DNA of 64,000 bases from Desulfobacterales bacterium (GTDB lineage: Bacteria > Desulfobacterota > Desulfobacteria > Desulfobacterales > JARGFK01), in contig JARGFK010000006.1 in the NCBI GenBank assembly GCA_029211065.1, positions 1-64,000 on the forward strand, written 5' to 3'. Below the pieces are notes generated by a model. The model worked only from the letters and a program-made list of their open reading frames with translations. It did not search any database and was not told the origin of the DNA. Shown here piece by piece: positions 1 through 64,000 of this stretch. A program made the position numbers and the translations under genes. The stretch's first letter is position 1, and the number at the start of each line of letters is the position of its first letter.

Positions 1-256
1 CAACCTTGACAGCGCCAATACCTTTTAATGTGAAGTTGCGAGAATAGGAACCATTACGATGATTCACATCTCCCTGAGCATGCTCATACCATTGCCGCCC
101 AAGAAATTCGGTGCGCTCCAAATCCATCATCTTGGTCAGGTATTGACCGACGCTCTCTTTGATCTCCACGCGAATCATCTCAAAAATATTCTCCGGCTGC
201 CGCTGGATTTCCTTGAAAATACTTACAACCTCTGGTACGCTAATTTCCAGTTTCAT
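1..256 (-). CDS. IS256-family (mutator-type) transposase, N-terminal part, cut by window edge
   Basis: An open frame on the minus strand starts with ATG at 256-254 and stays open to the left edge, about 85 residues. It begins MKLEISVPEVVSIF and continues through EFLGRQWYEHAQGDVNHRNG, the N-terminal pattern of IS256/mutator DDE transposases (E-F-L-G-x-x-x-Y-E followed by x-x-R-N-G). An AAAGGA ribosome site lies about 9 bases upstream of the ATG. The catalytic DDE residues would lie beyond the window. The gene reads away from the IS630 remnant at 362-892. Assignment rests on the N-terminal motif only, but that motif is characteristic. Confidence 0.8.
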   Translation of the reverse strand, partial: MKLEISVPEVVSIFKEIQRQPENIFEMIRVEIKESVGQYLTKMMDLERTEFLGRQWYEHAQGDVNHRNGSYSRNFTLKGIGAVKV

Positions 257-360
257 GGGTGCTTTTCCTTTCTTTCGGTGTTTTTGCCAAAAACCCTTTT
301 AAAGGAAAAGCGCCCTTTTTTATACCATTTTAAAATTTACACAAAAGATTATACACTACC
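1..360 (-). mobile_element. IS256-type insertion sequence, one end
   Basis: The transposase start lies about 100 bases inside a likely element end. Read on the minus strand the end begins at 360 as GGTAGTGTATAATCTTTTGT, resembling the GTGT/TTTGTGTAAA ends common in IS256-type elements. Coding similarity to an IS630 transposase starts abruptly at 361-362 on the other side, which fixes the junction to within a few bases. The other end and the target duplication are outside the window. Confidence 0.6.
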
Positions 361-900
361 AACCAAGGTTCCAATTTCTGCATCGCCAGGGAAGGCGGCC
401 AAGCATGACTATGAATACAAGCGTTGCGGCGTCTGCAATGTTTTCATTTCTTGCGAGCCATTGGCAGGCACGCGTACGGTCAAAGTCACTGAAAGAAAAA
501 CCAAGCGGGACTGGGCTTGTTTTATTGAAGAAATCGCTGGTCAATACGAAAGCGCAGAAAAGATAACTTTGGTGATGGATAACCTGAACACTCACAACCC
601 GGGATCTCTTTATGAATCATTTCCGCCAAATAAGGCAAAAGCTTTGTGGGACAAGTTTGAATTTGTGTATACCCCAAAGCATGGAAGCTGGTTGAATATG
701 GCCGAGATAGAGCTGAACGTACTTACGGGACAGTGCCTTAAAAGAAGGATTGATGACATCGAAATTGTTAAAAAAGAAGTTGCGGCATGGCAGAGAGCCA
801 GAGACAACAAAGGCGCTAAGGTAAACTGGCAATTCACTGCCGAGGATGCCAGGATAAAACTACGCCGCCTCTATCCGACAATTGATGGTTGACGAGACAC
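361..900 (+). mobile_element. Remnant of an IS630-type element inserted in hsdS
   Basis: The element keeps the 3' part of its transposase and one end. IS630 elements target TA, and a TA dinucleotide lies at 901-902 exactly where similarity to HsdS begins on the minus strand, so the right boundary is placed at about 900. The left part is outside the window behind the IS256-type element, giving a nested insertion: IS256-type in IS630-type in hsdS. The inverted repeat could not be compared because only one end is present. Confidence 0.55.
362..892 (+). pseudogene. IS630-family transposase, C-terminal fragment
   Basis: From about 362 the frame reads an IS630-type DDE domain: EPLAGTRTVKVTERKTKRDW, then the second acidic motif VMDNLNTHNPGSLYE, then YTPKHGSWLNMAEIELNVL with the final catalytic Glu, ending with WQFTAEDARIKLRRLYP before the stop at 890-892. 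The N-terminal helix-turn-helix half and the first catalytic Asp are missing because the IS256-type element sits at 360/361. The frame stays open upstream to 59 only by chance, running antisense to the IS256 transposase. It cannot make an active enzyme. Confidence 0.85.
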
Positions 901-902
901 TA

Positions 903-1273
903 GTAACTGTGACTTTCATAGTGTGAAGGTCGTTGCGGTTTACACCTGGTACCGCAGCTTTATCACTGGAAGTACCTTTAAGAATATTCTTGAGTACATA
1001 GGCCGTAAAACGCGGGTCGTTGCCTTTAAAGTCTTGGACATACAAAGATGTATTCAGTGGCCAAAAGTCTTCCTTTACGAAGAAAACCTCACCGAGCGTA
1101 CCATAGCGACCTGTCACAACACCTGGTCCAGTGACCTTTGCGATACTATGATGACCAGTGACACCAGAAGATGAAACGACCGGGATGTTGCCCTCTTCTC
1201 TCTTTGATGCGGGGAGATCGTAACCTCTTTTCAACGTCAAGAACTCACCAAGGCTGATGATTTCCCAACTCAT
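903..1273 (-). pseudogene. hsdS: Type I restriction system specificity subunit HsdS, N-terminal fragment
   Basis: The reading frame starts at 1273 with MSWEIISLGEFLTLKRGYDL, the typical opening of a first target recognition domain, and continues through ITGRYGTLGEVF-like sequence and GVNRNDLHTMKV. Similarity stops at about 903 where the IS630-type element begins, so only about 123 of the usual 400 residues remain. Its ATG overlaps the hsdM stop by four bases, so the two genes were translationally coupled. Loss of the second recognition domain should abolish site specificity. No hsdR gene is visible; it may lie to the left. Confidence 0.85.
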
Positions 1274-3396
1274 ATCCCCAATCCCTGGAATTTACGTTTG
1301 ATGGTTTCAGCCAATTGCACAGCTTCGGCGTTCAGATCCTCCAATTCCGCATGAATCTCCCGCAGGGCTTCTTCGAAGTCGAAGTTTTCATCCTCCGCTT
1401 CGGGAGCAACACCCACGTAGCGGCCAGGAGTGAGACTCCAATCACTGGCTTCAATATCGGAGCGGTCCACCAGCTTGACAAGCCCCTCTATGTCACACAG
1501 TTCGGCATCGGGAAAACGTTCTGTGAGCCAACGGGCCTGTTTCCAGAAGTAGCGCACCTGCTTGAGGTACTCGACGGCTTTTGCCCGCGTCTGTTCAAGC
1601 TGTTTCAACTGGTTGCGTATTGCCACATTGCCGTTATCCCCTTTCCCTTTGGGAGAGGTCTGGGGTGAGGGTGCTTTTTGAACCACTTCGACCAGGGTCG
1701 AAGCGAGTTTATGAACCATGTCGGTCTGCTTGATCAGGTCACGGCTAGTTTCGGCAAGGGGTGAGAGGCGCTCCACAGCCCTTTTCAGTGTGCCGTTGCC
1801 GGTTTTCTGCTTTTTCCAAGCGATCTGCTGTTCAGCGAAGGTCTTCTCAAACTTCGTGACATCTGCTTTAAATACACGCAGTGCCTGATCAAGTTCCTTT
1901 TTCACCTCGGAATGAGGGCCATCTTTCGGCAGCTCCTTGAGACAAGGTTTCAGGATAGTGAGCAAGACATCGAGGGCAGCAAGGAAACCTGGCAACGGCT
2001 CGATGACCTCACCGTCTGCGTCGGCAGCTTTGAAGCATGCGGCGGCCTCTTCCAGTATCTTTCGGCAGTAATCAGCGACCAAGTTTAGGTACTTATCAGT
2101 CTGCCCCCGGTAGAGCCAGACAATGGCGAGAATATTCCGTTCCTGCTCAGGCGAAAAATCGTAAATCTTGCGGGTGACTTTGCGATAGATGTTCCGTGCA
2201 TCGATCATGAGCACTTTATTGCGAAGCGTTGCGGGTTTGTCACGGTTGAGAAACCACAACTCGCAGGGCACGGTGCGGGTATAAAAGAAATTGGAGCGAA
2301 TAGCGATCATAATGTCCACATCGCCGGTCTCGATGAGTTTTTGCCGCACTTTGGCTTCGTCTCGACCGGCGCTGGAGGATTGGGAGGACATGACAAATCC
2401 GGCCCGGCCTTTTTCGCCCAAGTAGCTGTAAAAATAGCTGATCCAGACATAGTTGCCGTTGCTCACCTTTTTCTTTTTGTTCACGCCGGGCAGGCCGAAG
2501 GGGAGGCGCGGATCGTTCTTGAGCTGGTCAGCGTCGATCTCATCCACATTAAAGGGCGGATTGGCCATGACAAAATCCGCCTTACCCAGCAATTCATGCG
2601 GATCATCATAATAAGTGATGGCCTTCTGGATATCGCCTTCCAGGCCGTGGACGGCCAGGTTCATTTTGGATAGTCGAATCGTTGTGGCGTTTTTTTCCAG
2701 ACCGTAGAAGGTCAGCTTTTCGGAAGGGTTTTCGTGATGTCGCTCCACGACACGCGCGCTTTGCACGAACATGCCGCCGGAACCGCAGGCTGGGTCCAGC
2801 ACGGTTCCGCCTTCGGGTTCCAGCACGTTGGCAATCAAAGAGACCAGCGAGACGGGTGTGAAAAACTCGCCGCCGTCGTGGGCCTTCTGGTCGGCAAACT
2901 GTGTCAGGAAGTACTCGTAGATGCGGCCAAACACATCGCCGGATATCCGCTTGAGTTCATCCGGATTGAGCGTCCGAAGGAGCTGGCCGAGGACACTGTT
3001 GGACAATTCCTGATATTCGCTCTTGGGCAGGGCGCCGCGAAGGTTCTCGTAATCACTTTCGATTGATTCCATGGCTTCGACGATGGCCCTGGCGCGATCG
3101 TCACTGTCCGTTAACGCCACTAGATAGTCGAACTGGGCCTTGGGTCTTAGGAATATAGAGCTTTTCTGGGAAAAATCTTCTTTGGTCAGAGGCCGGGTCT
3201 TGCCGCCGCGCTTGGGCAGGTTGGCTTCGATATCATCCTTTACGGCCAGAAAACGACTGTAGGCATGGCGCAGGAAGATCAGACCCATTACAGGCAGGAA
3301 ATATTCGTTGCTGGCATAGTTTGAATTGGCACGCAGCGTATCCGCAGCATTCCAGAGACGTTTCTCAATGGCATCGATGTGCTCGAGCTGTGCCAT
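1270..3396 (-). CDS. hsdM: Type I restriction-modification system methyltransferase subunit HsdM
   Basis: This 708-residue protein is the adenine-N6 methyltransferase subunit of a type I system, which needs HsdS to find its site. The HsdM N-terminal helical domain spans about residues 5-150. The SAM-binding motif VLDPACGSGGMF is at 199-210 and the catalytic NPPF at 279-282. A long C-terminal region with coiled-coil character follows, longer than in the usual 500-residue HsdM. It contains a PSPQTSPKGKGDN stretch that comes from a mobile repeat inserted in frame. An AAGGAG ribosome site precedes ATG 3396. With hsdS broken, this subunit is probably an orphan. Confidence 0.93.
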   Translation of the reverse strand: MAQLEHIDAIEKRLWNAADTLRANSNYASNEYFLPVMGLIFLRHAYSRFLAVKDDIEANLPKRGGKTRPLTKEDFSQKSSIFLRPKAQFDYLVALTDSDDRARAIVEAMESIESDYENLRGALPKSEYQELSNSVLGQLLRTLNPDELKRISGDVFGRIYEYFLTQFADQKAHDGGEFFTPVSLVSLIANVLEPEGGTVLDPACGSGGMFVQSARVVERHHENPSEKLTFYGLEKNATTIRLSKMNLAVHGLEGDIQKAITYYDDPHELLGKADFVMANPPFNVDEIDADQLKNDPRLPFGLPGVNKKKKVSNGNYVWISYFYSYLGEKGRAGFVMSSQSSSAGRDEAKVRQKLIETGDVDIMIAIRSNFFYTRTVPCELWFLNRDKPATLRNKVLMIDARNIYRKVTRKIYDFSPEQERNILAIVWLYRGQTDKYLNLVADYCRKILEEAAACFKAADADGEVIEPLPGFLAALDVLLTILKPCLKELPKDGPHSEVKKELDQALRVFKADVTKFEKTFAEQQIAWKKQKTGNGTLKRAVERLSPLAETSRDLIKQTDMVHKLASTLVEVVQKAPSPQTSPKGKGDNGNVAIRNQLKQLEQTRAKAVEYLKQVRYFWKQARWLTERFPDAELCDIEGLVKLVDRSDIEASDWSLTPGRYVGVAPEAEDENFDFEEALREIHAELEDLNAEAVQLAETIKRKFQGLGI
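1633..1676. repeat. Interspersed repeat embedded in hsdM coding sequence
   Basis: The stretch reads, on the minus strand, CCCTCACCCCAGACCTCTCC followed by CAAAGGGAAAGGGG. This matches a widespread bacterial intergenic repeat of the CCTCACCCC...CTCTCCC type. Here it lies inside hsdM, is a multiple of three in effect, and adds a low-complexity Pro/Ser/Lys stretch near residue 575. Confidence 0.5.
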
Positions 3397-4003
3397 TATT
3401 ACTCCTTAACCCCTAATGACTTTTCGATGTTGTGCTGACCTTTTTCCTAAATTTTCGGAGAAAGTCCTCAATCTGCTTTGCGCCGGCGGTAACGGCTTTA
3501 GGCGGCCGTTCTCCAATCAGCTGGTTGCGGCAAATCTAATAATGAACTTCCAAACAAGGGCTTCTATCTTAGCCCTGGTCTATCTGCGGACTTCCTTTAC
3601 CATCATTGAGAAGTCAAGCGTGCCCCGGGGCAGCGCTCTTTCCTTGTGACAGGATTCCTGAATACGGATTATTTGAAGTTATTCTGATACTTGGAGCTGA
3701 TAATATAACAGTTTTAATGGCAGGTGCAAGGAAAATATCTCGCATTTCAAGGTGTTACATAAGAGATATTGTCCAAGCGGTCGTTGAGCGGGGTGTGTCA
3801 AAATTTTTAAGAGTCATGATTATAAGCAAAATCACCACAGAATATAATTGGTTAAGATATATGCCTAAAACCTCAGAGTATCAACCGATCTTAAAACCTT
3901 CGATATGTCTGACTTAACAAAGGCCTGGGCATCAGATACGGGTGTGATAAGTGGTACATTCTATTGGTATATTGATACAGAAACTGAAGCGGCCCTGCTG
4001 GAT
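3397..4003. other. Non-coding stretch between hsdM and a YitT-family gene
   Basis: About 600 bases between two genes that both read leftwards. Two short plus-strand frames (3416-3649, 3606-3917) and one from ATG 3905 that runs into the YitT gene show no recognisable family, no good ribosome site and no domain motif. The stretch may hold the 5' leader and promoter of hsdM, but no clear -35/-10 pair was found. Confidence 0.5.
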
Positions 4004-4852
4004 TTACCAGTGCGGCTGATTGCCGATATTTTTACCCATTACCTCGAGGGTGTCCGTCACAACCACAAAGGCGCTGGGGTCTGACTTTCGAATGAACTCT
4101 TTCAGCCGGACGAGTTCATTGAATGTGATTACGGTATAAAGAATATGCAGTTCCTGATTGGTATATCCGCCCGTGCCGGGCATAACCGTTACCCCTCGCT
4201 GCAATTCATTCATGATGTTATCGGAAATTTCTTTCCATTGCGCGGAGACAATCATGATTGACTTGCGTTGACTGAGACCAAAGACTACAAAATTCATGAA
4301 ATGCCGCCCCACGTAGAGATGGATCAGCGTATATAATACCATTTCCAGGGGAAACCGGAAGGCGGCCGAAAGCAGCAACAGGACGTTGAAGCACAGAATC
4401 GTAGTTCCGGGCCGGATGGAATATCGTTTATGGAAAACGACCGATAGAATGCCCAGGCTTCCGATGGTCCCGTATGACCGCAGCACGATGCCCGAGCCCA
4501 CGCCGATCATGATCCCGGCCGTCAGGGCGCTCAGAATCAAATCATGAATGGGAATCACCGGATACGGCCATAACAATACCGCCGAGAATATAGACATGCC
4601 GGCAAGGCTGTAAAGAAAGAAACGTCGGTTGACAAATATCCACCCGATGATAAAAGCAGGCGCATTAAGCGCGAAAAATATCAGCCCCACCGGGAATTTC
4701 GGGAAGATATAGTGAATCAAAACGGCCAGTCCCGGAATCCCGCCGGCTAAAAACTGCTTGGGGATAAGGATGCCCTTAATTGCGGCCGAAATAATAACGG
4801 TGCCGATAAAAATAAGAAAAAGGTTCCAAAGTACTTTTAATAAGGGTCGCAT
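4004..4852 (-). CDS. YitT family membrane protein (DUF161 plus DUF2179)
   Basis: A 282-residue integral membrane protein. The N-terminal two thirds hold the YitT membrane domain with motifs IPKQFLAGGIPGLAVLIHY and GIVLRSYGTIGSLGI. The last 80 residues form the soluble DUF2179 domain, with VMPGTGGYTNQELHILYTVI. Function of the family is unknown; transport has been suggested but not settled. The frame is open to a TTG at 4894, but ATG 4852 is preferred because AGGTGAAG sits five bases upstream. Neighbours give no further hint. Confidence 0.85.
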   Translation of the reverse strand: MRPLLKVLWNLFLIFIGTVIISAAIKGILIPKQFLAGGIPGLAVLIHYIFPKFPVGLIFFALNAPAFIIGWIFVNRRFFLYSLAGMSIFSAVLLWPYPVIPIHDLILSALTAGIMIGVGSGIVLRSYGTIGSLGILSVVFHKRYSIRPGTTILCFNVLLLLSAAFRFPLEMVLYTLIHLYVGRHFMNFVVFGLSQRKSIMIVSAQWKEISDNIMNELQRGVTVMPGTGGYTNQELHILYTVITFNELVRLKEFIRKSDPSAFVVVTDTLEVMGKNIGNQPHW

Positions 4853-5191
4853 ATACTTCACCTGATAAAAAATTTGAGGGTGGGCCATTCTCAAGCAACA
4901 CGCCGGCCCGGTTCGGATTTTCGCTGTAGATGCCTGTTTTAAAAATCATGTTTTACGCGATGGACCGTGGGGCGCGACCGTCGTTTCAGCGCGCCCATTT
5001 TTTTCCGTAAGAATGCTAACAGAATTCTCTCTAAATTGACAGCCTCTGGTGGATCGGAAAAAATATTAAACGGAATTCGGAGGCGGCTGGTGTTATATTG
5101 ATAAGGGGACGACACCACTTGAAAAACCGGCTGACATCGGGTACAAATAATACAAGTTTCATGCTGGGGTTTTAATTGTAAAGGGGTTCAT

Positions 5192-5437
5192 ATGCCGGTG
5201 GAGATCATTTATAAAAACAGACGTCAAGGTGCCGACAGGAGAAAGTCACTTTCAACAGATCAGGTCCCTGAGAGGAGAAGCGGCTTGGACCGAAGGAAGT
5301 TGGACGAGAAACTTAAACAGTTGATTGAAAGCGACCTTAAGGATCAAAGTAAAGAAAGACAGGCCCCGACGCCAACAAGTTCCGGTCTGGTTATCCTGAG
5401 AAAAAAAGATGATGGGGATAAGGGCCTTGCTGATTAG
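5192..5437 (+). CDS. Small Arg-rich hypothetical protein with two G-x-D-R-R motifs
   Basis: An 81-residue, highly charged protein with no membrane segment. It carries two copies of an R-R-x-G-x-D-R-R pattern, RRQGADRRK at residues 10-18 and RRSGLDRRK at 28-36, followed by a Lys/Asp-rich linker and a short hydrophobic SGLVILRKK. Such G-x-D-R-R small proteins recur in deltaproteobacteria; no function is known to me. ATG 5192 has AAAGGGG eight bases upstream. The next gene starts 28 bases downstream in the same direction, so they may be co-transcribed. TTGACA at 5036-5041 could be a -35 element, but no convincing -10 follows. Confidence 0.65.
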   Translation: MPVEIIYKNRRQGADRRKSLSTDQVPERRSGLDRRKLDEKLKQLIESDLKDQSKERQAPTPTSSGLVILRKKDDGDKGLAD

Positions 5438-5465
5438 GATTTGATTAAAATTCCACGGAAGTGAG

Positions 5466-6449
5466 ATGAAACTTGTTTTTTACAATAAATTGAATCAATT
5501 TTGGCTCCAAAAAATTGAAGGACTGCGCCGGGAATTCAGCCATGTCGATTTTATCACCGATAAGGATCGGATTAACGGGGAAATTGAAAATGCCGACGCC
5601 ATCGTCACCGGAGAACTGACCGCTGATCTTTTAAAAAAGTGCCGGAATCTCAAAATGATATTTGTCCCCTATGCGGGACCTGATGCCCTGCCCTTTGACC
5701 AGATAAAAAAACGCAACATCCGGGTCGCCAATGTCCACGGAAACGCCGCGTATGTCGCCGAAAGAGCCGTTGCCATGGCGCTGGGCTTTTACGGGAAACT
5801 CATCGACTATCACAACGACCTTAAAAAATTCCAATGGCACGGCTACTGGGCCACCGGAAATGTGGAGGATTCCTGGGATTCCATTGAGGGGCGGACATGC
5901 GCGGTGATCGGGACCGGCGCCATCGGACAATATATCGCAAAATATTTAAAGGTATTTAGCTGCCGGGTAATCGGTTTCAAAAAGCGTCCCATCAAACGCA
6001 TCCCGGATTTTTTTGACGAAATCACCCTTGATTTAGACGGGGCTCTTGAACGGAGCGAGCTCATCTTTATCACCCTGCCCCTGACAAATGACACTAAGGG
6101 GCTGTTTTCCAAAGAGATTCTGTCGCGCTTAAACGGAAAATTTCTGGTCAATGTGGGCAGGGGCGGGGTTGCGGATGAAGAAGGCCTTTACCGCGCGCTG
6201 AAAGACGGCATTCTAAAAGGAGCCGCCATCGATGTCTGGTATGTCTATCCGCAAAAAGGCAAATCAACGGCCACGCCGCCGTCCCGCTTTCCGTTCCATG
6301 AACTTTCCAATGTGATCCTCTCCCCGCATCTTGCCGGGTTTACCCCCCAGGCCGCGCGCCTCAACATTGAACAGACTGTTGAGAATATCCAGTCCTACCT
6401 GAAAACCGGAAAAGCCCTGTTCGAGGTTGATCCCGAATTCATGTATTAA
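5466..6449 (+). CDS. D-isomer specific 2-hydroxyacid dehydrogenase
   Basis: A 327-residue NAD(P)-dependent enzyme predicted to interconvert a D-2-hydroxyacid and a 2-oxoacid in the cytoplasm. The Rossmann motif GTGAIG with the following KYLKVF lies at about 152-165. The substrate-binding VNVGRGG is near 226, and the DVW stretch and the HLAG with the catalytic His are near 251-290. Length fits the family (310-330). The start ATG 5466 follows GAAGTGAG. The exact substrate cannot be told from sequence. It lies between the small Arg-rich protein and a pseudouridine synthase gene, all on the plus strand. Confidence 0.88.
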   Translation: MKLVFYNKLNQFWLQKIEGLRREFSHVDFITDKDRINGEIENADAIVTGELTADLLKKCRNLKMIFVPYAGPDALPFDQIKKRNIRVANVHGNAAYVAERAVAMALGFYGKLIDYHNDLKKFQWHGYWATGNVEDSWDSIEGRTCAVIGTGAIGQYIAKYLKVFSCRVIGFKKRPIKRIPDFFDEITLDLDGALERSELIFITLPLTNDTKGLFSKEILSRLNGKFLVNVGRGGVADEEGLYRALKDGILKGAAIDVWYVYPQKGKSTATPPSRFPFHELSNVILSPHLAGFTPQAARLNIEQTVENIQSYLKTGKALFEVDPEFMY

Positions 6450-6490
6450 GCAACCTTGAATAATTAGAGGCGTCTATTGATATATCGAGA

Positions 6491-7252
6491 ATGAAAATAA
6501 TCGACAGCAAATCACTATCGATATCGGTAATAGCTGCCGGGAAAGGCTGGCTGGCAGCAAATAAACCCGCCGGCGTAACGGTGCACAATGCGCCCGGGCG
6601 GGATATTTGCTCCCTGGTATCCGCCTTTATTCAAAGAGAACCGGCTGCCTCCGGACAGATGGATATGGATCCGGATTTCGGCGTTAATCCGGTCCATCGC
6701 CTCGACAAGGAAACCAGCGGAATTATTTTACTGGCCGTCACCCCGGCGGCGTTTCGATTTTTTTCAGAGCAGTTTGAATCCCGCCAGGTCAAAAAGCAAT
6801 ATGTCGCTATCTTGCATGGCCGGCTGGAAACCCCGCAGCTAAACGACCCGTGGGGGACATGGCGCCGGAAGCTTGCAAAAACTGCCGGCGGGCGTTTGAG
6901 CCCTGAAGGCGCCGGACAACGGCAAAATGCTGAGACCCGTTACCGGGTCCTTGAATGCAGTGCCCATTACACGATGGTGGAAATCGAGCCTCTCACCGGC
7001 CGCAGGCACCAGATCCGGCGCCATGCGAAACTGGCCGGCCATCCGGTGGTCGGTGACTCCCGCTATGGGTCCAGGCGGGCCGCAAGCTACCTCAGCAGAA
7101 ATTTTGCTTTTCACCGTCTCGCTTTGCACGCGCACGCACTCACCTTGCGGCTGCCGGGCGACACAGTGCCGCAAACCCTCAAAACGCCGGCCATTCCAGA
7201 CCAGATGCGGGAGCTGTTTGATAATGACCGGGGTTATAATAAATCTCCGTAA
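6491..7252 (+). CDS. RluA-family RNA pseudouridine synthase
   Basis: A 253-residue pseudouridine synthase acting on rRNA or tRNA. The catalytic motif NPVHRLDKETSGIIL carries the conserved Asp at about residue 74. Later motifs are KQYVAILHG and EIEPLTGRRHQIRRH, both characteristic of the RluA group. There is no N-terminal S4 domain, so it is the short form of the family. The ribosome site before ATG 6491 is weak (GAG near -20), and the true start could be slightly different. It ends overlapping a small convergent gene by 19 bases. Confidence 0.9.
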   Translation: MKIIDSKSLSISVIAAGKGWLAANKPAGVTVHNAPGRDICSLVSAFIQREPAASGQMDMDPDFGVNPVHRLDKETSGIILLAVTPAAFRFFSEQFESRQVKKQYVAILHGRLETPQLNDPWGTWRRKLAKTAGGRLSPEGAGQRQNAETRYRVLECSAHYTMVEIEPLTGRRHQIRRHAKLAGHPVVGDSRYGSRRAASYLSRNFAFHRLALHAHALTLRLPGDTVPQTLKTPAIPDQMRELFDNDRGYNKSP

Positions 7253-7410
7253 CAGGACTCAAGTCTTGAAGGTTTTATTTTCTTTTCCGGCCTACTATCT
7301 TTCCTGATACAGATTTTGTCCTCACGAACAAGTGCACACAGCTTCGGATTGTCAAGCTCGCGGCAGTTATCATGATTATAAAGAGGACATTCAGGATGTT
7401 TTACCGACAT
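7234..7410 (-). CDS. Small Cys-rich protein
   Basis: A 58-residue protein that starts MSVKHPECPLYNHDN. Cys residues at about 8, 16, 25 and 33 are arranged C-x7-C-x8-C-x7-C, a pattern that could bind a metal ion or iron-sulfur cluster. A strong AAAAGGAG site seven bases before ATG 7410 selects this start over longer in-frame options. The C-terminus is Lys/Arg-rich. It runs convergently with the pseudouridine synthase and overlaps its last 19 bases. Similar short Cys-containing proteins are frequent in Desulfobacteraceae; no function is known. Confidence 0.6.
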   Translation of the reverse strand: MSVKHPECPLYNHDNCRELDNPKLCALVREDKICIRKDSRPEKKIKPSRLESCYGDLL

Positions 7411-7462
7411 CTCTTTCTCCTTTTCCCGGAATAAGATTTTCCTGTATGGCAGGCAAAAAAAT

Positions 7463-7494
7463 GGAGTGACCTTTCTGGGGTAGAAGGCCACTCC
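7463..7494. repeat. Hairpin: 10-bp stem with one mismatch
   Basis: GGAGTG-A-CCTT pairs with AAGG-C-CACTCC around a 10-base loop. The right arm GAAGGCCACTCC is repeated at about 7592-7604 without its partner. No T-run follows on either strand, so it is not a clear terminator. It sits upstream of the small Cys-rich gene on that gene's strand and could be in its leader. Confidence 0.4.
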
Positions 7495-7726
7495 ATATAT
7501 GGGTGGGCCCCAGCATCGAGTAGGGGGTAAGTTTGAATTTATAACGAACCGGGAAAATAAGTCAACAAAAAAATCGGGATTTATAGGGAGCGAAGGCCAC
7601 TCCGAAAATGACGGCTGACAACCGGCGAGAAGAAAAGCTGGGATTTACGAAAATTTTTTGATAGATAAGGTGAACCGTTCCGCCGCAACCGGACGGGGTG
7701 AAAAACAACTTAATGAGAGGTTCCTT

Positions 7727-8308
7727 ATGAAAACTGTCTGCGTATTGGGAAGCCCGAGAGCCAACGGAAACAGCAATGCCATTGCCAAGCACTTCTGCGA
7801 CAGGATTGAAAGCCTCGGCGCAGAAGTACAGACGTTCGCCCTGAACAAACTGACCTACCATGGCTGCCAGGCCTGCATGGCCTGCAAAACAAAACTGGAC
7901 CGGTGCGTCCTCGATGATGATCTGACCCGGGTGCTGGATGCCGTCCGTGAGGCTGATCTGCTGGTCATGGCAACGCCCGTCTATTTCGGAGACATCACCT
8001 GCCAGCTCAAAGGGTTTGTGGACCGGATGTTTTCTTTTTTCACACCGGATTACCGGACAAGTTCAGTCAAAAGCCGGCTGGCTCCGGGAAAAAAACTTGT
8101 CTTTATCCAGGTCCAGGGGCGTCCCGATGAAAGCAAATTCGCCGATATTTTCCCGCGCTACGGCGAGTTCTGGGACTGGTACGGAATTAATGAGCGATAT
8201 CAAATCCGGTCCTGGGGCATTCGAGAACTGGGAGAAATTGCAAAGGATAAAGACGTTTTCAGAAAGGCCGAAGACGTCGCCGACCGGGTCATGCAGACGC
8301 AAGATTAA
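7727..8308 (+). CDS. NADPH-dependent FMN reductase / flavodoxin-like protein
   Basis: A 193-residue cytoplasmic flavoprotein. The FMN phosphate loop GSPRANGNSN is at residues 8-17, and the pair CQACMACK near 47-54 is followed by ATPVYFGDITCQLKGFVDRM, the family's dimer and flavin-binding segment. The Cys pair is common in anaerobe members of the iron-sulfur flavoprotein-like group. ATG 7727 is chosen because GAGAGG lies six bases upstream; the frame itself opens earlier at 7658. The stop overlaps the convergent exporter gene by four bases. Likely an electron carrier or quinone/disulfide reductase; the partner is unknown. Confidence 0.85.
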   Translation: MKTVCVLGSPRANGNSNAIAKHFCDRIESLGAEVQTFALNKLTYHGCQACMACKTKLDRCVLDDDLTRVLDAVREADLLVMATPVYFGDITCQLKGFVDRMFSFFTPDYRTSSVKSRLAPGKKLVFIQVQGRPDESKFADIFPRYGEFWDWYGINERYQIRSWGIRELGEIAKDKDVFRKAEDVADRVMQTQD

Positions 8309-9630
8309 ACGGCCGCCTCACCGGTTTTTGCTGAAACGGACCAGGGTCCTGCCTGTTTAAACCGGATATAGAGCCGCCGGCCGAGCACCAGGGCTTCCGC
8401 TAAAAAAGCGCCGCTCATGGCCGCAATGCCGACGACGGTGCCGTTAAGATCGGGCCACAATAAAGCCGCGCAGCCCACAAGCGCGATGACAACCAGCCGG
8501 ATAAAAGCGGTCACTGCAATGGCGAATGTTGCGCGAACCGCCGAAAGCATCCCGCGAAACAACGCCGAAAATCCCCAGAAAATCGCCACCAGAAAAGTCA
8601 GTCTGAGACCCGGCGTAATGTAATTGCGCAACTCCGAAGTCAATCCCATGACACCGTCCAAAACCGGGATTCGCAGCGGGGTGTAAAATAACCCGAAGAT
8701 GATCCCGACAAAGGCCAGCTGCAGCCAGGCCGTAAACTTCAGCAGCGCAACCAGGTCCTCCCGGCAGTGCAGCAGCGTCTGCGCCGTCTGGACCAGACTT
8801 TTCAGGGGGGCTAAAATAGCCCTTACAATCGCATAGGTCACCCCGAAGCCGGCGATGGCGAGGTCCGGGTTTACAAGCCGGCCCAGGAACATGTTTATGA
8901 TAAACGCCACACCGTTTTCCGTGATCTGGGCAATCATCAACGGCCAGGAAAAACGCCACATATCCCGATACGGCACCAGCGCCCCGTTGTCCCGGGGAAG
9001 TTTCGAAAAAAAGGGGTAGGTTACGACGGCCATGAACACCGCTTCTGATGCCATGCAGGATACCAGGGCCGCACTCCCAATGGCTGCGCCTTTCAACCAG
9101 AACGGATATATGAACAGAAAAACGAACAGCGCCAGGAGCCTTACAACGGTGGCATAAGTAATGAGAATGGTCCGTTTTTGGATGAATGCCAGGGAAAAGG
9201 CGATATTTCTCACCAGGATCGGGTAGATCCAGAGCGTCAGGATCCCGGAGGCAGCTTTGGCTTCTGAAATGACTTCAGCGCTGGCTCCGATCCAGTCGCC
9301 AAAAACGATGTCCCCCAGGCGCGTCAGGGCGACGGTCTGGAGCAGTCCAAAGGGAAAAAACACGATCACAGCGTAAAATTTGACCAGGCGCCAGAATGAA
9401 CGGCGATCCGAAATAAAGGAGATCCCGGCCTGAATGGCGCTCTGGTTTACGCAACTGATCATGTTGTTGAGGGTAAAGGCAAGGCTGAACCCGGCAAGTA
9501 CCAGCAACGGATCGGTCAGACGGGCAAGAAAGGCCTGGATGACCGAGTGCGAGATCTGGTGCAATTCCATCATGAGGATCAGCGGCAGAAAAAAGATGGC
9601 GACGGTTTTAACGGTAAGTTGTTCACGCAT
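8305..9630 (-). CDS. MATE-like multidrug/oligosaccharide exporter superfamily membrane protein
   Basis: A 441-residue polytopic inner-membrane protein with about twelve hydrophobic segments in two similar halves, fitting the MOP/MATE fold. Segments such as ALVLAGFSLAFTLNNM in the first half and NPDLAIAGFGVTYAIVRAI in the second look like internal repeats. Similarity to canonical NorM is weak, so the transported substrate is open. The frame extends to TTG 9657, but ATG 9630 is the first good start. Convergent with the flavin reductase, overlapping it by four bases. Confidence 0.65.
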   Translation of the reverse strand: MREQLTVKTVAIFFLPLILMMELHQISHSVIQAFLARLTDPLLVLAGFSLAFTLNNMISCVNQSAIQAGISFISDRRSFWRLVKFYAVIVFFPFGLLQTVALTRLGDIVFGDWIGASAEVISEAKAASGILTLWIYPILVRNIAFSLAFIQKRTILITYATVVRLLALFVFLFIYPFWLKGAAIGSAALVSCMASEAVFMAVVTYPFFSKLPRDNGALVPYRDMWRFSWPLMIAQITENGVAFIINMFLGRLVNPDLAIAGFGVTYAIVRAILAPLKSLVQTAQTLLHCREDLVALLKFTAWLQLAFVGIIFGLFYTPLRIPVLDGVMGLTSELRNYITPGLRLTFLVAIFWGFSALFRGMLSAVRATFAIAVTAFIRLVVIALVGCAALLWPDLNGTVVGIAAMSGAFLAEALVLGRRLYIRFKQAGPWSVSAKTGEAAV

Positions 9631-9840
9631 GAAATTTCCGATCCCTTTCGATCTCAAATAATGAGCAAGTCCACAGATGGTCTAAACAGCGCATGATTGT
9701 TTGGATTTCGCAAACATAAGCCATCACTGCCTGAATGTCCAGGACATTCGGGCCACGGGATCGGGACACGCCGGGCGGCAAAAAGAAGGGAAAAATCTGG
9801 GTGAAGCGCGCCGGGGGAAATAACGACGGCGGGATTTTTT

Positions 9841-9882
9841 TTGATTTAAGTCAATGTATTTTAAATGTAATCGGGGTATGCT
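9841..9882 (+). promoter_or_regulatory. FNR/CRP-family site with class II promoter spacing
   Basis: TTGATTTAAGTCAA at 9841-9854 differs from the FNR consensus TTGAT-N4-ATCAA at one position. TATGCT at 9877-9882 lies where a -10 element would be if the site were centred near -41.5, so a start near 9889 fits. It precedes a NapH-like iron-sulfur protein gene, a sensible target for an oxygen- or redox-sensing regulator of this family. Assignment is by pattern only. Confidence 0.55.
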
Positions 9883-9928
9883 TACGCAATTATTGCAAAA
9901 GCCGAGAAAGCCTTATGTTTTTGTTGAA

Positions 9929-11041
9929 ATGCAAAAAAGGTGTTCATCCGGTAGGCCGGAAGGAAAAAAAGTAATATCGCAGCCCTTGCCCGGATCAGAA
10001 AAGCCTCTTAAACCGCTTATAGAGCAGCCGCAAAACGGTCATAAAAAAATGGGAACCGGAAGTATACGCAATTGGGTGCAGCTGCTGATTTTTGTTTTAA
10101 CCGTCGCCATCGGCATCCAGTTTTCCATATACGTTTTCCAGGCATTCCATAATGACGCAATCATTGTGGCGCGGCCGCCGGGTGTCGAGGGGTTTCTCCC
10201 CATCGGCGCTCTGATGGGTTGGAAACTGTTTGCCGCGACCGGCGCCTGGGATCCGGTTCACCCGGCCGCTATGGTCATTCTGGGGTTTGCCGGCCTGGTT
10301 TCCCTGATGCTGCGAAAATCGTTCTGTGGCTGGTTTTGCCCTGTGGGCTCGTTATCCGAATGGTTATGGAAGCTCGGCGGAAAAGTTTTCGGAAAAAACT
10401 TCCAGTTGCCCCCTTGGCTCGATTATCCTCTCAGAAGCGTTAAATATCTCCTTCTGGGATTTTTCGTCTGGATCATATTTTCCATGGACTCAAATGACAT
10501 CCACGCATTTCTCCAGGGGCCCTATTACAAAGTGTCCGACGTAAAGATGCTTTTCTTTTTTACAAGGATGTCGGCCCTGTCGGGAGCCGTGCTTTTATTT
10601 CTGACGCTGGCCTCGCTGCCTGTGAAAAACTTCTGGTGCCGGTACCTGTGCCCGTACGGCGCCTTAATGGGCCTCCTTGCGCTTGCAGGCCCCACCCGGA
10701 TTCAGCGGGATCCGGAAAAATGCATCGGGTGCGGCCGCTGCACCCGCATATGCCCTTCGTATCTGCCGGTTGACCGGAAACTTCGCGTTCACAGTCCTGA
10801 ATGCATTGGATGCATGGACTGCACCGACGTCTGCCCGGCAAAAAACACGCTGCAGCTTAAAACCGCGGGGTTCGGCCGGAAAGCCTGGTCAACGATCACC
10901 CTCGGCGCCGTCATCATTTTTCTTTTTGCGGGGTTGGTGTATACGGCCCGCATCACCGGGCACTGGCAGACCCGCATTTCGGAAGCCGAATTTCGAATGA
11001 TTTTACAGAAAATCGATTCTCCGGAACTGACCCATCCCTGA
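9929..11041 (+). CDS. NapH/NosR-like membrane ferredoxin (4Fe-4S)
   Basis: A membrane protein of about 370 residues predicted to pass electrons between quinol and a periplasmic or cytoplasmic partner. Hydrophobic segments surround two CGWFCPVGSL / CRYLCPYGAL motifs, the C-x3-C-P pairs of the NapH/NosR/CcoG group. Two ferredoxin motifs follow, CIGCGRCTRICPS and CIGCMDCTDVCP, and one further membrane segment lies near the C-terminus. The start is uncertain: the frame opens at 9854 inside the FNR-type site, and candidates are ATG 9929 or 10049, neither with a good ribosome site. No reductase partner is adjacent. Confidence 0.8.
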   Translation: MQKRCSSGRPEGKKVISQPLPGSEKPLKPLIEQPQNGHKKMGTGSIRNWVQLLIFVLTVAIGIQFSIYVFQAFHNDAIIVARPPGVEGFLPIGALMGWKLFAATGAWDPVHPAAMVILGFAGLVSLMLRKSFCGWFCPVGSLSEWLWKLGGKVFGKNFQLPPWLDYPLRSVKYLLLGFFVWIIFSMDSNDIHAFLQGPYYKVSDVKMLFFFTRMSALSGAVLLFLTLASLPVKNFWCRYLCPYGALMGLLALAGPTRIQRDPEKCIGCGRCTRICPSYLPVDRKLRVHSPECIGCMDCTDVCPAKNTLQLKTAGFGRKAWSTITLGAVIIFLFAGLVYTARITGHWQTRISEAEFRMILQKIDSPELTHP

Positions 11042-11170
11042 CCGATGAGAAGGCAATGGGGTCGCAGGGTCTGGGCGTCAGGGGACGGCAATAACAGCGG
11101 TCGATTGAAAACAATGAAAAAAATTCAAGGGTGTGGTTTAAGATAAGACAAACGTCACCGGGAGGCAGCC

Positions 11171-12028
11171 ATGAGTCTGGAAGATGAATTTAAGGGTATG
11201 ATCACGGGATTAACGGCAACGTTTGCCATTCCACCCATCGCAGACATTTTCTTCCCGCCTTTTCAAAAAGGCGGCCAGTCAAAAGACACCGAGTTTATGG
11301 CCGTCTGCCTGGAGGGCGGGGCGGCCGGCATCAGCTATGTGCTTTTGCCGGATGATAACATGGGAGCATACACGGCGCTGCGGCCATCGCATTTTATCGG
11401 GAAAGACCCGGGGGGATTGGCCCTTGAATTCGGCAATGATGATCCTGTCAAAGAGATGATCAGCCTGGCTGCCATTAACGCAATCTGCCAGCAGGTGATG
11501 CGGGAAACCCATTTTGCGGTGGATACCGCTACCGATTCACTGGGGCTGTTGTCGGTGTCGCCGGGAGACAGGGTCGGGATGGTCGGACTTTTCCACCCGC
11601 TGATTAAAACCATTCAGACCGCCGGCGCGGAAATGGTTATCATCGAAAAAAAAGCGGCGCTGATCCAGGAATTTCCCCATCTGCCCATCACCCTGGACAT
11701 ATCCGAATTAAACGCCTGCAATAAAATCTTATGCACCAGTACGACCGTGTTGAACCATTCCCTGGATGAGATCCTTCACTGCTGTTCTCCGGATGCCTTT
11801 GTCTCAGTCATCGGTCCCACGGCAGGATACTTCCCGGACGCGCTTTTTGCCCGCGGGGTCGATGTCGTCGGAGGAAGGGTCGTAAATGACGGCCCGGTGT
11901 TTTTACAATTGCTGGCGCAAAAAAAACGCTGGGGGGACGCCACCCGAAAAATCTGTTTCCGGAAAGAGACATACGCCGGTATCAGTTCAAATAGGACAGT
12001 TCGGTATCCTCTTCCGGCAAAGGAATAA
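11171..12028 (+). CDS. DUF364 protein (putative metal-chelation domain)
   Basis: A 285-residue soluble protein. The first half resembles DUF4213, with the acidic substrate loop DDPVKEMISLAAINAI. The second half is DUF364, with GDRVGMVGLFHPLI, IIEKKAAL and the SVIGPTAGYFPDALFARGVDVVGG stretch, read from positions 11560-11880. Structural work on the family suggests an enolase-like N-domain and a Rossmann-like C-domain with possible metal chelation, often near molybdopterin or heavy-metal genes. GGGAGG precedes ATG 11171. The 3' end overlaps the convergent uspA-like gene by 47 bases. Confidence 0.75.
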   Translation: MSLEDEFKGMITGLTATFAIPPIADIFFPPFQKGGQSKDTEFMAVCLEGGAAGISYVLLPDDNMGAYTALRPSHFIGKDPGGLALEFGNDDPVKEMISLAAINAICQQVMRETHFAVDTATDSLGLLSVSPGDRVGMVGLFHPLIKTIQTAGAEMVIIEKKAALIQEFPHLPITLDISELNACNKILCTSTTVLNHSLDEILHCCSPDAFVSVIGPTAGYFPDALFARGVDVVGGRVVNDGPVFLQLLAQKKRWGDATRKICFRKETYAGISSNRTVRYPLPAKE

Positions 12029-12497
12029 TGAAGACGGGCCGGCGCGAACGTTGCAGCACCTTTTCGGCCACGCTCCCCAGAAACGCATGGGCAATGCGCC
12101 CTTTGCCGTGGGTTCCCATCACAATCAGGTCGCAGTCGAACTCATCCGCTTTTTCAAGAATCGTGTTGGCGGGATAGCCCTCGCATACCTCGATTTTATC
12201 TACGTTGAACGTACAGGACGGATCATCTTTTCTTATTTTTTCGCAAAATTTGCCCAACCGCTCTCTGATATTTTTGGCGGTATTTTCTTTATTTTTCAAA
12301 CCCGCTTTCATCTGTCCGGCAATTTGCAGGTTGTCTTCCAGTTCCGTCATGTCCGCCCACCTCAACTTTTCGTAGACATGCAGGATGACGATCTGGGCGT
12401 CGTGTTTTTCCGAATAATCCATTGCGTACTGGAAGGCATATGCCGAATTTTTGGACAGGTCGGTCGCGTACAGAATCTTTTTGATGACAAGTTCCAT
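11982..12497 (-). CDS. Universal stress protein, UspA family
   Basis: A 171-residue single-domain Usp. It starts with KKILYATDLSKNS and ends with MGTHGKGRIAHAFLGSVAEK, the G-x2-G-x9-G-S/T motif of the ATP-binding Usp subgroup, followed by the expected VLQRSRRPVFIIP strand. TGAGGAAAA precedes ATG 12497. A consensus-like sigma-70 promoter lies 75-110 bases upstream. Its 3' end overlaps the end of the convergent DUF364 gene, so the two transcripts would be antisense over 47 bases. Confidence 0.92.
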   Translation of the reverse strand: MELVIKKILYATDLSKNSAYAFQYAMDYSEKHDAQIVILHVYEKLRWADMTELEDNLQIAGQMKAGLKNKENTAKNIRERLGKFCEKIRKDDPSCTFNVDKIEVCEGYPANTILEKADEFDCDLIVMGTHGKGRIAHAFLGSVAEKVLQRSRRPVFIIPLPEEDTELSYLN

Positions 12498-12578
12498 TTT
12501 TCCTCATTAATCGTTTTAGGTCCATCACCCGCTTGGTTGGTAGAAAAGGGACGCTTTTTAAATCCGGCCGCACAAATC

Positions 12579-12607
12579 ATAATATCAGAATTATTAGGAC
12601 CTGTCAA
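12579..12607 (-). promoter_or_regulatory. Sigma-70 promoter of the uspA-like gene
   Basis: On the minus strand TTGACA at 12607-12602, a 17-base spacer, and TATTAT at 12584-12579. The predicted start near 12572 leaves a 75-base leader before ATG 12497. One of the best -35/-10 pairs in the window. Confidence 0.7.
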
Positions 12608-12879
12608 GAAGATAAACCATACCGCTGGGACAGCCCGACCCATGACCTTTTCAGCGAACCCGCTTAGCGTATTTCCGGTGCCGGTAGCAGAATGCGTCCG
12701 ACTTTCAAAACCCCCGGGGCAACCGGTCGTGGGGTTCACCAATTGTGTTGCGGCAGCATTTCTGTTATAGCAATTTTCAACGTAATTTTCCATCACGGCC
12801 TCCGGACAGTTCCATTTCAATAGGAAACCATTTAAGGGAAGCACCATCTGCGAGGATAGGCGGGAGTATCGTCAGCGAT

Positions 12880-13259
12880 ATGAAAAGCCCCACTGAACTG
12901 TTTTTAGAAGCTGAAAAGAAATGCCGCGACCGGTTGAAGGATACGGATATCACAGCGAAACCTCATTTTCCGGCAGAGTGGAACAGCTCCGGGTTTCTTC
13001 CCTTAAATTGGGCGGGATCCCTTCGGGCGACTTCCCGGCATTCGACCTTGCCATGCAGTTTAGTGCCCTTCCCCGGGTCCCTGTGGTCCTGCGCTACAAT
13101 GACGCAGACGGCCCCTATCCGGCTCAATGCAGCATCCTGTTCAGGCGGTCTGCAGAAATTTTTCTGGACCTTGAATCCGTCGGCATTGCCGGAACGCTTC
13201 TCACCGGGAGCCTCATCAAACCCTGCGCGTCTAATCATAAGAGAAAGGAGCTCAAATGA
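12880..13259 (+). pseudogene. DUF3786 protein gene, apparently frameshifted
   Basis: The frame from ATG 12880 gives MKSPTELFLEAEKKCRDRLK, a plausible N-terminus, then loses similarity. A second frame that covers about 12970-13259 gives the C-terminal DUF3786 pattern: VEQLRVSSLKLGGIPSGDFP, VVLRYNDADGPYP, SILFRRSAEIFLDLESVGIA. The two overlap near 12950-12985, so one indel there would join them. Either the gene is broken or there is a sequencing error. The second frame ends in TGA overlapping the ATG of the selenoprotein gene (ATGA at 13256-13259), so the two look translationally coupled. Confidence 0.6.
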
Positions 13260-13885
13260 CCGAAAAAGCGATTCTTGAAATTTTTTCCGATTACACCTGA
13301 CCGTGGTGCTATTTCATTACCGGGTGTATTGAAAGGCTTAAGAAGGAATACGAGATCGAAACACGCTGGGTTGCTTACCCGCTCCGGCCGGATACGCCGG
13401 AGGAGGGGCTTTCACTCGAACAGGTATTCGCAGGCAGCGGCAAGGATATTCATGAGATGAATATCCGCCTCAAAAAAGCCGCCAAAGCGGCCGGACTGCC
13501 GTTCGGACACCGGACCATGACATTCAATAGCCGCTTTGCCCATGAAGTCGGCAAATGGGCTGAATCCCGAGACTATGGGGATGATTTTCATAAGGCTGTG
13601 TTCACCGCTTATTTTGCAGAGGGAAAAAATATCGGCCGCGTTCCTGTTCTTATGGATATCGTCGGCGCCGTGGGACTTCCGCGTCAGGAAGCCCGGCAGG
13701 TAATTGACTCCCGGGCCTTTGCCCCTGCAGTCGATGAGGACTGGCTGCGCGCCCAACAGGTCGACCCGGAGTATATCCCTTCTCTGATGATAAACGGCCG
13801 CTTGGCGGTTAACCCGCAACAGTATGACCTGTTCAGACAGTTTATGCGCGACAACCATATTCAGAAACGCCCGGTAACGGGCTGA
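13256..13885 (+). CDS. Selenocysteine-containing DsbA/FrnE-like thiol oxidoreductase (U-P-W-C)
   Basis: Read through an in-frame TGA at 13298-13300, this frame gives a 209-residue DsbA-family protein. The N-terminus ILEIFSDYT-U-PWCYF matches the beta1/active-site region of FrnE-type proteins (IFSDxxCPWC), with Sec at residue 15 replacing the first Cys and Cys at 18. Downstream are GLPFGHRT, an insert helical domain, AEGKNIGRVPVLMDIVGA and the cis-Pro loop IPSLMINGRLAV, as expected for the fold. AAGGAG lies five bases before ATG 13256. No signal peptide is present, so it acts in the cytoplasm. A SECIS-like hairpin follows the UGA. Without Sec insertion only 14 residues would be made, and a gene caller would start the protein at 13457. 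Confidence 0.85.
13312..13334 (+). promoter_or_regulatory. Bacterial SECIS-like hairpin of the DsbA-like selenoprotein
   Basis: UUUCAUUAC (13312-13320) pairs with GUAUUGAAA (13326-13334): eight pairs and one U-U mismatch, with loop CGGGU at 13321-13325. The U-U mismatch falls 17 bases and the loop G residues 22-24 bases after the UGA. Known SelB-binding elements such as E. coli fdhF also have a bulged U at 17 and loop G/U near 23-24. Confidence 0.7.
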
Positions 13886-14330
<445 letters not shown>

Positions 14331-14355
14331 AGAGGGACAAGCAGACTACTAAAAA

Positions 14356-14826
14356 TCAGGCAGCCGTTTCCTCGATTTCGATATCATCCTTGATATCGAT
14401 GCACCCGATCACGCTCTGGGCCGCAGGGCATCTCGTAATGTAAGCGGAAAACGCTTCCTGGGCATCGGCGCGCTTTTCCCCGGGGATCTTCAGGTGGTAT
14501 TTGACCCGTATCCGTGTGATTTTTAGCACTTCATTTACACTTTCGATATCCCCCTCGACGGTTGCCCAGTAACGGTCTTCAGGCGTGGGAATCTTTTTTC
14601 CGGCCAGCACCGCGGCCAGTGTCCCCATCATTCAGCCGGCGGTGGCTGCTACGATATGGTCCAGCGTGGCAGCGTGCTCTTCCTCAGGGTCGATGCGGTA
14701 GAATTTTTTTATCCCGCCGTGGACGCCGTAGTAGACCGGCTGGTCGAACCCCTCGATGGTGGCCCTGCGGGTGGGGCCCTTTTCCCTCACAATCCTGATA
14801 CGCGATGTATGAACTATTTCTCCCAT
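14356..14826 (-). CDS. Selenocysteine-containing OsmC-like protein
   Basis: On the minus strand the frame from ATG 14826 meets TGA at 14634-14632 and continues in phase to 14356, giving 156 residues with Sec at position 65. Around it the sequence is AATAG-U-MMGTLAAVLAGKK, where OsmC/Ohr-family proteins have the conserved peroxidatic Cys (AG-C-x-x-GTLAAxL). The second family Cys is present at residue 133 (TRCPAAQSV). Both halves are clearly one OsmC fold: beta-rich N-terminus, central helix with U65, C-terminal IRVKYHLKIPG. AAAGGAG precedes the start. A six-pair hairpin with GGU in the loop follows the UGA. Predicted role: reduction of hydroperoxides or other redox substrates in the cytoplasm. 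Confidence 0.88.
14600..14619 (-). promoter_or_regulatory. Bacterial SECIS-like hairpin of the OsmC-like selenoprotein
   Basis: On the minus strand CUGGCC pairs with GGCCGG (five Watson-Crick pairs and one U-G) around the eight-base loop GCGGUGCU. The stem starts 13 bases after the UGA and the loop GGU lies 21-23 bases after it. Distance and loop sequence fit known bacterial SECIS elements. Confidence 0.68.
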
Positions 14827-14991
14827 GGTTTTCTCCTTTCCCCGGCCATCCGGGGGCTACAGGTTATGATGCACGCGATCGCAGTCATTGGAGTGGTTGT
14901 CAAAAATATGTTACCACTGAATTGTCCGGCGGCTGTATCGGAATGGAATTATGACAACAGCTAAAAACAAAGAAAGTTTCGCTGCGGCGCT

Positions 14992-15735
14992 TCACTTCAA
15001 CCGTTGGGACAAAAATTCCTGAAAGCGTTTCCAGGATTTTCTGTCCGCCGCTTCCTGGTAGCGGCCTTCCCCGAAAACGGTAAAACCATGCTGTGCGCCG
15101 CCGTAGGATATCATTTCGTGGAGAACGCCGGTCGATTCCAATTCTTTGGCCAAGCCGGCAAAAGCATCCATGGTAATGGCCGAATCCGCCGTCCCGTGCA
15201 TAATCAGAATTTCCCCGCGGGTTTTACTGTAATCCTGCCCTTCCGGCGTCTGCAGTCCGCCGTGAAACGTGGCAAACCCTTTCAGATCCGCTCCTGATCG
15301 CGCCAGTTCGAGCACCGCTGCGCCCCCGAAGCAATAGCCGGCGGGAACCGCATTTTTAACATCGGCCCCTCTGCTCTTTGCCGTATCCAGGGCCGCCTGC
15401 ATCAATGCCCGCATTTTTGCCCTGTCCTTATAAAGTTCACCGGTGTGCTGGCGTTTGTCCTTGACCTCGGTCGGCCGCACGCCGGCGCCGAATAAATCGA
15501 CGGCAAAAACAGCATGGCCCAGTTCCGCAAGCATATCAGCCCGCTTGACCTCGTAATCTGTCAGCCCATCCCAATCATGAATCAGCAAAACCAGCGGCGC
15601 CTTTCCGGAAGGGCTGGCGTAGTACCCTTCATATGATTTTCCATCCACCTGATAAGTCACCGCTGAACCGGCAGCGCCGAATACGAAGCTCGGAACCGCC
15701 AGAATTAATATCATATATAAAAAGTAGCGTTTCAT
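14992..15735 (-). CDS. Exported dienelactone hydrolase-family protein
   Basis: A 247-residue alpha/beta hydrolase with an N-terminal signal peptide (MKRYFLYMILILAVPSFVFG, cleavage after about residue 20), so it should act in the periplasm. The nucleophile motif is GYCFGG with Cys near 133, as in dienelactone hydrolases. The acid lies in the HGTADSAI region and the His in GGAQHGFTVF. Length is normal for the family. It follows the OsmC-like gene on the same strand, but a 165-base gap makes co-transcription uncertain. Substrate unknown; many family members are general carboxylic ester hydrolases. Confidence 0.87.
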   Translation of the reverse strand: MKRYFLYMILILAVPSFVFGAAGSAVTYQVDGKSYEGYYASPSGKAPLVLLIHDWDGLTDYEVKRADMLAELGHAVFAVDLFGAGVRPTEVKDKRQHTGELYKDRAKMRALMQAALDTAKSRGADVKNAVPAGYCFGGAAVLELARSGADLKGFATFHGGLQTPEGQDYSKTRGEILIMHGTADSAITMDAFAGLAKELESTGVLHEMISYGGAQHGFTVFGEGRYQEAADRKSWKRFQEFLSQRLK

Positions 15736-15962
15736 GGCACCCTCCTTTTAGCATTTTCAATCAGAACAGTACCGGATTCGGAACAACGCCTGAAGCCGTC
15801 AAGGCCCATCAGGATCGAACCCTATCTGAATGCTGATTTTGTTATAGCGTAAACTAATACATCCTCCGGTCAAAGTCGAGCAGCCTTCAGTGAAATTCCC
15901 AGGAGGAAACAGGAGGGGAGCGTTTAGAAAACGACCGGGGATTAGGGGGAAACACTGCGCAT

Positions 15963-16493
15963 TCAGATGACAAGCTTCTTTTTTTTCAGAATTTCAACCC
16001 GTATTATTTTTTTTTGGTTTAAAGCCCACTGAATTTCATCGTCTATTGAAAAACCCATTTTCACCAGCAGCTCGCCCATATTCATATAATTATTTTCCCA
16101 GAAAACCGGCGCCCGGTCTTTCCGGACTTCTGTCATCAGGACTTTCTGCATCAGAATATCTCCGATTCTAATCTTTCGGGTCGATAATGCAGCCGCCAGA
16201 TCGTCCGGTGTGATCAGACCCATGGATACGAAAACCTCACCGATTCTGTTCTTTTTAAAAAATATTTTCCGAATGATATGGCAACTGCAATGCATGAACG
16301 TCGTTACGATAAAAGCGCCGGTCATACATAAAACAATCAGAAGCAGAAAGCCGATCCGTCCCTTCCCGAAAATCAGCCCGTCCGGGACGATGCGGACCGG
16401 TGGCGTTAAATAGGGCAAGGAAAAATAGATAAATACGAATGAGCTGAACAAGACCATAAAAAGGCAGCCTTTTAATGACGTTCTCATAATCAA
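15963..16493 (-). CDS. Membrane protein with GspE N-terminal-like repeats
   Basis: A 176-residue protein. Two membrane segments (about residues 8-28 and 45-66) lead to a cytoplasmic part with two copies of a short helical motif: GEVFVSMGLITPDDLAAAL near 87 and MGELLVKMGFSIDDEIQWAL near 137. This G-E/D-x-L-x-x-x-G-x-I pattern is that of the type II secretion ATPase N-terminal domain (GspE-N, also called MshEN), which in some proteins binds cyclic-di-GMP. No ATPase domain or secretion gene is nearby. The C-terminus is a run of Lys. Hypothetical; similarity is at motif level only. Confidence 0.6.
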   Translation of the reverse strand: MIMRTSLKGCLFMVLFSSFVFIYFSLPYLTPPVRIVPDGLIFGKGRIGFLLLIVLCMTGAFIVTTFMHCSCHIIRKIFFKKNRIGEVFVSMGLITPDDLAAALSTRKIRIGDILMQKVLMTEVRKDRAPVFWENNYMNMGELLVKMGFSIDDEIQWALNQKKIIRVEILKKKKLVI

Positions 16494-16901
16494 TTCTTCC
16501 CCCTGATTGGTATTTTCTTTTGATTCCGTTTAAAACCTTGGCCCTTGTTTATCCTATTAACGATGACGCAAAACGACATCCACGCATACTTCTGCCCATA
16601 GAATAAGCAACAAGTGTACCCGCCGATCATCGATTTTAAAATTGACTTTAATATCGAAATGTTAAATCATAAATAGTGCTTTAAAAGTGGTCTGTCGCCG
16701 GAAGATGATGTATACTATTTTAAACTTGGATTATCTTTTTTTATTGCCATGGCATCAGAACGAATTGAACCGCAGCATCGTGCACATCCCCGTTCCCGCC
16801 GGGGCGGGACCGCGGTGTTCTTCAATAATCCGGTGAAGCGAAAAACAAAAACCTGCCAGGCGCCTGAAAAGGGTTAAATCCATCAAGGGACGACTCGACT
16901 C
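16494..16901 (+). other. Intergenic region upstream of the CBS-domain genes
   Basis: About 400 bases, AT-rich in the middle, between divergent genes. TATACT at 16710-16715 could be a -10 element but has no good -35 partner. No coding frame with family features was seen. Near its right end is a GC-rich repeat listed separately. Confidence 0.45.
16788..16810. repeat. GC-rich repeat shared with 63076-63098
   Basis: CCCGCCGGGGCGGGAC at 16795-16810 recurs exactly, inverted, at 63091-63076, and the CCCCGT beside it is also kept with a one-base difference. It is partly self-complementary. Both copies are intergenic. Confidence 0.5.
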
Positions 16902-17366
16902 ATGATTGCCAGAGACATAATGAATACGGACTTTCAAACCTTACGCCCGACGGACACCCTGGCCGAAGCGGTTAATTGTTTTTATAAAGCCAGTGCCGCC
17001 TTAAAGCGAAAAGTATTCGGGCTAATGGTCACGAATGAAACGGGATCGCTTGCGGGCATCCTGTCCATGTATGACATCCTGATGCTGATTCAGCCCAAAC
17101 ATATTCATATCTGGGGTGAAATGGACGATCTTGATCCGAATCTTCTCTTTGACGATCTGTCCATTCGCGTCAGATCCATCCGGGTCGGCGACATTATGAC
17201 GGCAGATGTAATCACCATCGAACCGGATACCCACATCATGGTTATCGTCGATCTGATGATTCGCAAACATATCCGAAGAATCCCCGTAATTGAAGACGGC
17301 AAGATCATCGGAATCGTCTATATTTCTGATGTTTTTTACTATCTGCTGCAAAAGCTGATAAAATAA
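16902..17366 (+). CDS. CBS-domain pair protein
   Basis: A 154-residue protein made of two CBS domains. The first begins ARDIMNTDFQTLRPTDTLAEA and the second VGDIMTADVITIEPDTHIMV, and each ends in the expected IPVIEDGKIIGIV-type strand. CBS pairs bind adenosine nucleotides and regulate partner proteins. No catalytic domain is attached. AAGGGA lies about 10 bases before ATG 16902. A four-CBS protein starts 28 bases downstream on the same strand, so the two are probably co-transcribed and may work together. Confidence 0.9.
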   Translation: MIARDIMNTDFQTLRPTDTLAEAVNCFYKASAALKRKVFGLMVTNETGSLAGILSMYDILMLIQPKHIHIWGEMDDLDPNLLFDDLSIRVRSIRVGDIMTADVITIEPDTHIMVIVDLMIRKHIRRIPVIEDGKIIGIVYISDVFYYLLQKLIK

Positions 17367-17394
17367 TCGGACCTCTGAACCGGGGTAAACAACC

Positions 17395-18291
17395 ATGGCT
17401 ATCGTAAAAACCAGAAGCGTTATAAGCGGTATTCCCGTCAAAGAGGCCATGCGAAAGCAGGTCATCCGGCTGTCCCTGGATACAATCATCACCAAATGCA
17501 TCGGCACACTGATTAAGCATAAAATCAACACCGTACTGTTAACAGACCGGAACGGTCAGGCCGTCGGCCTGGTGTCCAAAACCGATCTCATAGGCGCTTT
17601 TTACGCCGGGCTCTCGGCGGAAACACCTCTGGAAAGTATTTTTGTCAGCCCGCTGCTCTATTGCTTTCCCCACGACCAGCTTGAGACAGCCCTGGACACC
17701 ATGCAGCAAAACGGCGTTCACCAGTTATATGTCTTAGAATCTGAGTCTAAACAGGCCGTCGGCATTTTATCCTATTCCGATATCGTGGGTCTTCTCTACC
17801 GATACTGCCGCGAGTGCAGCAAAAGCGCCGTAAAGGGAAGACTGGACCAGGGAGCAATCGAAACCCGACAGCGACTGATCGTAGAAGACGTGATGACCCC
17901 TGCGGTTACCTATTATCTGGAAGAAGACCGGATTGAGCAGGTCATCGACGGGCTTTTCGCCCAGCATTTGGGCGCCGTTTTGATTCGAAACGCCCTGGGA
18001 AAACCCACCGGTGTCATCTCCAAGACGGACCTCATCATCGCTTACAATCATGGGATTGCCCCGGATATTGCCGCCAGCGAAATCATGAATTCCCCGGTGC
18101 AGTCCTGCGACCGGTCCGACCTGCTGTCGCATGCGCTCCAACTGATGCTGCTCAAAGATGTGCAACGGTTGTTTGTACACGGGAAGGATGCCGACGATAT
18201 CATCGGCATCCTTGCGCTGTCGGATGCCGCCCGCTTTCGGGCCGGGTCGTGTCGCGCCTGTATCCCCGGGCGGATCATCACAGGCCTATAG
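17395..18291 (+). CDS. Protein with four CBS domains
   Basis: A 298-residue protein built of two CBS pairs. Domain starts are at about residues 10 (VKEAMRKQVIRLSLD), 80 (LESIFVSPLLYCFPHDQLETA), 155 (VEDVMTPAVTYYLEEDRIEQV) and 220 (ASEIMNSPVQSCDRSDLLSHA). Linking strands such as AVGLVSKTDLIGAFY and PTGVISKTDLIIAYN are typical. No effector domain is present, so it is presumably a nucleotide-sensing regulator. It follows the two-CBS gene closely. The C-terminus ends in a Cys/Arg-rich tail (RAGSCRACIPGR) of unknown meaning. Confidence 0.88.
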   Translation: MAIVKTRSVISGIPVKEAMRKQVIRLSLDTIITKCIGTLIKHKINTVLLTDRNGQAVGLVSKTDLIGAFYAGLSAETPLESIFVSPLLYCFPHDQLETALDTMQQNGVHQLYVLESESKQAVGILSYSDIVGLLYRYCRECSKSAVKGRLDQGAIETRQRLIVEDVMTPAVTYYLEEDRIEQVIDGLFAQHLGAVLIRNALGKPTGVISKTDLIIAYNHGIAPDIAASEIMNSPVQSCDRSDLLSHALQLMLLKDVQRLFVHGKDADDIIGILALSDAARFRAGSCRACIPGRIITGL

Positions 18292-18446
18292 CCGCCGCAA
18301 ATTGTATATCTCAGTCGACGTTGATTATACCGTCAACTATTGATAAATAGGGATCCGGCGCTGAAACCGCAACAATACCGAATGCCCTGAAATCCGCAGT
18401 GATCGCAGGGGATTGGAAATTGAAACAGATACAACCGGTGAGATAC

Positions 18447-18677
18447 ATGTCGGAACCAAACTTTAGACAACTGCACGGTTACTACCTTGAAGACATAACG
18501 GTGGGAATGAGCGCGGTTTATTCCCGGGTCTTGACGGAAGAGCGGGTGAAACTTTTTGCGGATGTGTCCGGCGATATCAATCCGCTTCATCTGAATGAAA
18601 CCTTTGCGTCGCAAACCCGTTTCAAAAAACGGATTGTTCATGGAGGGAAAAGGGGTCTGATGGACGCCGTCGAATGA
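18447..18677 (+). pseudogene. MaoC-like (R)-hydratase, truncated
   Basis: The frame gives the N-terminal half of a MaoC-family hot-dog domain: YYLEDITVGMSAVYSRVLTE, then ADVSGDINPLHLNETFA with the catalytic Asp/His pair and FKKRIVHGG. The family continues with GML-type sequence for another 70 residues, but here it reads GGKRGLMDAVE and stops at 18677. No downstream frame restores the missing half. GGTGAG precedes ATG 18447. It is about half the normal 140 residues and is probably non-functional. Confidence 0.7.
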
Positions 18678-18740
18678 TCAATGTTTTTCCTGAGACAGGC
18701 GCTATTATAAAAATCTAACAGCAGAACGGAGGGCAACCCA

Positions 18741-20129
18741 TTGCATCCCGACATACTCGAATGTTTAAAAGAAATCGTTGGCGAAAATAATGTGAGGACC
18801 CAGATCATCGACAGGATCTCCTACGCATCCGACGCGTCCGAGTTCAAGCATCTTCCGGACGCCGCCGTCTGCCCCACCACCACCCAACAGGTCGCAGCGA
18901 TCATGGCAACGGCATTTCAGGAAAACATCCCGGTCACACCCCGGGGGGCGGGCACCAGCGTCTCCGGCCTGACGGTCCCGATCAAGGGTGGCATCGTGTT
19001 GGACTTGATTCAGATGAATAAAATTCTCAAGATCAGCCCGGAGGACCGCCTGGCGGTGGTGCAGCCCGGCGTTGTGTACGGCGACCTGGACCGGGCGCTG
19101 AAACCGCTGGGCTTTTCTTTTCCGCCGGAGCCGGCCAGCGGTAAGGTGGCCACCCTGGGCGGCAATGTGGCCACCAATGCCGGCGGCGTCAAGGGCGCCA
19201 AGTACGGGACCACCCGCAACTATGTCCTGGGGCTGGAGGTCGTATTGGCCGACGGTCAGATTCTGCGGACCGGCTCTCACACCTTAAAGTGCGTATCGGG
19301 CCTTGACCTCACCCGGCTCTTTGTCGGCTCGGAGGGGGTCCTGGGGGTCATTACCGAAATCATCCTCAGGATCGACCCGCGCCCGCCGGCTACTTCAACG
19401 GCCATGGCCACCTTTGAAAATCTCAGCGATGCCGGACGGGCGGTGGCCGCGATCATGAAATCCGGGGCCGTCCCCAGCGTGCTGGAAGTGATCGACCGCA
19501 ACTGTATCCTGGCCATCAACCAGAATACGAAAATGGACCTGCCCGAGGCGGCGGCCATCCTGCTGGCGGAAACCGACGGCAGCACCCAGACCGAAACGGA
19601 GTCCCAGATGGCCAAAATCACAAAAATCTTCCAGGCAAACAACGCTTCCGGCGTTCGCATGGCCCAGACCGCGACAGAAGCCGAAGCCCTGTGGGCCGCC
19701 CGCAAATCCGCCTATCCGGTGATTGCCCGGCTCAACAACACGGTCATCAGTGAAGATACCACCGTACCGATTTCAAAGGTGGTCGATATGCTCGAGGTGA
19801 TCGCGGAACTTGCCGTCAAGTACGATATCCTGCTGGTCACCGTAGGGCACGTGGCCGACGGCAACCTGCACCCGCACTTTACTTACGACAGCACCGACCC
19901 CTATGTATCGCGCCGGGTGACGGAAGCCCGGGCCGAACTGTATCGCCGGGCCATCGAACTGGGCGGAACCCTCACCGGGGAGCACGGCATCGGTCTCGGC
20001 AAAGCGGATTTCATGTCCCTGGAACACAGTGCGGTGGCCATGGGGGTGATGCGCCGGATCAAACAGGCCCTGGATCCCAAAAATATTCTGAACCCGGGCA
20101 AAATGGATCTGGATGTTTGTACGGAATAG
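18741..20129 (+). CDS. FAD-linked oxidase, glycolate oxidase GlcD / D-lactate dehydrogenase family
   Basis: A 462-residue FAD enzyme that oxidises a 2-hydroxyacid such as glycolate or D-lactate. The FAD-binding PCMH domain has TPRGAGTSVSGLTVPIKGGI and GNVATNAGGVKGAKYGTTRN; the C-terminal FAD-oxidase domain has VGHVADGNLHPHF and LTGEHGIGLGK, with the substrate-binding His and Arg regions. The start is TTG at 18741, supported by GGAGG eight bases upstream and by the lack of a closer ATG. No iron-sulfur GlcF subunit follows, so its electron acceptor is not evident. A GlcG-like gene lies 1.6 kb downstream. Confidence 0.92.
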   Translation: MHPDILECLKEIVGENNVRTQIIDRISYASDASEFKHLPDAAVCPTTTQQVAAIMATAFQENIPVTPRGAGTSVSGLTVPIKGGIVLDLIQMNKILKISPEDRLAVVQPGVVYGDLDRALKPLGFSFPPEPASGKVATLGGNVATNAGGVKGAKYGTTRNYVLGLEVVLADGQILRTGSHTLKCVSGLDLTRLFVGSEGVLGVITEIILRIDPRPPATSTAMATFENLSDAGRAVAAIMKSGAVPSVLEVIDRNCILAINQNTKMDLPEAAAILLAETDGSTQTETESQMAKITKIFQANNASGVRMAQTATEAEALWAARKSAYPVIARLNNTVISEDTTVPISKVVDMLEVIAELAVKYDILLVTVGHVADGNLHPHFTYDSTDPYVSRRVTEARAELYRRAIELGGTLTGEHGIGLGKADFMSLEHSAVAMGVMRRIKQALDPKNILNPGKMDLDVCTE

Positions 20130-20415
20130 TATGTTGACAACCGCTGTAACCGTGAATATTTTTTCCCTCATAAACAACCCGATGTGAAAATAATGCTTGC
20201 CAAGCCGGTATAATATAATATAGACAACGGCACGACGGATATATTCGTCGCAAATAGGAATCCAGCCAATCTCCGTTCTAAACGGTATTAAAATCCTGGT
20301 TTATTTCCCATTTTTCGCGTTTGATTTACATAAATCTCAGTATTTACAAAAGGCTGTGAAAACACGAGGGACACTGAAGGACCTTCGCGCGATAGTGCAG
20401 CGGGGGGTGGCCGGT

Positions 20416-20637
20416 ATGAATGAATCAACTGATAAAAGAAGAAGGATTAAAAGATTAATGGAAGAAGCGAAACTAAAACAAATTGAAGCAAAATTGTTCC
20501 AACTGCTGGCACAGTTCAATCAGGGCAGCAATCAGAAGGCCTCCGCCCCAAAAACAGCCGGCAATGTCAGGGTCATCCGTCGCCGCAAAGGCAACCCGGA
20601 CGTGCATATCTCCCAAGAAGCCGGGGAGCTTTGTTAA
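20416..20637 (+). CDS. Small conserved-type hypothetical protein
   Basis: A 73-residue basic protein. The first part is a predicted helix with a coiled-coil look (KRRRIKRLMEEAKLKQIEAK), and the tail carries VRVIRRRKGNPDVHIS. This R-R-R-K-G-x-x-D-x-H-I tail is familiar from short proteins of sulfate reducers, but I know no function. GGGGGTGGCCGGT precedes ATG 20416; an earlier in-frame ATG at 20356 has no ribosome site. The 290 bases upstream are AT-rich with TATAAT-like repeats near 20210. Confidence 0.55.
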   Translation: MNESTDKRRRIKRLMEEAKLKQIEAKLFQLLAQFNQGSNQKASAPKTAGNVRVIRRRKGNPDVHISQEAGELC

Positions 20638-20754
20638 GATATCGTCAAACGCCACTTAGCGTCATTGCCGAAAACATATTCCGATTGAACGATAATCCTG
20701 ATGTTTTTTTGACATCTGTTACAAAAATAATCGACTCGTAAAATAACGGACCGG

Positions 20755-21510
20755 TTATGTCAGTTTTATAAAAACATATCCGCCGGTCCGGTATCCGAAC
20801 AGTCTCAAAATCGGATTATAGCTGCTGAATAGACCCTTGCAGAAAGTATCAAAAGGGACCCGGTAGGGGTTTGCCTGATCCGGGTCCACGTCCAGAATGA
20901 TCACCTGGCCGCTTTGGGTATCAAATCCGCCCACCGGTGAAATATGGGGAATGTTCAGGGTCTTGACAAACGCACCCTGACCAAAGTGGGCGATGATCAG
21001 AGAGTCTCCCTTTGTCTCAAAATCGGTCAGGCGGTCGCGCAGTTCTTCCCTTTTCCTTTCCGCCGGACCGGCACCCTGCGCGCCCGGGACGGTTTCGATG
21101 GTTTTATAAGCGACGCCGTAAATATCGAGGCTGCTTTTGACGATCTCTCCCAGAAGCGGCAGGGGCAGTCCCCGCCTGCCGTTGTGGCCTTCGGCGCTCA
21201 TCCTTTCCTTCCAATAGCCGGTCCGAACCTTCTGGAGAATATCCATTTGGGTGATGGGCTGCGACCGGCCGACCTGCACCTCCCGAATGGCATTGACGGC
21301 CATGACAACGCTTGCCACCGAACAGGACGCCTCATGATACTGTTTAACGTAATGCCTGAAGAGTGCCGCCTTCAATGCCTGGCCATCCTGGCGAGACGGC
21401 TCCTGGAGGTAGACGGCTCCGCCGGGACCGAAGGGACCGGTGCCGGTTATTTTATGAAAAAGGTACGGTCCGTAAAGGAGTCCGCGGATGACGAATCTTC
21501 TGAAACGCAT
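20755..21510 (-). CDS. Phytochelatin synthase-like cysteine peptidase-fold protein
   Basis: A 251-residue protein of the papain-like phytochelatin synthase family, whose members cleave glutathione and in plants condense it to phytochelatins. The nucleophile is Cys63 in YHEASCSVASVVMAVNAI. The His is 189 in IPHISPVGGFD and the Asp is 207 in VIILDVDP, followed by NPYRVPFDTFC as in the family. Like other bacterial members it lacks the Cys-rich C-terminal domain and may only hydrolyse glutathione or a related thiol. The first 20 residues are moderately hydrophobic and could be a membrane anchor. It stands alone on the minus strand. Confidence 0.8.
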   Translation of the reverse strand: MRFRRFVIRGLLYGPYLFHKITGTGPFGPGGAVYLQEPSRQDGQALKAALFRHYVKQYHEASCSVASVVMAVNAIREVQVGRSQPITQMDILQKVRTGYWKERMSAEGHNGRRGLPLPLLGEIVKSSLDIYGVAYKTIETVPGAQGAGPAERKREELRDRLTDFETKGDSLIIAHFGQGAFVKTLNIPHISPVGGFDTQSGQVIILDVDPDQANPYRVPFDTFCKGLFSSYNPILRLFGYRTGGYVFIKLT

Positions 21511-21779
21511 ATGGTTTTTTTCCTGTCGGAAGTAGGCTGATTTCTATAATATACCCATTGTTAGCATAGAATCCACCCCTTTGGGATAAAAATTTTCCAG
21601 CCGTTCCAACGAAAGAAACGATCGGGTTTAGGCGCTGTTGCAAGTCTAAAGAACCGGTACAAACCCGCCCTTTTGAACATTTCACTTTTTATCAACGCCG
21701 GGGTTTGATATAATCCCCGATAATTTATAGTTTTGATTACCGTCCGTTGTTCGTCAATCCAAATGAGGAGGCTCACCCC

Positions 21780-22208
21780 ATGAAAATGGTTCCCAAACTG
21801 ACTATGGAAGACGCAAGGGTCATGATGCAGGCCGCAGAGAAGAAAGCCGCAGAGATCGGCGTCGATATGGATATTGCCGTCACCGACGACGGCGGCCACC
21901 TGATGATGTTCCATCGCATGGACAACGCCCGCGTCACCAGCATCGACATCGCCATCAACAAGGCCTTTACCGCCGCTGCTGCGCGCAAATCCACCCGCGC
22001 ATACGGTGAGGTCGGACGGGCGGGCGGCCCTGCATTCGGCATCCATACCAGCAACGGGGGCCGTTTTATGCTTATCGCCGGCGGCCTCCCGATTTTTTGG
22101 GACGATCAGATCGTGGGGGGTATGGGCTGCAGTTCCGGCACGCCCGACCAGGACGAGGAGGTTGCCCGGGCCGGTATCGACGCCCTATTGTCAAGCCCGA
22201 AAAAATAG
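21780..22208 (+). CDS. GlcG/HbpS-family heme-binding-like protein
   Basis: A 142-residue protein of the GlcG/HbpS fold. Motifs are KLTMEDARVMMQAAEKKAAE, VTDDGGHLMMFHRMDNA, SIDIAINKAFTAAA and GGLPIFWDDQIVGGMGCSSG, all usual for the family. GAGGAGG lies eight bases before ATG 21780. TATAAT at 21709-21714 could serve as its -10. The dehydratase gene begins 41 bases downstream, so they likely form an operon. GlcG-type proteins often accompany dehydratases and diol-metabolising enzymes; whether this one binds heme or a corrin is open. Confidence 0.85.
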   Translation: MKMVPKLTMEDARVMMQAAEKKAAEIGVDMDIAVTDDGGHLMMFHRMDNARVTSIDIAINKAFTAAAARKSTRAYGEVGRAGGPAFGIHTSNGGRFMLIAGGLPIFWDDQIVGGMGCSSGTPDQDEEVARAGIDALLSSPKK

Positions 22209-22248
22209 GCCGCTACGGCAGCGGCATCCCCGGCAAAAAGGAGGCGTT

Positions 22249-23700
22249 ATGGGGTTGATGACGGCTGAGCAGTACGAAGAAAGCTTGCGGAAACTGAACC
22301 TGGTCGTATATCAGTTTGGAAAGCGTGTGGAAAATGTGGTGGATGATCCCATCATCCGCCCCTCCATGCTCGCGGTGGCCAAAACGTATGAACTGGCCCA
22401 CCGGCCTGAACACGCGGACATCATGACCGCGACTTCCCACATCAGCGGCAACCGGATCAACCGCTTCACCCACATCCATCAAAGCGTGGATGATCTGGTG
22501 AAGAAAAGTCAGATGGGACGCCTGCTGGGCAGAGAGACCGGATGCTGTTTTCAACGATGCGTGGGCATGGATGCGATCAACGCCCTCTCCATCGCAACAT
22601 ACGCCATCGATGAGAAAAACGGGTCCGCCTGCCACGAACGGTTTTTAAAATACCTTGAATATGTCCAGCGCAACGACCTGACCTGCGATGGGGCCATGAC
22701 CGATGCCAAGGGTGACAGAAGCCTGCCCCCTTCCCGGCAGCCGGACCCGGATGCATACCTTCATGTGGTCCGGGAAACCCCGGACGGCATCGTGGTCCGG
22801 GGCGCCAAGGCCCATCAGACCGGTGCGGTCAATTCCCATGAAATCATCGTCCTGCCGACCCTGAACATGCGGGCGGAAGACAGCCGCTACGCGGTCTCCT
22901 TCGCCCTACCCAGCGACACCGAGGGGATTGTCTATATCATGGGGAGACAATCCTGCGATACGCGCAAGCTCGAGGACGGAACCCTGGACCGGGGCAACGT
23001 GATCTTTGGCGGGCACGAAGCCCTGGTGGTTTTCGAAGACGTGTTCGTTCCCTGGGAACGCGTCTTCATGAACGGGGAGCACGAATTTACCGGTCAGTTG
23101 GTGGAAACCTTCGCCGCCTATCACCGCCAGAGCTACGCCTTCAAGGTGGGCGTCGGGGATGTCCTCATCGGGGCGGCCCAGACCGTGGCGGAGTACAACG
23201 GCGTTGAAAAGGCCGCGCACATCAGGGACAAACTCGTTGAAATGAACCACCTCAACGAAACCCTTTACTGCTGCGGCATCGCGTGCGCTTCCCAGGGTCA
23301 CCGGGAAGCCGGCGGCACCTACCTGGTGGACATCCTGCTGGCCAACGTCCACAAGCACAACATCACCCGGTTTCCCTATGAAATCGCCCGTATCGCCCAG
23401 GACATCGCCGGCGGGTTGATGGTGACGCTGCCGTCCGAACAGGACCTGCGGTCTCCGGAAACCGCCAAATGGCTCGAAAAATATCTCATGACCCGCGCGG
23501 ATGTACCCACCGAACACCGCCTGCGGATCCTCCGGCTCATCGAGAACCTCACCCTGGGAACAGCCGCCGTCGGGTATCTGACGGAATCTCTGCACGGCGC
23601 AGGATCGCCCCAGGCCCAGCGGGTAATGATCTCCAGGCGGGTCAACATGAAGGAAAAACAGGATGCCGCAAAAAAATTGTGTGGCATTGAAAAGCCTTAA
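22249..23700 (+). CDS. 4-Hydroxybutyryl-CoA dehydratase (AbfD)-like / HpaB-family protein
   Basis: A 483-residue protein close to AbfD, the [4Fe-4S]/FAD enzyme that dehydrates 4-hydroxybutyryl-CoA to crotonyl-CoA. Residues 97-107 read TGCCFQRCVGM, keeping two cluster Cys (100, 104). AKAHQTGAVNSHE, GRQSCDTRK and FPYEIARIAQDIAGGLMVTL are also conserved. His292 and Tyr296 are present in YHRQSY, but the next ligand, Cys299 in the clostridial enzyme, is absent: the sequence goes AFKVGVGD where AbfD has GGCKVGVGD. It may therefore hold a changed cluster or do a different reaction. GGAGG precedes ATG 22249. Paired with the GlcG-like gene. Confidence 0.85.
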   Translation: MGLMTAEQYEESLRKLNLVVYQFGKRVENVVDDPIIRPSMLAVAKTYELAHRPEHADIMTATSHISGNRINRFTHIHQSVDDLVKKSQMGRLLGRETGCCFQRCVGMDAINALSIATYAIDEKNGSACHERFLKYLEYVQRNDLTCDGAMTDAKGDRSLPPSRQPDPDAYLHVVRETPDGIVVRGAKAHQTGAVNSHEIIVLPTLNMRAEDSRYAVSFALPSDTEGIVYIMGRQSCDTRKLEDGTLDRGNVIFGGHEALVVFEDVFVPWERVFMNGEHEFTGQLVETFAAYHRQSYAFKVGVGDVLIGAAQTVAEYNGVEKAAHIRDKLVEMNHLNETLYCCGIACASQGHREAGGTYLVDILLANVHKHNITRFPYEIARIAQDIAGGLMVTLPSEQDLRSPETAKWLEKYLMTRADVPTEHRLRILRLIENLTLGTAAVGYLTESLHGAGSPQAQRVMISRRVNMKEKQDAAKKLCGIEKP

Positions 23701-23964
23701 CAAAACGTCGAGCAGCGGCATCTCCCGGGAAAAAAACCGGCCCGCGAGCTACTCGGTCATCAGGGAATAATAATGGACGATCATACTAAAATGCATCGCC
23801 CGGTGGAAATAGACGCGGCCGTGGCCGGGCCGCTTTTCATGTTGAATTTTGTTGCTTGCACGCAAAAACTTGGCTAAATAGACAATACTCTTTACAGGTT
23901 CCTGCGAAAAATCATTTCATCAGCATACAGGCGGTTAACCCTTTATCTGTCGGGAGGTTTCTTA
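23701..23964 (+). other. Intergenic region before glycogen phosphorylase
   Basis: 260 bases. A weak promoter candidate is TTGCTT, 17 bases, TAAATA near 23853-23881. No coding frame or hairpin with a T-run was noticed. Confidence 0.4.
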
Positions 23965-26439
23965 ATGGACCCAAATGTTCAAGACCCGAGCGGCAGACAC
24001 GTCCCCGCAACCATTGAAACAGACTCCCTGAAAAACGATATCCGCCGTCACATTCTGTTTACCCTGGGCAACGATCCGGATAAAACCGATCTGTATTCCA
24101 TTTATATGGGGCTGGCATACTGTGTGCGCGACCGTCTGCTGGAGCGCTGGGTTAAAACCCAGCGCTCGCTTTATGATACGCTGGCCAAGCGGGTCTATTT
24201 TCTATCCCTGGAATTTCTGCCGGGCCGGTTTCTTAAAAACTATCTCATCAGCCTGAATATGGAGGAAGAGGCCCGCCGGACGCTGCAGGATATGGGGATT
24301 GATCTGGACGACCTGGAGGAAGAGAAATGGGACGCCGGCCTCGGCAACGGCGGCCTGGGGCGCCTGGCGTCCTGCTACATGGACTCCCTGGCCTGTCTTA
24401 ACCTGCCGGGATACGGATACGGCATCCTTTATGACTACGGCATCTTTCATCAGGTCCTGGAAAACGGCAGCCAGCGCGAACATTGCGACAATTGGCGCCG
24501 GCGCGGCAACCCCTGGGAGATCAAGCGCTCCCAGCATCTCGAGCCGATCCGTTTCTACGGCCGATCCGAACCGTACCGCGACACCACGGGACGGCTCCGC
24601 TACCGCTGGGTCGGCGGCGAGATCGTCATGGCCATGGCCTGCGACATACTCATTCCCGGCTACGGTGACGAGTATGTCACCAATATGCGCTTGTGGGCCG
24701 CACAATCCAGCCGGGAATTCAACCTGGAAAACTTCAGCCACGGCGATTATATCGGCGCGGTCCAGTCCAAAGTGATGGGCGAGAACATTTCAAAAGTGCT
24801 CTACCCCAGCGATGAAATCGAAGCGGGTAAAGAGCTGCGGCTCAAACAGCAGTATTTCTTTGTCGCGGCGACACTGTCCGACATTCTCAGGCGTTTCAGG
24901 AAACAGAGCGATTCGTTTGCGGATTTTCCGGATTTTGTGGCCGTTCAATTAAACGACACCCACCCCACCATCGCCATCCCGGAACTCATGCGTATCCTGA
25001 TGGACGAGCACGCCCTGGAATGGGACGATGCCTGGGCTGTTTGTGAAAAAACGTTCGCCTATACCAATCATACGGTCTTGCCCGAGGCTCTGGAAACCTG
25101 GCCGCTGGAACTGATCGGCCGGCTGCTGCCCCGGCATCTGGAAATCATTTATGAAATCAACCATCGCTTCCTGACGGCGGTGCGGAAAAAATACCCGGAC
25201 GATCCGCACTTAGCTGCCGGGCTTTCCATTTTCCAGGAGGGCCCTTTGCAGCAGGTGCGCATGGCCCATCTCGCGGTCGTCGGCAGCCATTCGGTCAACG
25301 GGGTGGCCGCCCTGCACTCCCATATTTTGAAAACCGGCCTGTTCAGGGATTTCGACCGGATTTTCCCCGGTCGCATCCAAAACATCACCAACGGCATCAC
25401 ACCCCGCCGGTGGCTGCTCCAGGCCAATCCGTCGCTGTCGCGGCTGATTACGTCGGCCATCGGACCGGGCTGGATTAATGCACTCGACCTGCTTGAAAAA
25501 CTGGCGCCCTACGCTGATAACCCCGAATTCCGTAGCGCCTGGATGGCATCGAAACTGGAAAATAAACACCGGCTGGTCCCCTACATTCTACGCAAAACCG
25601 GACAGGAGGCTGACCCCGACACACTGTTCGATGTGCAGGTCAAACGCATTCACGAATACAAGCGCCAGCTGCTCAATATCCTGCACGTGATCACCCAGTA
25701 TAACCGCATCAAGGCAGACCCTGCGGCGGCGGTTGTGCCGCGCACCGTGATTTTTGCCGGAAAAGCCGCTCCGGCCTATTATCAGGCCAAACGCATCATC
25801 ACATTGATAAATTCGGTGGCGGATGTGGTCAACAACGATTCCGAGGTCCGGCCGAAGCTGCGGGTCATTTTCCTGCCCAATTACTGCGTCTCCAATTCCG
25901 AAAAAATCGTTGCGGCCGCCGACCTTTCCGAACAGATTTCGACTGCGGGCATGGAAGCATCCGGAACCGGGAACATGAAAATGGCGCTGAACGGCGCCCT
26001 GGCCATCGGAACCCTGGACGGCGCCAACGTGGAAATTATGGAAGAAGTGGGCCGTGAAAATATCTTCATTTTCGGCCTGACGGCTGAAGAAGTAACGGAC
26101 CTGCGCAGCAGCGGCTATGATCCCGCAAGCTATTACCAAACGGACACGGAGCTTAAGCAGGTTCTCGACATGATCGCCTCGGGTTTTTTTTCACCCCGCC
26201 GGCCGGAACTGTTTGCCCCGCTCATCAGTGCGCTGCGCGACCAGGGCGATTACTATATGCTCCTGGCGGACTACCGTTCTTACGTCACCGCCCAGGAAGC
26301 GGTCAGCCGGGTGTTTCAGGACCCGGATGACTGGGCCCGCCGCTCCATTCTCAACACCGCCCATATGGGTAAGTTCTCCAGCGACCGGTCCGTCATGGAA
26401 TATGCCGATAACATCTGGCGGGTCAAACCCTTGGCCTAA
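23965..26439 (+). CDS. glgP: Glycogen/alpha-glucan phosphorylase
   Basis: An 824-residue PLP enzyme that releases glucose-1-phosphate from glycogen or maltodextrin. The N-terminal domain has YFLSLEFLPGRFLKNYLI, then GNGGLGRLASCYMDS. The C-terminal domain has the pyridoxal phosphate loop EASGTGNMKMALNGAL with Lys672 as the Schiff-base residue, followed by LAIGTLDGANVEI. Length and order match the family well. GGGAGG precedes ATG 23965. A truncated amidohydrolase gene follows 17 bases downstream. Confidence 0.96.
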   Translation: MDPNVQDPSGRHVPATIETDSLKNDIRRHILFTLGNDPDKTDLYSIYMGLAYCVRDRLLERWVKTQRSLYDTLAKRVYFLSLEFLPGRFLKNYLISLNMEEEARRTLQDMGIDLDDLEEEKWDAGLGNGGLGRLASCYMDSLACLNLPGYGYGILYDYGIFHQVLENGSQREHCDNWRRRGNPWEIKRSQHLEPIRFYGRSEPYRDTTGRLRYRWVGGEIVMAMACDILIPGYGDEYVTNMRLWAAQSSREFNLENFSHGDYIGAVQSKVMGENISKVLYPSDEIEAGKELRLKQQYFFVAATLSDILRRFRKQSDSFADFPDFVAVQLNDTHPTIAIPELMRILMDEHALEWDDAWAVCEKTFAYTNHTVLPEALETWPLELIGRLLPRHLEIIYEINHRFLTAVRKKYPDDPHLAAGLSIFQEGPLQQVRMAHLAVVGSHSVNGVAALHSHILKTGLFRDFDRIFPGRIQNITNGITPRRWLLQANPSLSRLITSAIGPGWINALDLLEKLAPYADNPEFRSAWMASKLENKHRLVPYILRKTGQEADPDTLFDVQVKRIHEYKRQLLNILHVITQYNRIKADPAAAVVPRTVIFAGKAAPAYYQAKRIITLINSVADVVNNDSEVRPKLRVIFLPNYCVSNSEKIVAAADLSEQISTAGMEASGTGNMKMALNGALAIGTLDGANVEIMEEVGRENIFIFGLTAEEVTDLRSSGYDPASYYQTDTELKQVLDMIASGFFSPRRPELFAPLISALRDQGDYYMLLADYRSYVTAQEAVSRVFQDPDDWARRSILNTAHMGKFSSDRSVMEYADNIWRVKPLA

Positions 26440-26456
26440 AACGCGGGAGGTCCCCA

Positions 26457-26911
26457 TGATTATCGACTGCCATTATCATTTAGAACAGCGCCTGCTGCCG
26501 GTTGCAACGGAACTGGCCAAAACCGGAAAACCGCTCCTGATTCATGCCGGCTTTGATGCCCACGGAGATTATGAGACGCTCTTAGAGGAGGTCCCGGAAC
26601 TCAAGCTGATTCTGGCGCATGCGGGTTACCCGCTTTATGCCAACGCCTGGAAAAAAATCAGAGAAAACAAACAGGTGACTGTCGATCTTTCCCAGACAAG
26701 CTTTCTTAATGAAAAGACCACCCGCCTGGCAATCGAAACCCTCGGTACGGAAAGATGCCTCTTTGGCACCGACGGGCCTTATGGCGTTCACGGGGGTGAC
26801 GGTCTGTTTGATTACGGCTTTATCAAAAGAAGGATTGAAAAATTATTTCCGGATAAAGGAATTCAAAATCGGCTTCTGGGAGGAAATTTTATGGAATCTG
26901 TCGGTATCTGA
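26457..26911 (+). pseudogene. Amidohydrolase-family protein with in-frame internal deletion
   Basis: The 151-residue frame starts MIIDCHYHLEQRLLP, carrying the first metal-binding H-x-H of the amidohydrolase TIM barrel. It then goes directly to KTGKPLLIHAGF, LILAHAGYP, VDLSQTSFLN and CLFGTDGPYG with the final metal Asp. Family members of this type are about 250-290 residues; the roughly 90-100 residues normally lying between the H-x-H strand and the LIHAG strand are missing, without loss of frame. GGGAGG precedes ATG 26457. It may still be translated, but the barrel would be incomplete. Confidence 0.65.
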
Positions 26912-26979
26912 AGGGTTAAAGAGGGGGGCTCTCCAAATGAAAAAAATTGAGCCGCGATCCCTTGAACCCTCTCTCTAAA

Positions 26980-28008
26980 CTACTTGGGAGAAGGATCAGA
27001 TTCATAAATATCAAGTTCCGGATAAAGTTTTTTGGCACAATCCGGGCAGATGCTGTGGCTGAATTCCGCATCGGAATGTTCCTGGATGTAGGCTTCTACA
27101 ACTTTCCAAAACCCCCTGTCATCACGGATTTTCTTGCAGCTAGCGCAGATAGGTAAAATGCCTTTCAGCGTTTTGATTTCATTCAAGGCTTTCTGCAGGT
27201 CGTTTCTCTGTCTGCGCAACTCCGCTTCACTTTTTTTCAGTTTCCTGAACATCAGGCTGTAGGGTTTTTCCAGACCGGTCTGAACCACCGCTATGTATAT
27301 GAGGTAAAATGAAACCAGTTTTAAATAGTGACCGATCAGGTTGGAAAGCCCATATACGCTGATATAAAAGGTAAACATCAACTCAGCGCCGATGGTCAGA
27401 AACAAAGAAGTCGTCAGCAGTATAAAAACCGCCGGATCAAATTCAGTCCTGGATTTAATAATGAAAGCGATCGCTATCACCAGAAACAAGGAAATGATGT
27501 ATTCGCTGATTTTTTTAAAGGCGGTAAGGCCGGTCGTTTCCGTAAAGCAGTCCGGGAACCATCCCGGATAAAAAATTGAAAAGAGAAGCAAGCCTGTGAA
27601 CATGGCGTAAATTCCCATGAGCCGTTCAGCGTTCAATTTCTTTTTCAGAAATACGACGGCGACCAACAATGAGAGACTCTCCATATAACGGACGGCGATC
27701 CATAGCTGGGTCGGCAGGTTGGCATCATACCCCAAAAAGACCCCCATCCCTTTATAAGCCAATGTGTGCAGCAAGTCGATGGTGCCGATAAAAAGATAGG
27801 CAACCCCTAAGAACAGCAGATAGTTATTTTCCAGAAAAGCTCTTGAGTGCCAGGCTACGATAAATATTCCACACGCGGTAAAGATGCTGAAAAGTTCCGC
27901 CAGACTGTGAAATAAAAGATAATTGTACAAGCTGGTCATATACAGAAACGGAAGAGAGACAAGCACCAGAATGAGCTTATTGAGGTTAATGACTTTAGTG
28001 TCCATCAT
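26980..28008 (-). CDS. MASE3-domain membrane sensor-like protein with C-terminal Cys motif
   Basis: A 342-residue protein. Residues 10-240 hold about seven membrane segments of the MASE3 sensor domain, with FLGVAYLFIGTIDLLHTLAY and QLWIAVRYMESLSLL. A coiled coil follows (KKSEAELRRQRNDLQKALNE). The C-terminal 60 residues contain GILPICASCKKIRDD and SHSICPDCAKKLYPEL, a C-x2-C ... C-x2-C pair that probably binds zinc. No histidine kinase, GGDEF or EAL domain is attached, so the output would go through the Cys domain or a partner. This layout recurs in deltaproteobacteria, usually as part of larger sensor proteins. Confidence 0.8.
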   Translation of the reverse strand: MMDTKVINLNKLILVLVSLPFLYMTSLYNYLLFHSLAELFSIFTACGIFIVAWHSRAFLENNYLLFLGVAYLFIGTIDLLHTLAYKGMGVFLGYDANLPTQLWIAVRYMESLSLLVAVVFLKKKLNAERLMGIYAMFTGLLLFSIFYPGWFPDCFTETTGLTAFKKISEYIISLFLVIAIAFIIKSRTEFDPAVFILLTTSLFLTIGAELMFTFYISVYGLSNLIGHYLKLVSFYLIYIAVVQTGLEKPYSLMFRKLKKSEAELRRQRNDLQKALNEIKTLKGILPICASCKKIRDDRGFWKVVEAYIQEHSDAEFSHSICPDCAKKLYPELDIYESDPSPK

Positions 28009-28258
28009 GTCTGTAAGATGTTTAAAAGGATTTATTAATATTTTACTTATAACAAAAGAATGACCCCGACAGCAAGCTTAAAAACGTTTTCCGGCCGCAA
28101 ATAAATATCCAGAAAAATAGCAGATTTTTTTCACTTTGTTAAATAAACTGAGAGCAGTAAGATCTGGCAGCCTTCACCATGAAACCCCGGCTCGACTTCA
28201 ATCCCGGTAATGATCTTCTGGGAATTATACAAAATATATTTGCCCGTGGGGTGTTTTC

Positions 28259-28287
28259 TTTACTTTCTGTATCATTCCCGCTATAAA
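28259..28287 (+). promoter_or_regulatory. Sigma-70 promoter of the chorismate mutase gene
   Basis: TTTACT at 28259-28264, a 17-base spacer, and TATAAA at 28282-28287. The predicted start near 28294 leaves a leader of about 54 bases before ATG 28348. Confidence 0.55.
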
Positions 28288-28347
28288 TGGTACTCGATCT
28301 TAAAAGAGACAGGATCAGGGATACGTTCTCGTCATTAAGGAGAATCC

Positions 28348-28845
28348 ATGCCAAACCAGAAAGACCCGTCCGGGGCAGGCCGCTCCCCGATCATGTGCCG
28401 GGGGGTGCGCGGCGCAACCACCGTTTCGGAAAATACCCGCGACGCTATTCTGGAGGCCACGCGCGAAATGCTCTTCATCATCATCCGCGTCAACGATATC
28501 CGCCCCGGAGACCTGGCCAGCGCGTATTTCACCACCACCGTCGATCTGGACGCGACCTACCCGGCCCTGGCCGCACGGCAGCTGGGCTGGTATGACGTCG
28601 CCCTGATGTGCGGGCATGAGATGCAGGTGCCCGGCGGCCTTGCGCACTGCATCCGCGTGATGCTCCATTGGAACACCGCTCGCAGCGCCGGAGAAATCAT
28701 TCATGTCTACCTGCGCGACGCCAAAAATCTGCGGCCGGATCGTACCACCCTGCCGGAAATCCATGAAAAAGAGCTTGAAAGAATTATCAGTGATTTTGAC
28801 ATGCGGTCGCTGACCTTTGACGCGGACGGCATTAAAAAAGGATGA
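28348..28845 (+). CDS. aroH: Chorismate mutase, AroH type
   Basis: A 165-residue monofunctional chorismate mutase of the trimeric AroH class, converting chorismate to prephenate for Phe/Tyr synthesis. Motifs are CRGVRGATTVSENT with the active-site Arg, SAYFTTTVDLDATYPALAAR, VALMCGHEMQVPGGLAHCIR with the catalytic Arg, and HVYLRDAKNLRPD. An N-terminal extension of about 15 residues precedes the core. AAGGAG lies six bases before ATG 28348. No other aromatic-pathway gene is nearby. Confidence 0.92.
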   Translation: MPNQKDPSGAGRSPIMCRGVRGATTVSENTRDAILEATREMLFIIIRVNDIRPGDLASAYFTTTVDLDATYPALAARQLGWYDVALMCGHEMQVPGGLAHCIRVMLHWNTARSAGEIIHVYLRDAKNLRPDRTTLPEIHEKELERIISDFDMRSLTFDADGIKKG

Positions 28846-28942
28846 CATAAAAAAACAGATGTAATAAAGTGATGATCTGATTGATAATGGTTCGAAGGTT
28901 GTATACGATTGCCCGTTCCCAACACCTGAGGAGTTTTTCTTT

Positions 28943-29704
28943 TTGGAAGACCGCTGGAATATAAACCGTCAGATTGGTGTCGGGCCTCTCCCGGAAAAAA
29001 TTGTTTCACCCATCGACGGGGCTGAAATGGTACGGGTGCCCAAAGGCGCCTTTACCCAAGGTATATCAGAAGAAGAACTGATGCAGATTACGCTCCTGGA
29101 AGACCGCATCAATCCGCTATACGCAACCGAAGTGCCCGCCCGCAGTGTCTATCTCGAAGACTATTACATCGACAGATACCCGGTGACGAACTACCAGTAT
29201 CGCAGGTTCATTAAAGAAACCGGGCATCGCAAACCGTTGCTGTTGAATGATCCGGACTGGAACCAGCCGATGCAGCCGGTGGTCTTTGTGGGCTGGGACG
29301 ACGCCAGGGCGTATGCCGCATGGGCCGGAAAATCCCTGCCGACCGAATCCCATTGGGAAAAAGCCGCCCGGGGGACCGACCGCCGTTTCTGGGCATGGGG
29401 GCACGAGTTCTACCCGGACCGATGCAATTATAAAGGCTATGGGCTGGAACGCACGTCCGAGATCGGTCTTTTCGACAACGGCATGAGCCCCTATGGCTGC
29501 TACGACATGTGCGGCAATGTATGGGAAATGTGCGAAGGCCGCTGGCTGGAAGGACGCCTGCCCATGCGGGGCGGATGCTTCCTGGGTTCACCGGTGTCGG
29601 TGCGTGTCACCCGTCGCTGGACCCCGGAGGATACCGTTACCGGTGCCCACTGGCTGGGGTTCCGCTGCGTAAAAACCATTCCTTTGATGGCCGGCACCTC
29701 CTGA
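28943..29704 (+). CDS. Formylglycine-generating enzyme-like (SUMF1/FGE-sulfatase domain) protein
   Basis: A 253-residue protein of the FGE-sulfatase fold. It has MVRVPKGAFTQG, DYYIDRYPVTNYQYRRFIKE, FVGWDDARAYAAWAGKSLPT, EKAARGTDRRFWAWGHEF, CGNVWEMCEGRW and a terminal GFRCVK, in the usual order. No signal peptide is visible. The start is probably TTG 28943 with GAGGAG nine bases upstream. No sulfatase gene is nearby, so it may be one of the many family members with a non-sulfatase role. The active-site Cys pair of true FGE could not be confirmed. Confidence 0.85.
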   Translation: MEDRWNINRQIGVGPLPEKIVSPIDGAEMVRVPKGAFTQGISEEELMQITLLEDRINPLYATEVPARSVYLEDYYIDRYPVTNYQYRRFIKETGHRKPLLLNDPDWNQPMQPVVFVGWDDARAYAAWAGKSLPTESHWEKAARGTDRRFWAWGHEFYPDRCNYKGYGLERTSEIGLFDNGMSPYGCYDMCGNVWEMCEGRWLEGRLPMRGGCFLGSPVSVRVTRRWTPEDTVTGAHWLGFRCVKTIPLMAGTS

Positions 29705-29800
29705 TATCGGGAAAAGACCGGATACGGGACGCCGGTGGCATCATTTAGAACTGCGATCGACCATGCAACCGTACCTATACAACAACAAAAGGAGAAAAAA

Positions 29801-30109
29801 ATGATCCATGTAATCGCTACGATTGAACTCAAACCCGGTTGTCGAGACAAATATCTGGACATCCTGCGCCAGAACATCTCCAGCGTGAAGGCTGAAAAAG
29901 GATGCCTGGTTTACGAACCCACGGTGGATTTCGATACGGATATCGCCATTCAGAAAAAAACCGGTGATGATGTGGTTACCCTGATCGAGTCCTGGGAAAG
30001 CGTCGACGCCCTGAAAAAGCACTTTGCCGAGCCCCACATGCTTGCTTACCGGGAAAAGGCCAAAGATCTTTTCAAAAAAATCAGGATCCGGGTGCTGCAG
30101 CCGGCTTAA
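29801..30109 (+). CDS. Antibiotic biosynthesis monooxygenase (ABM) domain protein
   Basis: A 102-residue dimeric alpha/beta-barrel protein. MIHVIATIELKPGCRDKYLD opens the domain, EKGCLVYEPTVD carries the central strand, and LIESWESVDALKKHFAEPHM is the signature helix. Related proteins include quinol monooxygenases such as YgiN, and proteins of unknown function. AAAGGAG lies seven bases before ATG 29801. It follows the FGE-like gene by 96 bases on the same strand. Confidence 0.88.
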   Translation: MIHVIATIELKPGCRDKYLDILRQNISSVKAEKGCLVYEPTVDFDTDIAIQKKTGDDVVTLIESWESVDALKKHFAEPHMLAYREKAKDLFKKIRIRVLQPA

Positions 30110-30329
30110 GTGCATCGATTCGCAAATACAGTGATGTCTTTTGGGACGAGAATAATTCGGTATACTCACTCAGCACTAAGTCCTGAGGGCTTCGACCGTG
30201 TTCAGCCGGAGTCTAAATAAATACGGTGTCATATTTATGAGTCGAAGGACTGAAGGTTTAAAACCCTACTGATGGACGGATTGCCGAAACCTTGGACACC
30301 CTTTTTGCAGTGCCGAAAGGAACGGAATC
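30110..30329 (+). other. Spacer with imperfect inverted repeat
   Basis: GTCC-(TGAGGGC)-TTCGAC at 30180-30196 is complementary to GTCGAAGGAC at 30241-30250. No T-run follows, so a terminator is doubtful. TATACT at 30162-30167 may be a -10 element for the SDR gene, with a poor -35. Confidence 0.35.
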
Positions 30330-31121
30330 ATGGATCTTGGATTGCGGGGTAAGGCCGTTTTGGTCACCGGCGGCAGCCGGGGCATCGGACGCCACATCGC
30401 GCTCGCTTTTGCCGGGGAGGGCGCCGACGTGGCCGTTTGTGCCCGCAGCGAAGAAAAACTTAACCAGACGGGCCGGGAGCTAAGCGCACTGGGCGGCCGC
30501 ACCCGCACCATCGTTGCGGATCTCTTTCAGAAAGCAGACTGCCAGCGCGCAATCGACCAGACCGTCCAGGCCTTCGGCCGCTTGGACGTCCTGGTCAACA
30601 ATGCCTCCACCAACGTGTCCGGCTCTCTGCTGACGGCGGGCGACGAAGCCCTGATGGAACGGCTGATGGGGAAAACCCTTGCTTCAATGCGCTGCGCCCG
30701 GGCGGCGATTCCCCACCTGCAACAGGCCGGCGGCGGCCGGATCATCTGCATCGGGGGCCTGGCCGCGCGCAATCCCGGCAAAACCAGCCTCCCCTCCGGT
30801 TTGGGCAATGCAGCCCTGGCAAACTTTGCCAAGCACCTCAGCGACGAGGTTGCCGTCGACGGGATCCTGGTCAATGTCGTGCACCCGTCTTTCTGCAAAA
30901 CAGACCGGTTCCCCGCCCGCGTCGCTGCCCGGGCCCGGGAGCGTGGCATCAGCCCGGCCGAGGCGGAAACCTCCTTCGCTTCCATGTTTCCCATTGGCCG
31001 CATCGTCGAACCGGCCGATATCGCGCCGCTGGTGCTCTTTCTGGCCTCACCGCATGCCGGCGCCATCACCGGCCAGAGCATCGCCGTGGACGGCGGCATG
31101 AGCCGCTCCGTCAGCTATTGA
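30330..31121 (+). CDS. SDR-family oxidoreductase with atypical active site
   Basis: A 263-residue short-chain dehydrogenase fold. The cofactor loop VTGGSRGIGRHIA is at residues 13-25, VNNAS near 90, and the C-terminal PADIAPLVLFLASPHAGAIT and IAVDGGM are standard. The catalytic Y-x-x-x-K is not present: the corresponding helix reads PSGLGNAALANFAK, and the usual Ser before it is in a GGLAAR stretch. A known subgroup has this GN-A-A-L form; such proteins may bind NAD(P) but have altered catalysis. ATG 30330 follows AAGGAACGG. Confidence 0.85.
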   Translation: MDLGLRGKAVLVTGGSRGIGRHIALAFAGEGADVAVCARSEEKLNQTGRELSALGGRTRTIVADLFQKADCQRAIDQTVQAFGRLDVLVNNASTNVSGSLLTAGDEALMERLMGKTLASMRCARAAIPHLQQAGGGRIICIGGLAARNPGKTSLPSGLGNAALANFAKHLSDEVAVDGILVNVVHPSFCKTDRFPARVAARARERGISPAEAETSFASMFPIGRIVEPADIAPLVLFLASPHAGAITGQSIAVDGGMSRSVSY

Positions 31122-31247
31122 CAAATCCGACGGCAAAGCCCTTGGGGACAGCAAGGCGTTTTTGCCGGCCCCGAGATCAACCCTAAACCGGGTTATCGTT
31201 CTTTATTTCAAATATTTCCTTTTGCTTTCAAGATGCAGGAGATGCCT

Positions 31248-32501
31248 ATGGACGAAATAATTCACGTGTGGTCACGCCGGGATTTTTTAAAAAAAGCCGG
31301 AACCGCCGGCGCCGTTTCCATGCTGCTGCCATCCATTGCAGCAGGCGATAATTCCTTAAGATCGACGTCGCCCCCCGCATCGCCGCTGCCGGTCCGGCCC
31401 TTTGGTAAAACCGGAGTGGATGTTTCAATACTCGCCCTGGGCGGCTCATTTGATACCGAGCAAGGTCAACTCCTGCTGCGGCAGGCCTTGAATTTAGGCG
31501 TCACTTACTGGGAAACGGCCGAGGGATACCGAAACGGCCGCTCGGAGAAGGGGATGGGTAATTATTTTAAGAAATATCCCGGGGACCGCCAAAAAGTCTT
31601 TCTGTCCACCAAGACGGCTTCGCGCCGCCCCGCCGAAATGACCATCGCCCTGGAAGAATCGCTGCAACGCCTGAACACTTCTTATGTCGACCTGTATCTC
31701 TGGCACCGGATCGACTCACTGGAATCCCTTTATGACAGATCCGTGCGGGACTGGGTTGAAAAGATGAAAGGCGAGGGAAAGATCCGGCTTTTCGGCTTCA
31801 GCACCCATCAGGATATTGAAGCATCGATGCTGGCAGCTGCAAGGCTTGGCGGCATCGATGGCATTCAAATGTCTTACAACTTCAGGACGATGCATACCGA
31901 CATGATGAAAAAAGCCGTTACGGCTTGTGCCGATGCGGGGATCGGCTTGACGGCGATGAAAACCGTGGCCAACGAATCTCGAGATCGTTTCCAGGGAGCG
32001 CCCCGGATGACGGAAGCGGAAATTGAACAGCTGACGCAGCTGACCGGACAATTTCTGAATAAAGGTTTTACCGACATTCAGGCCCGCCTGGTAGCTGTCT
32101 GGCACAACCCGCACATCACCAGCATCTGTTCCTATATGCCCAGCATGACGGTACTGGAATCGAATGTCAGTGCAGCCTTAAATGCGAACAAGCTCTCCCG
32201 CAACGACATGAACATCCTGAAACAGTATGCCCGGGCCACAGCGTCCGGATACTGTACCGGCTGCGCCGCTGTCTGCACGTCCGCAGTTGGCGGCGCCGTG
32301 CCCGTCCATGACGTGATGCGCTATCTGATGTACTATCACGGCTACGGCGAACAGGACAGTGCCAGGGCGCTGTTCAGAGAGCTTTCGCCGGAAACCCGCA
32401 CCCGAATGATCCGCGCCGATTATTCCCGGGCGGAACAACGCTGCCCCCAGAAGATGGCCATCGGCAGCCACATGCAGGAAGCTGCCAGGATACTTGCGTA
32501 A
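31248..32501 (+). CDS. Aldo/keto reductase with twin-arginine signal
   Basis: A 417-residue protein. The N-terminus has a Tat motif SRRDFLKKAGTAGAVSM, so it is probably exported folded. The barrel follows from RPFGKTGVDVSILALGG, with FLSTKTASRRP, DLYLWHRID and KIRLFGFSTHQD, typical of the radical-free, Tat-linked aldo/keto reductase group. The C-terminal region has YCTGCAAVCTSAVGGAVPVH and a later RCPQK, resembling the ferredoxin-like tail found in this group, but the full C-x2-C-x2-C-x3-C-P is not intact. GGAG lies before ATG 31248. The methyltransferase gene follows by 15 bases. Confidence 0.85.
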   Translation: MDEIIHVWSRRDFLKKAGTAGAVSMLLPSIAAGDNSLRSTSPPASPLPVRPFGKTGVDVSILALGGSFDTEQGQLLLRQALNLGVTYWETAEGYRNGRSEKGMGNYFKKYPGDRQKVFLSTKTASRRPAEMTIALEESLQRLNTSYVDLYLWHRIDSLESLYDRSVRDWVEKMKGEGKIRLFGFSTHQDIEASMLAAARLGGIDGIQMSYNFRTMHTDMMKKAVTACADAGIGLTAMKTVANESRDRFQGAPRMTEAEIEQLTQLTGQFLNKGFTDIQARLVAVWHNPHITSICSYMPSMTVLESNVSAALNANKLSRNDMNILKQYARATASGYCTGCAAVCTSAVGGAVPVHDVMRYLMYYHGYGEQDSARALFRELSPETRTRMIRADYSRAEQRCPQKMAIGSHMQEAARILA

Positions 32502-32516
32502 CAGGAGCTTACAGCG

Positions 32517-33464
32517 ATGCCGGATTACCGCGACCAGGCGGACATGCTCGCCAACAGGGTAAAAAAGCGCCATGCCCACCTGCGCAGGCGTTTTGCCAGG
32601 GAGAACATCGACGTGTTCCGGCTCTACGACTGGGATATTCCTGAAATCCGGGCGGCCGTCGACTGGTATGCCGGGCATTTGGTCATTTCGGAATACATGC
32701 GCAAGCAGTCGACTCCGGAGTGGCTGCCGCTGATGGGAAGCGCTGTTGCCGCAGCTTTGGGGGTTTCTTCGGAAAACATTCATCTGAAAGAAAGACACGT
32801 GGGCTGTCAGGAAGGCAATCGGTATGAACGGTTTGCCAACACCGATAGAAAGATCGTGGTCTCCGAAAGAGACCTGCGGTTCAGTGTCAATCTCGATGAT
32901 TACGTCGATACCGGACTCTTTTCCGACCATCGCAATACCCGGCAGCTGGTGAGAGAATCGGCCGCGGGCAAGGATTTCCTGAACCTTTACTGCTACACCG
33001 GATCCTTCACCTGCTACGCCGCTTCCGGCGGCGCCCGCGCGACGGTCTCCGTTGACCGGTCCGAAACAGCCATCCGATGGGCGAAAGAAAACATGGAACT
33101 GAACCGTATCCCGGAAGCAGGGAACACCCTGATCCAGTCCCATACCTATGATTTCATTGAAAAAGCCAAGCGCAGAAATCAATCCTTTGATCTTGCGATG
33201 GTTGATCCGCCGTCCTTTTCAACCAGTCGAAACCGAAAGCACGCCTTTGACATCGCAACGGATCACCCGACACTACTCCAGTCCGTAGTGGCGCTGATGC
33301 GGACCGGCGCTACGATCTTTTTCTCCACAAATCACCAGAACTTTAGACCGCACTTTGAAAAGCTGAAAATAACCGATGTTAAGGAAATCACATCGATGAC
33401 GGTACCTGAAGACTACGCCAGCAAGAAGAAAAAAATCCACCGCTGCTGGAAAATCACAGTTTGA
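32517..33464 (+). CDS. RlmK-like 23S rRNA methyltransferase
   Basis: A 315-residue SAM-dependent methyltransferase like the C-terminal half of RlmL/RlmK, which makes 7-methylguanosine in 23S rRNA. It opens with MLANRVKKRHAHLRRRFARE and FRLYDWDIPEIRAAVDWY, has GLFSDHRNTRQLV and the SAM motif FLNLYCYTGSFTCYAA near 154, then MVDPPSFS with the catalytic NPPY-like loop, and FFSTNHQNF. No THUMP or RlmL N-terminal half is present, so it is the stand-alone form. GGAG precedes ATG 32517. Confidence 0.88.
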   Translation: MPDYRDQADMLANRVKKRHAHLRRRFARENIDVFRLYDWDIPEIRAAVDWYAGHLVISEYMRKQSTPEWLPLMGSAVAAALGVSSENIHLKERHVGCQEGNRYERFANTDRKIVVSERDLRFSVNLDDYVDTGLFSDHRNTRQLVRESAAGKDFLNLYCYTGSFTCYAASGGARATVSVDRSETAIRWAKENMELNRIPEAGNTLIQSHTYDFIEKAKRRNQSFDLAMVDPPSFSTSRNRKHAFDIATDHPTLLQSVVALMRTGATIFFSTNHQNFRPHFEKLKITDVKEITSMTVPEDYASKKKKIHRCWKITV

Positions 33465-33483
33465 TCCCACAGGATCGGAACCA

Positions 33484-34674
33484 TTAATACGCCAGAAACT
33501 GCACATCCTTTGCCTTCATCACATCCTCGCCAAGCAGGTTGTACAGAATATGCGGATAAATATGCAAAATCCATCGCCGGGGGTCCCGATAGATAAAATT
33601 GACCTTGCCTTTATGCCTGAACCAGAGCGCTTCTGTTTCGATGTCCCGGAAGACTTCCAGCGTTTGAACCCTGCCTTCGCTTTCCAGGATCACAAAATCA
33701 GCCCCGTAAACCAAAACGCCCTTTTCCTGAAAAAAGGCATCGGCGACGCAGGGGGTTCCTTTGCTCAGCTTGCTGATATAGACCCCCCAGGGCTCGCCGT
33801 CGGGCCGGTAGGGCGACATCCGGTCGATGATGACGCCGTTTTGATTCTGCTGCTGCATATGGTCCATAAACTCCCCGGTAACGGACTTATATATCTGTCT
33901 TTTTTCATAAATGCTTGTGGCGCTGGGCTTTTTGTCCATGTTTTCCAGATGATAGGTATACACATACTGACGCTCGATGATTCGGGTTTCATTGGGTGCA
34001 AGGGCGGGGTCGCGCTCTTCGGTTTTTATCGCCGCCAGAACATTCAGGGTCTTAGTGTCCGGATCAATCCACTGGGCCCGCAGTTCCGGCGGTCTGTCCC
34101 TGTCGATAACGGCTATTCTTGCCGCCACCGGATTTTTGGGGTCATTGATATCGATAATGAAAATATCCCCGGTATTCGCCAGCAGGTATTCTTTGCCGTC
34201 ATGGATATCAAAATCGATGGGGGAGATCACCGGTGTTATGTTGCCAAGTTTTTCCGGTTTCAGGTCGATTGCCGCGACCGGATCGAGTTCCGGGGTCAGC
34301 GCCGTCACCCGATTGTCCGCCAGGATAAAAAGATACTTTCCGTCGCTGCCGAGAAATCGGGTGATATCTCCCGGCGCCTTTAGTTTTATCCGCACGGCTT
34401 CTTTGAGATCACCGTCCAGCTTGACGATGGTCCCCAACAGGGCGTTCACCGAATAAAGGCTCCCGGCGCAGGCCGCGTAATCTTCGAAATCCTCTCCGGC
34501 TTCGGCGGTGGCCTTCAGGGTGAATTTCTTGTCCGCACCCAGCGTGTAGTTATGGATATATCCTTTTGAAAACACCATAAACCCTTTGATGGAGGCTTCC
34601 GCCGGTTTTATCCGGGCCAACGCCGGCAAAGCCGCGATCACAAGCAACAAAATGATGGCTGCACATTTTTTCAT
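33484..34674 (-). CDS. Exported hypothetical protein, beta-propeller-like
   Basis: A 396-residue protein with a signal peptide (KKCAAIILLLVIAALPALA, cleavage near residue 21). The rest is rich in beta strands with repeated short units such as KYLFILADNRVTALTP and EYLLANTGDIFIIDIND, suggestive of a propeller. No known family signature was recognised. It converges with the RlmK-like gene, leaving 19 bases between the stops. A periplasmic location is likely. Confidence 0.7.
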   Translation of the reverse strand: MKKCAAIILLLVIAALPALARIKPAEASIKGFMVFSKGYIHNYTLGADKKFTLKATAEAGEDFEDYAACAGSLYSVNALLGTIVKLDGDLKEAVRIKLKAPGDITRFLGSDGKYLFILADNRVTALTPELDPVAAIDLKPEKLGNITPVISPIDFDIHDGKEYLLANTGDIFIIDINDPKNPVAARIAVIDRDRPPELRAQWIDPDTKTLNVLAAIKTEERDPALAPNETRIIERQYVYTYHLENMDKKPSATSIYEKRQIYKSVTGEFMDHMQQQNQNGVIIDRMSPYRPDGEPWGVYISKLSKGTPCVADAFFQEKGVLVYGADFVILESEGRVQTLEVFRDIETEALWFRHKGKVNFIYRDPRRWILHIYPHILYNLLGEDVMKAKDVQFLAY

Positions 34675-34858
34675 CCTGCACCTCAGCGCCTTGGAATTTC
34701 CCGTGATGGAAGGGTCTGTTTGTCTGGAGGGAAAAAGAGTGATGTAAAGAACGTTCTTTCGTTCAGCAGATTATTAACAATACCAAATCTGAGCGGATGA
34801 CCACGGGCCCGGGCCCATGGCCATCCGTTCTTTTATTATAAAACTATTTATAAAACGA

Positions 34859-35191
34859 CTAACGGCCGCCGGATCCGCGGCCAAATACGTCGCGACCCGC
34901 CAGGGGGTTGTATAGCTTTGTAATGGCAAATTTCATCACATCGATGCTTTTCATATCAAGGATTATTTTCCACAGGATCTCTTCCCCCTTCTCCGGAAGC
35001 ACGCAGGCATTGGAAGCGTCAAAAGTCAGCCCCTCATAGCCTTTGACCAGTTTTTTCTGGTCCTTTGCGGTCATTCCCACTTGGACGGCCTGTTTGCCGT
35101 CGACCGTCTTGACCTGGCCGGCCAGTTCTGTATCCTGAAGCTGTTTGATTTTGTCATCATTGAGAAAAATATTAATGTAAGCGTCGGCCAT
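34859..35191 (-). CDS. Hypothetical protein
   Basis: A 110-residue soluble protein starting MADAYINIFLNDDKIKQLQD. It has a lysine-rich central region, one Cys (SNACVLPEKGEEILWK) and a Gly/Arg tail GRDVFGRGSGGR. A strong GGAGGTGAC site lies right before ATG 35191, so it is very likely translated. No family recognised. It is followed on the same strand, 185 bases downstream, by the exported propeller-like gene. Confidence 0.65.
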   Translation of the reverse strand: MADAYINIFLNDDKIKQLQDTELAGQVKTVDGKQAVQVGMTAKDQKKLVKGYEGLTFDASNACVLPEKGEEILWKIILDMKSIDVMKFAITKLYNPLAGRDVFGRGSGGR

Positions 35192-35439
35192 TTTGTCACC
35201 TCCATATTTATAGGAATGTTATCAGAAAACTGTATCTCCAACCTAAACGCGCCATCTATAGAGCATTTCCATAACCGATGTCAAAGAAAATCTGACCGGA
35301 AAAACAGGGAATTGGGAATAGCCGACGATTTCAATGGGTACAAAAGCGTCGGCTGCCACAACCCGGATGATTGCTGCGGTTATAGGTAAAATCAGATAGC
35401 GTAAATAGTAAATTGAAGCAGCCCTTAACCCTTTCAGGA

Positions 35440-36708
35440 TCAGGCGGGAAAACGGGTTTTGAGGGTTTCTGGCATGGAAATGAGCAGCGGCATCCGGATC
35501 AGCAGGTCGAGGGCGACAAAGGCCATGAACACATATTGCGGTCCGATTTTATCCCATATCAGACCTGCCAGGAACGCCATGGCGGCATTCAGCAGCATCC
35601 GGAAACAGCGCGTGATTCCCAGCCACCGTCCCATCTGATCGGCCGGCACCAGCTCCCGTTCCATTGCCATGGCGATGGGTGCGCCGATCCAGTAGAACCC
35701 TTGTAGAACTCCGGCAATGACCAGCCAGGCCGGGCTTGTCGCCCATACCAGGATGGCGTTGGATACCCAGAAAAGCGGGATGGTCAGGTATAGAACCCGT
35801 TTGCGGCCGATGCTGTCGGCCAGCCGCCCCAAGGGTATGGCAAGGACGATGGATGTCAGGGACGCCCCGGTAACCATGGCCGCCAGGATAAACCCGTCCG
35901 CCCCTTTGGCCTCATTGGCGAAAACCTGGGAAAATGGAAAAATCATGCCGAGGGGCAGATTGCCGATCGCAGCCAGGACCAGCCAACGCCTGAGATAGCG
36001 GCCCCCCCTGATAATCCCGTAAAGGTCTGAGAATAAATTCTGCGGGGATCTGTTGACGTTGTTCCATTTCCGGTTTGATAACTGCGTGTAAACCAAAAGC
36101 AGGCTGCCGATGCTGATGGCCAGGGCGACAAAGAATAACGGCCGGATGCCGTCGACGCTGACCCCGCCGAAAGCCGTTATCAGCCACGCGGCCAGCATGG
36201 GGCCGACCATCCCCAACAGCCCGGCAGCGACAGTCTCACAGATCGTCATACCGGTGGCCCGATCCTGGTTCTGCAGGCAATTCCCGCAAACCGTCGCACA
36301 GCTTTGGGTGCTGACTGATTGGCCCAGCCAATAGGCAATCATGGCAAAAATGGTAATCGTCCAGCCGCCGGCCAGGCTGTACATGAGATAGGAAATCGCC
36401 ATAAAGCCGATGCCGGTGAGGTAGATTTTTTTGGGACCGGTCCGGTCTATGAACCAACCCACCAGCGGACTGGCCACGCCGGCGCAAATCATGCCGACGC
36501 TGTTCACCATCCCCAGCTGCGTCGCGCTGGCCCCCAGGGCCACGATATAGATGGACAGGTAGGGGAAAATCATCTGATAGGCAAGCTTGTCCAGAGATGT
36601 CCGGCCAACCGTAACTTTCCAGTCGCGCTGCTGCCGGTTTATGAAATGGAGCGCCGCGGAAAAAGAGCCCAAATGAGGCTTAATAGAATGATTGAGTCCG
36701 GTATTCAT
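35440..36708 (-). CDS. MFS transporter
   Basis: A 422-residue polytopic membrane protein with about twelve segments. The MFS loop signature GWFIDRTGPKKIYLTGIGF lies between segments 2 and 3, and its counterpart PLGRLADSIGRKRVLYLTI between 8 and 9. The substrate is not predictable. No good ribosome site is seen before ATG 36708, so the start is not certain. It stands alone on the minus strand. Confidence 0.88.
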   Translation of the reverse strand: MNTGLNHSIKPHLGSFSAALHFINRQQRDWKVTVGRTSLDKLAYQMIFPYLSIYIVALGASATQLGMVNSVGMICAGVASPLVGWFIDRTGPKKIYLTGIGFMAISYLMYSLAGGWTITIFAMIAYWLGQSVSTQSCATVCGNCLQNQDRATGMTICETVAAGLLGMVGPMLAAWLITAFGGVSVDGIRPLFFVALAISIGSLLLVYTQLSNRKWNNVNRSPQNLFSDLYGIIRGGRYLRRWLVLAAIGNLPLGMIFPFSQVFANEAKGADGFILAAMVTGASLTSIVLAIPLGRLADSIGRKRVLYLTIPLFWVSNAILVWATSPAWLVIAGVLQGFYWIGAPIAMAMERELVPADQMGRWLGITRCFRMLLNAAMAFLAGLIWDKIGPQYVFMAFVALDLLIRMPLLISMPETLKTRFPA

Positions 36709-37194
36709 CAGTTGAATCTTTTATTTGGGAGGCACAGGCGGACCCACCAGTCTTTGTTTTAGGTGCGTGCAGATATTTCCTCAGCACCCCCGCCGAAATC
36801 TCTGGCAGGGCATCCGGCGGCGGTGAGAAAGAAATGCATGCCGCCGGGGTATTTATGGGACGCACGCTGGAAAGTCAAGGATTAACTCCAAGAAAAGATA
36901 TGCGTAAGGGCCCAAAAATTTGACGTCCCTAGAGCGCAGCCACATCAGGGGACCCGTCCCTTTCCCGCCCGAAACGCCGGCACATGACCGTTTCCCCCGA
37001 TGATCCGGCCTGTGGTTTTTTTATTGACGAATCAGGAATTCCCGGATAGAAATTAAGGGTCAAACAATCTTCATTCCTGCGCTTAATGCTCTGTGTTTCT
37101 CTCGGAAAACTATCTCCCCTGGCCTGACGCCTCGCTCTCAATCTTACGGAAGGTGTTCTCATTCGTATCTTTGCTATTCAGGAGGTAACCGTCT
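36709..37194 (+). other. Intergenic region between MFS transporter and cfa
   Basis: 485 bases between divergent genes. A short minus-strand frame near 36890-36770 reads HKYPGGMHFFLTAAG-like sequence but has no start or family support. No clear promoter was found; the leader of cfa should lie in the right half. Confidence 0.4.
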
Positions 37195-38325
37195 ATGGCT
37201 GGAAATGCGCTGCTCCACAGATTTGAACGGCTGCTGGCCCTGGCCGATGTTGAAATCGGCGGAACGCGCGCATGGGATATCCACATCCATAATCAAGGGC
37301 TTTATACCCGTGTCATGACGGGCGGTTCGCTGGCTTTGGGCCAATCTTACATGGATGGCTGGTGGGATTGCCCCAGACTGGACGAGTTTTTTTTTCGAAT
37401 TCTGCGGGCGCAGCTCGATACCATGGTAAAGCCCCGCACATGGCTGCTCGATTCCCTGAAAGTCGGGCTGTTCAACCGCCAGAAGCCGTCGCGAGCCTAC
37501 CAGGTCGGATCGCATCACTACGATATGGACATCCATTTCTATCGGCACATGCTCGATGATCGGCTGATCTACAGTTGCGGTTTCTGGGAAACCGCAACCA
37601 CCCTTGAAGCCGCCCAGGAAAACAAGCTGAATCTTGTCTGTCGCAAGCTGGATTTGCAGCCGGGCATGCGGGTTCTGGACATCGGATGCGGTTGGGGATG
37701 GACCGCCAAGTTTATCGCGGAACGGTTCGACGTCGAAGTTGTCGGCATCACTGTTTCAGACCGGCAGGCAGCCTATGCAAAAGAATTGTGCCGGGGACTC
37801 CCCATCGATATCCGCCTGCAGGATTATCGAAAGATTGATGAATCTTTTGATCGCGTTCTGTCCATCGGCATGTTTGAACATGTCGGTCACAAGAACTACG
37901 CCGGTTTTATGCGTGTCGTCAGGAATTGCCTGAAGGATGATGAAAGCCTCTTTTTGCTGCATACCATCGGAACAAACCAGTCTGACACCGTCACCGACCC
38001 CTGGATCGAACGCTACATCTTTCCGAATTCCATACTGCCGTCGGCCAAACAGATATGTGCCGCCGTCGAGGGAGTCTTCGTTCTGGAGGACTGGCACAGT
38101 TTTGGTCCGGATTACGACCGGACCCTGTTGCAATGGTTCCGTAATTTAGATAAAAACTGGGAAATCCTCAGTGCCTCCTATGACAACCACTTCTACCGGA
38201 TGTGGAAATATTACCTGTTGTCCTGTGCCGGGTCTTTCCGCGCCAGAAAAAATCAGTTGTGGCAATTGGTGCTTTCTCCCAAAGGGATACTTCGCGGATA
38301 CAGGACACAGCGCCATTACGTTTGA
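37195..38325 (+). CDS. cfa: Cyclopropane-fatty-acyl-phospholipid synthase
   Basis: A 376-residue enzyme that methylenates unsaturated acyl chains of membrane phospholipids using SAM. The N-terminal lipid-binding part has GGSLALGQSYMDGWWDCPRL. The SAM motif VLDIGCGWGWTAKFIAERF is near residue 159, then SIGMFEHVGHKNY with the active-site Glu/His, and FLLHTIG. AGGAGGT precedes ATG 37195. The enzyme is peripheral to the cytoplasmic membrane. No neighbouring lipid gene. Confidence 0.93.
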   Translation: MAGNALLHRFERLLALADVEIGGTRAWDIHIHNQGLYTRVMTGGSLALGQSYMDGWWDCPRLDEFFFRILRAQLDTMVKPRTWLLDSLKVGLFNRQKPSRAYQVGSHHYDMDIHFYRHMLDDRLIYSCGFWETATTLEAAQENKLNLVCRKLDLQPGMRVLDIGCGWGWTAKFIAERFDVEVVGITVSDRQAAYAKELCRGLPIDIRLQDYRKIDESFDRVLSIGMFEHVGHKNYAGFMRVVRNCLKDDESLFLLHTIGTNQSDTVTDPWIERYIFPNSILPSAKQICAAVEGVFVLEDWHSFGPDYDRTLLQWFRNLDKNWEILSASYDNHFYRMWKYYLLSCAGSFRARKNQLWQLVLSPKGILRGYRTQRHYV

Positions 38326-38420
38326 AAAATGGAATTGCCGAAAAAGCCCGGCCAAAGGAACATTCCTGGAAAAACGGCTATATTTATTGCCAATTAATTA
38401 TCAGATGTGTTATTTATTAG

Positions 38421-38452
38421 AAAAATAATTGCCCCCTTTTTTCAGGGGGGGC
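38421..38452 (-). terminator. Possible rho-independent terminator on the minus strand
   Basis: GCCCCC (38431-38436) and GGGGGC (38447-38452) form a six-pair stem with an eight-base loop. Read on the minus strand it is followed by AATTATTTTT. It would terminate the minus-strand tpx remnant. Confidence 0.45.
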
Positions 38453-38999
38453 TTGGGAATTTCTTTAGGAACGCACGTTAAAATCCTTTTTGCGAATACG
38501 TTACCGTATTTTCTGACACCTGTACTTAAATTGACCCTGACAAATGTTTCCGGAAACAATTACCAGCACCAGGGAGCTTTGTTGCAGCAATGGATAATGG
38601 GGGCAGACGATCAGCGGTCGATAGACGAATATCGTTCAATCCATCGCATGGGCCTGAAAGAAGGTCCGGTTTGGATAGACGAAGCGGTTTCGACCGTCGC
38701 AGCGAGCGTTACAGCCACCGGAGAGAGAAAGAGCGCCGAAACATTTAGAATATCCTGATGCTATCGCAAGAGCGCAGCCGCCGCCGCAAACGCTTTTTCC
38801 GTATCAGGCAGCCGGGTCATTTCCGGCACCACCTGAATATAGCGAACGATACCGTCTTTATCCACCAGCACCACCGATCGGGCCAACAGCAGCAATTCAT
38901 CCATCAAAAACAAATTGCAAAATTAGTCCCTATCATGTATAGCCCCCAGCAAGCAGGCAGAGACTGCGGTGAACTGATTTTCATATGAGGAGCGTGGAT
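38453..38999. other. Gene-poor stretch between cfa and the S1-like gene
   Basis: Apart from the tpx remnant and the hairpin, about 400 bases hold no supported gene. A 109-residue plus-strand frame (38429-38758) has no family features. The ribosome site GAGGAG for the S1-like gene is at its right end. Confidence 0.4.
38761..38904 (-). pseudogene. Thiol peroxidase (Tpx) C-terminal remnant
   Basis: On the minus strand a frame reads LLLLARSVVLVDKDGIVRYI then QVVPEMTRLPDTEKAFAAAA and stops at 38763-38761. This is the C-terminal quarter of Tpx-type peroxiredoxins (LLARAVFVID...YVEYVPEIT.EPDY). The catalytic Cys and all upstream parts are absent; sequence beyond 38910 does not continue the protein. 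About 48 residues remain, between cfa and the S1 gene. Confidence 0.65.
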
Positions 39000-40457
39000 A
39001 TGTCAGACGACATCAACAACGAGAAAGAACACGAGGAAGAAAGCTTTGCCGATCTTTTCGAATCTTACAGCGCCGGCATGAAGGACGATCTCAAGGTCGG
39101 CGACAAGATAATGGCCAGGATCATTTCCATTGGAAAAAATTCGGTTTTTTTGGATACCGGCACCAAAGTTGACGGGGTTGTGGAGGGGGCGGAACTGCTG
39201 GACAAAGACGGAAACATGCCCTATCACGAAGGCGATGAAATTGAACTGTATGTAGTCTTGCAGAATGAGCATGAAATCCGGCTTTCCAAAGCCATTTCCG
39301 GTGTCGGCGGGATCGAGCTGCTGCAAGACGCCTTTGCCAGCGCCATTCCGGTGGAAGGAAAAGTCAGCGCTACCTGCAAAGGAGGATTCCACGTTGAAAT
39401 GCTGCAGCGGCGCACTTTTTGTCCCATCAGCCAGATCGACGTCAACTTTGTGGAAACTCCCGAAGATTACGTGGGGCAGACATTTCAATTTTTGATTACC
39501 CAGTTTGAGGAAAGGGGCCGGAACATCGTTGTCTCCCGCCGGAAACTGCTGGCCAAGGCCATGGAAAAAGAAAAAGAAGCCTTTTTAGAGACCTTGAATA
39601 AGGGCGATCTTATAGAGGGCCGGGTCACCCGGCTGATGCCTTACGGCGCGTTTGTCGAACTGACCCCCGGCCTTGAGGGAATGGTTCATATTTCCGAGCT
39701 GAGCTGGTCCCGTGTAGACAAACCTGATGACATCGTCCAGGCCAATGACAGGGTCATGGTCAAAGTGGTGGACATCAGCGAAAGCGACAAAAAAAATCAG
39801 AAAAAAATCGCCCTGTCCATGAAACAGGTTTCCGGGGATCCCTGGGATACGGTTGCAGAAAAAATTCACGCCGGCGACAAAGTGAACGGAAAGGTTACCC
39901 GCTGCATGGATTTTGGCGCTTTTGTGGAAATCGCTCCCGGCATCGAAGGCCTGGTTCATGTCAGCGAAATGAGCTATGTCAAACGGATTATCAAACCCGA
40001 CGACGTGGTCAAGCCGGGTGAAATGGTTTCCGTCCTGGTAAAGGAACTCGATCCCAAAGGACGGCGAATATCCCTGAGCCTCCGCGCAGCCGAGGGAGAT
40101 CCCTGGCTGGAAGTGTCGGACAAGTTCCGGGTCGGACAGATCGTTACCGGAACCCTGGAGAAGAAAGAAAAATTCGGTTATTTTATCTCTCTGGCGCCCG
40201 GCATTACTGGGCTTCTGCCGAAATCAAAAATCAGCGCCTCCGAGAAACCCGCGGCCATCGAAGGGCTTAAGGTCGGTGATCCACTGGCCGTAACCGTTGA
40301 ATCGATCCGTCTGCACGAACGAAAGATTTCACTGGCTGCCGGGGACGCAACCGACGAAGGCGCGTGGAAAAATTTCGCTCCGGCCGCACCCCAGGAACCC
40401 GCCGGCGATCTGGCTGAAAAGCTGCGCCAAGCCATGGCGGAAAAGAATAACAAGTAA
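39000..40457 (+). CDS. S1 RNA-binding repeat protein, ribosomal protein S1-like
   Basis: A 485-residue protein with five S1-type repeats. They start near residues 30 (KVGDKIMARIISIGKNSVF), 113 (VEGKVSATCKGGFHVEM), 198 (KGDLIEGRVTRLMPYGAFVE), 285 (AGDKVNGKVTRCMDFGAFVE) and 372 (RVGQIVTGTLEKKEKFGYF). The third and fourth are most canonical, with GMVHISELSW and GLVHVSEMSY. It is shorter than E. coli S1 (557), as in other deltaproteobacterial second copies. ATG 39000 is chosen for GAGGAG eight bases upstream. It binds mRNA on the 30S subunit or acts in RNA regulation. Confidence 0.88.
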   Translation: MSDDINNEKEHEEESFADLFESYSAGMKDDLKVGDKIMARIISIGKNSVFLDTGTKVDGVVEGAELLDKDGNMPYHEGDEIELYVVLQNEHEIRLSKAISGVGGIELLQDAFASAIPVEGKVSATCKGGFHVEMLQRRTFCPISQIDVNFVETPEDYVGQTFQFLITQFEERGRNIVVSRRKLLAKAMEKEKEAFLETLNKGDLIEGRVTRLMPYGAFVELTPGLEGMVHISELSWSRVDKPDDIVQANDRVMVKVVDISESDKKNQKKIALSMKQVSGDPWDTVAEKIHAGDKVNGKVTRCMDFGAFVEIAPGIEGLVHVSEMSYVKRIIKPDDVVKPGEMVSVLVKELDPKGRRISLSLRAAEGDPWLEVSDKFRVGQIVTGTLEKKEKFGYFISLAPGITGLLPKSKISASEKPAAIEGLKVGDPLAVTVESIRLHERKISLAAGDATDEGAWKNFAPAAPQEPAGDLAEKLRQAMAEKNNK

Positions 40458-40506
40458 AGGATCCGGACGCATAGCGAAGACTTTGGTTATCCTCAAAGGG
40501 GGCTTT

Positions 40507-40539
40507 GTTGGAATTTCATTCACCTGTTGAAATTCCAAC
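40507..40539. repeat. Perfect 12-bp hairpin downstream of the S1-like gene
   Basis: GTTGGAATTTCA pairs perfectly with TGAAATTCCAAC around the nine-base loop TTCACCTGT. It lies 50 bases after the S1-like stop and may end or stabilise that transcript, although no T-run follows. Confidence 0.5.
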
Positions 40540-40544
40540 CATGA

Positions 40545-40655
40545 CATATTTGTAAAAAATCCTGAATCCCGTCATGCCTGCCCCGCACCGAGTGCGGGAT
40601 AAACTGCGACAGTCATCCAGCCACGCTTTAGCGTGGCGAAATCACCGGATTCCAC
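40545..40655. repeat. Interspersed CGTCATGCCTG-type repeat, copy 1
   Basis: AATCCCGTCATGCCTGC at 40565-40581 recurs at 56370-56386, with similar flanks (TTTGTAAAAAATCCTGA versus TTCGTAAAAAGTCCTAA). Here it is followed by two hairpins, CCCGCAC/GTGCGGG and CCACGC/GCGTGG, and GGATTCCACC. Intergenic, between the S1-like gene and a convergent gene. Confidence 0.55.
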
Positions 40656-40678
40656 CCTTCTAAACTGTGTCGTGGTTG

Positions 40679-41560
40679 TTAAAATGAATTCTTGTTCTTG
40701 ATATGTTTTGGAATCGCCGCCTGCAGTCGGCTGAATAGATTGTCCAGCAAATCTTCGGCCGCCCGAAGGTCTTTTTTTGAAGAAAAGGCCGATTCCAGTT
40801 CCTTGAAGATCTCCTCATAACGGGACAGCGGTACGTTCTTTCCCCATCGTTGGACCGGGGGTCGCGGATATTCTCCGTTTTCAAAAAAATAGTTGCACGG
40901 ACCGGGTGCGTCTTTTCGGCGAAAAGGCCACCCCCTTTTCAAACCGGCAAATTCACGCAGGAGTTCCACCGACTCGGACCTTTTCCCAAAGTCAGCCGCT
41001 GTAATCGGGCGGCCGATGCGACCTTCAACCTCCCTGAAAAAAGCGGCCAACAGCCGGCGCTCGGTCACGATCAGGCCAAAGGGGTACCAGTGGTCCATCG
41101 CCAGGCGGAAGATTTGCAGATAAGACCGGGGCAACTGCCGCACACTCGGACAGAAGTAAATCCGGCAGGCCATGGCGCCGTAATAGCTCAGTCCGCGCCA
41201 GTCAATGCCGTTGTTGCCCGCCGCCGCCGGATGAAGCAGACAGCCGACCCGCCGGCCGTTTAGGCCGATCAGCCCCAGAAACGGGCAGTGGTAAAAATCC
41301 GGAAACGGTCTTTTGGGCGGTGTCCACCCTTCGATTTTTTTCTGGAATGCTTCGATGGCTTCAACGGTCCGGGGCATCCGGGCAAATTCTTCGGTTCGCC
41401 CGGTCAACATGGCTTCAAGCGATCCTTGCGAAAGATCTCTGACATTGTAAAGCCCGCAGCAGGCCCCGCAGGAGACCCTTTCGTCCACCTGGCAGAGATA
41501 CACTTCGCCGGAGCGCTTGGTTGCTTCACTTTCCATACGCAAATTGTTTTTTGCCGACAT
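40679..41560 (-). CDS. Cys-rich hypothetical protein, YkgJ-like
   Basis: A 293-residue soluble protein. VDERVSCGACCGLYNVRDLS near residue 30 has a C-x2-C-C group, and later Cys occur in FYHCPFLGLIG, RRVGCLLHPAA, AMACRIYFCPS and GPCNYFF. The arrangement recalls the YkgJ zinc/iron-chelating family and conserved proteins of deltaproteobacteria. C-x2-C-C plus C-x5-C-like spacing could hold an iron-sulfur cluster or zinc. No good ribosome site was seen at ATG 41560. Function unknown. Confidence 0.7.
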   Translation of the reverse strand: MSAKNNLRMESEATKRSGEVYLCQVDERVSCGACCGLYNVRDLSQGSLEAMLTGRTEEFARMPRTVEAIEAFQKKIEGWTPPKRPFPDFYHCPFLGLIGLNGRRVGCLLHPAAAGNNGIDWRGLSYYGAMACRIYFCPSVRQLPRSYLQIFRLAMDHWYPFGLIVTERRLLAAFFREVEGRIGRPITAADFGKRSESVELLREFAGLKRGWPFRRKDAPGPCNYFFENGEYPRPPVQRWGKNVPLSRYEEIFKELESAFSSKKDLRAAEDLLDNLFSRLQAAIPKHIKNKNSF

Positions 41561-41682
41561 GCTGAATCACAGTTTTTATAGGAAATTCTCCGGTGATTGA
41601 AATGCTGCATAATTTTGACAACTGCTATCATTAAAATCAACGATAATGTTTGTTTATCTCTAAAACCAGCTTTAAAACCAAA

Positions 41683-41712
41683 TTGACAGAACCCTGTCCT
41701 TCAATTACACTG
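41683..41712 (+). promoter_or_regulatory. Sigma-70-like promoter of the aconitase-family gene
   Basis: TTGACA at 41683-41688, an 18-base spacer, and TACACT at 41707-41712. The predicted start near 41719 leaves a leader of about 68 bases before ATG 41787. Confidence 0.5.
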
Positions 41713-41786
41713 GCGTTGATGACAATGCTCGCCGTGAAATCCTAACAGGAATTTACTAAAACTTTATTCAAACGAAAAGGATGATC

Positions 41787-44144
41787 ATGACCACCATCTC
41801 AAAGGCAAAGGGTATTTACCTGATCAACAATATGGAAGTCGTTGAAGACAATGACAAATCAACTCAGAAACGCGTTGACGCTGCCTGCCGGCGGCAGGGG
41901 CTGAAGGCAACCGAGGCCCAAAATCTGGTTCCCGACAAACTGAAACAGGAGACTATCGCCTACGGCATTCTCCAAAGTCACAACAAAGGCAGGGACAAAG
42001 AGTCGCTCAATATTTCCTTTGATTCCCTGGCTTCCCACGACATCACCTACGTCGGCATCACCCAGACTGCCCGGGCCGGCGGCCTGGAACGATTTCCCCT
42101 GCCCCATGTCCTGACCAACTGCCACAACAGCCTTTGTGCGGTGGGCGGCACCATCAACGAGGACGATCATGTCTTCGGTCTTTCAGCCGCCAAAAAATAC
42201 GGCGGAATTTTCGTTCCCACCCATCTGGCGGTGATCCATCAGTATGTGCGCGAGATGATGTCCGGCTGCGGCCGGATGATTCTCGGGGCCGACAGCCATA
42301 CCCGCTACGGCGCACTGGGGACCATGGGTGTCGGCGAAGGCGCCCCGGAACTGGTCAAGCAGCTCCTGGGTGAAACCTGGGACATCCAATATCCCGATGT
42401 CGTGGCCGTCTATCTGGAAGGTACGCCCCCCAAAGGGACCGGGCCCCAGGATGTCGCACTGGCCCTCGTCGCGGCCCTGTTTCAATCAGGATATGTCAAA
42501 AACAAGGTCATGGAGTTTGTCGGCCCGGGAATCTCAAACCTTTCGGTCGAGTTTCGCATCGGCATCGATGTCATGACCACCGAGACCACCTGCCTGAGTT
42601 CCATCTGGACTACCGACAAGGAAGTTAAAAAATATTACCGGGTCCACGGCCGCGAAAATGATTTTAGCGTGCTGGCACCGGGCCCTGTTGCGTATTATGA
42701 CGGCCTGGTGCGGGTGGATCTGTCCAAAATAGAACCCATGATCGCCCTGCCCTTTCATCCCAGCAATGCCTACGCCATTTCAGATTTCAAGAAAAACGCC
42801 GGGGACATTCTTAGAAAAACGGAAAAAGAGGCCGCCGCTCTTTTTGACCGTCAGCGCGTCGCTTTTTCCCTTGCGGACAAGGTCAAGGGCAAAAAAGTCA
42901 AAATCGACCAGGGGATCGTTGCCGGTTGTTCGGGCGGCATGTTCGAGAATATCAGCGCCATGGCGGATATTATTGCTGGGGCCGATAATGCCGGCAGCAG
43001 CTTTCAGCTGAGCGTCTATCCGGCCAGCCAGCCGATCAATCTGGCGCTGACAAAAAACAAATCCATTCAAAAACTCCTGGCGGCCGGCGTTGTCATTCGC
43101 AGCGCCTTCTGCGGCCCCTGTTTCGGCGCCGGTGATACCCCTGCCAACAACGCCCTGAGCATCCGGCACACCACCCGCAATTTCCCGAACCGGGAAGGCT
43201 CAAAACCCGGCGAAGGCCAGATCGCGGCCGTCGCTCTGATGGACGCCCGCTCGATTGCCGCCACTTACAGAAACGGGGGCTATCTGACCTCTGCGGCCGA
43301 AACCCTCGACTATAAGGATCGTTATCCCTACCGCTTCGAAAAAGAAATTTACGATAAAAAAGTTTACAACGGCTTTCGCAAGCCGCTAAAAAAAGAAGCG
43401 CTGGTCATGGGTCCCAACATTGCCGACTGGCCGAAAATGGATCCGCTCCCCCGGAATCTGCTTCTCACGGTCGTTTCCATACTGCAGGATCCCGTCACCA
43501 CCACCGACGAGCTGATTCCTTCCGGAGAAACAGCATCCTACCGCTCCAACCCGCTTAGGCTGGCGGAATTCACCCTGAGCCGGAAAGATCCGGGTTATGT
43601 CCAGCGGGCCAAGGACGTCCAGGCCATGTATCATGCCGCTAAAAACAGCTCGGCCGACAAACTTCCGGCCCAAATAAAAGCCATGTACAAAGTTATTTCC
43701 GCCCGGATTCCGGGATTCACCGATATGGACAGTCTCGCTAAAAATACCGGAATCGGAAGCCTGGTTTATGCCATAAAACCCGGAGACGGGTCCGCCCGCG
43801 AGCAGGCCGCCTCCTGTCAGAAGGTCCTGGGCACCTGGGCCAATATCGCCCGGGAATACGCCACCAAGCGCTACCGCTCAAACTGCATCAACTGGGGAGT
43901 TCTGCCATTTATTTCGGAGAGCGAAAAAATAAACTTTTCTTTGAACAGCTCCATTTTCCTGCCCGGAATCCGCACCTTGTTGGAAGAAGCTAAAGAGGAT
44001 GTTTCCGGCTGGATCATCGAAAACAACACGGTGCGCCCGTTAAAGCTGTCTCTGCCCGGCCTGACGGAAAAGGACCGGCAAATCCTGCTGGCCGGCAACA
44101 TGATCAACTACCAGGCCGGAAACCGGAAACTGAAGCGCCTGTAA
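41787..44144 (+). CDS. Aconitase-family hydratase (YbhJ-like)
   Basis: A 785-residue [4Fe-4S] hydratase of the aconitase superfamily. Cluster ligands are visible in GCSGGMFENIS and FCGPCFGAGDTPANN (the paired C-x2-C). LGADSHTRYGALGTMGVGEG is the substrate-loop motif. The swivelling domain lies in the last 200 residues (FSLNSSIFLPGIRTLLE region is divergent). It is closer to the putative hydratase YbhJ than to AcnA/AcnB, so citrate may not be its substrate. AAAAGG lies before ATG 41787, which is preferred over ATG 41781. No other citrate-cycle gene is adjacent. Confidence 0.85.
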   Translation: MTTISKAKGIYLINNMEVVEDNDKSTQKRVDAACRRQGLKATEAQNLVPDKLKQETIAYGILQSHNKGRDKESLNISFDSLASHDITYVGITQTARAGGLERFPLPHVLTNCHNSLCAVGGTINEDDHVFGLSAAKKYGGIFVPTHLAVIHQYVREMMSGCGRMILGADSHTRYGALGTMGVGEGAPELVKQLLGETWDIQYPDVVAVYLEGTPPKGTGPQDVALALVAALFQSGYVKNKVMEFVGPGISNLSVEFRIGIDVMTTETTCLSSIWTTDKEVKKYYRVHGRENDFSVLAPGPVAYYDGLVRVDLSKIEPMIALPFHPSNAYAISDFKKNAGDILRKTEKEAAALFDRQRVAFSLADKVKGKKVKIDQGIVAGCSGGMFENISAMADIIAGADNAGSSFQLSVYPASQPINLALTKNKSIQKLLAAGVVIRSAFCGPCFGAGDTPANNALSIRHTTRNFPNREGSKPGEGQIAAVALMDARSIAATYRNGGYLTSAAETLDYKDRYPYRFEKEIYDKKVYNGFRKPLKKEALVMGPNIADWPKMDPLPRNLLLTVVSILQDPVTTTDELIPSGETASYRSNPLRLAEFTLSRKDPGYVQRAKDVQAMYHAAKNSSADKLPAQIKAMYKVISARIPGFTDMDSLAKNTGIGSLVYAIKPGDGSAREQAASCQKVLGTWANIAREYATKRYRSNCINWGVLPFISESEKINFSLNSSIFLPGIRTLLEEAKEDVSGWIIENNTVRPLKLSLPGLTEKDRQILLAGNMINYQAGNRKLKRL

Positions 44145-44321
44145 GCTGATAAGAAGGGGTATGCGATAAGAAATAAGAACCCGGCTAAAGGCTTACGGCT
44201 CAGGGAAGAGTGAAATAGTTTTTTCCTTGCGCCATGTGCCATGATCCTTAGGCCCATTACTTAAAATTTACTAGCGATTGTTGAACCCTTGACCCCTCGA
44301 ATCCTGGACCCCTTTCTCCAA

Positions 44322-44438
44322 CTAAATGGACAGCATCCAGCGCACCGTTTGGGCCAGGGCCAGGGAAGCGGCCAGGCCGCCCCACCAGAGCCCGGCAAAC
44401 CACAGCCATTCTCTTTGCTTTTCAGTAAATGGCTTCAT
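44322..44438 (-). CDS. DUF2474 small membrane protein of cytochrome bd operon
   Basis: A 38-residue protein. It starts MKPFTEKQREWLWFAGLWWG and has one membrane helix (GLAASLALAQTV), ending WMLSI. DUF2474 proteins are found directly after cydB and are thought to be a small subunit of the oxidase, like CydX. ATG 44438 lies inside the end of cydB (17 bases of overlap, different frame), which suggests translational coupling. Too short to be found by default gene length limits. Confidence 0.75.
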   Translation of the reverse strand: MKPFTEKQREWLWFAGLWWGGLAASLALAQTVRWMLSI

Positions 44439-45438
44439 GGGAGGCCTTGCCTCTGAACACGTAGTAACAGAAGGCCGTGTAGCCCAATACCATCGGCAGC
44501 ATTACCGCCGTTCCCACCAGCAGCAGGGATTGGGATTCCGGCGCTGCAGCCGCCTGCCGGAAACTGACCCCAAACGGCACCAGCCAGGGCCACAGGCTGA
44601 TCCCCAGGCCCAGATATCCCAGCAGAAAGATTCCGATGCTCAGAAAAAAGGGGCGGTACTCCCTGCCCGTGTGCAAATCACGCCATATCATGATGAAAAG
44701 GGCGGCCGTCACAAGGGGCACCGGCAGAAGGTAGAAGAAATTGGGGAGGCTGAACCACAGGGCCCGCACCGCCGCATTCATCGCCGGCATGCTGATGCTG
44801 ACAATCGCCAGGAACAGACCCACGTATCCGAGCGCGTAAGCCGCGGTTTTTCGCGCCCAGCGCTGGGTGGCCCCGTCGGTTTTCATCACCACCCAGGTGG
44901 CGCCCAGGAGCGCATAGCCGAACACCAGTGCAATCCCGGTCATAACGCTATATGCGTTCAGCCAGTCAAAGGCGCCGCCGCTAAAGCTGCGGCCCGTTAC
45001 GTTGACGCCCTGGACGTAAGCGCCCACGAACATTCCTTGCATAAAGGCGGCCGCCAGGGATCCGAAATGAAACGCATAGTCCCAGATCACCCGGGAACGG
45101 TTTGCCTTGAAGCGAAACTCAAAGGCCACCCCGCGGAAAATGAGGCCCAGCAGCATCAGGATCACCGGGATGTAGAGCGCCGGCATCAGAACAGCGTAAG
45201 CCAGGGGAAAAGCCGCAAACAGCCCGCCGCCGCCCAGTACCAGCCAGGTTTCGTTGCCGTCCCAGAAGGGCGCGATTGAGTTCATCATGCGGTCCCGGCA
45301 CTGGTCCGAAGGGGCGAAAGGAAACAGGATTCCCACCCCCAGATCAAATCCGTCGAGGATAACGTAAAGGATGACCGCCGTGATGATCAGGCCGTACCAG
45401 ATCAGCGGCAAATCCAGAAATGATTCGAAACTAAACAT
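44422..45438 (-). CDS. cydB: Cytochrome bd quinol oxidase subunit II
   Basis: A 338-residue membrane protein with about eight segments. WYGLIITAVILYVILDGFDL at the N-terminus carries the family signature G-F-D-L-G, followed by NSIAPFWDGNETWLVLGGGG. It pairs with CydA to reduce O2 with quinol without proton pumping. It overlaps the end of cydA by eight bases. In an anaerobe this oxidase serves oxygen defence and microaerobic growth. Confidence 0.95.
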   Translation of the reverse strand: MFSFESFLDLPLIWYGLIITAVILYVILDGFDLGVGILFPFAPSDQCRDRMMNSIAPFWDGNETWLVLGGGGLFAAFPLAYAVLMPALYIPVILMLLGLIFRGVAFEFRFKANRSRVIWDYAFHFGSLAAAFMQGMFVGAYVQGVNVTGRSFSGGAFDWLNAYSVMTGIALVFGYALLGATWVVMKTDGATQRWARKTAAYALGYVGLFLAIVSISMPAMNAAVRALWFSLPNFFYLLPVPLVTAALFIMIWRDLHTGREYRPFFLSIGIFLLGYLGLGISLWPWLVPFGVSFRQAAAAPESQSLLLVGTAVMLPMVLGYTAFCYYVFRGKASHEAIY

Positions 45439-46834
45439 GCCGGCCTCCTTTTTCTGAAACCAGTTTTGTCACCAGCGGGGGCTGGGCCACGCCGTGGGAA
45501 CCGTAGGTGTCTTCTTCAGACGGCGGACCCTTGCCGATGAGCCGCAGGATATAATAACATCCGGCGCCGAAAACTACGGCATAGGTAAAAACAAAAGCGG
45601 CCAGGGATATGGCGATGGGGCCGCCGGAAAGGGGTGAGACGGCATCCGCCGTCCGCAGAACGCCATAGACGACATAGGGCTGTCGGCCGACTTCGGTAAC
45701 GAACCACCCCGCCAGTACGCTAATGAATCCGGCCGGCATCAAGGCCATAGACCAGAATTGAAACCAACGGGTGTCGAACAGCCGCTTGCGTAAATAAAGG
45801 ATCAGCGCCAGGACGCCGGTGAGAATCATCAGCGTGCCCAGTCCCACCATGATGCGGAACGCCCAGAATACCACTGCCACCGGCGGGCGCTCATCCCTGG
45901 GCCAGTCTTTGAGCCCTCTGACTTCACCATTTAGATCGTGGGTGAGAATCAGGCTGGATAATTTGGGAATATTCAGGGAAAACCGGGTGGTCTCGGCCTC
46001 CTGGTCCGGCCAGCCGAACAGCTTCAGGGGGGCGCCGCGCTGGGTTTCCCAGAGGCCTTCCATTGCAGCCACCTTGACGGGCTGGTGTTCCAGGGTGTTT
46101 AGCCCGTGCAGGTCGCCGATCAGCAGCTGCATCGGCGCCACAAAAACCGCCATGATCATGGCCATGCCGAACATCACCCGGGCGTGTTTGACGTGGCGTC
46201 CGCGCCACAGGTAGAATGCGCCGATGCCGGCAACCACAAAAGCCGTGGTCAGATAGACAGCCACCACCATATGGAAAAAGCGATAGGGAAACGACGGGTT
46301 GAAAATGATTTCCAGCCAGTTCGTGGGGAAAAATATCCCGTTTTCACCGACCCGGAATCCCTGGGGCGTCTGCATCCAGCTGCCGGCCGACAGAATCCAG
46401 AAGGCGGAAATCAGGGTCCCCGCAGCCACGATCAGGGTAGCGGCAAAATGCATCCGGGGGCTGACGCGATTCCAGCCGAACAGCATGATGCCCAGAAAAG
46501 ATGCCTCCAGAAAAAAGGCGGTGAGAACTTCGTAGCCCAGCAGAGGACCCAGCACATTGCCGACACTGTCCGCAAAAACGGACCAGTTGGTGCCGAACTG
46601 AAAGGACATGACCACCCCGGATACGACACCCATGCCGAAGGTGACGGCGAAAATTTTCACCCACATTCGGTAGACTTCGGCATAGATCGTATAGCCGGTC
46701 CGCAGCCAGCGCCACTCCAGAACCGCCAGCCAGCTGGCCAGCCCGATGGTAAAGGCCGGAAAGAGTATGTGAAACGAAATCGTGAAGGCAAACTGGAAAC
46801 GCGCCAGTGTGACCGGGTCAAGGTTGTCAAACAT
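45431..46834 (-). CDS. cydA: Cytochrome bd quinol oxidase subunit I
   Basis: A 467-residue heme-carrying subunit. ARFQFAFTISFHILFPAFTIG holds the heme b595/d ligand His near residue 22; GWNRVSPRMHF, PTNWLEIIFNPSFPYRFFHM with the heme b558 His, and GWFVTEVGRQPYVVYGVLRT are canonical. The Q-loop is short, as in the cyanide-insensitive-type oxidases. GGTGTCACC precedes ATG 46834. The vapC stop lies only 26 bases upstream on the same strand, so cydA has no room for its own promoter outside vapC. Confidence 0.95.
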   Translation of the reverse strand: MFDNLDPVTLARFQFAFTISFHILFPAFTIGLASWLAVLEWRWLRTGYTIYAEVYRMWVKIFAVTFGMGVVSGVVMSFQFGTNWSVFADSVGNVLGPLLGYEVLTAFFLEASFLGIMLFGWNRVSPRMHFAATLIVAAGTLISAFWILSAGSWMQTPQGFRVGENGIFFPTNWLEIIFNPSFPYRFFHMVVAVYLTTAFVVAGIGAFYLWRGRHVKHARVMFGMAMIMAVFVAPMQLLIGDLHGLNTLEHQPVKVAAMEGLWETQRGAPLKLFGWPDQEAETTRFSLNIPKLSSLILTHDLNGEVRGLKDWPRDERPPVAVVFWAFRIMVGLGTLMILTGVLALILYLRKRLFDTRWFQFWSMALMPAGFISVLAGWFVTEVGRQPYVVYGVLRTADAVSPLSGGPIAISLAAFVFTYAVVFGAGCYYILRLIGKGPPSEEDTYGSHGVAQPPLVTKLVSEKGGRHV

Positions 46835-46860
46835 GGTGACACCTCAATGCAAGGTTGGAA

Positions 46861-47265
46861 TTAATCCACTTTGTGGAGAACAATTTGTACGTGTTTTGAA
46901 AACAGTTCGAAGTCTTTGTCGGTGGTAAATATCGAAAACTTGTTTCTGGCTGCCACTGCGCAAAACAAGAAGTCCGTATTTGATCCTTGAACTCCTTTTG
47001 AACGGCATTGATTGAAAAACTGCGCTGCGACAACATAATCTTCAGTAAGAATTGGAAGATCGGGAAAACTTTCGAGATGCTTCCTCAGTTTATTAAACTG
47101 AGATTCGCTGCGAATGCCCGATAAAATCTCCTGCCGGATAGGACCGATCAATTGGACACGATGGCTGTGTATTAAACGGAGAAGTTCCTGGACGGGCGCA
47201 AGTAATCCCTCTTGATCGCGCCTTAAAACCAGAGACCATACGCTCGTGTCAACAATGACCTTCAT
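46861..47265 (-). CDS. vapC: VapC-type PIN-domain toxin
   Basis: A 134-residue PIN-domain ribonuclease. VIVDTSVWSLVLRRD has the first acidic residue and S/T. IRQEILSGI carries the Glu, and NTDFLFCAVAARNKFSIFTTDKDFE the remaining two Asp residues. Overlap of four bases with vapB shows a single operon. Its stop lies 26 bases before cydA. Confidence 0.9.
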   Translation of the reverse strand: MKVIVDTSVWSLVLRRDQEGLLAPVQELLRLIHSHRVQLIGPIRQEILSGIRSESQFNKLRKHLESFPDLPILTEDYVVAAQFFNQCRSKGVQGSNTDFLFCAVAARNKFSIFTTDKDFELFSKHVQIVLHKVD

Positions 47266-47462
47266 GACCGGCTTCTCTGCTTTTTATAATCATAATCAGG
47301 ATCGTATTCCACCGTCCCGAACATCGAGAGAATTTTTTCCTGCTCCAATTGATGGATATATTCAATCAGCGCCTTTGAGACAGCGGCCTTTTTTGTTTTA
47401 TGTCCGCCGAGTCTGACCGCTTTTAAAATGAGCTTGTCATCTATCTGTAAATTTGTCGCCAT
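47262..47462 (-). CDS. vapB: VapB-type antitoxin
   Basis: A 66-residue antitoxin. The N-terminal ribbon-helix-helix part is MATNLQIDDKLILKAVRLGG with HKTKKAAVSKALIEYI. The C-terminal toxin-binding tail reads SMFGTVEYDPDYDYK. AGGAGGTGATC precedes ATG 47462 closely. A large inverted repeat in front of it is the likely autoregulatory operator. Confidence 0.88.
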   Translation of the reverse strand: MATNLQIDDKLILKAVRLGGHKTKKAAVSKALIEYIHQLEQEKILSMFGTVEYDPDYDYKKQRSRS

Positions 47463-47481
47463 TAAGATCACCTCCTAAATA

Positions 47482-47520
47482 TTCACACATGATGTTACAC
47501 ATTCACATGTGTGAAATCAA
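47482..47520 (-). promoter_or_regulatory. vapBC promoter with operator inverted repeat
   Basis: Ten-base perfect inverted repeats TTCACACATG (47482-47491) and CATGTGTGAA (47506-47515) flank a 14-base centre. On the minus strand TTGATT (47520-47515), a 17-base spacer and TAACAT (47497-47492) form a promoter that lies within the repeat, so VapBC binding would block it. Confidence 0.65.
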
Positions 47521-47792
47521 GAGGTGTTTTAAACCTAACATTTGAATCCAAAGGGAAGCTCGCGCACAAAGCAATGCATACGCCAACTTCGAATTTCAAT
47601 ACTATAACCATAAACAAGGGAACCTGTCTGGCAGGGCCGTAGAATTTTAAATGCGCGCCACTTTACCGGTCATTCGGATTTCGGATTTGTTTTGAATTTC
47701 GATATTCGAATTTCGAATTTGTCAAACTGAATTCAGCGCCTGCAGGCGACGTTTTTATTCCCGGAGGGGATCAATAATAGCGCGTAAAAAAA
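47521..47792. other. Intergenic region with TTCGAAT-type repeats
   Basis: Between the vapBC promoter and a radical SAM gene. Around 47680-47725 the sequence repeats TTCG-ATTTCG-GAAT units (GAATTTCGATATTCGAATTT). No gene is supported. Confidence 0.4.
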
Positions 47793-48683
47793 TCACAGAC
47801 GGGTCAGCCGCCGTATTCTCTCCAGGTGGCGGCGATACCCCGCATCGTTCTCAAAATCGGCAAGCGCCTGCCGGACGGTCGCCAGCATCCGGGCTTTGTC
47901 CTTCGGAAGCTTGCCGTTAACAGATACGTAGTTGGATACATGGTCGCTCAGGTACTGGGAGGTAACCTCCAGACGCTCTATCAGAAGCTGCTGCTCCCGT
48001 AGAATCGTCTCGGGTTCAGCCGTTTTGAATTCACCCGCCTGCACATTTTCCCACAGCTCCGAGAGGGGCGTGGGCACAAAGGTGCGGATGCGGATAAAAT
48101 CGGGGTCCACCCGGTTGAGCACATCGGCGGTCCCTTGGGCGTGCTGTCGCCAGCGGTCTTCCCCGCCGATTCCGGCCAGGACATACAGGCTCACTTCAAA
48201 GTCGGCTTCCTTTGCCCGTTGGCAGCCCGTTACCATCTGGTCCGGGGTGGCACCCTTGCGGATCATTTGAAGCAGCTCCGCATCGCCGGTCTCCAGACCG
48301 ATGTGGAGCCGGGTGAGTCCGGCCCGGCGAAGTTTTTGCAGGTCCTCCATCTCTATTTTACAGAGCGTCCGGGCCCGGGCATAGCTGGTGACCCGCCGGA
48401 CATCCGGAAAGTTCTGGTATATGTAATCGAGGATCTTTTCAAGGGGATCGACATCCAGGATCAGGCTGTTGGAATCCCCCAGGAAAATAGTCGGTGCGTT
48501 GTGGCGATAGAACTTTCCGGCAGTCTCGATATCCTGGATAACATCTTCAACCGGCCGTCGTTCAAAGCGGGTCTCTTTATACATGGAGCAGAAGGTGCAC
48601 TGATTCCAGGGACACCCCCGGGTAACCCGGAAGAGTATGCTGTCCGCCTCGCTGGGCGGGCGATAGGGAGGATGTTCATACAT
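47793..48683 (-). CDS. Radical SAM protein
   Basis: A 296-residue radical SAM enzyme. VTRGCPWNQCTFCSMYK near residues 19-35 contains the C-x4-C-x2-C cluster motif (GCPWNQCTFC). TIFLGDSNSLILD and LHIGLETGDAELLQMIRKGA are typical of the Elp3/B12-type core, without an extra cobalamin or SPASM domain. The substrate is unknown. ATG 48683 starts MYEHPPYRPPSEADS, an N-terminus common to a conserved subfamily in deltaproteobacteria and firmicutes. Confidence 0.88.
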   Translation of the reverse strand: MYEHPPYRPPSEADSILFRVTRGCPWNQCTFCSMYKETRFERRPVEDVIQDIETAGKFYRHNAPTIFLGDSNSLILDVDPLEKILDYIYQNFPDVRRVTSYARARTLCKIEMEDLQKLRRAGLTRLHIGLETGDAELLQMIRKGATPDQMVTGCQRAKEADFEVSLYVLAGIGGEDRWRQHAQGTADVLNRVDPDFIRIRTFVPTPLSELWENVQAGEFKTAEPETILREQQLLIERLEVTSQYLSDHVSNYVSVNGKLPKDKARMLATVRQALADFENDAGYRRHLERIRRLTRL

Positions 48684-48795
48684 TATGTGATCACCGCGCT
48701 ATAAATTTTGTCACTAAAATAAGAACTTATCGCCACCCTGTCAATGCCTCATGCCGCGGGGAGGGACGAAAAATTTCGACTACCTTTTAAAATAA

Positions 48796-48823
48796 TTGAC
48801 ATGACGCTGCCGGCACTGATAAT
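48796..48823 (+). promoter_or_regulatory. Sigma-70 promoter of the cupin regulator / acyl-CoA synthetase operon
   Basis: TTGACA at 48796-48801, a 16-base spacer, and GATAAT at 48818-48823. The predicted start near 48830 leaves 56 bases before ATG 48886. Confidence 0.6.
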
Positions 48824-48885
48824 CAGGCAAATTTGATTTTGGTAAAAAGACGGGGATTACCCGACGATATAACAAGGAGTTGATC

Positions 48886-49461
48886 ATGAGCACACCTATT
48901 GGAAAACGTATCGCAGACTATCGCGCACAGGCGGGCCTGACGCCGGCAGACCTGGCCACCCGCACCGGCCTGGAATCCGGCTTTTTAAAAGCCATTGAGG
49001 AAAACGATATTTACCCTTCGCTGGGTCCGCTGATCAAAATTGCGCGGGCCCTCGGCGTACGACTGGGGACCTTCATGGACGACCATATTTCAAACGACCC
49101 CCTGATTGTTCGCCTGGACGAGCGGGAACAGCAGCTGACCACCCACCGCGGCGCTCAGACCCCGGCGGAAGTCGCTTTCTATTCCCTGGGCCGCGGCAAA
49201 AGAGATCGTCACATGGAGCCCTTTTATGTCGAGCTCATGCCCGCCTCCAGCCGGGACAAATCCCTCAGCAGCTACGAGGGTGAGGAATTTATCGTGGTCG
49301 TTTCCGGCCGGGTGGAGCTGATCTACGGTCAGGACACCCACGTGTTGAACCCGGGCGACAGCATGTATTATAACTCGGTGGTGCCGCACCATGTGGGCTG
49401 CGCCGGTGACCGCAAGGCGGCCATATATGCCGTTCTATATATTATGGAGTCGCACGGATGA
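48886..49461 (+). CDS. XRE-family transcriptional regulator with cupin domain
   Basis: A 191-residue regulator. The helix-turn-helix is in residues 5-60 (IADYRAQAGLTPADLATRTG). A cupin sensor domain spans about 110-185, with SYEGEEFIVVVSGRVELIYG and LNPGDSMYYNSVVPH carrying the metal/ligand His and Glu. AAGGAG precedes ATG 48886. It overlaps the next gene by four bases (ATGA), so it is coupled with the acyl-CoA synthetase and probably senses a related ligand. Confidence 0.9.
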   Translation: MSTPIGKRIADYRAQAGLTPADLATRTGLESGFLKAIEENDIYPSLGPLIKIARALGVRLGTFMDDHISNDPLIVRLDEREQQLTTHRGAQTPAEVAFYSLGRGKRDRHMEPFYVELMPASSRDKSLSSYEGEEFIVVVSGRVELIYGQDTHVLNPGDSMYYNSVVPHHVGCAGDRKAAIYAVLYIMESHG

Positions 49462-51110
49462 ACACGCCGCAATCCGCTTTACACGAATACACCCTGGGAC
49501 AGCTGCTGGACCGGGCCATCGAAAAGCATCCCGAAAATGAAGCCATCATATACGTCGACCGCAACTTTCGCCTGACTTATCGCGAGTTCGGCGGGGTGGT
49601 CGACCGGCTGGCAAAAGGCCTGATGGCCCTGGGCGTCGAGGCCGGCGAGAAAGTCGCCGTCTGGGCCAACAATGTTCCCTACTGGGTTGCGCTGCAGTTT
49701 GCCACGGCCAAAATCGGCGCCATCCTGCTGACCGTCAATACGCACTACCGGCGCGCTGAACTGCTTTATCTGCTGCAGCAGTCCGAAGCGGAAAACCTGT
49801 TTCTGATCGAAGCCTTTCGCGATGCCGACTACCTGACCATCGTAAACGAACTGATTCCGGAGCTGAAAACGCAGCCGCGCGGCCATCTCAAAAGTGAACA
49901 CTTCCCGGCATTGAAACGGGTTTTCTTTTTAGACCAGGAAAAACATCGCGGGATCTATTCCCTGCCGGAGCTGATGGCCATGGGCCGGATGACCGGCGAC
50001 GAGGCCTACCGGCAGCGTCAGGCCGGGCTCGATGCCCGCCAGGTGATCAACATGCAGTATACCTCCGGCACCACGGGGTTTCCCAAAGGCGTCATGCTGA
50101 CCCATCACAATATCGCCAACAACGGCTACTGGATCGGCAGGCACCAGAACCTGGGCCCGGACGACCGCATCTGTCTGCCGGTCCCCCTGTTTCACTGCTT
50201 CGGCTGCGTACTGGGCGTACTGGCCGCCGTCAATCACGGCGCCGGTCTGGTGATACTGGAAGATTTCGACCCCGTCCAGGTCATGGCGGCGGTAGAGCAG
50301 GAACGCTGCACCGCGCTCTACGGCGTCCCCACAATGTTTATCGCGATCCTCAGCCACAAACTCTTTAACAAATTCGATTTTTCATCCCTGCGGACCGGGA
50401 TCATGGCCGGCTCGCCTTGCCCGGTCAAAACCATGGAAGAAGTGATCGAAAAAATGCATATGTCCGAAGTCACGATCTGTTACGGACTGACGGAAGGCTC
50501 GCCGGTCATCACCCAGACCCTGCCCACGGACGACATCCGACGCCGCACCCGTACCGTCGGACCCGTCATGCCGGGCATTGAAGTCAAGCTGATCGATCCG
50601 AAAACCGGCGCCGATGTCGCCCCGGAGGCGCCGGGGGAAATCTGTTGCCGCGGCTACAACGTCATGAAAGGATACTACCGGATGCCGGAGGCCACAGCCG
50701 CGGCCGTCGACGCCGACGGCTGGCTGCGGACCGGCGACATCGGCGAATTGGACCGGGACGGCTACCTGTCCATCACCGGCCGCAGCAAGGACATGATCAT
50801 CCGCGGCGGGGAAAACGTCTACCCCCGCGAAATCGAAGAGTTTCTCCTGCGGATGGAGGGTGTTCAGGATGTCCAGGTGGTGGGGGTTCCCAGCAGAAAG
50901 TACGGTGAAGAAGTCGGCGCCTTCATAAGGCTCAAGCCCGGGTCGGCGCTGGCGGCGGAAGATGTCCGCGATTTCTGCCGCGGCCAGGTCTCCCGCTACA
51001 AAATCCCCAAATACGTGCATTTTGTCACGGATTATCCCCTCACCGCCAGCGGCAAGATCCAGAAATTCAAACTGCGCGACGATGCCGGCAGGCTGTGGCC
51101 GGATGCTTAG
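49458..51110 (+). CDS. AMP-dependent acyl-CoA synthetase
   Basis: A 550-residue ANL-family ligase that activates a carboxylic acid to its CoA thioester via an acyl-adenylate. Key motifs are the P-loop YTSGTTGFPKGVMLTH near residue 197, ICYGLTEGSP, GWLRTGDIGELDRDGYL, GRSKDMIIRGGENVYPREIE and the C-terminal Lys in TASGKIQKFKLR. It is most like medium-chain or branched fatty acyl-CoA synthetases of the FadD group. It follows the cupin regulator in one operon and converges on the tctC operon. Confidence 0.93.
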   Translation: MNTPQSALHEYTLGQLLDRAIEKHPENEAIIYVDRNFRLTYREFGGVVDRLAKGLMALGVEAGEKVAVWANNVPYWVALQFATAKIGAILLTVNTHYRRAELLYLLQQSEAENLFLIEAFRDADYLTIVNELIPELKTQPRGHLKSEHFPALKRVFFLDQEKHRGIYSLPELMAMGRMTGDEAYRQRQAGLDARQVINMQYTSGTTGFPKGVMLTHHNIANNGYWIGRHQNLGPDDRICLPVPLFHCFGCVLGVLAAVNHGAGLVILEDFDPVQVMAAVEQERCTALYGVPTMFIAILSHKLFNKFDFSSLRTGIMAGSPCPVKTMEEVIEKMHMSEVTICYGLTEGSPVITQTLPTDDIRRRTRTVGPVMPGIEVKLIDPKTGADVAPEAPGEICCRGYNVMKGYYRMPEATAAAVDADGWLRTGDIGELDRDGYLSITGRSKDMIIRGGENVYPREIEEFLLRMEGVQDVQVVGVPSRKYGEEVGAFIRLKPGSALAAEDVRDFCRGQVSRYKIPKYVHFVTDYPLTASGKIQKFKLRDDAGRLWPDA

Positions 51111-51214
51111 CACCGATCATGACAGATCTTTTTTGATACTGACGGTTTGATGCATACAGGGTCGTGCCAAATGATTAACTGCATACTCAGTTTATTAAAT
51201 TGCTCTCTGCGTTC

Positions 51215-51248
51215 AAAAAAGAAGGGAATGGCTTTGGCCATTCCCTTC
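51215..51248 (-). terminator. Rho-independent terminator of the tct operon
   Basis: GAAGGGAATGGC and GCCATTCCCTTC form a perfect 12-pair stem with a four-base loop (51221-51248). On the minus strand it is followed by TTTTTT (51220-51215). It lies about 90 bases after the tctC stop. Confidence 0.85.
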
Positions 51249-51334
51249 AAATTGATACAGGTTTGCACAAATCGTAATGAACCGTCTGTACCAACGTCCT
51301 CTCTTCTCCGCCGGTTCCCTCCGACTGGCCAATC

Positions 51335-52318
51335 CTACTGCTTGAGGTCCTTCAGCAATTCGCGCAAATAAACCTCACGCTCCTTAAACATCGCGGTCAC
51401 TTCCGCTCGGGTCATCGTTTTCTGGGGGCTCCCGCTCTGTTTCATCTTGGATACAATTTTTTTGTTCCCGAACATTTTGGGAAAAACATCGGCCGTCTTG
51501 TCGATGATTGCCTGGGGAACACCCTTGGGAAAGGCCACGCCGCGGAAATTCACGCTGGAATTGTCGACATCATATCCAGCTTCCTTAAAGGTGGGCACCT
51601 CCGGCAGGTATTCATGCCGTTTCAGATCCGCAATCCCCAGGATCTTGAGTCTGTCCTGGCTTCTAAAGGCATCGGACAGGTTGTTGAAACCGGCCTTGAC
51701 CTTCCCCGCTACGACCGACTGCATGGCATTGACCCCTCCCGGCTCGGGAATATAGGTCATTTTAATGTCGCAGGCCTGGCTCATCTGCAAAAAGGCGATA
51801 TGATGGCCCACAAACATTCCGGCGCCGGTGACCGTAATCTTGCCGGGATTGGCCTTGGCATAGTCCACTGCATCCTTGAGCGTGTTGAAGGGGCTGTTCT
51901 TTGGCACGATGAAAACCGCCGGATCGGCTCCCCAGTTGGCCACCGGCTCAAAAGAATCCACGTTGAACTTGGTCTTGTAAACAATGGACTGGGCAATGAA
52001 ATGAGGCACGTTGTATGCCGTCATGGTGTAACCGTCCTTGGACCCCCTTTCAACGACCCAGTTCCAGCCCACCTGGCCGCCGGCGCCGGCCTTGTTGATG
52101 ATCACGATGGGCTGGCCCAGATATTTTTCGTCGCCGGCCATCATGCTGATAATCCGGGCCTGGAAATCCGTGGCTCCGCCGGGTGAATAGGAAACAATCA
52201 TGCTGACAGGCCGGTCGGGCCAGTCCTGGGCCTGCCCGGCGCCCGCCAGCAAACCGAAACTGATCAACCCCACCACCGCCAGATGGCATAATAACAAAAG
52301 CCGTTTTTTGTGTGTCAT
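51335..52318 (-). CDS. Tripartite tricarboxylate transporter substrate-binding protein (TctC/Bug)
   Basis: A 327-residue periplasmic binding protein. The signal peptide ends near GAGQAQDW (residues 25-32). WPDRPVSMIVSYSPGGATDF and IVIINKAGAGGQVGWNWV are the family's ligand-loop motifs, followed by FVGHHIAFLQMSQ. Bug proteins bind organic acids such as citrate, tartrate or aromatic acids. It lies 106 bases behind the fused permease gene and ends before a strong terminator. Confidence 0.93.
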   Translation of the reverse strand: MTHKKRLLLLCHLAVVGLISFGLLAGAGQAQDWPDRPVSMIVSYSPGGATDFQARIISMMAGDEKYLGQPIVIINKAGAGGQVGWNWVVERGSKDGYTMTAYNVPHFIAQSIVYKTKFNVDSFEPVANWGADPAVFIVPKNSPFNTLKDAVDYAKANPGKITVTGAGMFVGHHIAFLQMSQACDIKMTYIPEPGGVNAMQSVVAGKVKAGFNNLSDAFRSQDRLKILGIADLKRHEYLPEVPTFKEAGYDVDNSSVNFRGVAFPKGVPQAIIDKTADVFPKMFGNKKIVSKMKQSGSPQKTMTRAEVTAMFKEREVYLRELLKDLKQ

Positions 52319-52424
52319 CGGTCATCTCCTTTTTTTGTCTGTTATTAAACGCATTTCCTTACGTGTCTATTGTCTGTCCCAACGGACCGCGCCGGCATCG
52401 CACGCGCAATGCCGCCGGCCGCGT

Positions 52425-54431
52425 TTACAGGAAAATTCCCCGGGGCATCTGAACCTTCAGCAGCGTATTGAAAAGGATGAACAGAACGGCCGTGAAGGCA
52501 AAGGCCGAACCTGTCATCTTAATTCCTTTGGGCAAACAGACCGGTTTGCCGGCAAGCGCAAAAACCAAACCGGTAAAAAACAGAAAGGTGGACAGATAAA
52601 AGCCCACATTCTGCAGCATGGCCAGATACAGCAGCATGGCGATCAGTACCAGCAACACCGGTCCCCAGGGAAAGGCAGCCTTCTCCTTCACGGGCGCCGG
52701 GTGCTTCCCGGCGGTGGACAGGCGCAGCAGGAGGGTTTGCACCAGCAGCAGAACCGCCAACGCACCGACAACCAGAATGATGATGCGCGGAAAAATGATC
52801 GCGCGCGGGTTTTTGATCAGCGACAGACTTGCATAAAGCCCCGCTGATGCGGCAAGGACAACCAGGGCGGCGCTGGCGTCCCATTTTTTAACGAGATTGG
52901 GCGCCCCCCCGGAATCCTCCGCCGGCCGGCCGCTTTTCTGCCGCCGGTGCATGCGGACCTCGCTGTAAATACTATAGGCAATCGAAACCAGGCAAAGCAC
53001 AATTACGATGATATTAATGCGATCGACAAAGAAATAGGTAAACATCCCCACATCGGTATCGGCGATCAACTTGCCCTTGAGAAAATTATCCTCGGCAATG
53101 GGCCCGAGAATAATCCCCAGTACCACCGGAGCCGCCGAAAATCCGAATTTGCTGCCCACGTACATGAGTGTTCCCAGACAAAACATGACGATGACGTCAT
53201 CGAAGCTGTTCTGCACGCTGTAGGTTCCATATACCGCCAGAACACTTACCGCCGCGATCATGTAAAGATGGCTGACGCGCATGACCACGTAACTGTAGCG
53301 GGACAGGAGAATACCGAAAATGCACATGCCGACCTGGGCCAGCACCATGCTGCCGATAAAGGTATAGGTTACATTCGGGTAGTTGAGAAAAAGATCCGGC
53401 CCGGGAAACAGGCCGTGAATCAAAAGCCCTCCCAGCAGGACGGCCGCCGTCGGACTTCCGGGAATGCTCAGCGTCAGCAGGGGAATCAGGGACGGCCCCA
53501 CCATGGCATTGTTGGCCGCTTCCGCCGCCGCCACCCCCTGGGGGTTGCCGGTGCCGAAGCTTTCGGGGTTTTTGGAAAATTTCCGGGTCTGGTCATAGGC
53601 TATCAGACCGGCCACCTGCCCGCCGGCGCCGGGGATCACACCGATGATGGCGCCGACGACGGATCCGATGCTCAGCGCTTTGACCATCTTGAGGTTCTCG
53701 ACGATGGTTTTCAACAGGACCCCTCTTTCCGGCTTGTAAGCGAGATGTTCAATACTGCCTTGATTCAGTTTCTCCGCCATGGAAAAAACCTGCGGAATGG
53801 CGAATAGCCCGATGAGGGCCGGCACGATAGCGACCCCCCCCACCAGGACGTCATGAAAGATGAAGCGGGGAACCCCCAGAATCGGGCTGTAGCCGATCGT
53901 GGAAATCAACAGGCCGAACGCACCGCCGATCAGCCCCTTGGCCATCGATCCCGATGCCAGGCCGGCCATGACCGTGATGCCGAAAACAGCGACCCAGAAC
54001 ATATGCGAAGGGCCGAATTCCAGGGCAACCGCGGCCAAGGGCGGGGTGAACAGAATCATCACCAGCATGCCGAAGAGACCGCCGATTAGAGAGCTGATAA
54101 AACAGATATTCAGCGCGGATTGCGCCTTGCCCTGCTGGGCCATGGGGTAGCCGTCCAGCAGGGTGGCAATGTTGGCGGGGGCACCCGGTATCTTGATCAA
54201 AATAGCGGAAATCGCCCCGCCGGCGACACTGGCCGTATAAACGGAACCCAGCAGGATGAGCCCTGCGGTCGCATCCATGTGAAAGGTAAAGGGCACCAGC
54301 AGGGCCACCGCCATGGTGGGGCTCAAACCGGGGGTGGCGCCAAGGACCAGCCCCACGATGACCCCCAGTACCAGGGTGACCAGGTTAACGCAGGAGAATG
54401 CCTGCGGAAAATAGTGTAAAAACTCGGCCAT
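52425..54431 (-). CDS. Fused TctA-TctB tripartite transporter permease
   Basis: A 668-residue protein. Residues 1 to about 490 form the large TctA permease (GATPGLSPTMAVALLVPFTF near 31, GAISAILIKIPGAPANIATL, and GGQVAGLIAYDQTRKFSKNP). After a charged linker (RRQKSGRPAEDSGGAPNL) the last 150 residues form a four-helix TctB-like small permease. TctA and TctB are usually separate genes. Together with TctC they form a secondary transporter for carboxylates. The frame is uninterrupted, so the fusion is real in this sequence. Confidence 0.9.
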   Translation of the reverse strand: MAEFLHYFPQAFSCVNLVTLVLGVIVGLVLGATPGLSPTMAVALLVPFTFHMDATAGLILLGSVYTASVAGGAISAILIKIPGAPANIATLLDGYPMAQQGKAQSALNICFISSLIGGLFGMLVMILFTPPLAAVALEFGPSHMFWVAVFGITVMAGLASGSMAKGLIGGAFGLLISTIGYSPILGVPRFIFHDVLVGGVAIVPALIGLFAIPQVFSMAEKLNQGSIEHLAYKPERGVLLKTIVENLKMVKALSIGSVVGAIIGVIPGAGGQVAGLIAYDQTRKFSKNPESFGTGNPQGVAAAEAANNAMVGPSLIPLLTLSIPGSPTAAVLLGGLLIHGLFPGPDLFLNYPNVTYTFIGSMVLAQVGMCIFGILLSRYSYVVMRVSHLYMIAAVSVLAVYGTYSVQNSFDDVIVMFCLGTLMYVGSKFGFSAAPVVLGIILGPIAEDNFLKGKLIADTDVGMFTYFFVDRINIIVIVLCLVSIAYSIYSEVRMHRRQKSGRPAEDSGGAPNLVKKWDASAALVVLAASAGLYASLSLIKNPRAIIFPRIIILVVGALAVLLLVQTLLLRLSTAGKHPAPVKEKAAFPWGPVLLVLIAMLLYLAMLQNVGFYLSTFLFFTGLVFALAGKPVCLPKGIKMTGSAFAFTAVLFILFNTLLKVQMPRGIFL

Positions 54432-54529
54432 TTTGATTCTCCTCTAAGAACGATGCGCCATTTTTTATAAAAAACAGTCGAGTCTATGGTGTCAAAAACT
54501 CATCTGGAACCTATTTTTGCCGAATAGTG

Positions 54530-56263
54530 TCAGCCGCCCAGATACACCCGCCCGATGCGGTTGCGCAAAATGCTCAGCTCGGTTTCGGTCGGCGGCGGCG
54601 TCTCGACCAGGTCGTCGGAAAACAACATTTCAAAAGCGGTGGCTTCCTCTACCTGCCGGCGGGTAACGCCCGGGTGCAGTGAAACCACCCGCATTCGTTT
54701 GCTTTCCGGCTCGAAATCCATGATCGCCAGATCGGTGATCACGCGATCCGGCCCTTTCCCACGCAGACCGGCCTCCCAGCGCGAATTGCCGCCCGTAAGA
54801 AAGCCGGGACTGGTGATATACTCCACCCGTTCCAGAAAACGCCGGCGCTCATGGACGATGATGGTCAGCAGGCGATTGGCGCAGGACGCGATGGGATTGG
54901 CGCCGCCACTGCCCGGAAAACGCTTGGAAGGCTTTAAGTAGTCACCGGTGGCGGTCGCATTCAGATTGCCGTACTGGTCGATCTGCGCCCCCCCCAGAAA
55001 CCCCACGTCCGCCAGGCCCCGCTGCACTAAAAATCCCAGCGCATCCAGCGTGTTGCTTACAAAAGACGGTCTGGCCGCCCCGTACAGACGCGTATCGGCC
55101 ACTGAGAGGCAGGCATGCCGGGGGTCAATGCCGCCGATGCCGGTTTCCACAATGTACTCCAAATTTGGTGCATGGGTGGACATGGCCAGGGTACAGGCGG
55201 CCATGGGCAGACCCGTGCCGATGATGGCGATCTCTCCGTCTATGAACTGGCGCGCTGCGGCCACAATCATCATTTCATTGCGGGTGTAACCTTCCGGAAG
55301 CGCACCCGTGCGGCCGCCGGTCGTTACCAGTTCGGCGACCCAGGGTGAATAACCCAGACGGGGATCACAGGCGATTTTATGCATGCGGCCCAGTGATAAA
55401 ACGGTATCGAGATATTCTTCGAAACTTTCAAACGCGTAAACATTGCGGTTCAGGTACTCCTGAAAGCTTACCGGTTTGCGGGCATGGGCCTGATAATCCT
55501 GCAGGGCCTCGTAATCGTAGTCATAAAGGCCGGGCACCGATGTGGGATAGGCGCCATGGGGTTGATGCACCAGTGCATCCACGCGATAGGCGGGTATCAC
55601 CGTATTCTGAGGACTGGCGCGAATGACCTCCGTGGGCACGAGCTGTTCGGCCACCACGATCACCGTTTTTGAAGCTTTGGCAATGTACTCGTCGGCGAAA
55701 AAAGTGCCGTCTATCTGACAATTCCCCTGTTCATCAGCACGGGTGACATGAATTACCGCCACATCCGGTGTACAGGCCGGAAACAGCAGATACTTTTCGC
55801 CGCTAAAGGGGCAATTGGTTTCGGCCACTTTTTTTCGAGGCAGCACTTGAAGTCGCATGATATCGGAACCCAGGCCGGCCTTGGTGGGAATAAAGCTCAT
55901 GCCCATCGCTCCGGCCAGGTAGCGTAGCGTCATGCTCAGATGATCGTAGTCTTCGGACTTAACCTGGCCCTGTTCCACGGCCCGACAGAAATTGCGCGGC
56001 AACCCCAATCTCTCCATGTTCAGGCAACCCGACTCCACCGACTGCACCAGTCCGGCGCCAATCAGTATGTCCACCGAATAGGATGGATTAACGCTTGAAA
56101 TGTGCAGTCGGCCGATTTTCCGACGGATAATCTCATGCGAGATTGCCATCGCGTTCCGGCAGAGTGAAAACCCGCCAAAGCCGATGTGACAGCCTTCCTT
56201 GATGTAGGTGGCCACAACCGCTTTCACGGTGATTAACTTGGTCGATACGCTACATCCCGTCAT
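54530..56263 (-). CDS. Fused CoA-transferase (alpha and beta domains)
   Basis: A 577-residue family I CoA-transferase with both domains in one chain. The alpha domain has CHIGFGGFSLCRNAMAISHE at the N-terminus. PDVAVIHVTRADEQGNCQID continues it. The beta domain begins near residue 320 with RNEMMIVAAARQFIDGEIAI and GLPMAACTLA. The likely active Glu is in YIVETGIGG near residue 370, followed by the DVGFLGGAQIDQYGNLNATA stretch. It resembles glutaconate CoA-transferase more than acetoacetate types. It would activate the acid imported by the Tct system. Confidence 0.88.
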   Translation of the reverse strand: MTGCSVSTKLITVKAVVATYIKEGCHIGFGGFSLCRNAMAISHEIIRRKIGRLHISSVNPSYSVDILIGAGLVQSVESGCLNMERLGLPRNFCRAVEQGQVKSEDYDHLSMTLRYLAGAMGMSFIPTKAGLGSDIMRLQVLPRKKVAETNCPFSGEKYLLFPACTPDVAVIHVTRADEQGNCQIDGTFFADEYIAKASKTVIVVAEQLVPTEVIRASPQNTVIPAYRVDALVHQPHGAYPTSVPGLYDYDYEALQDYQAHARKPVSFQEYLNRNVYAFESFEEYLDTVLSLGRMHKIACDPRLGYSPWVAELVTTGGRTGALPEGYTRNEMMIVAAARQFIDGEIAIIGTGLPMAACTLAMSTHAPNLEYIVETGIGGIDPRHACLSVADTRLYGAARPSFVSNTLDALGFLVQRGLADVGFLGGAQIDQYGNLNATATGDYLKPSKRFPGSGGANPIASCANRLLTIIVHERRRFLERVEYITSPGFLTGGNSRWEAGLRGKGPDRVITDLAIMDFEPESKRMRVVSLHPGVTRRQVEEATAFEMLFSDDLVETPPPTETELSILRNRIGRVYLGG

Positions 56264-56350
56264 AACAGTCTCTTTCGTAGTTGGAAAAATTGGAAGAAAA
56301 AATTTAGAGAAAGTCCACCCAAGTTTTCAGTTTTAAACATAAAGTTTGAC

Positions 56351-56452
56351 ACATTCGTAAAAAGTCCTAAATCCCGTCATGCCTGCGAAGGCAGGCATCC
56401 AGAACCATTTGAAATCACTGGATTCCCGCATTCGCGGGAATGACGATAAAGA
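56351..56452. repeat. Interspersed CGTCATGCCTG-type repeat, copy 2
   Basis: Two hairpins, ATGCCTGC-gaag-GCAGGCAT (56379-56398) and ATTCCCGC-attc-GCGGGAAT (56422-56441), lie within a stretch that shares AATCCCGTCATGCCTGC and its left flank with 40545-40655. It sits between korC and the CoA-transferase gene inside the presumed operon and could tune expression between its two halves. Confidence 0.6.
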
Positions 56453-56498
56453 CGCATTTTCGATTTTTTACAAGTCCATCAAGTTTCAAGTTTCAAAG

Positions 56499-57032
56499 TT
56501 ACATCTGGTCGTACCCGATCTGAAACGCCCTGCGGTTTTCATCCTGGTACTTGGGAATGATTTCCAGAATACTTTCTAAAATAACCTCTTTTTTTAAGGT
56601 TCCTTCCAGCAGTTTGGCCATGGCCCCCAATGCGATGGTATTGCTGAAAATGGGTTTGCCGAAGTTGTCAACCGCCAGCTGCTTGGCCGGCAGCGCTTTC
56701 TGCCGACAGGGCAAACTCTCATCGATGGCTTCCAAAAAGGCCGGATCGTAGAGGATCAGGCCCGGTTCCGGCACCGTATTTTTAAACCGGTTGTATGCTG
56801 CTGAAGAAAGCGCGATGAAGATGTCAACATTTTCGCACATGGGGCTGTCGATGGCTTTATGGGACAACACGATCTGACTGCGAACATAACCACCGCGCAT
56901 TTCGGTGCCATGACTCTTGAGCATGGTCACACGCAAGCCCTCCTTGACCGCTGCTTCTCCCAGAATCTGTCCCAATCGGACAACGCCCTGGCCGCCAAAG
57001 CCACTGGCTACAATTTCAAATCTTTCTTTCAT
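56499..57032 (-). CDS. 2-Oxoacid:ferredoxin oxidoreductase, gamma subunit
   Basis: A 177-residue gamma subunit. It starts EIVASGFGGQGVVRLGQILG, the family's conserved glycine motif, and continues with KSHGTEMRGGYVRSQIVLS. It completes the alpha-beta-gamma set with the two genes upstream and overlaps korB by four bases. GGAGGACAGG precedes the start. The three subunits decarboxylate a 2-oxoacid to an acyl-CoA and reduce ferredoxin. Confidence 0.93.
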   Translation of the reverse strand: MKERFEIVASGFGGQGVVRLGQILGEAAVKEGLRVTMLKSHGTEMRGGYVRSQIVLSHKAIDSPMCENVDIFIALSSAAYNRFKNTVPEPGLILYDPAFLEAIDESLPCRQKALPAKQLAVDNFGKPIFSNTIALGAMAKLLEGTLKKEVILESILEIIPKYQDENRRAFQIGYDQM

Positions 57033-57883
57033 AACGCACCTGTCCTCCTGATTTTATTGACTGTGCTCCAGATATGATCCGAAAATTCGGATCGCGAGCC
57101 GACGGCGTCGTGATAGATTCCGGTGGCCCAGATGGTATCGGGCGTTTCCTTGCCCAGGGGCGCGCTTCTTTCCTTCATCCAGTTGAAAATATTGACCGCA
57201 TTCCGGGATCCCAGGTGACGCGAGGCAAAATTGGTCGGGCACGGATAGGGCATATGCACCAGCGAGAAGCCGGGGTTGAGAATGGCTTTTTTAACGGATT
57301 CAACGGCTTCCGCACCATCCATGCAGACGTGGCGCGCCAGGAACGTTGCCCCTGCACCCTTGAGGATGTGCATGACGTCCATGCCTTCGCTCATGAGGTT
57401 ATGCTCAAACATGCCGTAGGGGCTGGAATCGGTTTTGACACCTTGGGGCGTCGTAAAACCGAATTGGCCGCCGGTGGACTGATATCCCAGGTTGTCGTTG
57501 ACGATAACCGTCATGTCGGCGTTGGAACGGGCGCTGTGAATCAGATGCAACAGGCCGATGCCGAAAGCGTCACCATCTCCCACGGTCAGAATGATTTTTT
57601 TATCGCGCGGCAGAGCGATTCGAAGCCCCCGGGCAATGGCATACGCCCTGCCATGGGTGCCGGCAAACCCGTCTCCCTGCCAGGTGGCAAAGGTCTGTCG
57701 TCCGGCACACCCAATGGATGTGCCCCAGACAATGTCATTAACGGACAGGTGTAGTTCTTCTATGGCTTGAATTACGATTTTATGGTTAATTCCCAATCCG
57801 CAACCGGAACATGCAGTGCTGGGAATTTTGCGTTTTCGCAAATAATTGTCCACAAGGGCCGATGAGCTATATTGTGTTGCCAT
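57029..57883 (-). CDS. 2-Oxoacid:ferredoxin oxidoreductase, beta subunit (TPP-binding)
   Basis: A 284-residue subunit with the thiamine pyrophosphate site: TVGDGDAFGIGLLHLIHSAR through VNDNLGYQSTGGQ, plus ACSGCGLGINHKIV at the N-terminus that contacts the cofactor and ferredoxin cluster. GGAGGTCTGGTA selects ATG 57883, which overlaps the alpha stop by one base (TAATG). No separate delta ferredoxin subunit is seen; the GltD-like protein carries a 2[4Fe-4S] domain that may fill that role. Confidence 0.93.
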   Translation of the reverse strand: MATQYSSSALVDNYLRKRKIPSTACSGCGLGINHKIVIQAIEELHLSVNDIVWGTSIGCAGRQTFATWQGDGFAGTHGRAYAIARGLRIALPRDKKIILTVGDGDAFGIGLLHLIHSARSNADMTVIVNDNLGYQSTGGQFGFTTPQGVKTDSSPYGMFEHNLMSEGMDVMHILKGAGATFLARHVCMDGAEAVESVKKAILNPGFSLVHMPYPCPTNFASRHLGSRNAVNIFNWMKERSAPLGKETPDTIWATGIYHDAVGSRSEFSDHIWSTVNKIRRTGAL

Positions 57884-59058
57884 TACCAGACCTCCAAAAC
57901 CCAATCCTTGCGTGCCAAGGGTTGGTTTTTTAAGATTTTTTCAAATGTTTCCAGCAAATCCGGGATGGTGGGCAGGTCGCCGCAGGACCCTAGAAAATGA
58001 ACCTTGGAATCCTTGGAAGCCGCACGTTGCACTTCCCGGACCAATTCTCCGTCCCAATTGAGTTCCACCGACAGGTATGTGGTAGCGCGTTTGAAAAGCT
58101 CATCCGGAAAGGGCCAGAGGTTGATAAGGCGCAAGGCCCCGACCTTGAGACCCTGTGATCGGGCTTTTCCCACGGCCGTGTTAACCACGCGGGAGGGTGT
58201 GCCATAAGAGACCACAACCAGATCCGGATCATCATCCATGAATTTCTTTTCATAATGATGGTTAAACAGGCTTCGATTGTTACGGACCTTGTAGATTAAA
58301 CGATAGGCATGCTTATGATGATCGGAAACTTCTTCGATGTCATAGCCTTCCGGAGTCGGCGTCCAGTCCGAACATAAGCCGCCTGCACCGATTCCCATCT
58401 GCACGGGCGGAATGTCCAAGGCATCGGTATGGGGGTAAAAATCGGGGCCAGCGTGGTGTTTGCGCGGATAGGTGCGGATACCCATTTCCTTCATTTCAGC
58501 TTCGTTTTCAGGCACGGAAATGTCTTCCATACCGTCGGTAATCAACTGATCCGCCAGAACCGTAATCGGCATGCGCAGGCGTTCCGACAGGTAGAAGGCT
58601 TCGCAGACCATCAGCATGCATTCCTGGGCCGAGTTGGGCGCCAGCACCACGCTTTCGAAATTGCCCCCCTGCGTGGGATAGCGGGTTAAATAGAATTCGC
58701 CCTGGCCGGGCGCACCGGTAATGCCGCTGACCGGCCCCACCCGTCCGGAGTTGAGAACCACCAGGGGCATTTCGCAGCCAATCGCCCAACCAAAAGGATC
58801 GGCATACAGAATATAGCCCGGTCCTGACGTGGCGGTCATGGCTTTCATGCCGCCCAGTGAAGCCCCGATGCAAAGATGCATGGCCGCGCATTCATCCTCG
58901 GCCTGCAGATAAACGCCGCCGATTTGGGGCAATCGTTTGCTCATGGCTTCGGCCAGTTCCGTTGCCGGTGTAATCGGGTATCCGCAGAAAAAGCGACAGC
59001 CGGCCAGCAGTGCCCCTTCCGTAATCGCGAAATTCCCTGTTTCCAAATATCGTTTCAT
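57883..59058 (-). CDS. 2-Oxoacid:ferredoxin oxidoreductase, alpha subunit
   Basis: A 391-residue subunit. EGALLAGCRFFCGYPITPAT contains the canonical YPITP motif. MTATSGPGYILYADPFGWAI and the C-terminal LINLWPFPDELF domain follow. It resembles 2-oxoglutarate or branched-chain/aromatic 2-oxoacid enzymes (KorA/VorA/IorA-like); substrate not fixed by sequence. TGGAGG precedes ATG 59058. The GltD-like gene ends 20 bases upstream. Confidence 0.93.
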   Translation of the reverse strand: MKRYLETGNFAITEGALLAGCRFFCGYPITPATELAEAMSKRLPQIGGVYLQAEDECAAMHLCIGASLGGMKAMTATSGPGYILYADPFGWAIGCEMPLVVLNSGRVGPVSGITGAPGQGEFYLTRYPTQGGNFESVVLAPNSAQECMLMVCEAFYLSERLRMPITVLADQLITDGMEDISVPENEAEMKEMGIRTYPRKHHAGPDFYPHTDALDIPPVQMGIGAGGLCSDWTPTPEGYDIEEVSDHHKHAYRLIYKVRNNRSLFNHHYEKKFMDDDPDLVVVSYGTPSRVVNTAVGKARSQGLKVGALRLINLWPFPDELFKRATTYLSVELNWDGELVREVQRAASKDSKVHFLGSCGDLPTIPDLLETFEKILKNQPLARKDWVLEVW

Positions 59059-59077
59059 AGTGTAAACCTCCAGCCGA

Positions 59078-60721
59078 TCAAGCGGTTAGTTCTTTAACGT
59101 TAATGGCAAAATCCGGACAGACGAAAAAGCATTTGAAACAACCGACACACCAGTCGGCTCTTTTGACCACCATCGGCCGGTAGCCCTTGCCATTGAAGAA
59201 ATCGGCTGCTCCGAAGGTTTCCACGCTGCAAACTTCTTTGCAATAGCCACACTCTTTACATTTTTCGGTATCCAGAATGACTTCAAATTGTCGCGCATCA
59301 CAGTTGAGGCAACGGCTGGCTTCAGCGCTGACCTGATCGGGCGCCAGACCCTGTTCCACCTGCTCAAATCCCTGGCGTTCCCAGGGGGCCAGATGCGCCA
59401 TCTGATTGCACTGACGAATAACTCGTTCCATGGGCGGCAGCACGATGTCATCTTCAGCCGGGGCCAGTTGTTCCGCAACCTCGCCTGTTCCCCCCAAATA
59501 CCGATCAATCGCCGCTGCCGCCTTTCGGCCTTGGGCAATTCCACCGACGATTGACTTCGGTCCGGTGACCACGTCGCCACCCGAAAAAATGCCCGGCTCC
59601 CCGGTGGCCAGGTTGTCATCGGTGCTGATACGGCTGCCCTTGACGCTAATACGGGAATGTTCCTTGACGAAATCCAGTATAGGCGCCTGCCCGATGGCCA
59701 AAATAACGGTGTCGGCATCAATTTTGTTGGTGATCATGTCATCGTAAGAAGGGTTGAAGACGCAGGCATCGTCAAAAACGGAAACGCAGCGCATCAAACC
59801 GATACCACAGGCGCAGTCATCTCCTAAAACCTGCCTGGGGGCCCACTCGCAGAGAAAAGTTACCCCTTCTTCTTCGGCCAGTTTAATTTCCCAGGGATGG
59901 GCCGGCATTTCTTCACGGGATTCCAGGCAAATGACACTGACCTTGCGGGCTCCCAGACGCCGGGCGGTCAGGGCCACATCCACGGCCACATTTCCACCCC
60001 CGATCACCGCCACCTTAGCGCCGACCTTCGGGGTGTGCCCCAAGGCAACATCCCGCAAAAAATCCCAGCCCCAGATGACTCCTTTTTTTTCTTTGCCTTC
60101 CAGCGAAATTCGGGCTGAAGAATTGGCGCCTGTGGCAATAAACACAGCGTCGCAATTCTGCCGCAATTGACTGAGGCTGAGTTCCCGACCGATGGTGGTA
60201 TCGCCTTTGAACGTTATGCCCAGATCCATGATGACCTGAATATCTTTGTCCAGCCTTTCCTGAGGCAGCCGGTAGCGCGGAATTCCGTAGCGCAACATGC
60301 CTCCGGGTTGGGGGAAAATGTCATACAGGGTTACAGCATGGCCCCGCAGCGCCAGGTAATAAGCTGCCGTTAAACCGGCCGGGCCGGCTCCGACCACGCC
60401 CACTGATTTTCCGGTTACGGGAGTCTTTTGCTGACGTTGCTTCCAGGCATCGCCACCATTATCCACGGCTGTGCGCTTCAAGGCCCGAATGGCAATCGGG
60501 TCGCCAAACTGCTTGTATGCACACACATCTTCACAGGGTGCAAAACAGGCATCCGCGCAAACTGTGGGTATAGGCAGTTTCTCCCGCAAGACCGCTACGG
60601 CATCATCATACCGGCCTTCCTTTACCGCACGAATATAGCGCGGTACATCCACTTCAGCCGGACAGGTCAGCGTGCAGCGTGGGATGATAAAATCTTTTTT
60701 TGAAACTCTTACAGAATTCAT
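59078..60721 (-). CDS. GltD-like NAD(P)-linked iron-sulfur flavoprotein with C-terminal 2[4Fe-4S] domain
   Basis: A 547-residue protein. The N-terminal cluster domain has CTLTCPAEVDVPRYI and CADACFAPCEDVCAYK. The FAD site GVVGAGPAGLTAAYYLALRG and NAD(P) site AVIGGGNVAVDVALTARRLG follow. The C-terminus has a ferredoxin domain, CKECGYCKEVCSVE and CVGCFKCFFVCPD. Such proteins carry electrons between NAD(P)H and ferredoxin. ATG 60721 is chosen: AAGGAG is nine bases upstream, and the sigma-54 promoter at 60786-60801 lies in the longer frame, ruling out starts at 60802. First gene of the presumed regulon. Confidence 0.9.
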   Translation of the reverse strand: MNSVRVSKKDFIIPRCTLTCPAEVDVPRYIRAVKEGRYDDAVAVLREKLPIPTVCADACFAPCEDVCAYKQFGDPIAIRALKRTAVDNGGDAWKQRQQKTPVTGKSVGVVGAGPAGLTAAYYLALRGHAVTLYDIFPQPGGMLRYGIPRYRLPQERLDKDIQVIMDLGITFKGDTTIGRELSLSQLRQNCDAVFIATGANSSARISLEGKEKKGVIWGWDFLRDVALGHTPKVGAKVAVIGGGNVAVDVALTARRLGARKVSVICLESREEMPAHPWEIKLAEEEGVTFLCEWAPRQVLGDDCACGIGLMRCVSVFDDACVFNPSYDDMITNKIDADTVILAIGQAPILDFVKEHSRISVKGSRISTDDNLATGEPGIFSGGDVVTGPKSIVGGIAQGRKAAAAIDRYLGGTGEVAEQLAPAEDDIVLPPMERVIRQCNQMAHLAPWERQGFEQVEQGLAPDQVSAEASRCLNCDARQFEVILDTEKCKECGYCKEVCSVETFGAADFFNGKGYRPMVVKRADWCVGCFKCFFVCPDFAINVKELTA

Positions 60722-60785
60722 AAACACATTCTCCTTAGGATTGAGGAAACGGGTCGCTGTAAATTGTCTTTCGCTATATGTCTTA

Positions 60786-60801
60786 AGCAAAACGCGTGCC
60801 A
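60786..60801 (-). promoter_or_regulatory. Sigma-54 (-24/-12) promoter of the oxidoreductase operon
   Basis: On the minus strand TGGCACG (60801-60795), four bases, then TTGCT (60790-60786), matching TGGCACG-N4-TTGCA at all but the last base. The predicted start is near 60775, about 55 bases before ATG 60721. A sigma-54 activator gene lies directly upstream. Confidence 0.85.
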
Positions 60802-60802
60802 T

Positions 60803-61092
60803 CGTTAAAAATAAAACCCTATCGGGCTTATAACTAACTGTATTATCTGGTTGATTATGTTTTTAAAGGGGTTGTGCGTAATCAGCCAAACATTGTTTTG
60901 TTCTTCTGGTAAGTGCCCGATATTTCGGACATGTACGGATCTTCATACTGGGTGCCTGAGCAAAAACCGCGTAGGCGAGATGATTTGAGAGGATTTATTT
61001 GTTGAGGGAGAACGGACGGTCACGCCGCTCTTGGAATTTAATTTAAGGGCCAACCAGACTAAAGACGCATGCGCTTCAAAACCGTAAATCGG
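60803..61092 (-). other. Regulatory region between the sigma-54 activator and its operon
   Basis: A 290-base, AT-rich region. CCGATATTTCGG at 60928-60939 is a short palindrome (CCGA/TCGG) about 150 bases upstream of the predicted start, a usual distance for enhancer sites of sigma-54 activators. No gene is present. Confidence 0.45.
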
Positions 61093-62568
61093 CTAGAGCA
61101 GACTGTATCTGCGGCATTTTTCATAAAGTGTTGATCGGGACACGCCTAACGACCGGGAGGCTTGGGACATATTGTGGTTGCAATGTTTAAGACGGCTTTC
61201 AAGGAGGGCCTTTTCATAAGCGGCCATTTCATCTGCTAAAGCGGTGTCCGATTTTCCTGACAGGCGTATTTCCGATTTCTCGCAAGCGATAATGTTATCG
61301 GGTAAGTGTTCAACGTCAATAACCTTGCCGGCAGCCAGGCTGACGGCCCGTTCAATAGCATTTTTCAACTCACGTATGTTCCCCGGCCAGCCATGTTTAT
61401 TCAGGATTTGCCACACTTTTTTGCTGGGTTGCAGCTCCGTACGACCCAGGTATTTCAAAAAATGGTTAACCAGAAGCGGAATATCTTCCGGCCGATCCGC
61501 CAAGGTCGGAACTGTAATTAGCATGGTATTCATGCGATAATACAAATCATCACGAAAGCGGCGTCTGGCGATCAGTTCCGGCAGATTGCGATTGGTCGCG
61601 GCCACCAGGCGGAAATTTACCGGAATAGAGCTGGTGCTTCCGATTTTGTCCAGCATTCGGGTATCCAGTACCCGCAGCAACTTGGCCTGAGCGTCTACCG
61701 GCAGTTCACCGATTTCGTCGAGAAAAAGGGTTCCCTGATGGGCCAACTCGATTTTTCCGGATTTTCCCTTGCTGGAAGCACCGGTGAAAGCGCCGGCCAT
61801 ATAGCCGAATATTTCCGACTCCAACAGTTCGCGCGGAATGGCCGCAGCGTTGAGGCAAACAAACGGCCCGGATTGGCGGGGGGAGGCATTGTGAACGGCA
61901 TGGGCGAAAAGTTCTTTGCCGGATCCGGTAGCACCGGTGATCAATACAGGGGAATCGGTCTGTGCATATTTTTCAGCCAGGTTTTTGGCGTCATTGATGA
62001 TCGCGCTCTGGCCGATAATGGACTGGAAGTTGTATTGGGCGACCAGAAGACTTTTTAACCCTTTTTTATAGAATTTACATTCATTCTCAAGTAGGTTGAA
62101 CTGATTGACCAGATCGGCAAACTGATTGAAATCACGAAAAACCGTTTGTAAGATGGCACCGGTGCTGCGGCCCTGGTACTTTAGCGGAATACGATTCACC
62201 AGCAGCGGCATTTCCGTTTTAAGCGCGCAACGCTGACCCAGCTCAGCCTGACCGGACTCAATCACCCGGCTCAATCTGGACGCCTGAAAAAAATCATGAA
62301 TTTTTCGGCCCAGGGCCTTGTGCCGATCCACCTTGAGCAAATCCGCGTAGACTTGATTGATGAAAATTATGCGGGTATCACGGTCGCAGACGATAACGCC
62401 GGAGTAGATATTGTTAAGGATCAATTCCAGAAAATTCAGCAGTTGCTGCGGATAATCAGGCCCTTTCAGGTCAATGCAGATTTCATTGTCCCTCAGATAC
62501 GCCTGGCTATCCGATAGAGGGGATGCTGGAATGCTGTTTTGCAGGGCTGAGCGGGTTGCCAAATGCAT
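61093..62568 (-). CDS. Sigma-54-dependent transcriptional activator with PAS domain
   Basis: A 491-residue enhancer-binding protein. A PAS domain at about residues 50-160 (NIYSGVIVCDRDTRIIFINQ) is the sensor. The AAA+ domain has Walker A GATGSGKELFAHAVH, the sigma-54 contact GAFTGAS, Walker B GTLFLDEIGELP, and RFRDDLYYRMN. A Fis-type helix-turn-helix ends the protein (MSQASRSLGVSRSTLYEKCR). No response-regulator receiver is present. It lies just upstream of the -24/-12 promoter on the same strand, so it likely controls that operon. Confidence 0.95.
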   Translation of the reverse strand: MHLATRSALQNSIPASPLSDSQAYLRDNEICIDLKGPDYPQQLLNFLELILNNIYSGVIVCDRDTRIIFINQVYADLLKVDRHKALGRKIHDFFQASRLSRVIESGQAELGQRCALKTEMPLLVNRIPLKYQGRSTGAILQTVFRDFNQFADLVNQFNLLENECKFYKKGLKSLLVAQYNFQSIIGQSAIINDAKNLAEKYAQTDSPVLITGATGSGKELFAHAVHNASPRQSGPFVCLNAAAIPRELLESEIFGYMAGAFTGASSKGKSGKIELAHQGTLFLDEIGELPVDAQAKLLRVLDTRMLDKIGSTSSIPVNFRLVAATNRNLPELIARRRFRDDLYYRMNTMLITVPTLADRPEDIPLLVNHFLKYLGRTELQPSKKVWQILNKHGWPGNIRELKNAIERAVSLAAGKVIDVEHLPDNIIACEKSEIRLSGKSDTALADEMAAYEKALLESRLKHCNHNMSQASRSLGVSRSTLYEKCRRYSLL

Positions 62569-63153
62569 AGTTCACCTTATGTGGGCTGCCCTTCCGTTTG
62601 GCCTCAAAATTTATTTCAACCACCGGAAGTGGTGCCGGCATGATAACTGTTATTTCGCAAATAGTTACAGACTAATATTCGATTACAAACCAAATGCAAT
62701 TGTCATGCCTTTTTTAAAACTTTCCGGAAAACTGATCAACATGTTAAGATAATTTATAATTTATAAAAATATGCGCCACGTGTGCGCCCCCAGGTGTCAC
62801 ATGGTTGAAGACAATGGTGTAACCTGAATATATCGGTTCACGCAAATAACGCGCCCGGCTATTTGCGCAGTGGTTTAGTCGCTTTGCCTCCGACGATTGA
62901 ACCGTCATCCAGCTCAGCCTCCACGGCGCAGCGGCGCTCAGAAATGGGCGATATATTATTCTGTCGGTTTATATGTTTTGCGGCCAACCTGAATCGTTGT
63001 ACGCTGCCGCCTGTGGGATTGCAGCATCGGTGGTGGGGAGGATCTTGAGAAATGTGAGAGGATTGACACCCTGCAGTCCCGCCCCGGCGGGACGGGGCAT
63101 GCGCCCGCCGGGGCGGTTCAATCTGTTAGCGGGGTCCGGCCCGCAAAGGCCTG
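62569..63153. other. Intergenic region between glpK and the sigma-54 activator
   Basis: 585 bases. A 42-codon minus-strand frame from TTG 62992 (ending RRCAVEAELDDGSIVGGKAT and PLRK) has no ribosome site worth noting. A weak promoter for the activator, TTGATC-17-TAAAAA, lies near 62740-62712 on the minus strand. The right end holds a GC-rich inverted repeat. Nothing else is supported. Confidence 0.4.
63076..63116. repeat. GC-rich inverted repeat downstream of glpK
   Basis: CCGCCCCGGCGGG (63079-63091) pairs perfectly with CCCGCCGGGGCGG (63104-63116) around a 12-base loop. It lies just after the glpK stop and may end that transcript, though no T-run follows. Its left arm matches the repeat at 16795-16810. 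Confidence 0.55.
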
Positions 63154-64000
63154 TCACCTGCTCCAGTTTTTCGAGCGGTTGACCGCTTCTTTCCAGTTGT
63201 CTAACCATGGTTGCACGATGTCTTTATCAAGGCCCGGGAGAAATTCCGTGTCTTTTTGCCGGAGCAAATTAATCTCATCTAAACTTTCCCAAAAGCCCAC
63301 TGCCAATCCGGCCAAAAAACCCGAACCCATTGCCGTTGTTTCCAGAATGTTCGGGCGTATCACCTTGATGCCCAATATATCGGCCTGGAACTGCATTAAC
63401 AGTCGATTAATTGAGGCGCCGCCATCGACCCTTAGTTCTTTGGCCGGGATATGTGAATCCGCCGTCATCGCATCCAGAACATCCTTGGTCTGATACGCTA
63501 TGGATTCAAGGGCAGCCCTGGCAATATGGCTTTGGGTGGTGCCCCGGGTAATGCCGACGATGGTTCCCCGCGCGTACGGGTCCCAGTGGGGCGCGCCCAG
63601 GCCCGTAAACGCGGGCACGAGATAGACGCCGCCGTTGTCTTTTGCTGCGCGGGCCAGTTCCTCAACTTCCTTTGATTCTTTTATGATTTTTAGGCCGTCC
63701 CGCAACCACTGGACAACCGCTCCGCCGATGAAGATGCTGCCTTCAAGGGCATAGGTGGCTTTGCCGCCCATGACCCAGGCAAGCGTTGTCAGAAGGTTGT
63801 TTTCGGACACGACCGGCGCATCTCCCGTATTCATGATCATAAAGCAGCCCGTACCGTAGGTATTTTTAATCATGCCTGCTTTAACGCACATCTGCCCGAA
63901 AAGGGCGGCCTGCTGGTCCCCTGCAATCCCGCAGATGGGAAGAGCGGCGTTAAAGACACCCGCAGCGGTTTCCGCATAAATCTCGCTGCTGCTTTTCACC
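63154..64000 (-). CDS. glpK: Glycerol kinase, C-terminal part, cut by window edge
   Basis: The last 281 residues of a glycerol kinase (normally about 500). [56 protein letters not shown] and [20 protein letters not shown] are conserved FGGY-kinase motifs around the ATP site. The frame is open at the right edge, so the start lies beyond the window. It phosphorylates glycerol to glycerol-3-phosphate. Confidence 0.95.

Follow-up and report, generated by a model that had tools for sequence, protein, structure and literature searches.

OsmC-like selenoproteins (PF02566) were predicted in 2005 from Sargasso Sea sequences (3 sequences, motif UxxT) by a search that kept a candidate only when it had at least two Cys homologues (PMC1088965), and 5 sequences were reported from the GOS data in 2008 (PMC2398784). 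In this marine OsmC-like selenoprotein, homologues with Cys outnumber those with Sec. An inventory of 2026 gives the OsmC-like selenoprotein one line and counts different Sec motifs as separate subfamilies (PMC13188914), and according to a method paper of 2025, every selenoprotein known so far seems to have homologues with Cys, and any lacking them may be lost at the method's filter (PMC12013277). The OsmC-like selenoprotein is, as a kind, already known. In a 64,000-nucleotide stretch of a Desulfobacterales genome, hereafter the window, a small gene that would ordinarily be taken for two fragments almost certainly encodes a single OsmC-family protein with a UGA-encoded Sec at the catalytic position. 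Judged from sequence comparison, the probability that this is an OsmC/Ohr-type protein in which UGA codon 65 is decoded as selenocysteine is about 0.93; what looks like a broken gene would then encode a selenoenzyme with Sec in its active site, in a family that is widespread and serves peroxide detoxification.

The gene, its active site and its surroundings

The coding sequence (156 aa) lies on the minus strand at positions 14359 to 14826, starting with the ATG at 14826 and having a single TGA interruption (14634-14632) before the terminal stop codon, also TGA, at 14358-14356. It is preceded by a Shine-Dalgarno-like AGGAG (14833 to 14837, minus), and such a site precedes the gene in 113 of 119 homologues. 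Translated through the internal TGA, the protein matched PF02566 (OsmC) with 44.2 bits against a cut-off of 27.5, while no NCBIfam model was passed. The table-11 ORF list (at least 90 aa) had only the downstream half, of 91 aa. The preliminary description had joined two minus-strand frames into one OsmC protein by taking TGA 14634-14632 as Sec; the frame and its flanks were confirmed, and about 120 homologous loci, arranged alike, keep TGA there. It had also made the reading depend on the presence of selB and selC, and the source genome was found to contain selA (610 bits), selB (392), tRNA-Sec (selC, 77) and selD (375), all above the cut-offs. selD is present three times (L119, L120 and L121), and a single in-frame TGA interrupts each copy.

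Codon 65 (14632 to 14634, minus) stands in the context AG-U-MMGTLAAVL, and Cys133, the presumed resolving Cys of a Cys-Pro motif (14428 to 14430, minus), in the context CPAAQS. Both residues are invariant in the homologue alignment, as is Arg20, a candidate for the catalytic Arg of Ohr/OsmC peroxidases. When a profile of 14 members was aligned with Ohr/OsmC structures, Sec65 fell on the peroxidatic Cys and Cys133 on the resolving Cys of the CP motif (E 5e-4 to 0.1), in agreement with the earlier assignment of the TGA to the conserved reactive Cys position and of a second redox Cys to residue 133; distant OsmC/Ohr proteins have Cys at the position matching Sec65. The AlphaFold2 model had a pLDDT of 85, being weak at residues 35-44. 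Its top PDB matches in a fold search were all of the OsmC/Ohr type, the first being E. coli OsmC (1nye, E 4e-6), with TM-scores of about 0.5 overall against the OsmC/Ohr entries, and the predicted fold is that of OsmC. Identity to characterised enzymes is about 15-20%, and at the position of the Glu that precedes the catalytic Cys in Ohr there are Leu55/Asp56, the Glu being not obviously kept; for these two reasons the substrate may differ.

It was also noticed that a DsbA-like gene (13256-13885, plus strand) adjoins the Sec-OsmC gene in convergent orientation. Read through an in-frame TGA at 13298-13300, which gives a UPWC active site, it matched PF01323 with 84.6 bits and is likely a second selenoprotein, of a known kind, the DsbA-like UxxC selenoproteins. 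Between the two selenoprotein genes, at 13907-14323 (plus strand), lie the start and the end of an NADH:flavin oxidoreductase (PF00724) in different frames with the middle absent, which is either a remnant or an assembly error. Elsewhere in the source genome (contig C52, L003, 1396-1794) there is a second, different Sec-OsmC with the motif ALGSUMVLT (PF02566, 37.5 bits), and three relatives of it, at 52-56% identity, have TGA too.

Codon 65 among homologues and the SECIS hairpin

Homologues keeping TGA at codon 65 have 40-83% identity and come mostly from Desulfobacterota/Syntrophales. Over the 122 loci examined, some of which are possibly one genome counted twice, codon 65 was TGA in 120 and TGC in 2 (L089 and L090). 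Within the same order (96 genomes, the source included), 13 others had a full-length homologue with 40-73% identity, all 13 with TGA and none with Cys at codon 65, and all full-length matches in 395 genomes from the phylum had exactly one TGA each. Among 84,980 genomes scanned there were 427 relatives; the 80 best came mostly from Syntrophales and Desulfobacterales, alongside MAGs bearing the labels Nitrospirae, Acidobacteria and Methylomirabilota, among others. Among 119 motif-matched members, 114 were of the UMMG-T type and 5 of the ULTG-T type. One genome, G065, has a second, partial Sec-OsmC copy that ends in a stretch of N (L024, L037). As far as sequences can tell, these proteins form a large group of the OsmC family in sulfur-cycle and syntrophic bacteria, with Sec nearly always at the catalytic position where checked.

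In a tree built from 107 distinct proteins, the two Cys copies were sisters nested among Sec members (SH-aLRT 99 and 96), so that the tree requires one change, from Sec to Cys. One of the two genomes, a Syntrophaceae MAG, holds both a Sec copy (L079) and a Cys copy (L089), which are possibly selenium-dependent isozymes; the nested pair, one of them beside a Sec copy in the same genome, amounts to a natural Sec-versus-Cys experiment. Both Cys-copy genomes have selA, as do 46 of 47 gene-bearing genomes, the lone exception being 82% complete. The presence of selA was uninformative as a discriminating test, since selA is frequent too among relatives without the gene, including genomes with only distant Cys homologues.

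Following the UGA, a hairpin with the loop CGGUGC was located at 14600 to 14619 (minus), which is nt 16-35 when the U of UGA is taken as nt 1. The six-pair hairpin of the preliminary description, with GGU 21-23 bases past the UGA, was recovered with six firm pairs plus one G-U, its GGU being at 14611-14609. The bacterial SECIS model has a loop of 3-9 nt, a stem of 4-16 bp, a G within the first two loop positions, a distance of 16-37 nt from UGA and an energy of -7.5 kcal/mol or lower (PMC13188914), and the window hairpin lies within every one of these bounds (6-nt loop with its G in second place, 7-pair stem, distance of 19 nt, -11.2 kcal/mol). Taken alone and compared with shuffles, it did not stand out from what its base composition gives (43 of 200 shuffles folded as well; z -0.75), and the only match in Rfam, to an unrelated family, was due to chance; its significance comes from the comparative evidence and not from single-sequence folding. 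Over 81 distinct sequences, 97.2% of the pair cells are kept. With synonymous codons shuffled among sequences within each column, 95.1% of pairs remained (sd 0.25) and 0 of 2000 shuffles reached 97.2%, kinship being ignored in this comparison, while randomly drawn synonymous codons gave 79% (sd 1.2). Pair 16-35 varies on both sides, being C-G in 60 and U-A in 14. The two Cys copies have lost one central pair (U-C), with the hairpin energy weakened to -5.0, and the hairpin of a deeper branch is a different one, rich in G-C and lying a few bases farther along. By these comparisons, the SECIS element is under selection beyond synonymous codon choice.

Alternative readings and proposed function

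If the UGA were a true stop, the locus would be a pseudogene, or its two halves would be translated separately, the second from the ATGATG right after the UGA. Such a downstream half is indeed an ORF with an ATG directly past the TGA (14631), which annotation would give as a 91-aa protein, whereas about 120 loci share a TGA at codon 65, and coding constraint is seen on either side of it. Of the differences between the window gene and 111 relatives, third codon positions hold 72% upstream of the TGA and 56% downstream; coding constraint therefore crosses the TGA, since a region past a true stop would not show this bias. The preliminary description had looked to relatives for an ordinary stop with no conservation downstream, and the TGA and both of its flanks were found conserved in homologues. 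Re-initiation is argued against by the deeper branch, which reads TGA-CTG-AC and lacks the ATG that the main branch has there; the two homologues with TGC have one continuous frame, and a split would cut the predicted catalytic helix. The conserved TGA and the coding constraint ruled out both the pseudogene and the split gene, and we regard a true stop as highly improbable. Reading of the UGA as another amino acid, such as Trp or Cys via a near-cognate tRNA and with no Sec involved, is scarcely credible: UGA is an ordinary stop elsewhere, including the end of the Sec-OsmC gene itself, Cys is the residue it exchanges with, the conserved hairpin is lost where UGA has become TGC, and tRNA-Sec and SelB are in the genome.

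With codon 65 read as Sec, SelB and tRNA-Sec would decode the UGA under direction of the hairpin that follows. Sec65 would most likely attack organic hydroperoxides (or hydrogen peroxide) and be oxidised to selenenic acid, which would then form a selenenylsulfide with Cys133, a bridge that a cellular dithiol would reduce. We infer this peroxidase mechanism, together with its substrate and reductant, by analogy with the Ohr/OsmC family, in which the peroxidatic residue attacks the hydroperoxide, a second Cys resolves and a dithiol reduces. The same Sec-OsmC could instead have a role other than that of a peroxidase, perhaps in thiol/selenol redox reactions or in sulfur handling. This would suit its distance from characterised Ohr/OsmC, the shifted acidic residue before the catalytic Cys and hosts mostly from lineages known as anaerobes; the gene neighbourhood, in which no neighbour was conserved across 79 loci, gives no pointer to function. 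Against it, both OsmC/Ohr redox positions are invariant, and in six loci the downstream neighbour resembles rubrerythrin (named by eye), a peroxide-detoxifying protein. Considered on its own, the peroxidase function thus argued by analogy seems quite probable, and a non-peroxidase role rather unlikely.

Comparison with known systems

The branch is large (427 relatives from one genome scan) and almost all Sec where checked, which contrasts with the published remark that no known selenoprotein seems to lack homologues with Cys (PMC12013277). This large, almost Sec-only branch (UMMGT/ULTGT) appears to be undescribed and is probably an unlisted subfamily, set apart from the published sequences by description. 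With moderate confidence we take the branch to be an OsmC selenoprotein subfamily so far undescribed and spread over hundreds of genomes, whose ancestral residue is Sec, now nearly fixed, and whose Cys forms are secondary. If this reading is true, the subfamily would have escaped notice because selenoprotein searches demand homologues with Cys and because annotation pipelines halve the gene.

Like the published OsmC-like selenoprotein, the protein belongs to the OsmC fold family and has a single Sec in place of the catalytic Cys, with a bacterial SECIS directly 3' of it. Its branch differs in having U-M-M-G-T or U-L-T-G-T in place of UxxT, so that T is at +4 and not at +3, provided that the published motif is meant literally, and in that nearly every examined member has Sec, the two being set apart by published descriptions. 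With the Ohr/OsmC Cys peroxidases (E. coli OsmC 1nye, Ohr 6d9n and T. thermophilus OsmC 1ukk) it shares the fold, the peroxidatic position and the resolving Cys of the CP motif, whereas Sec replaces the peroxidatic Cys, identity is 15-20% and different residues surround the position of the Ohr Glu. Sec peroxiredoxin (TxxU) and Sec glutathione peroxidase (UxxT) likewise use a bacterial Sec as the peroxide-attacking residue, the role suggested here for Sec65, but both have the thioredoxin fold, which is unrelated to OsmC.
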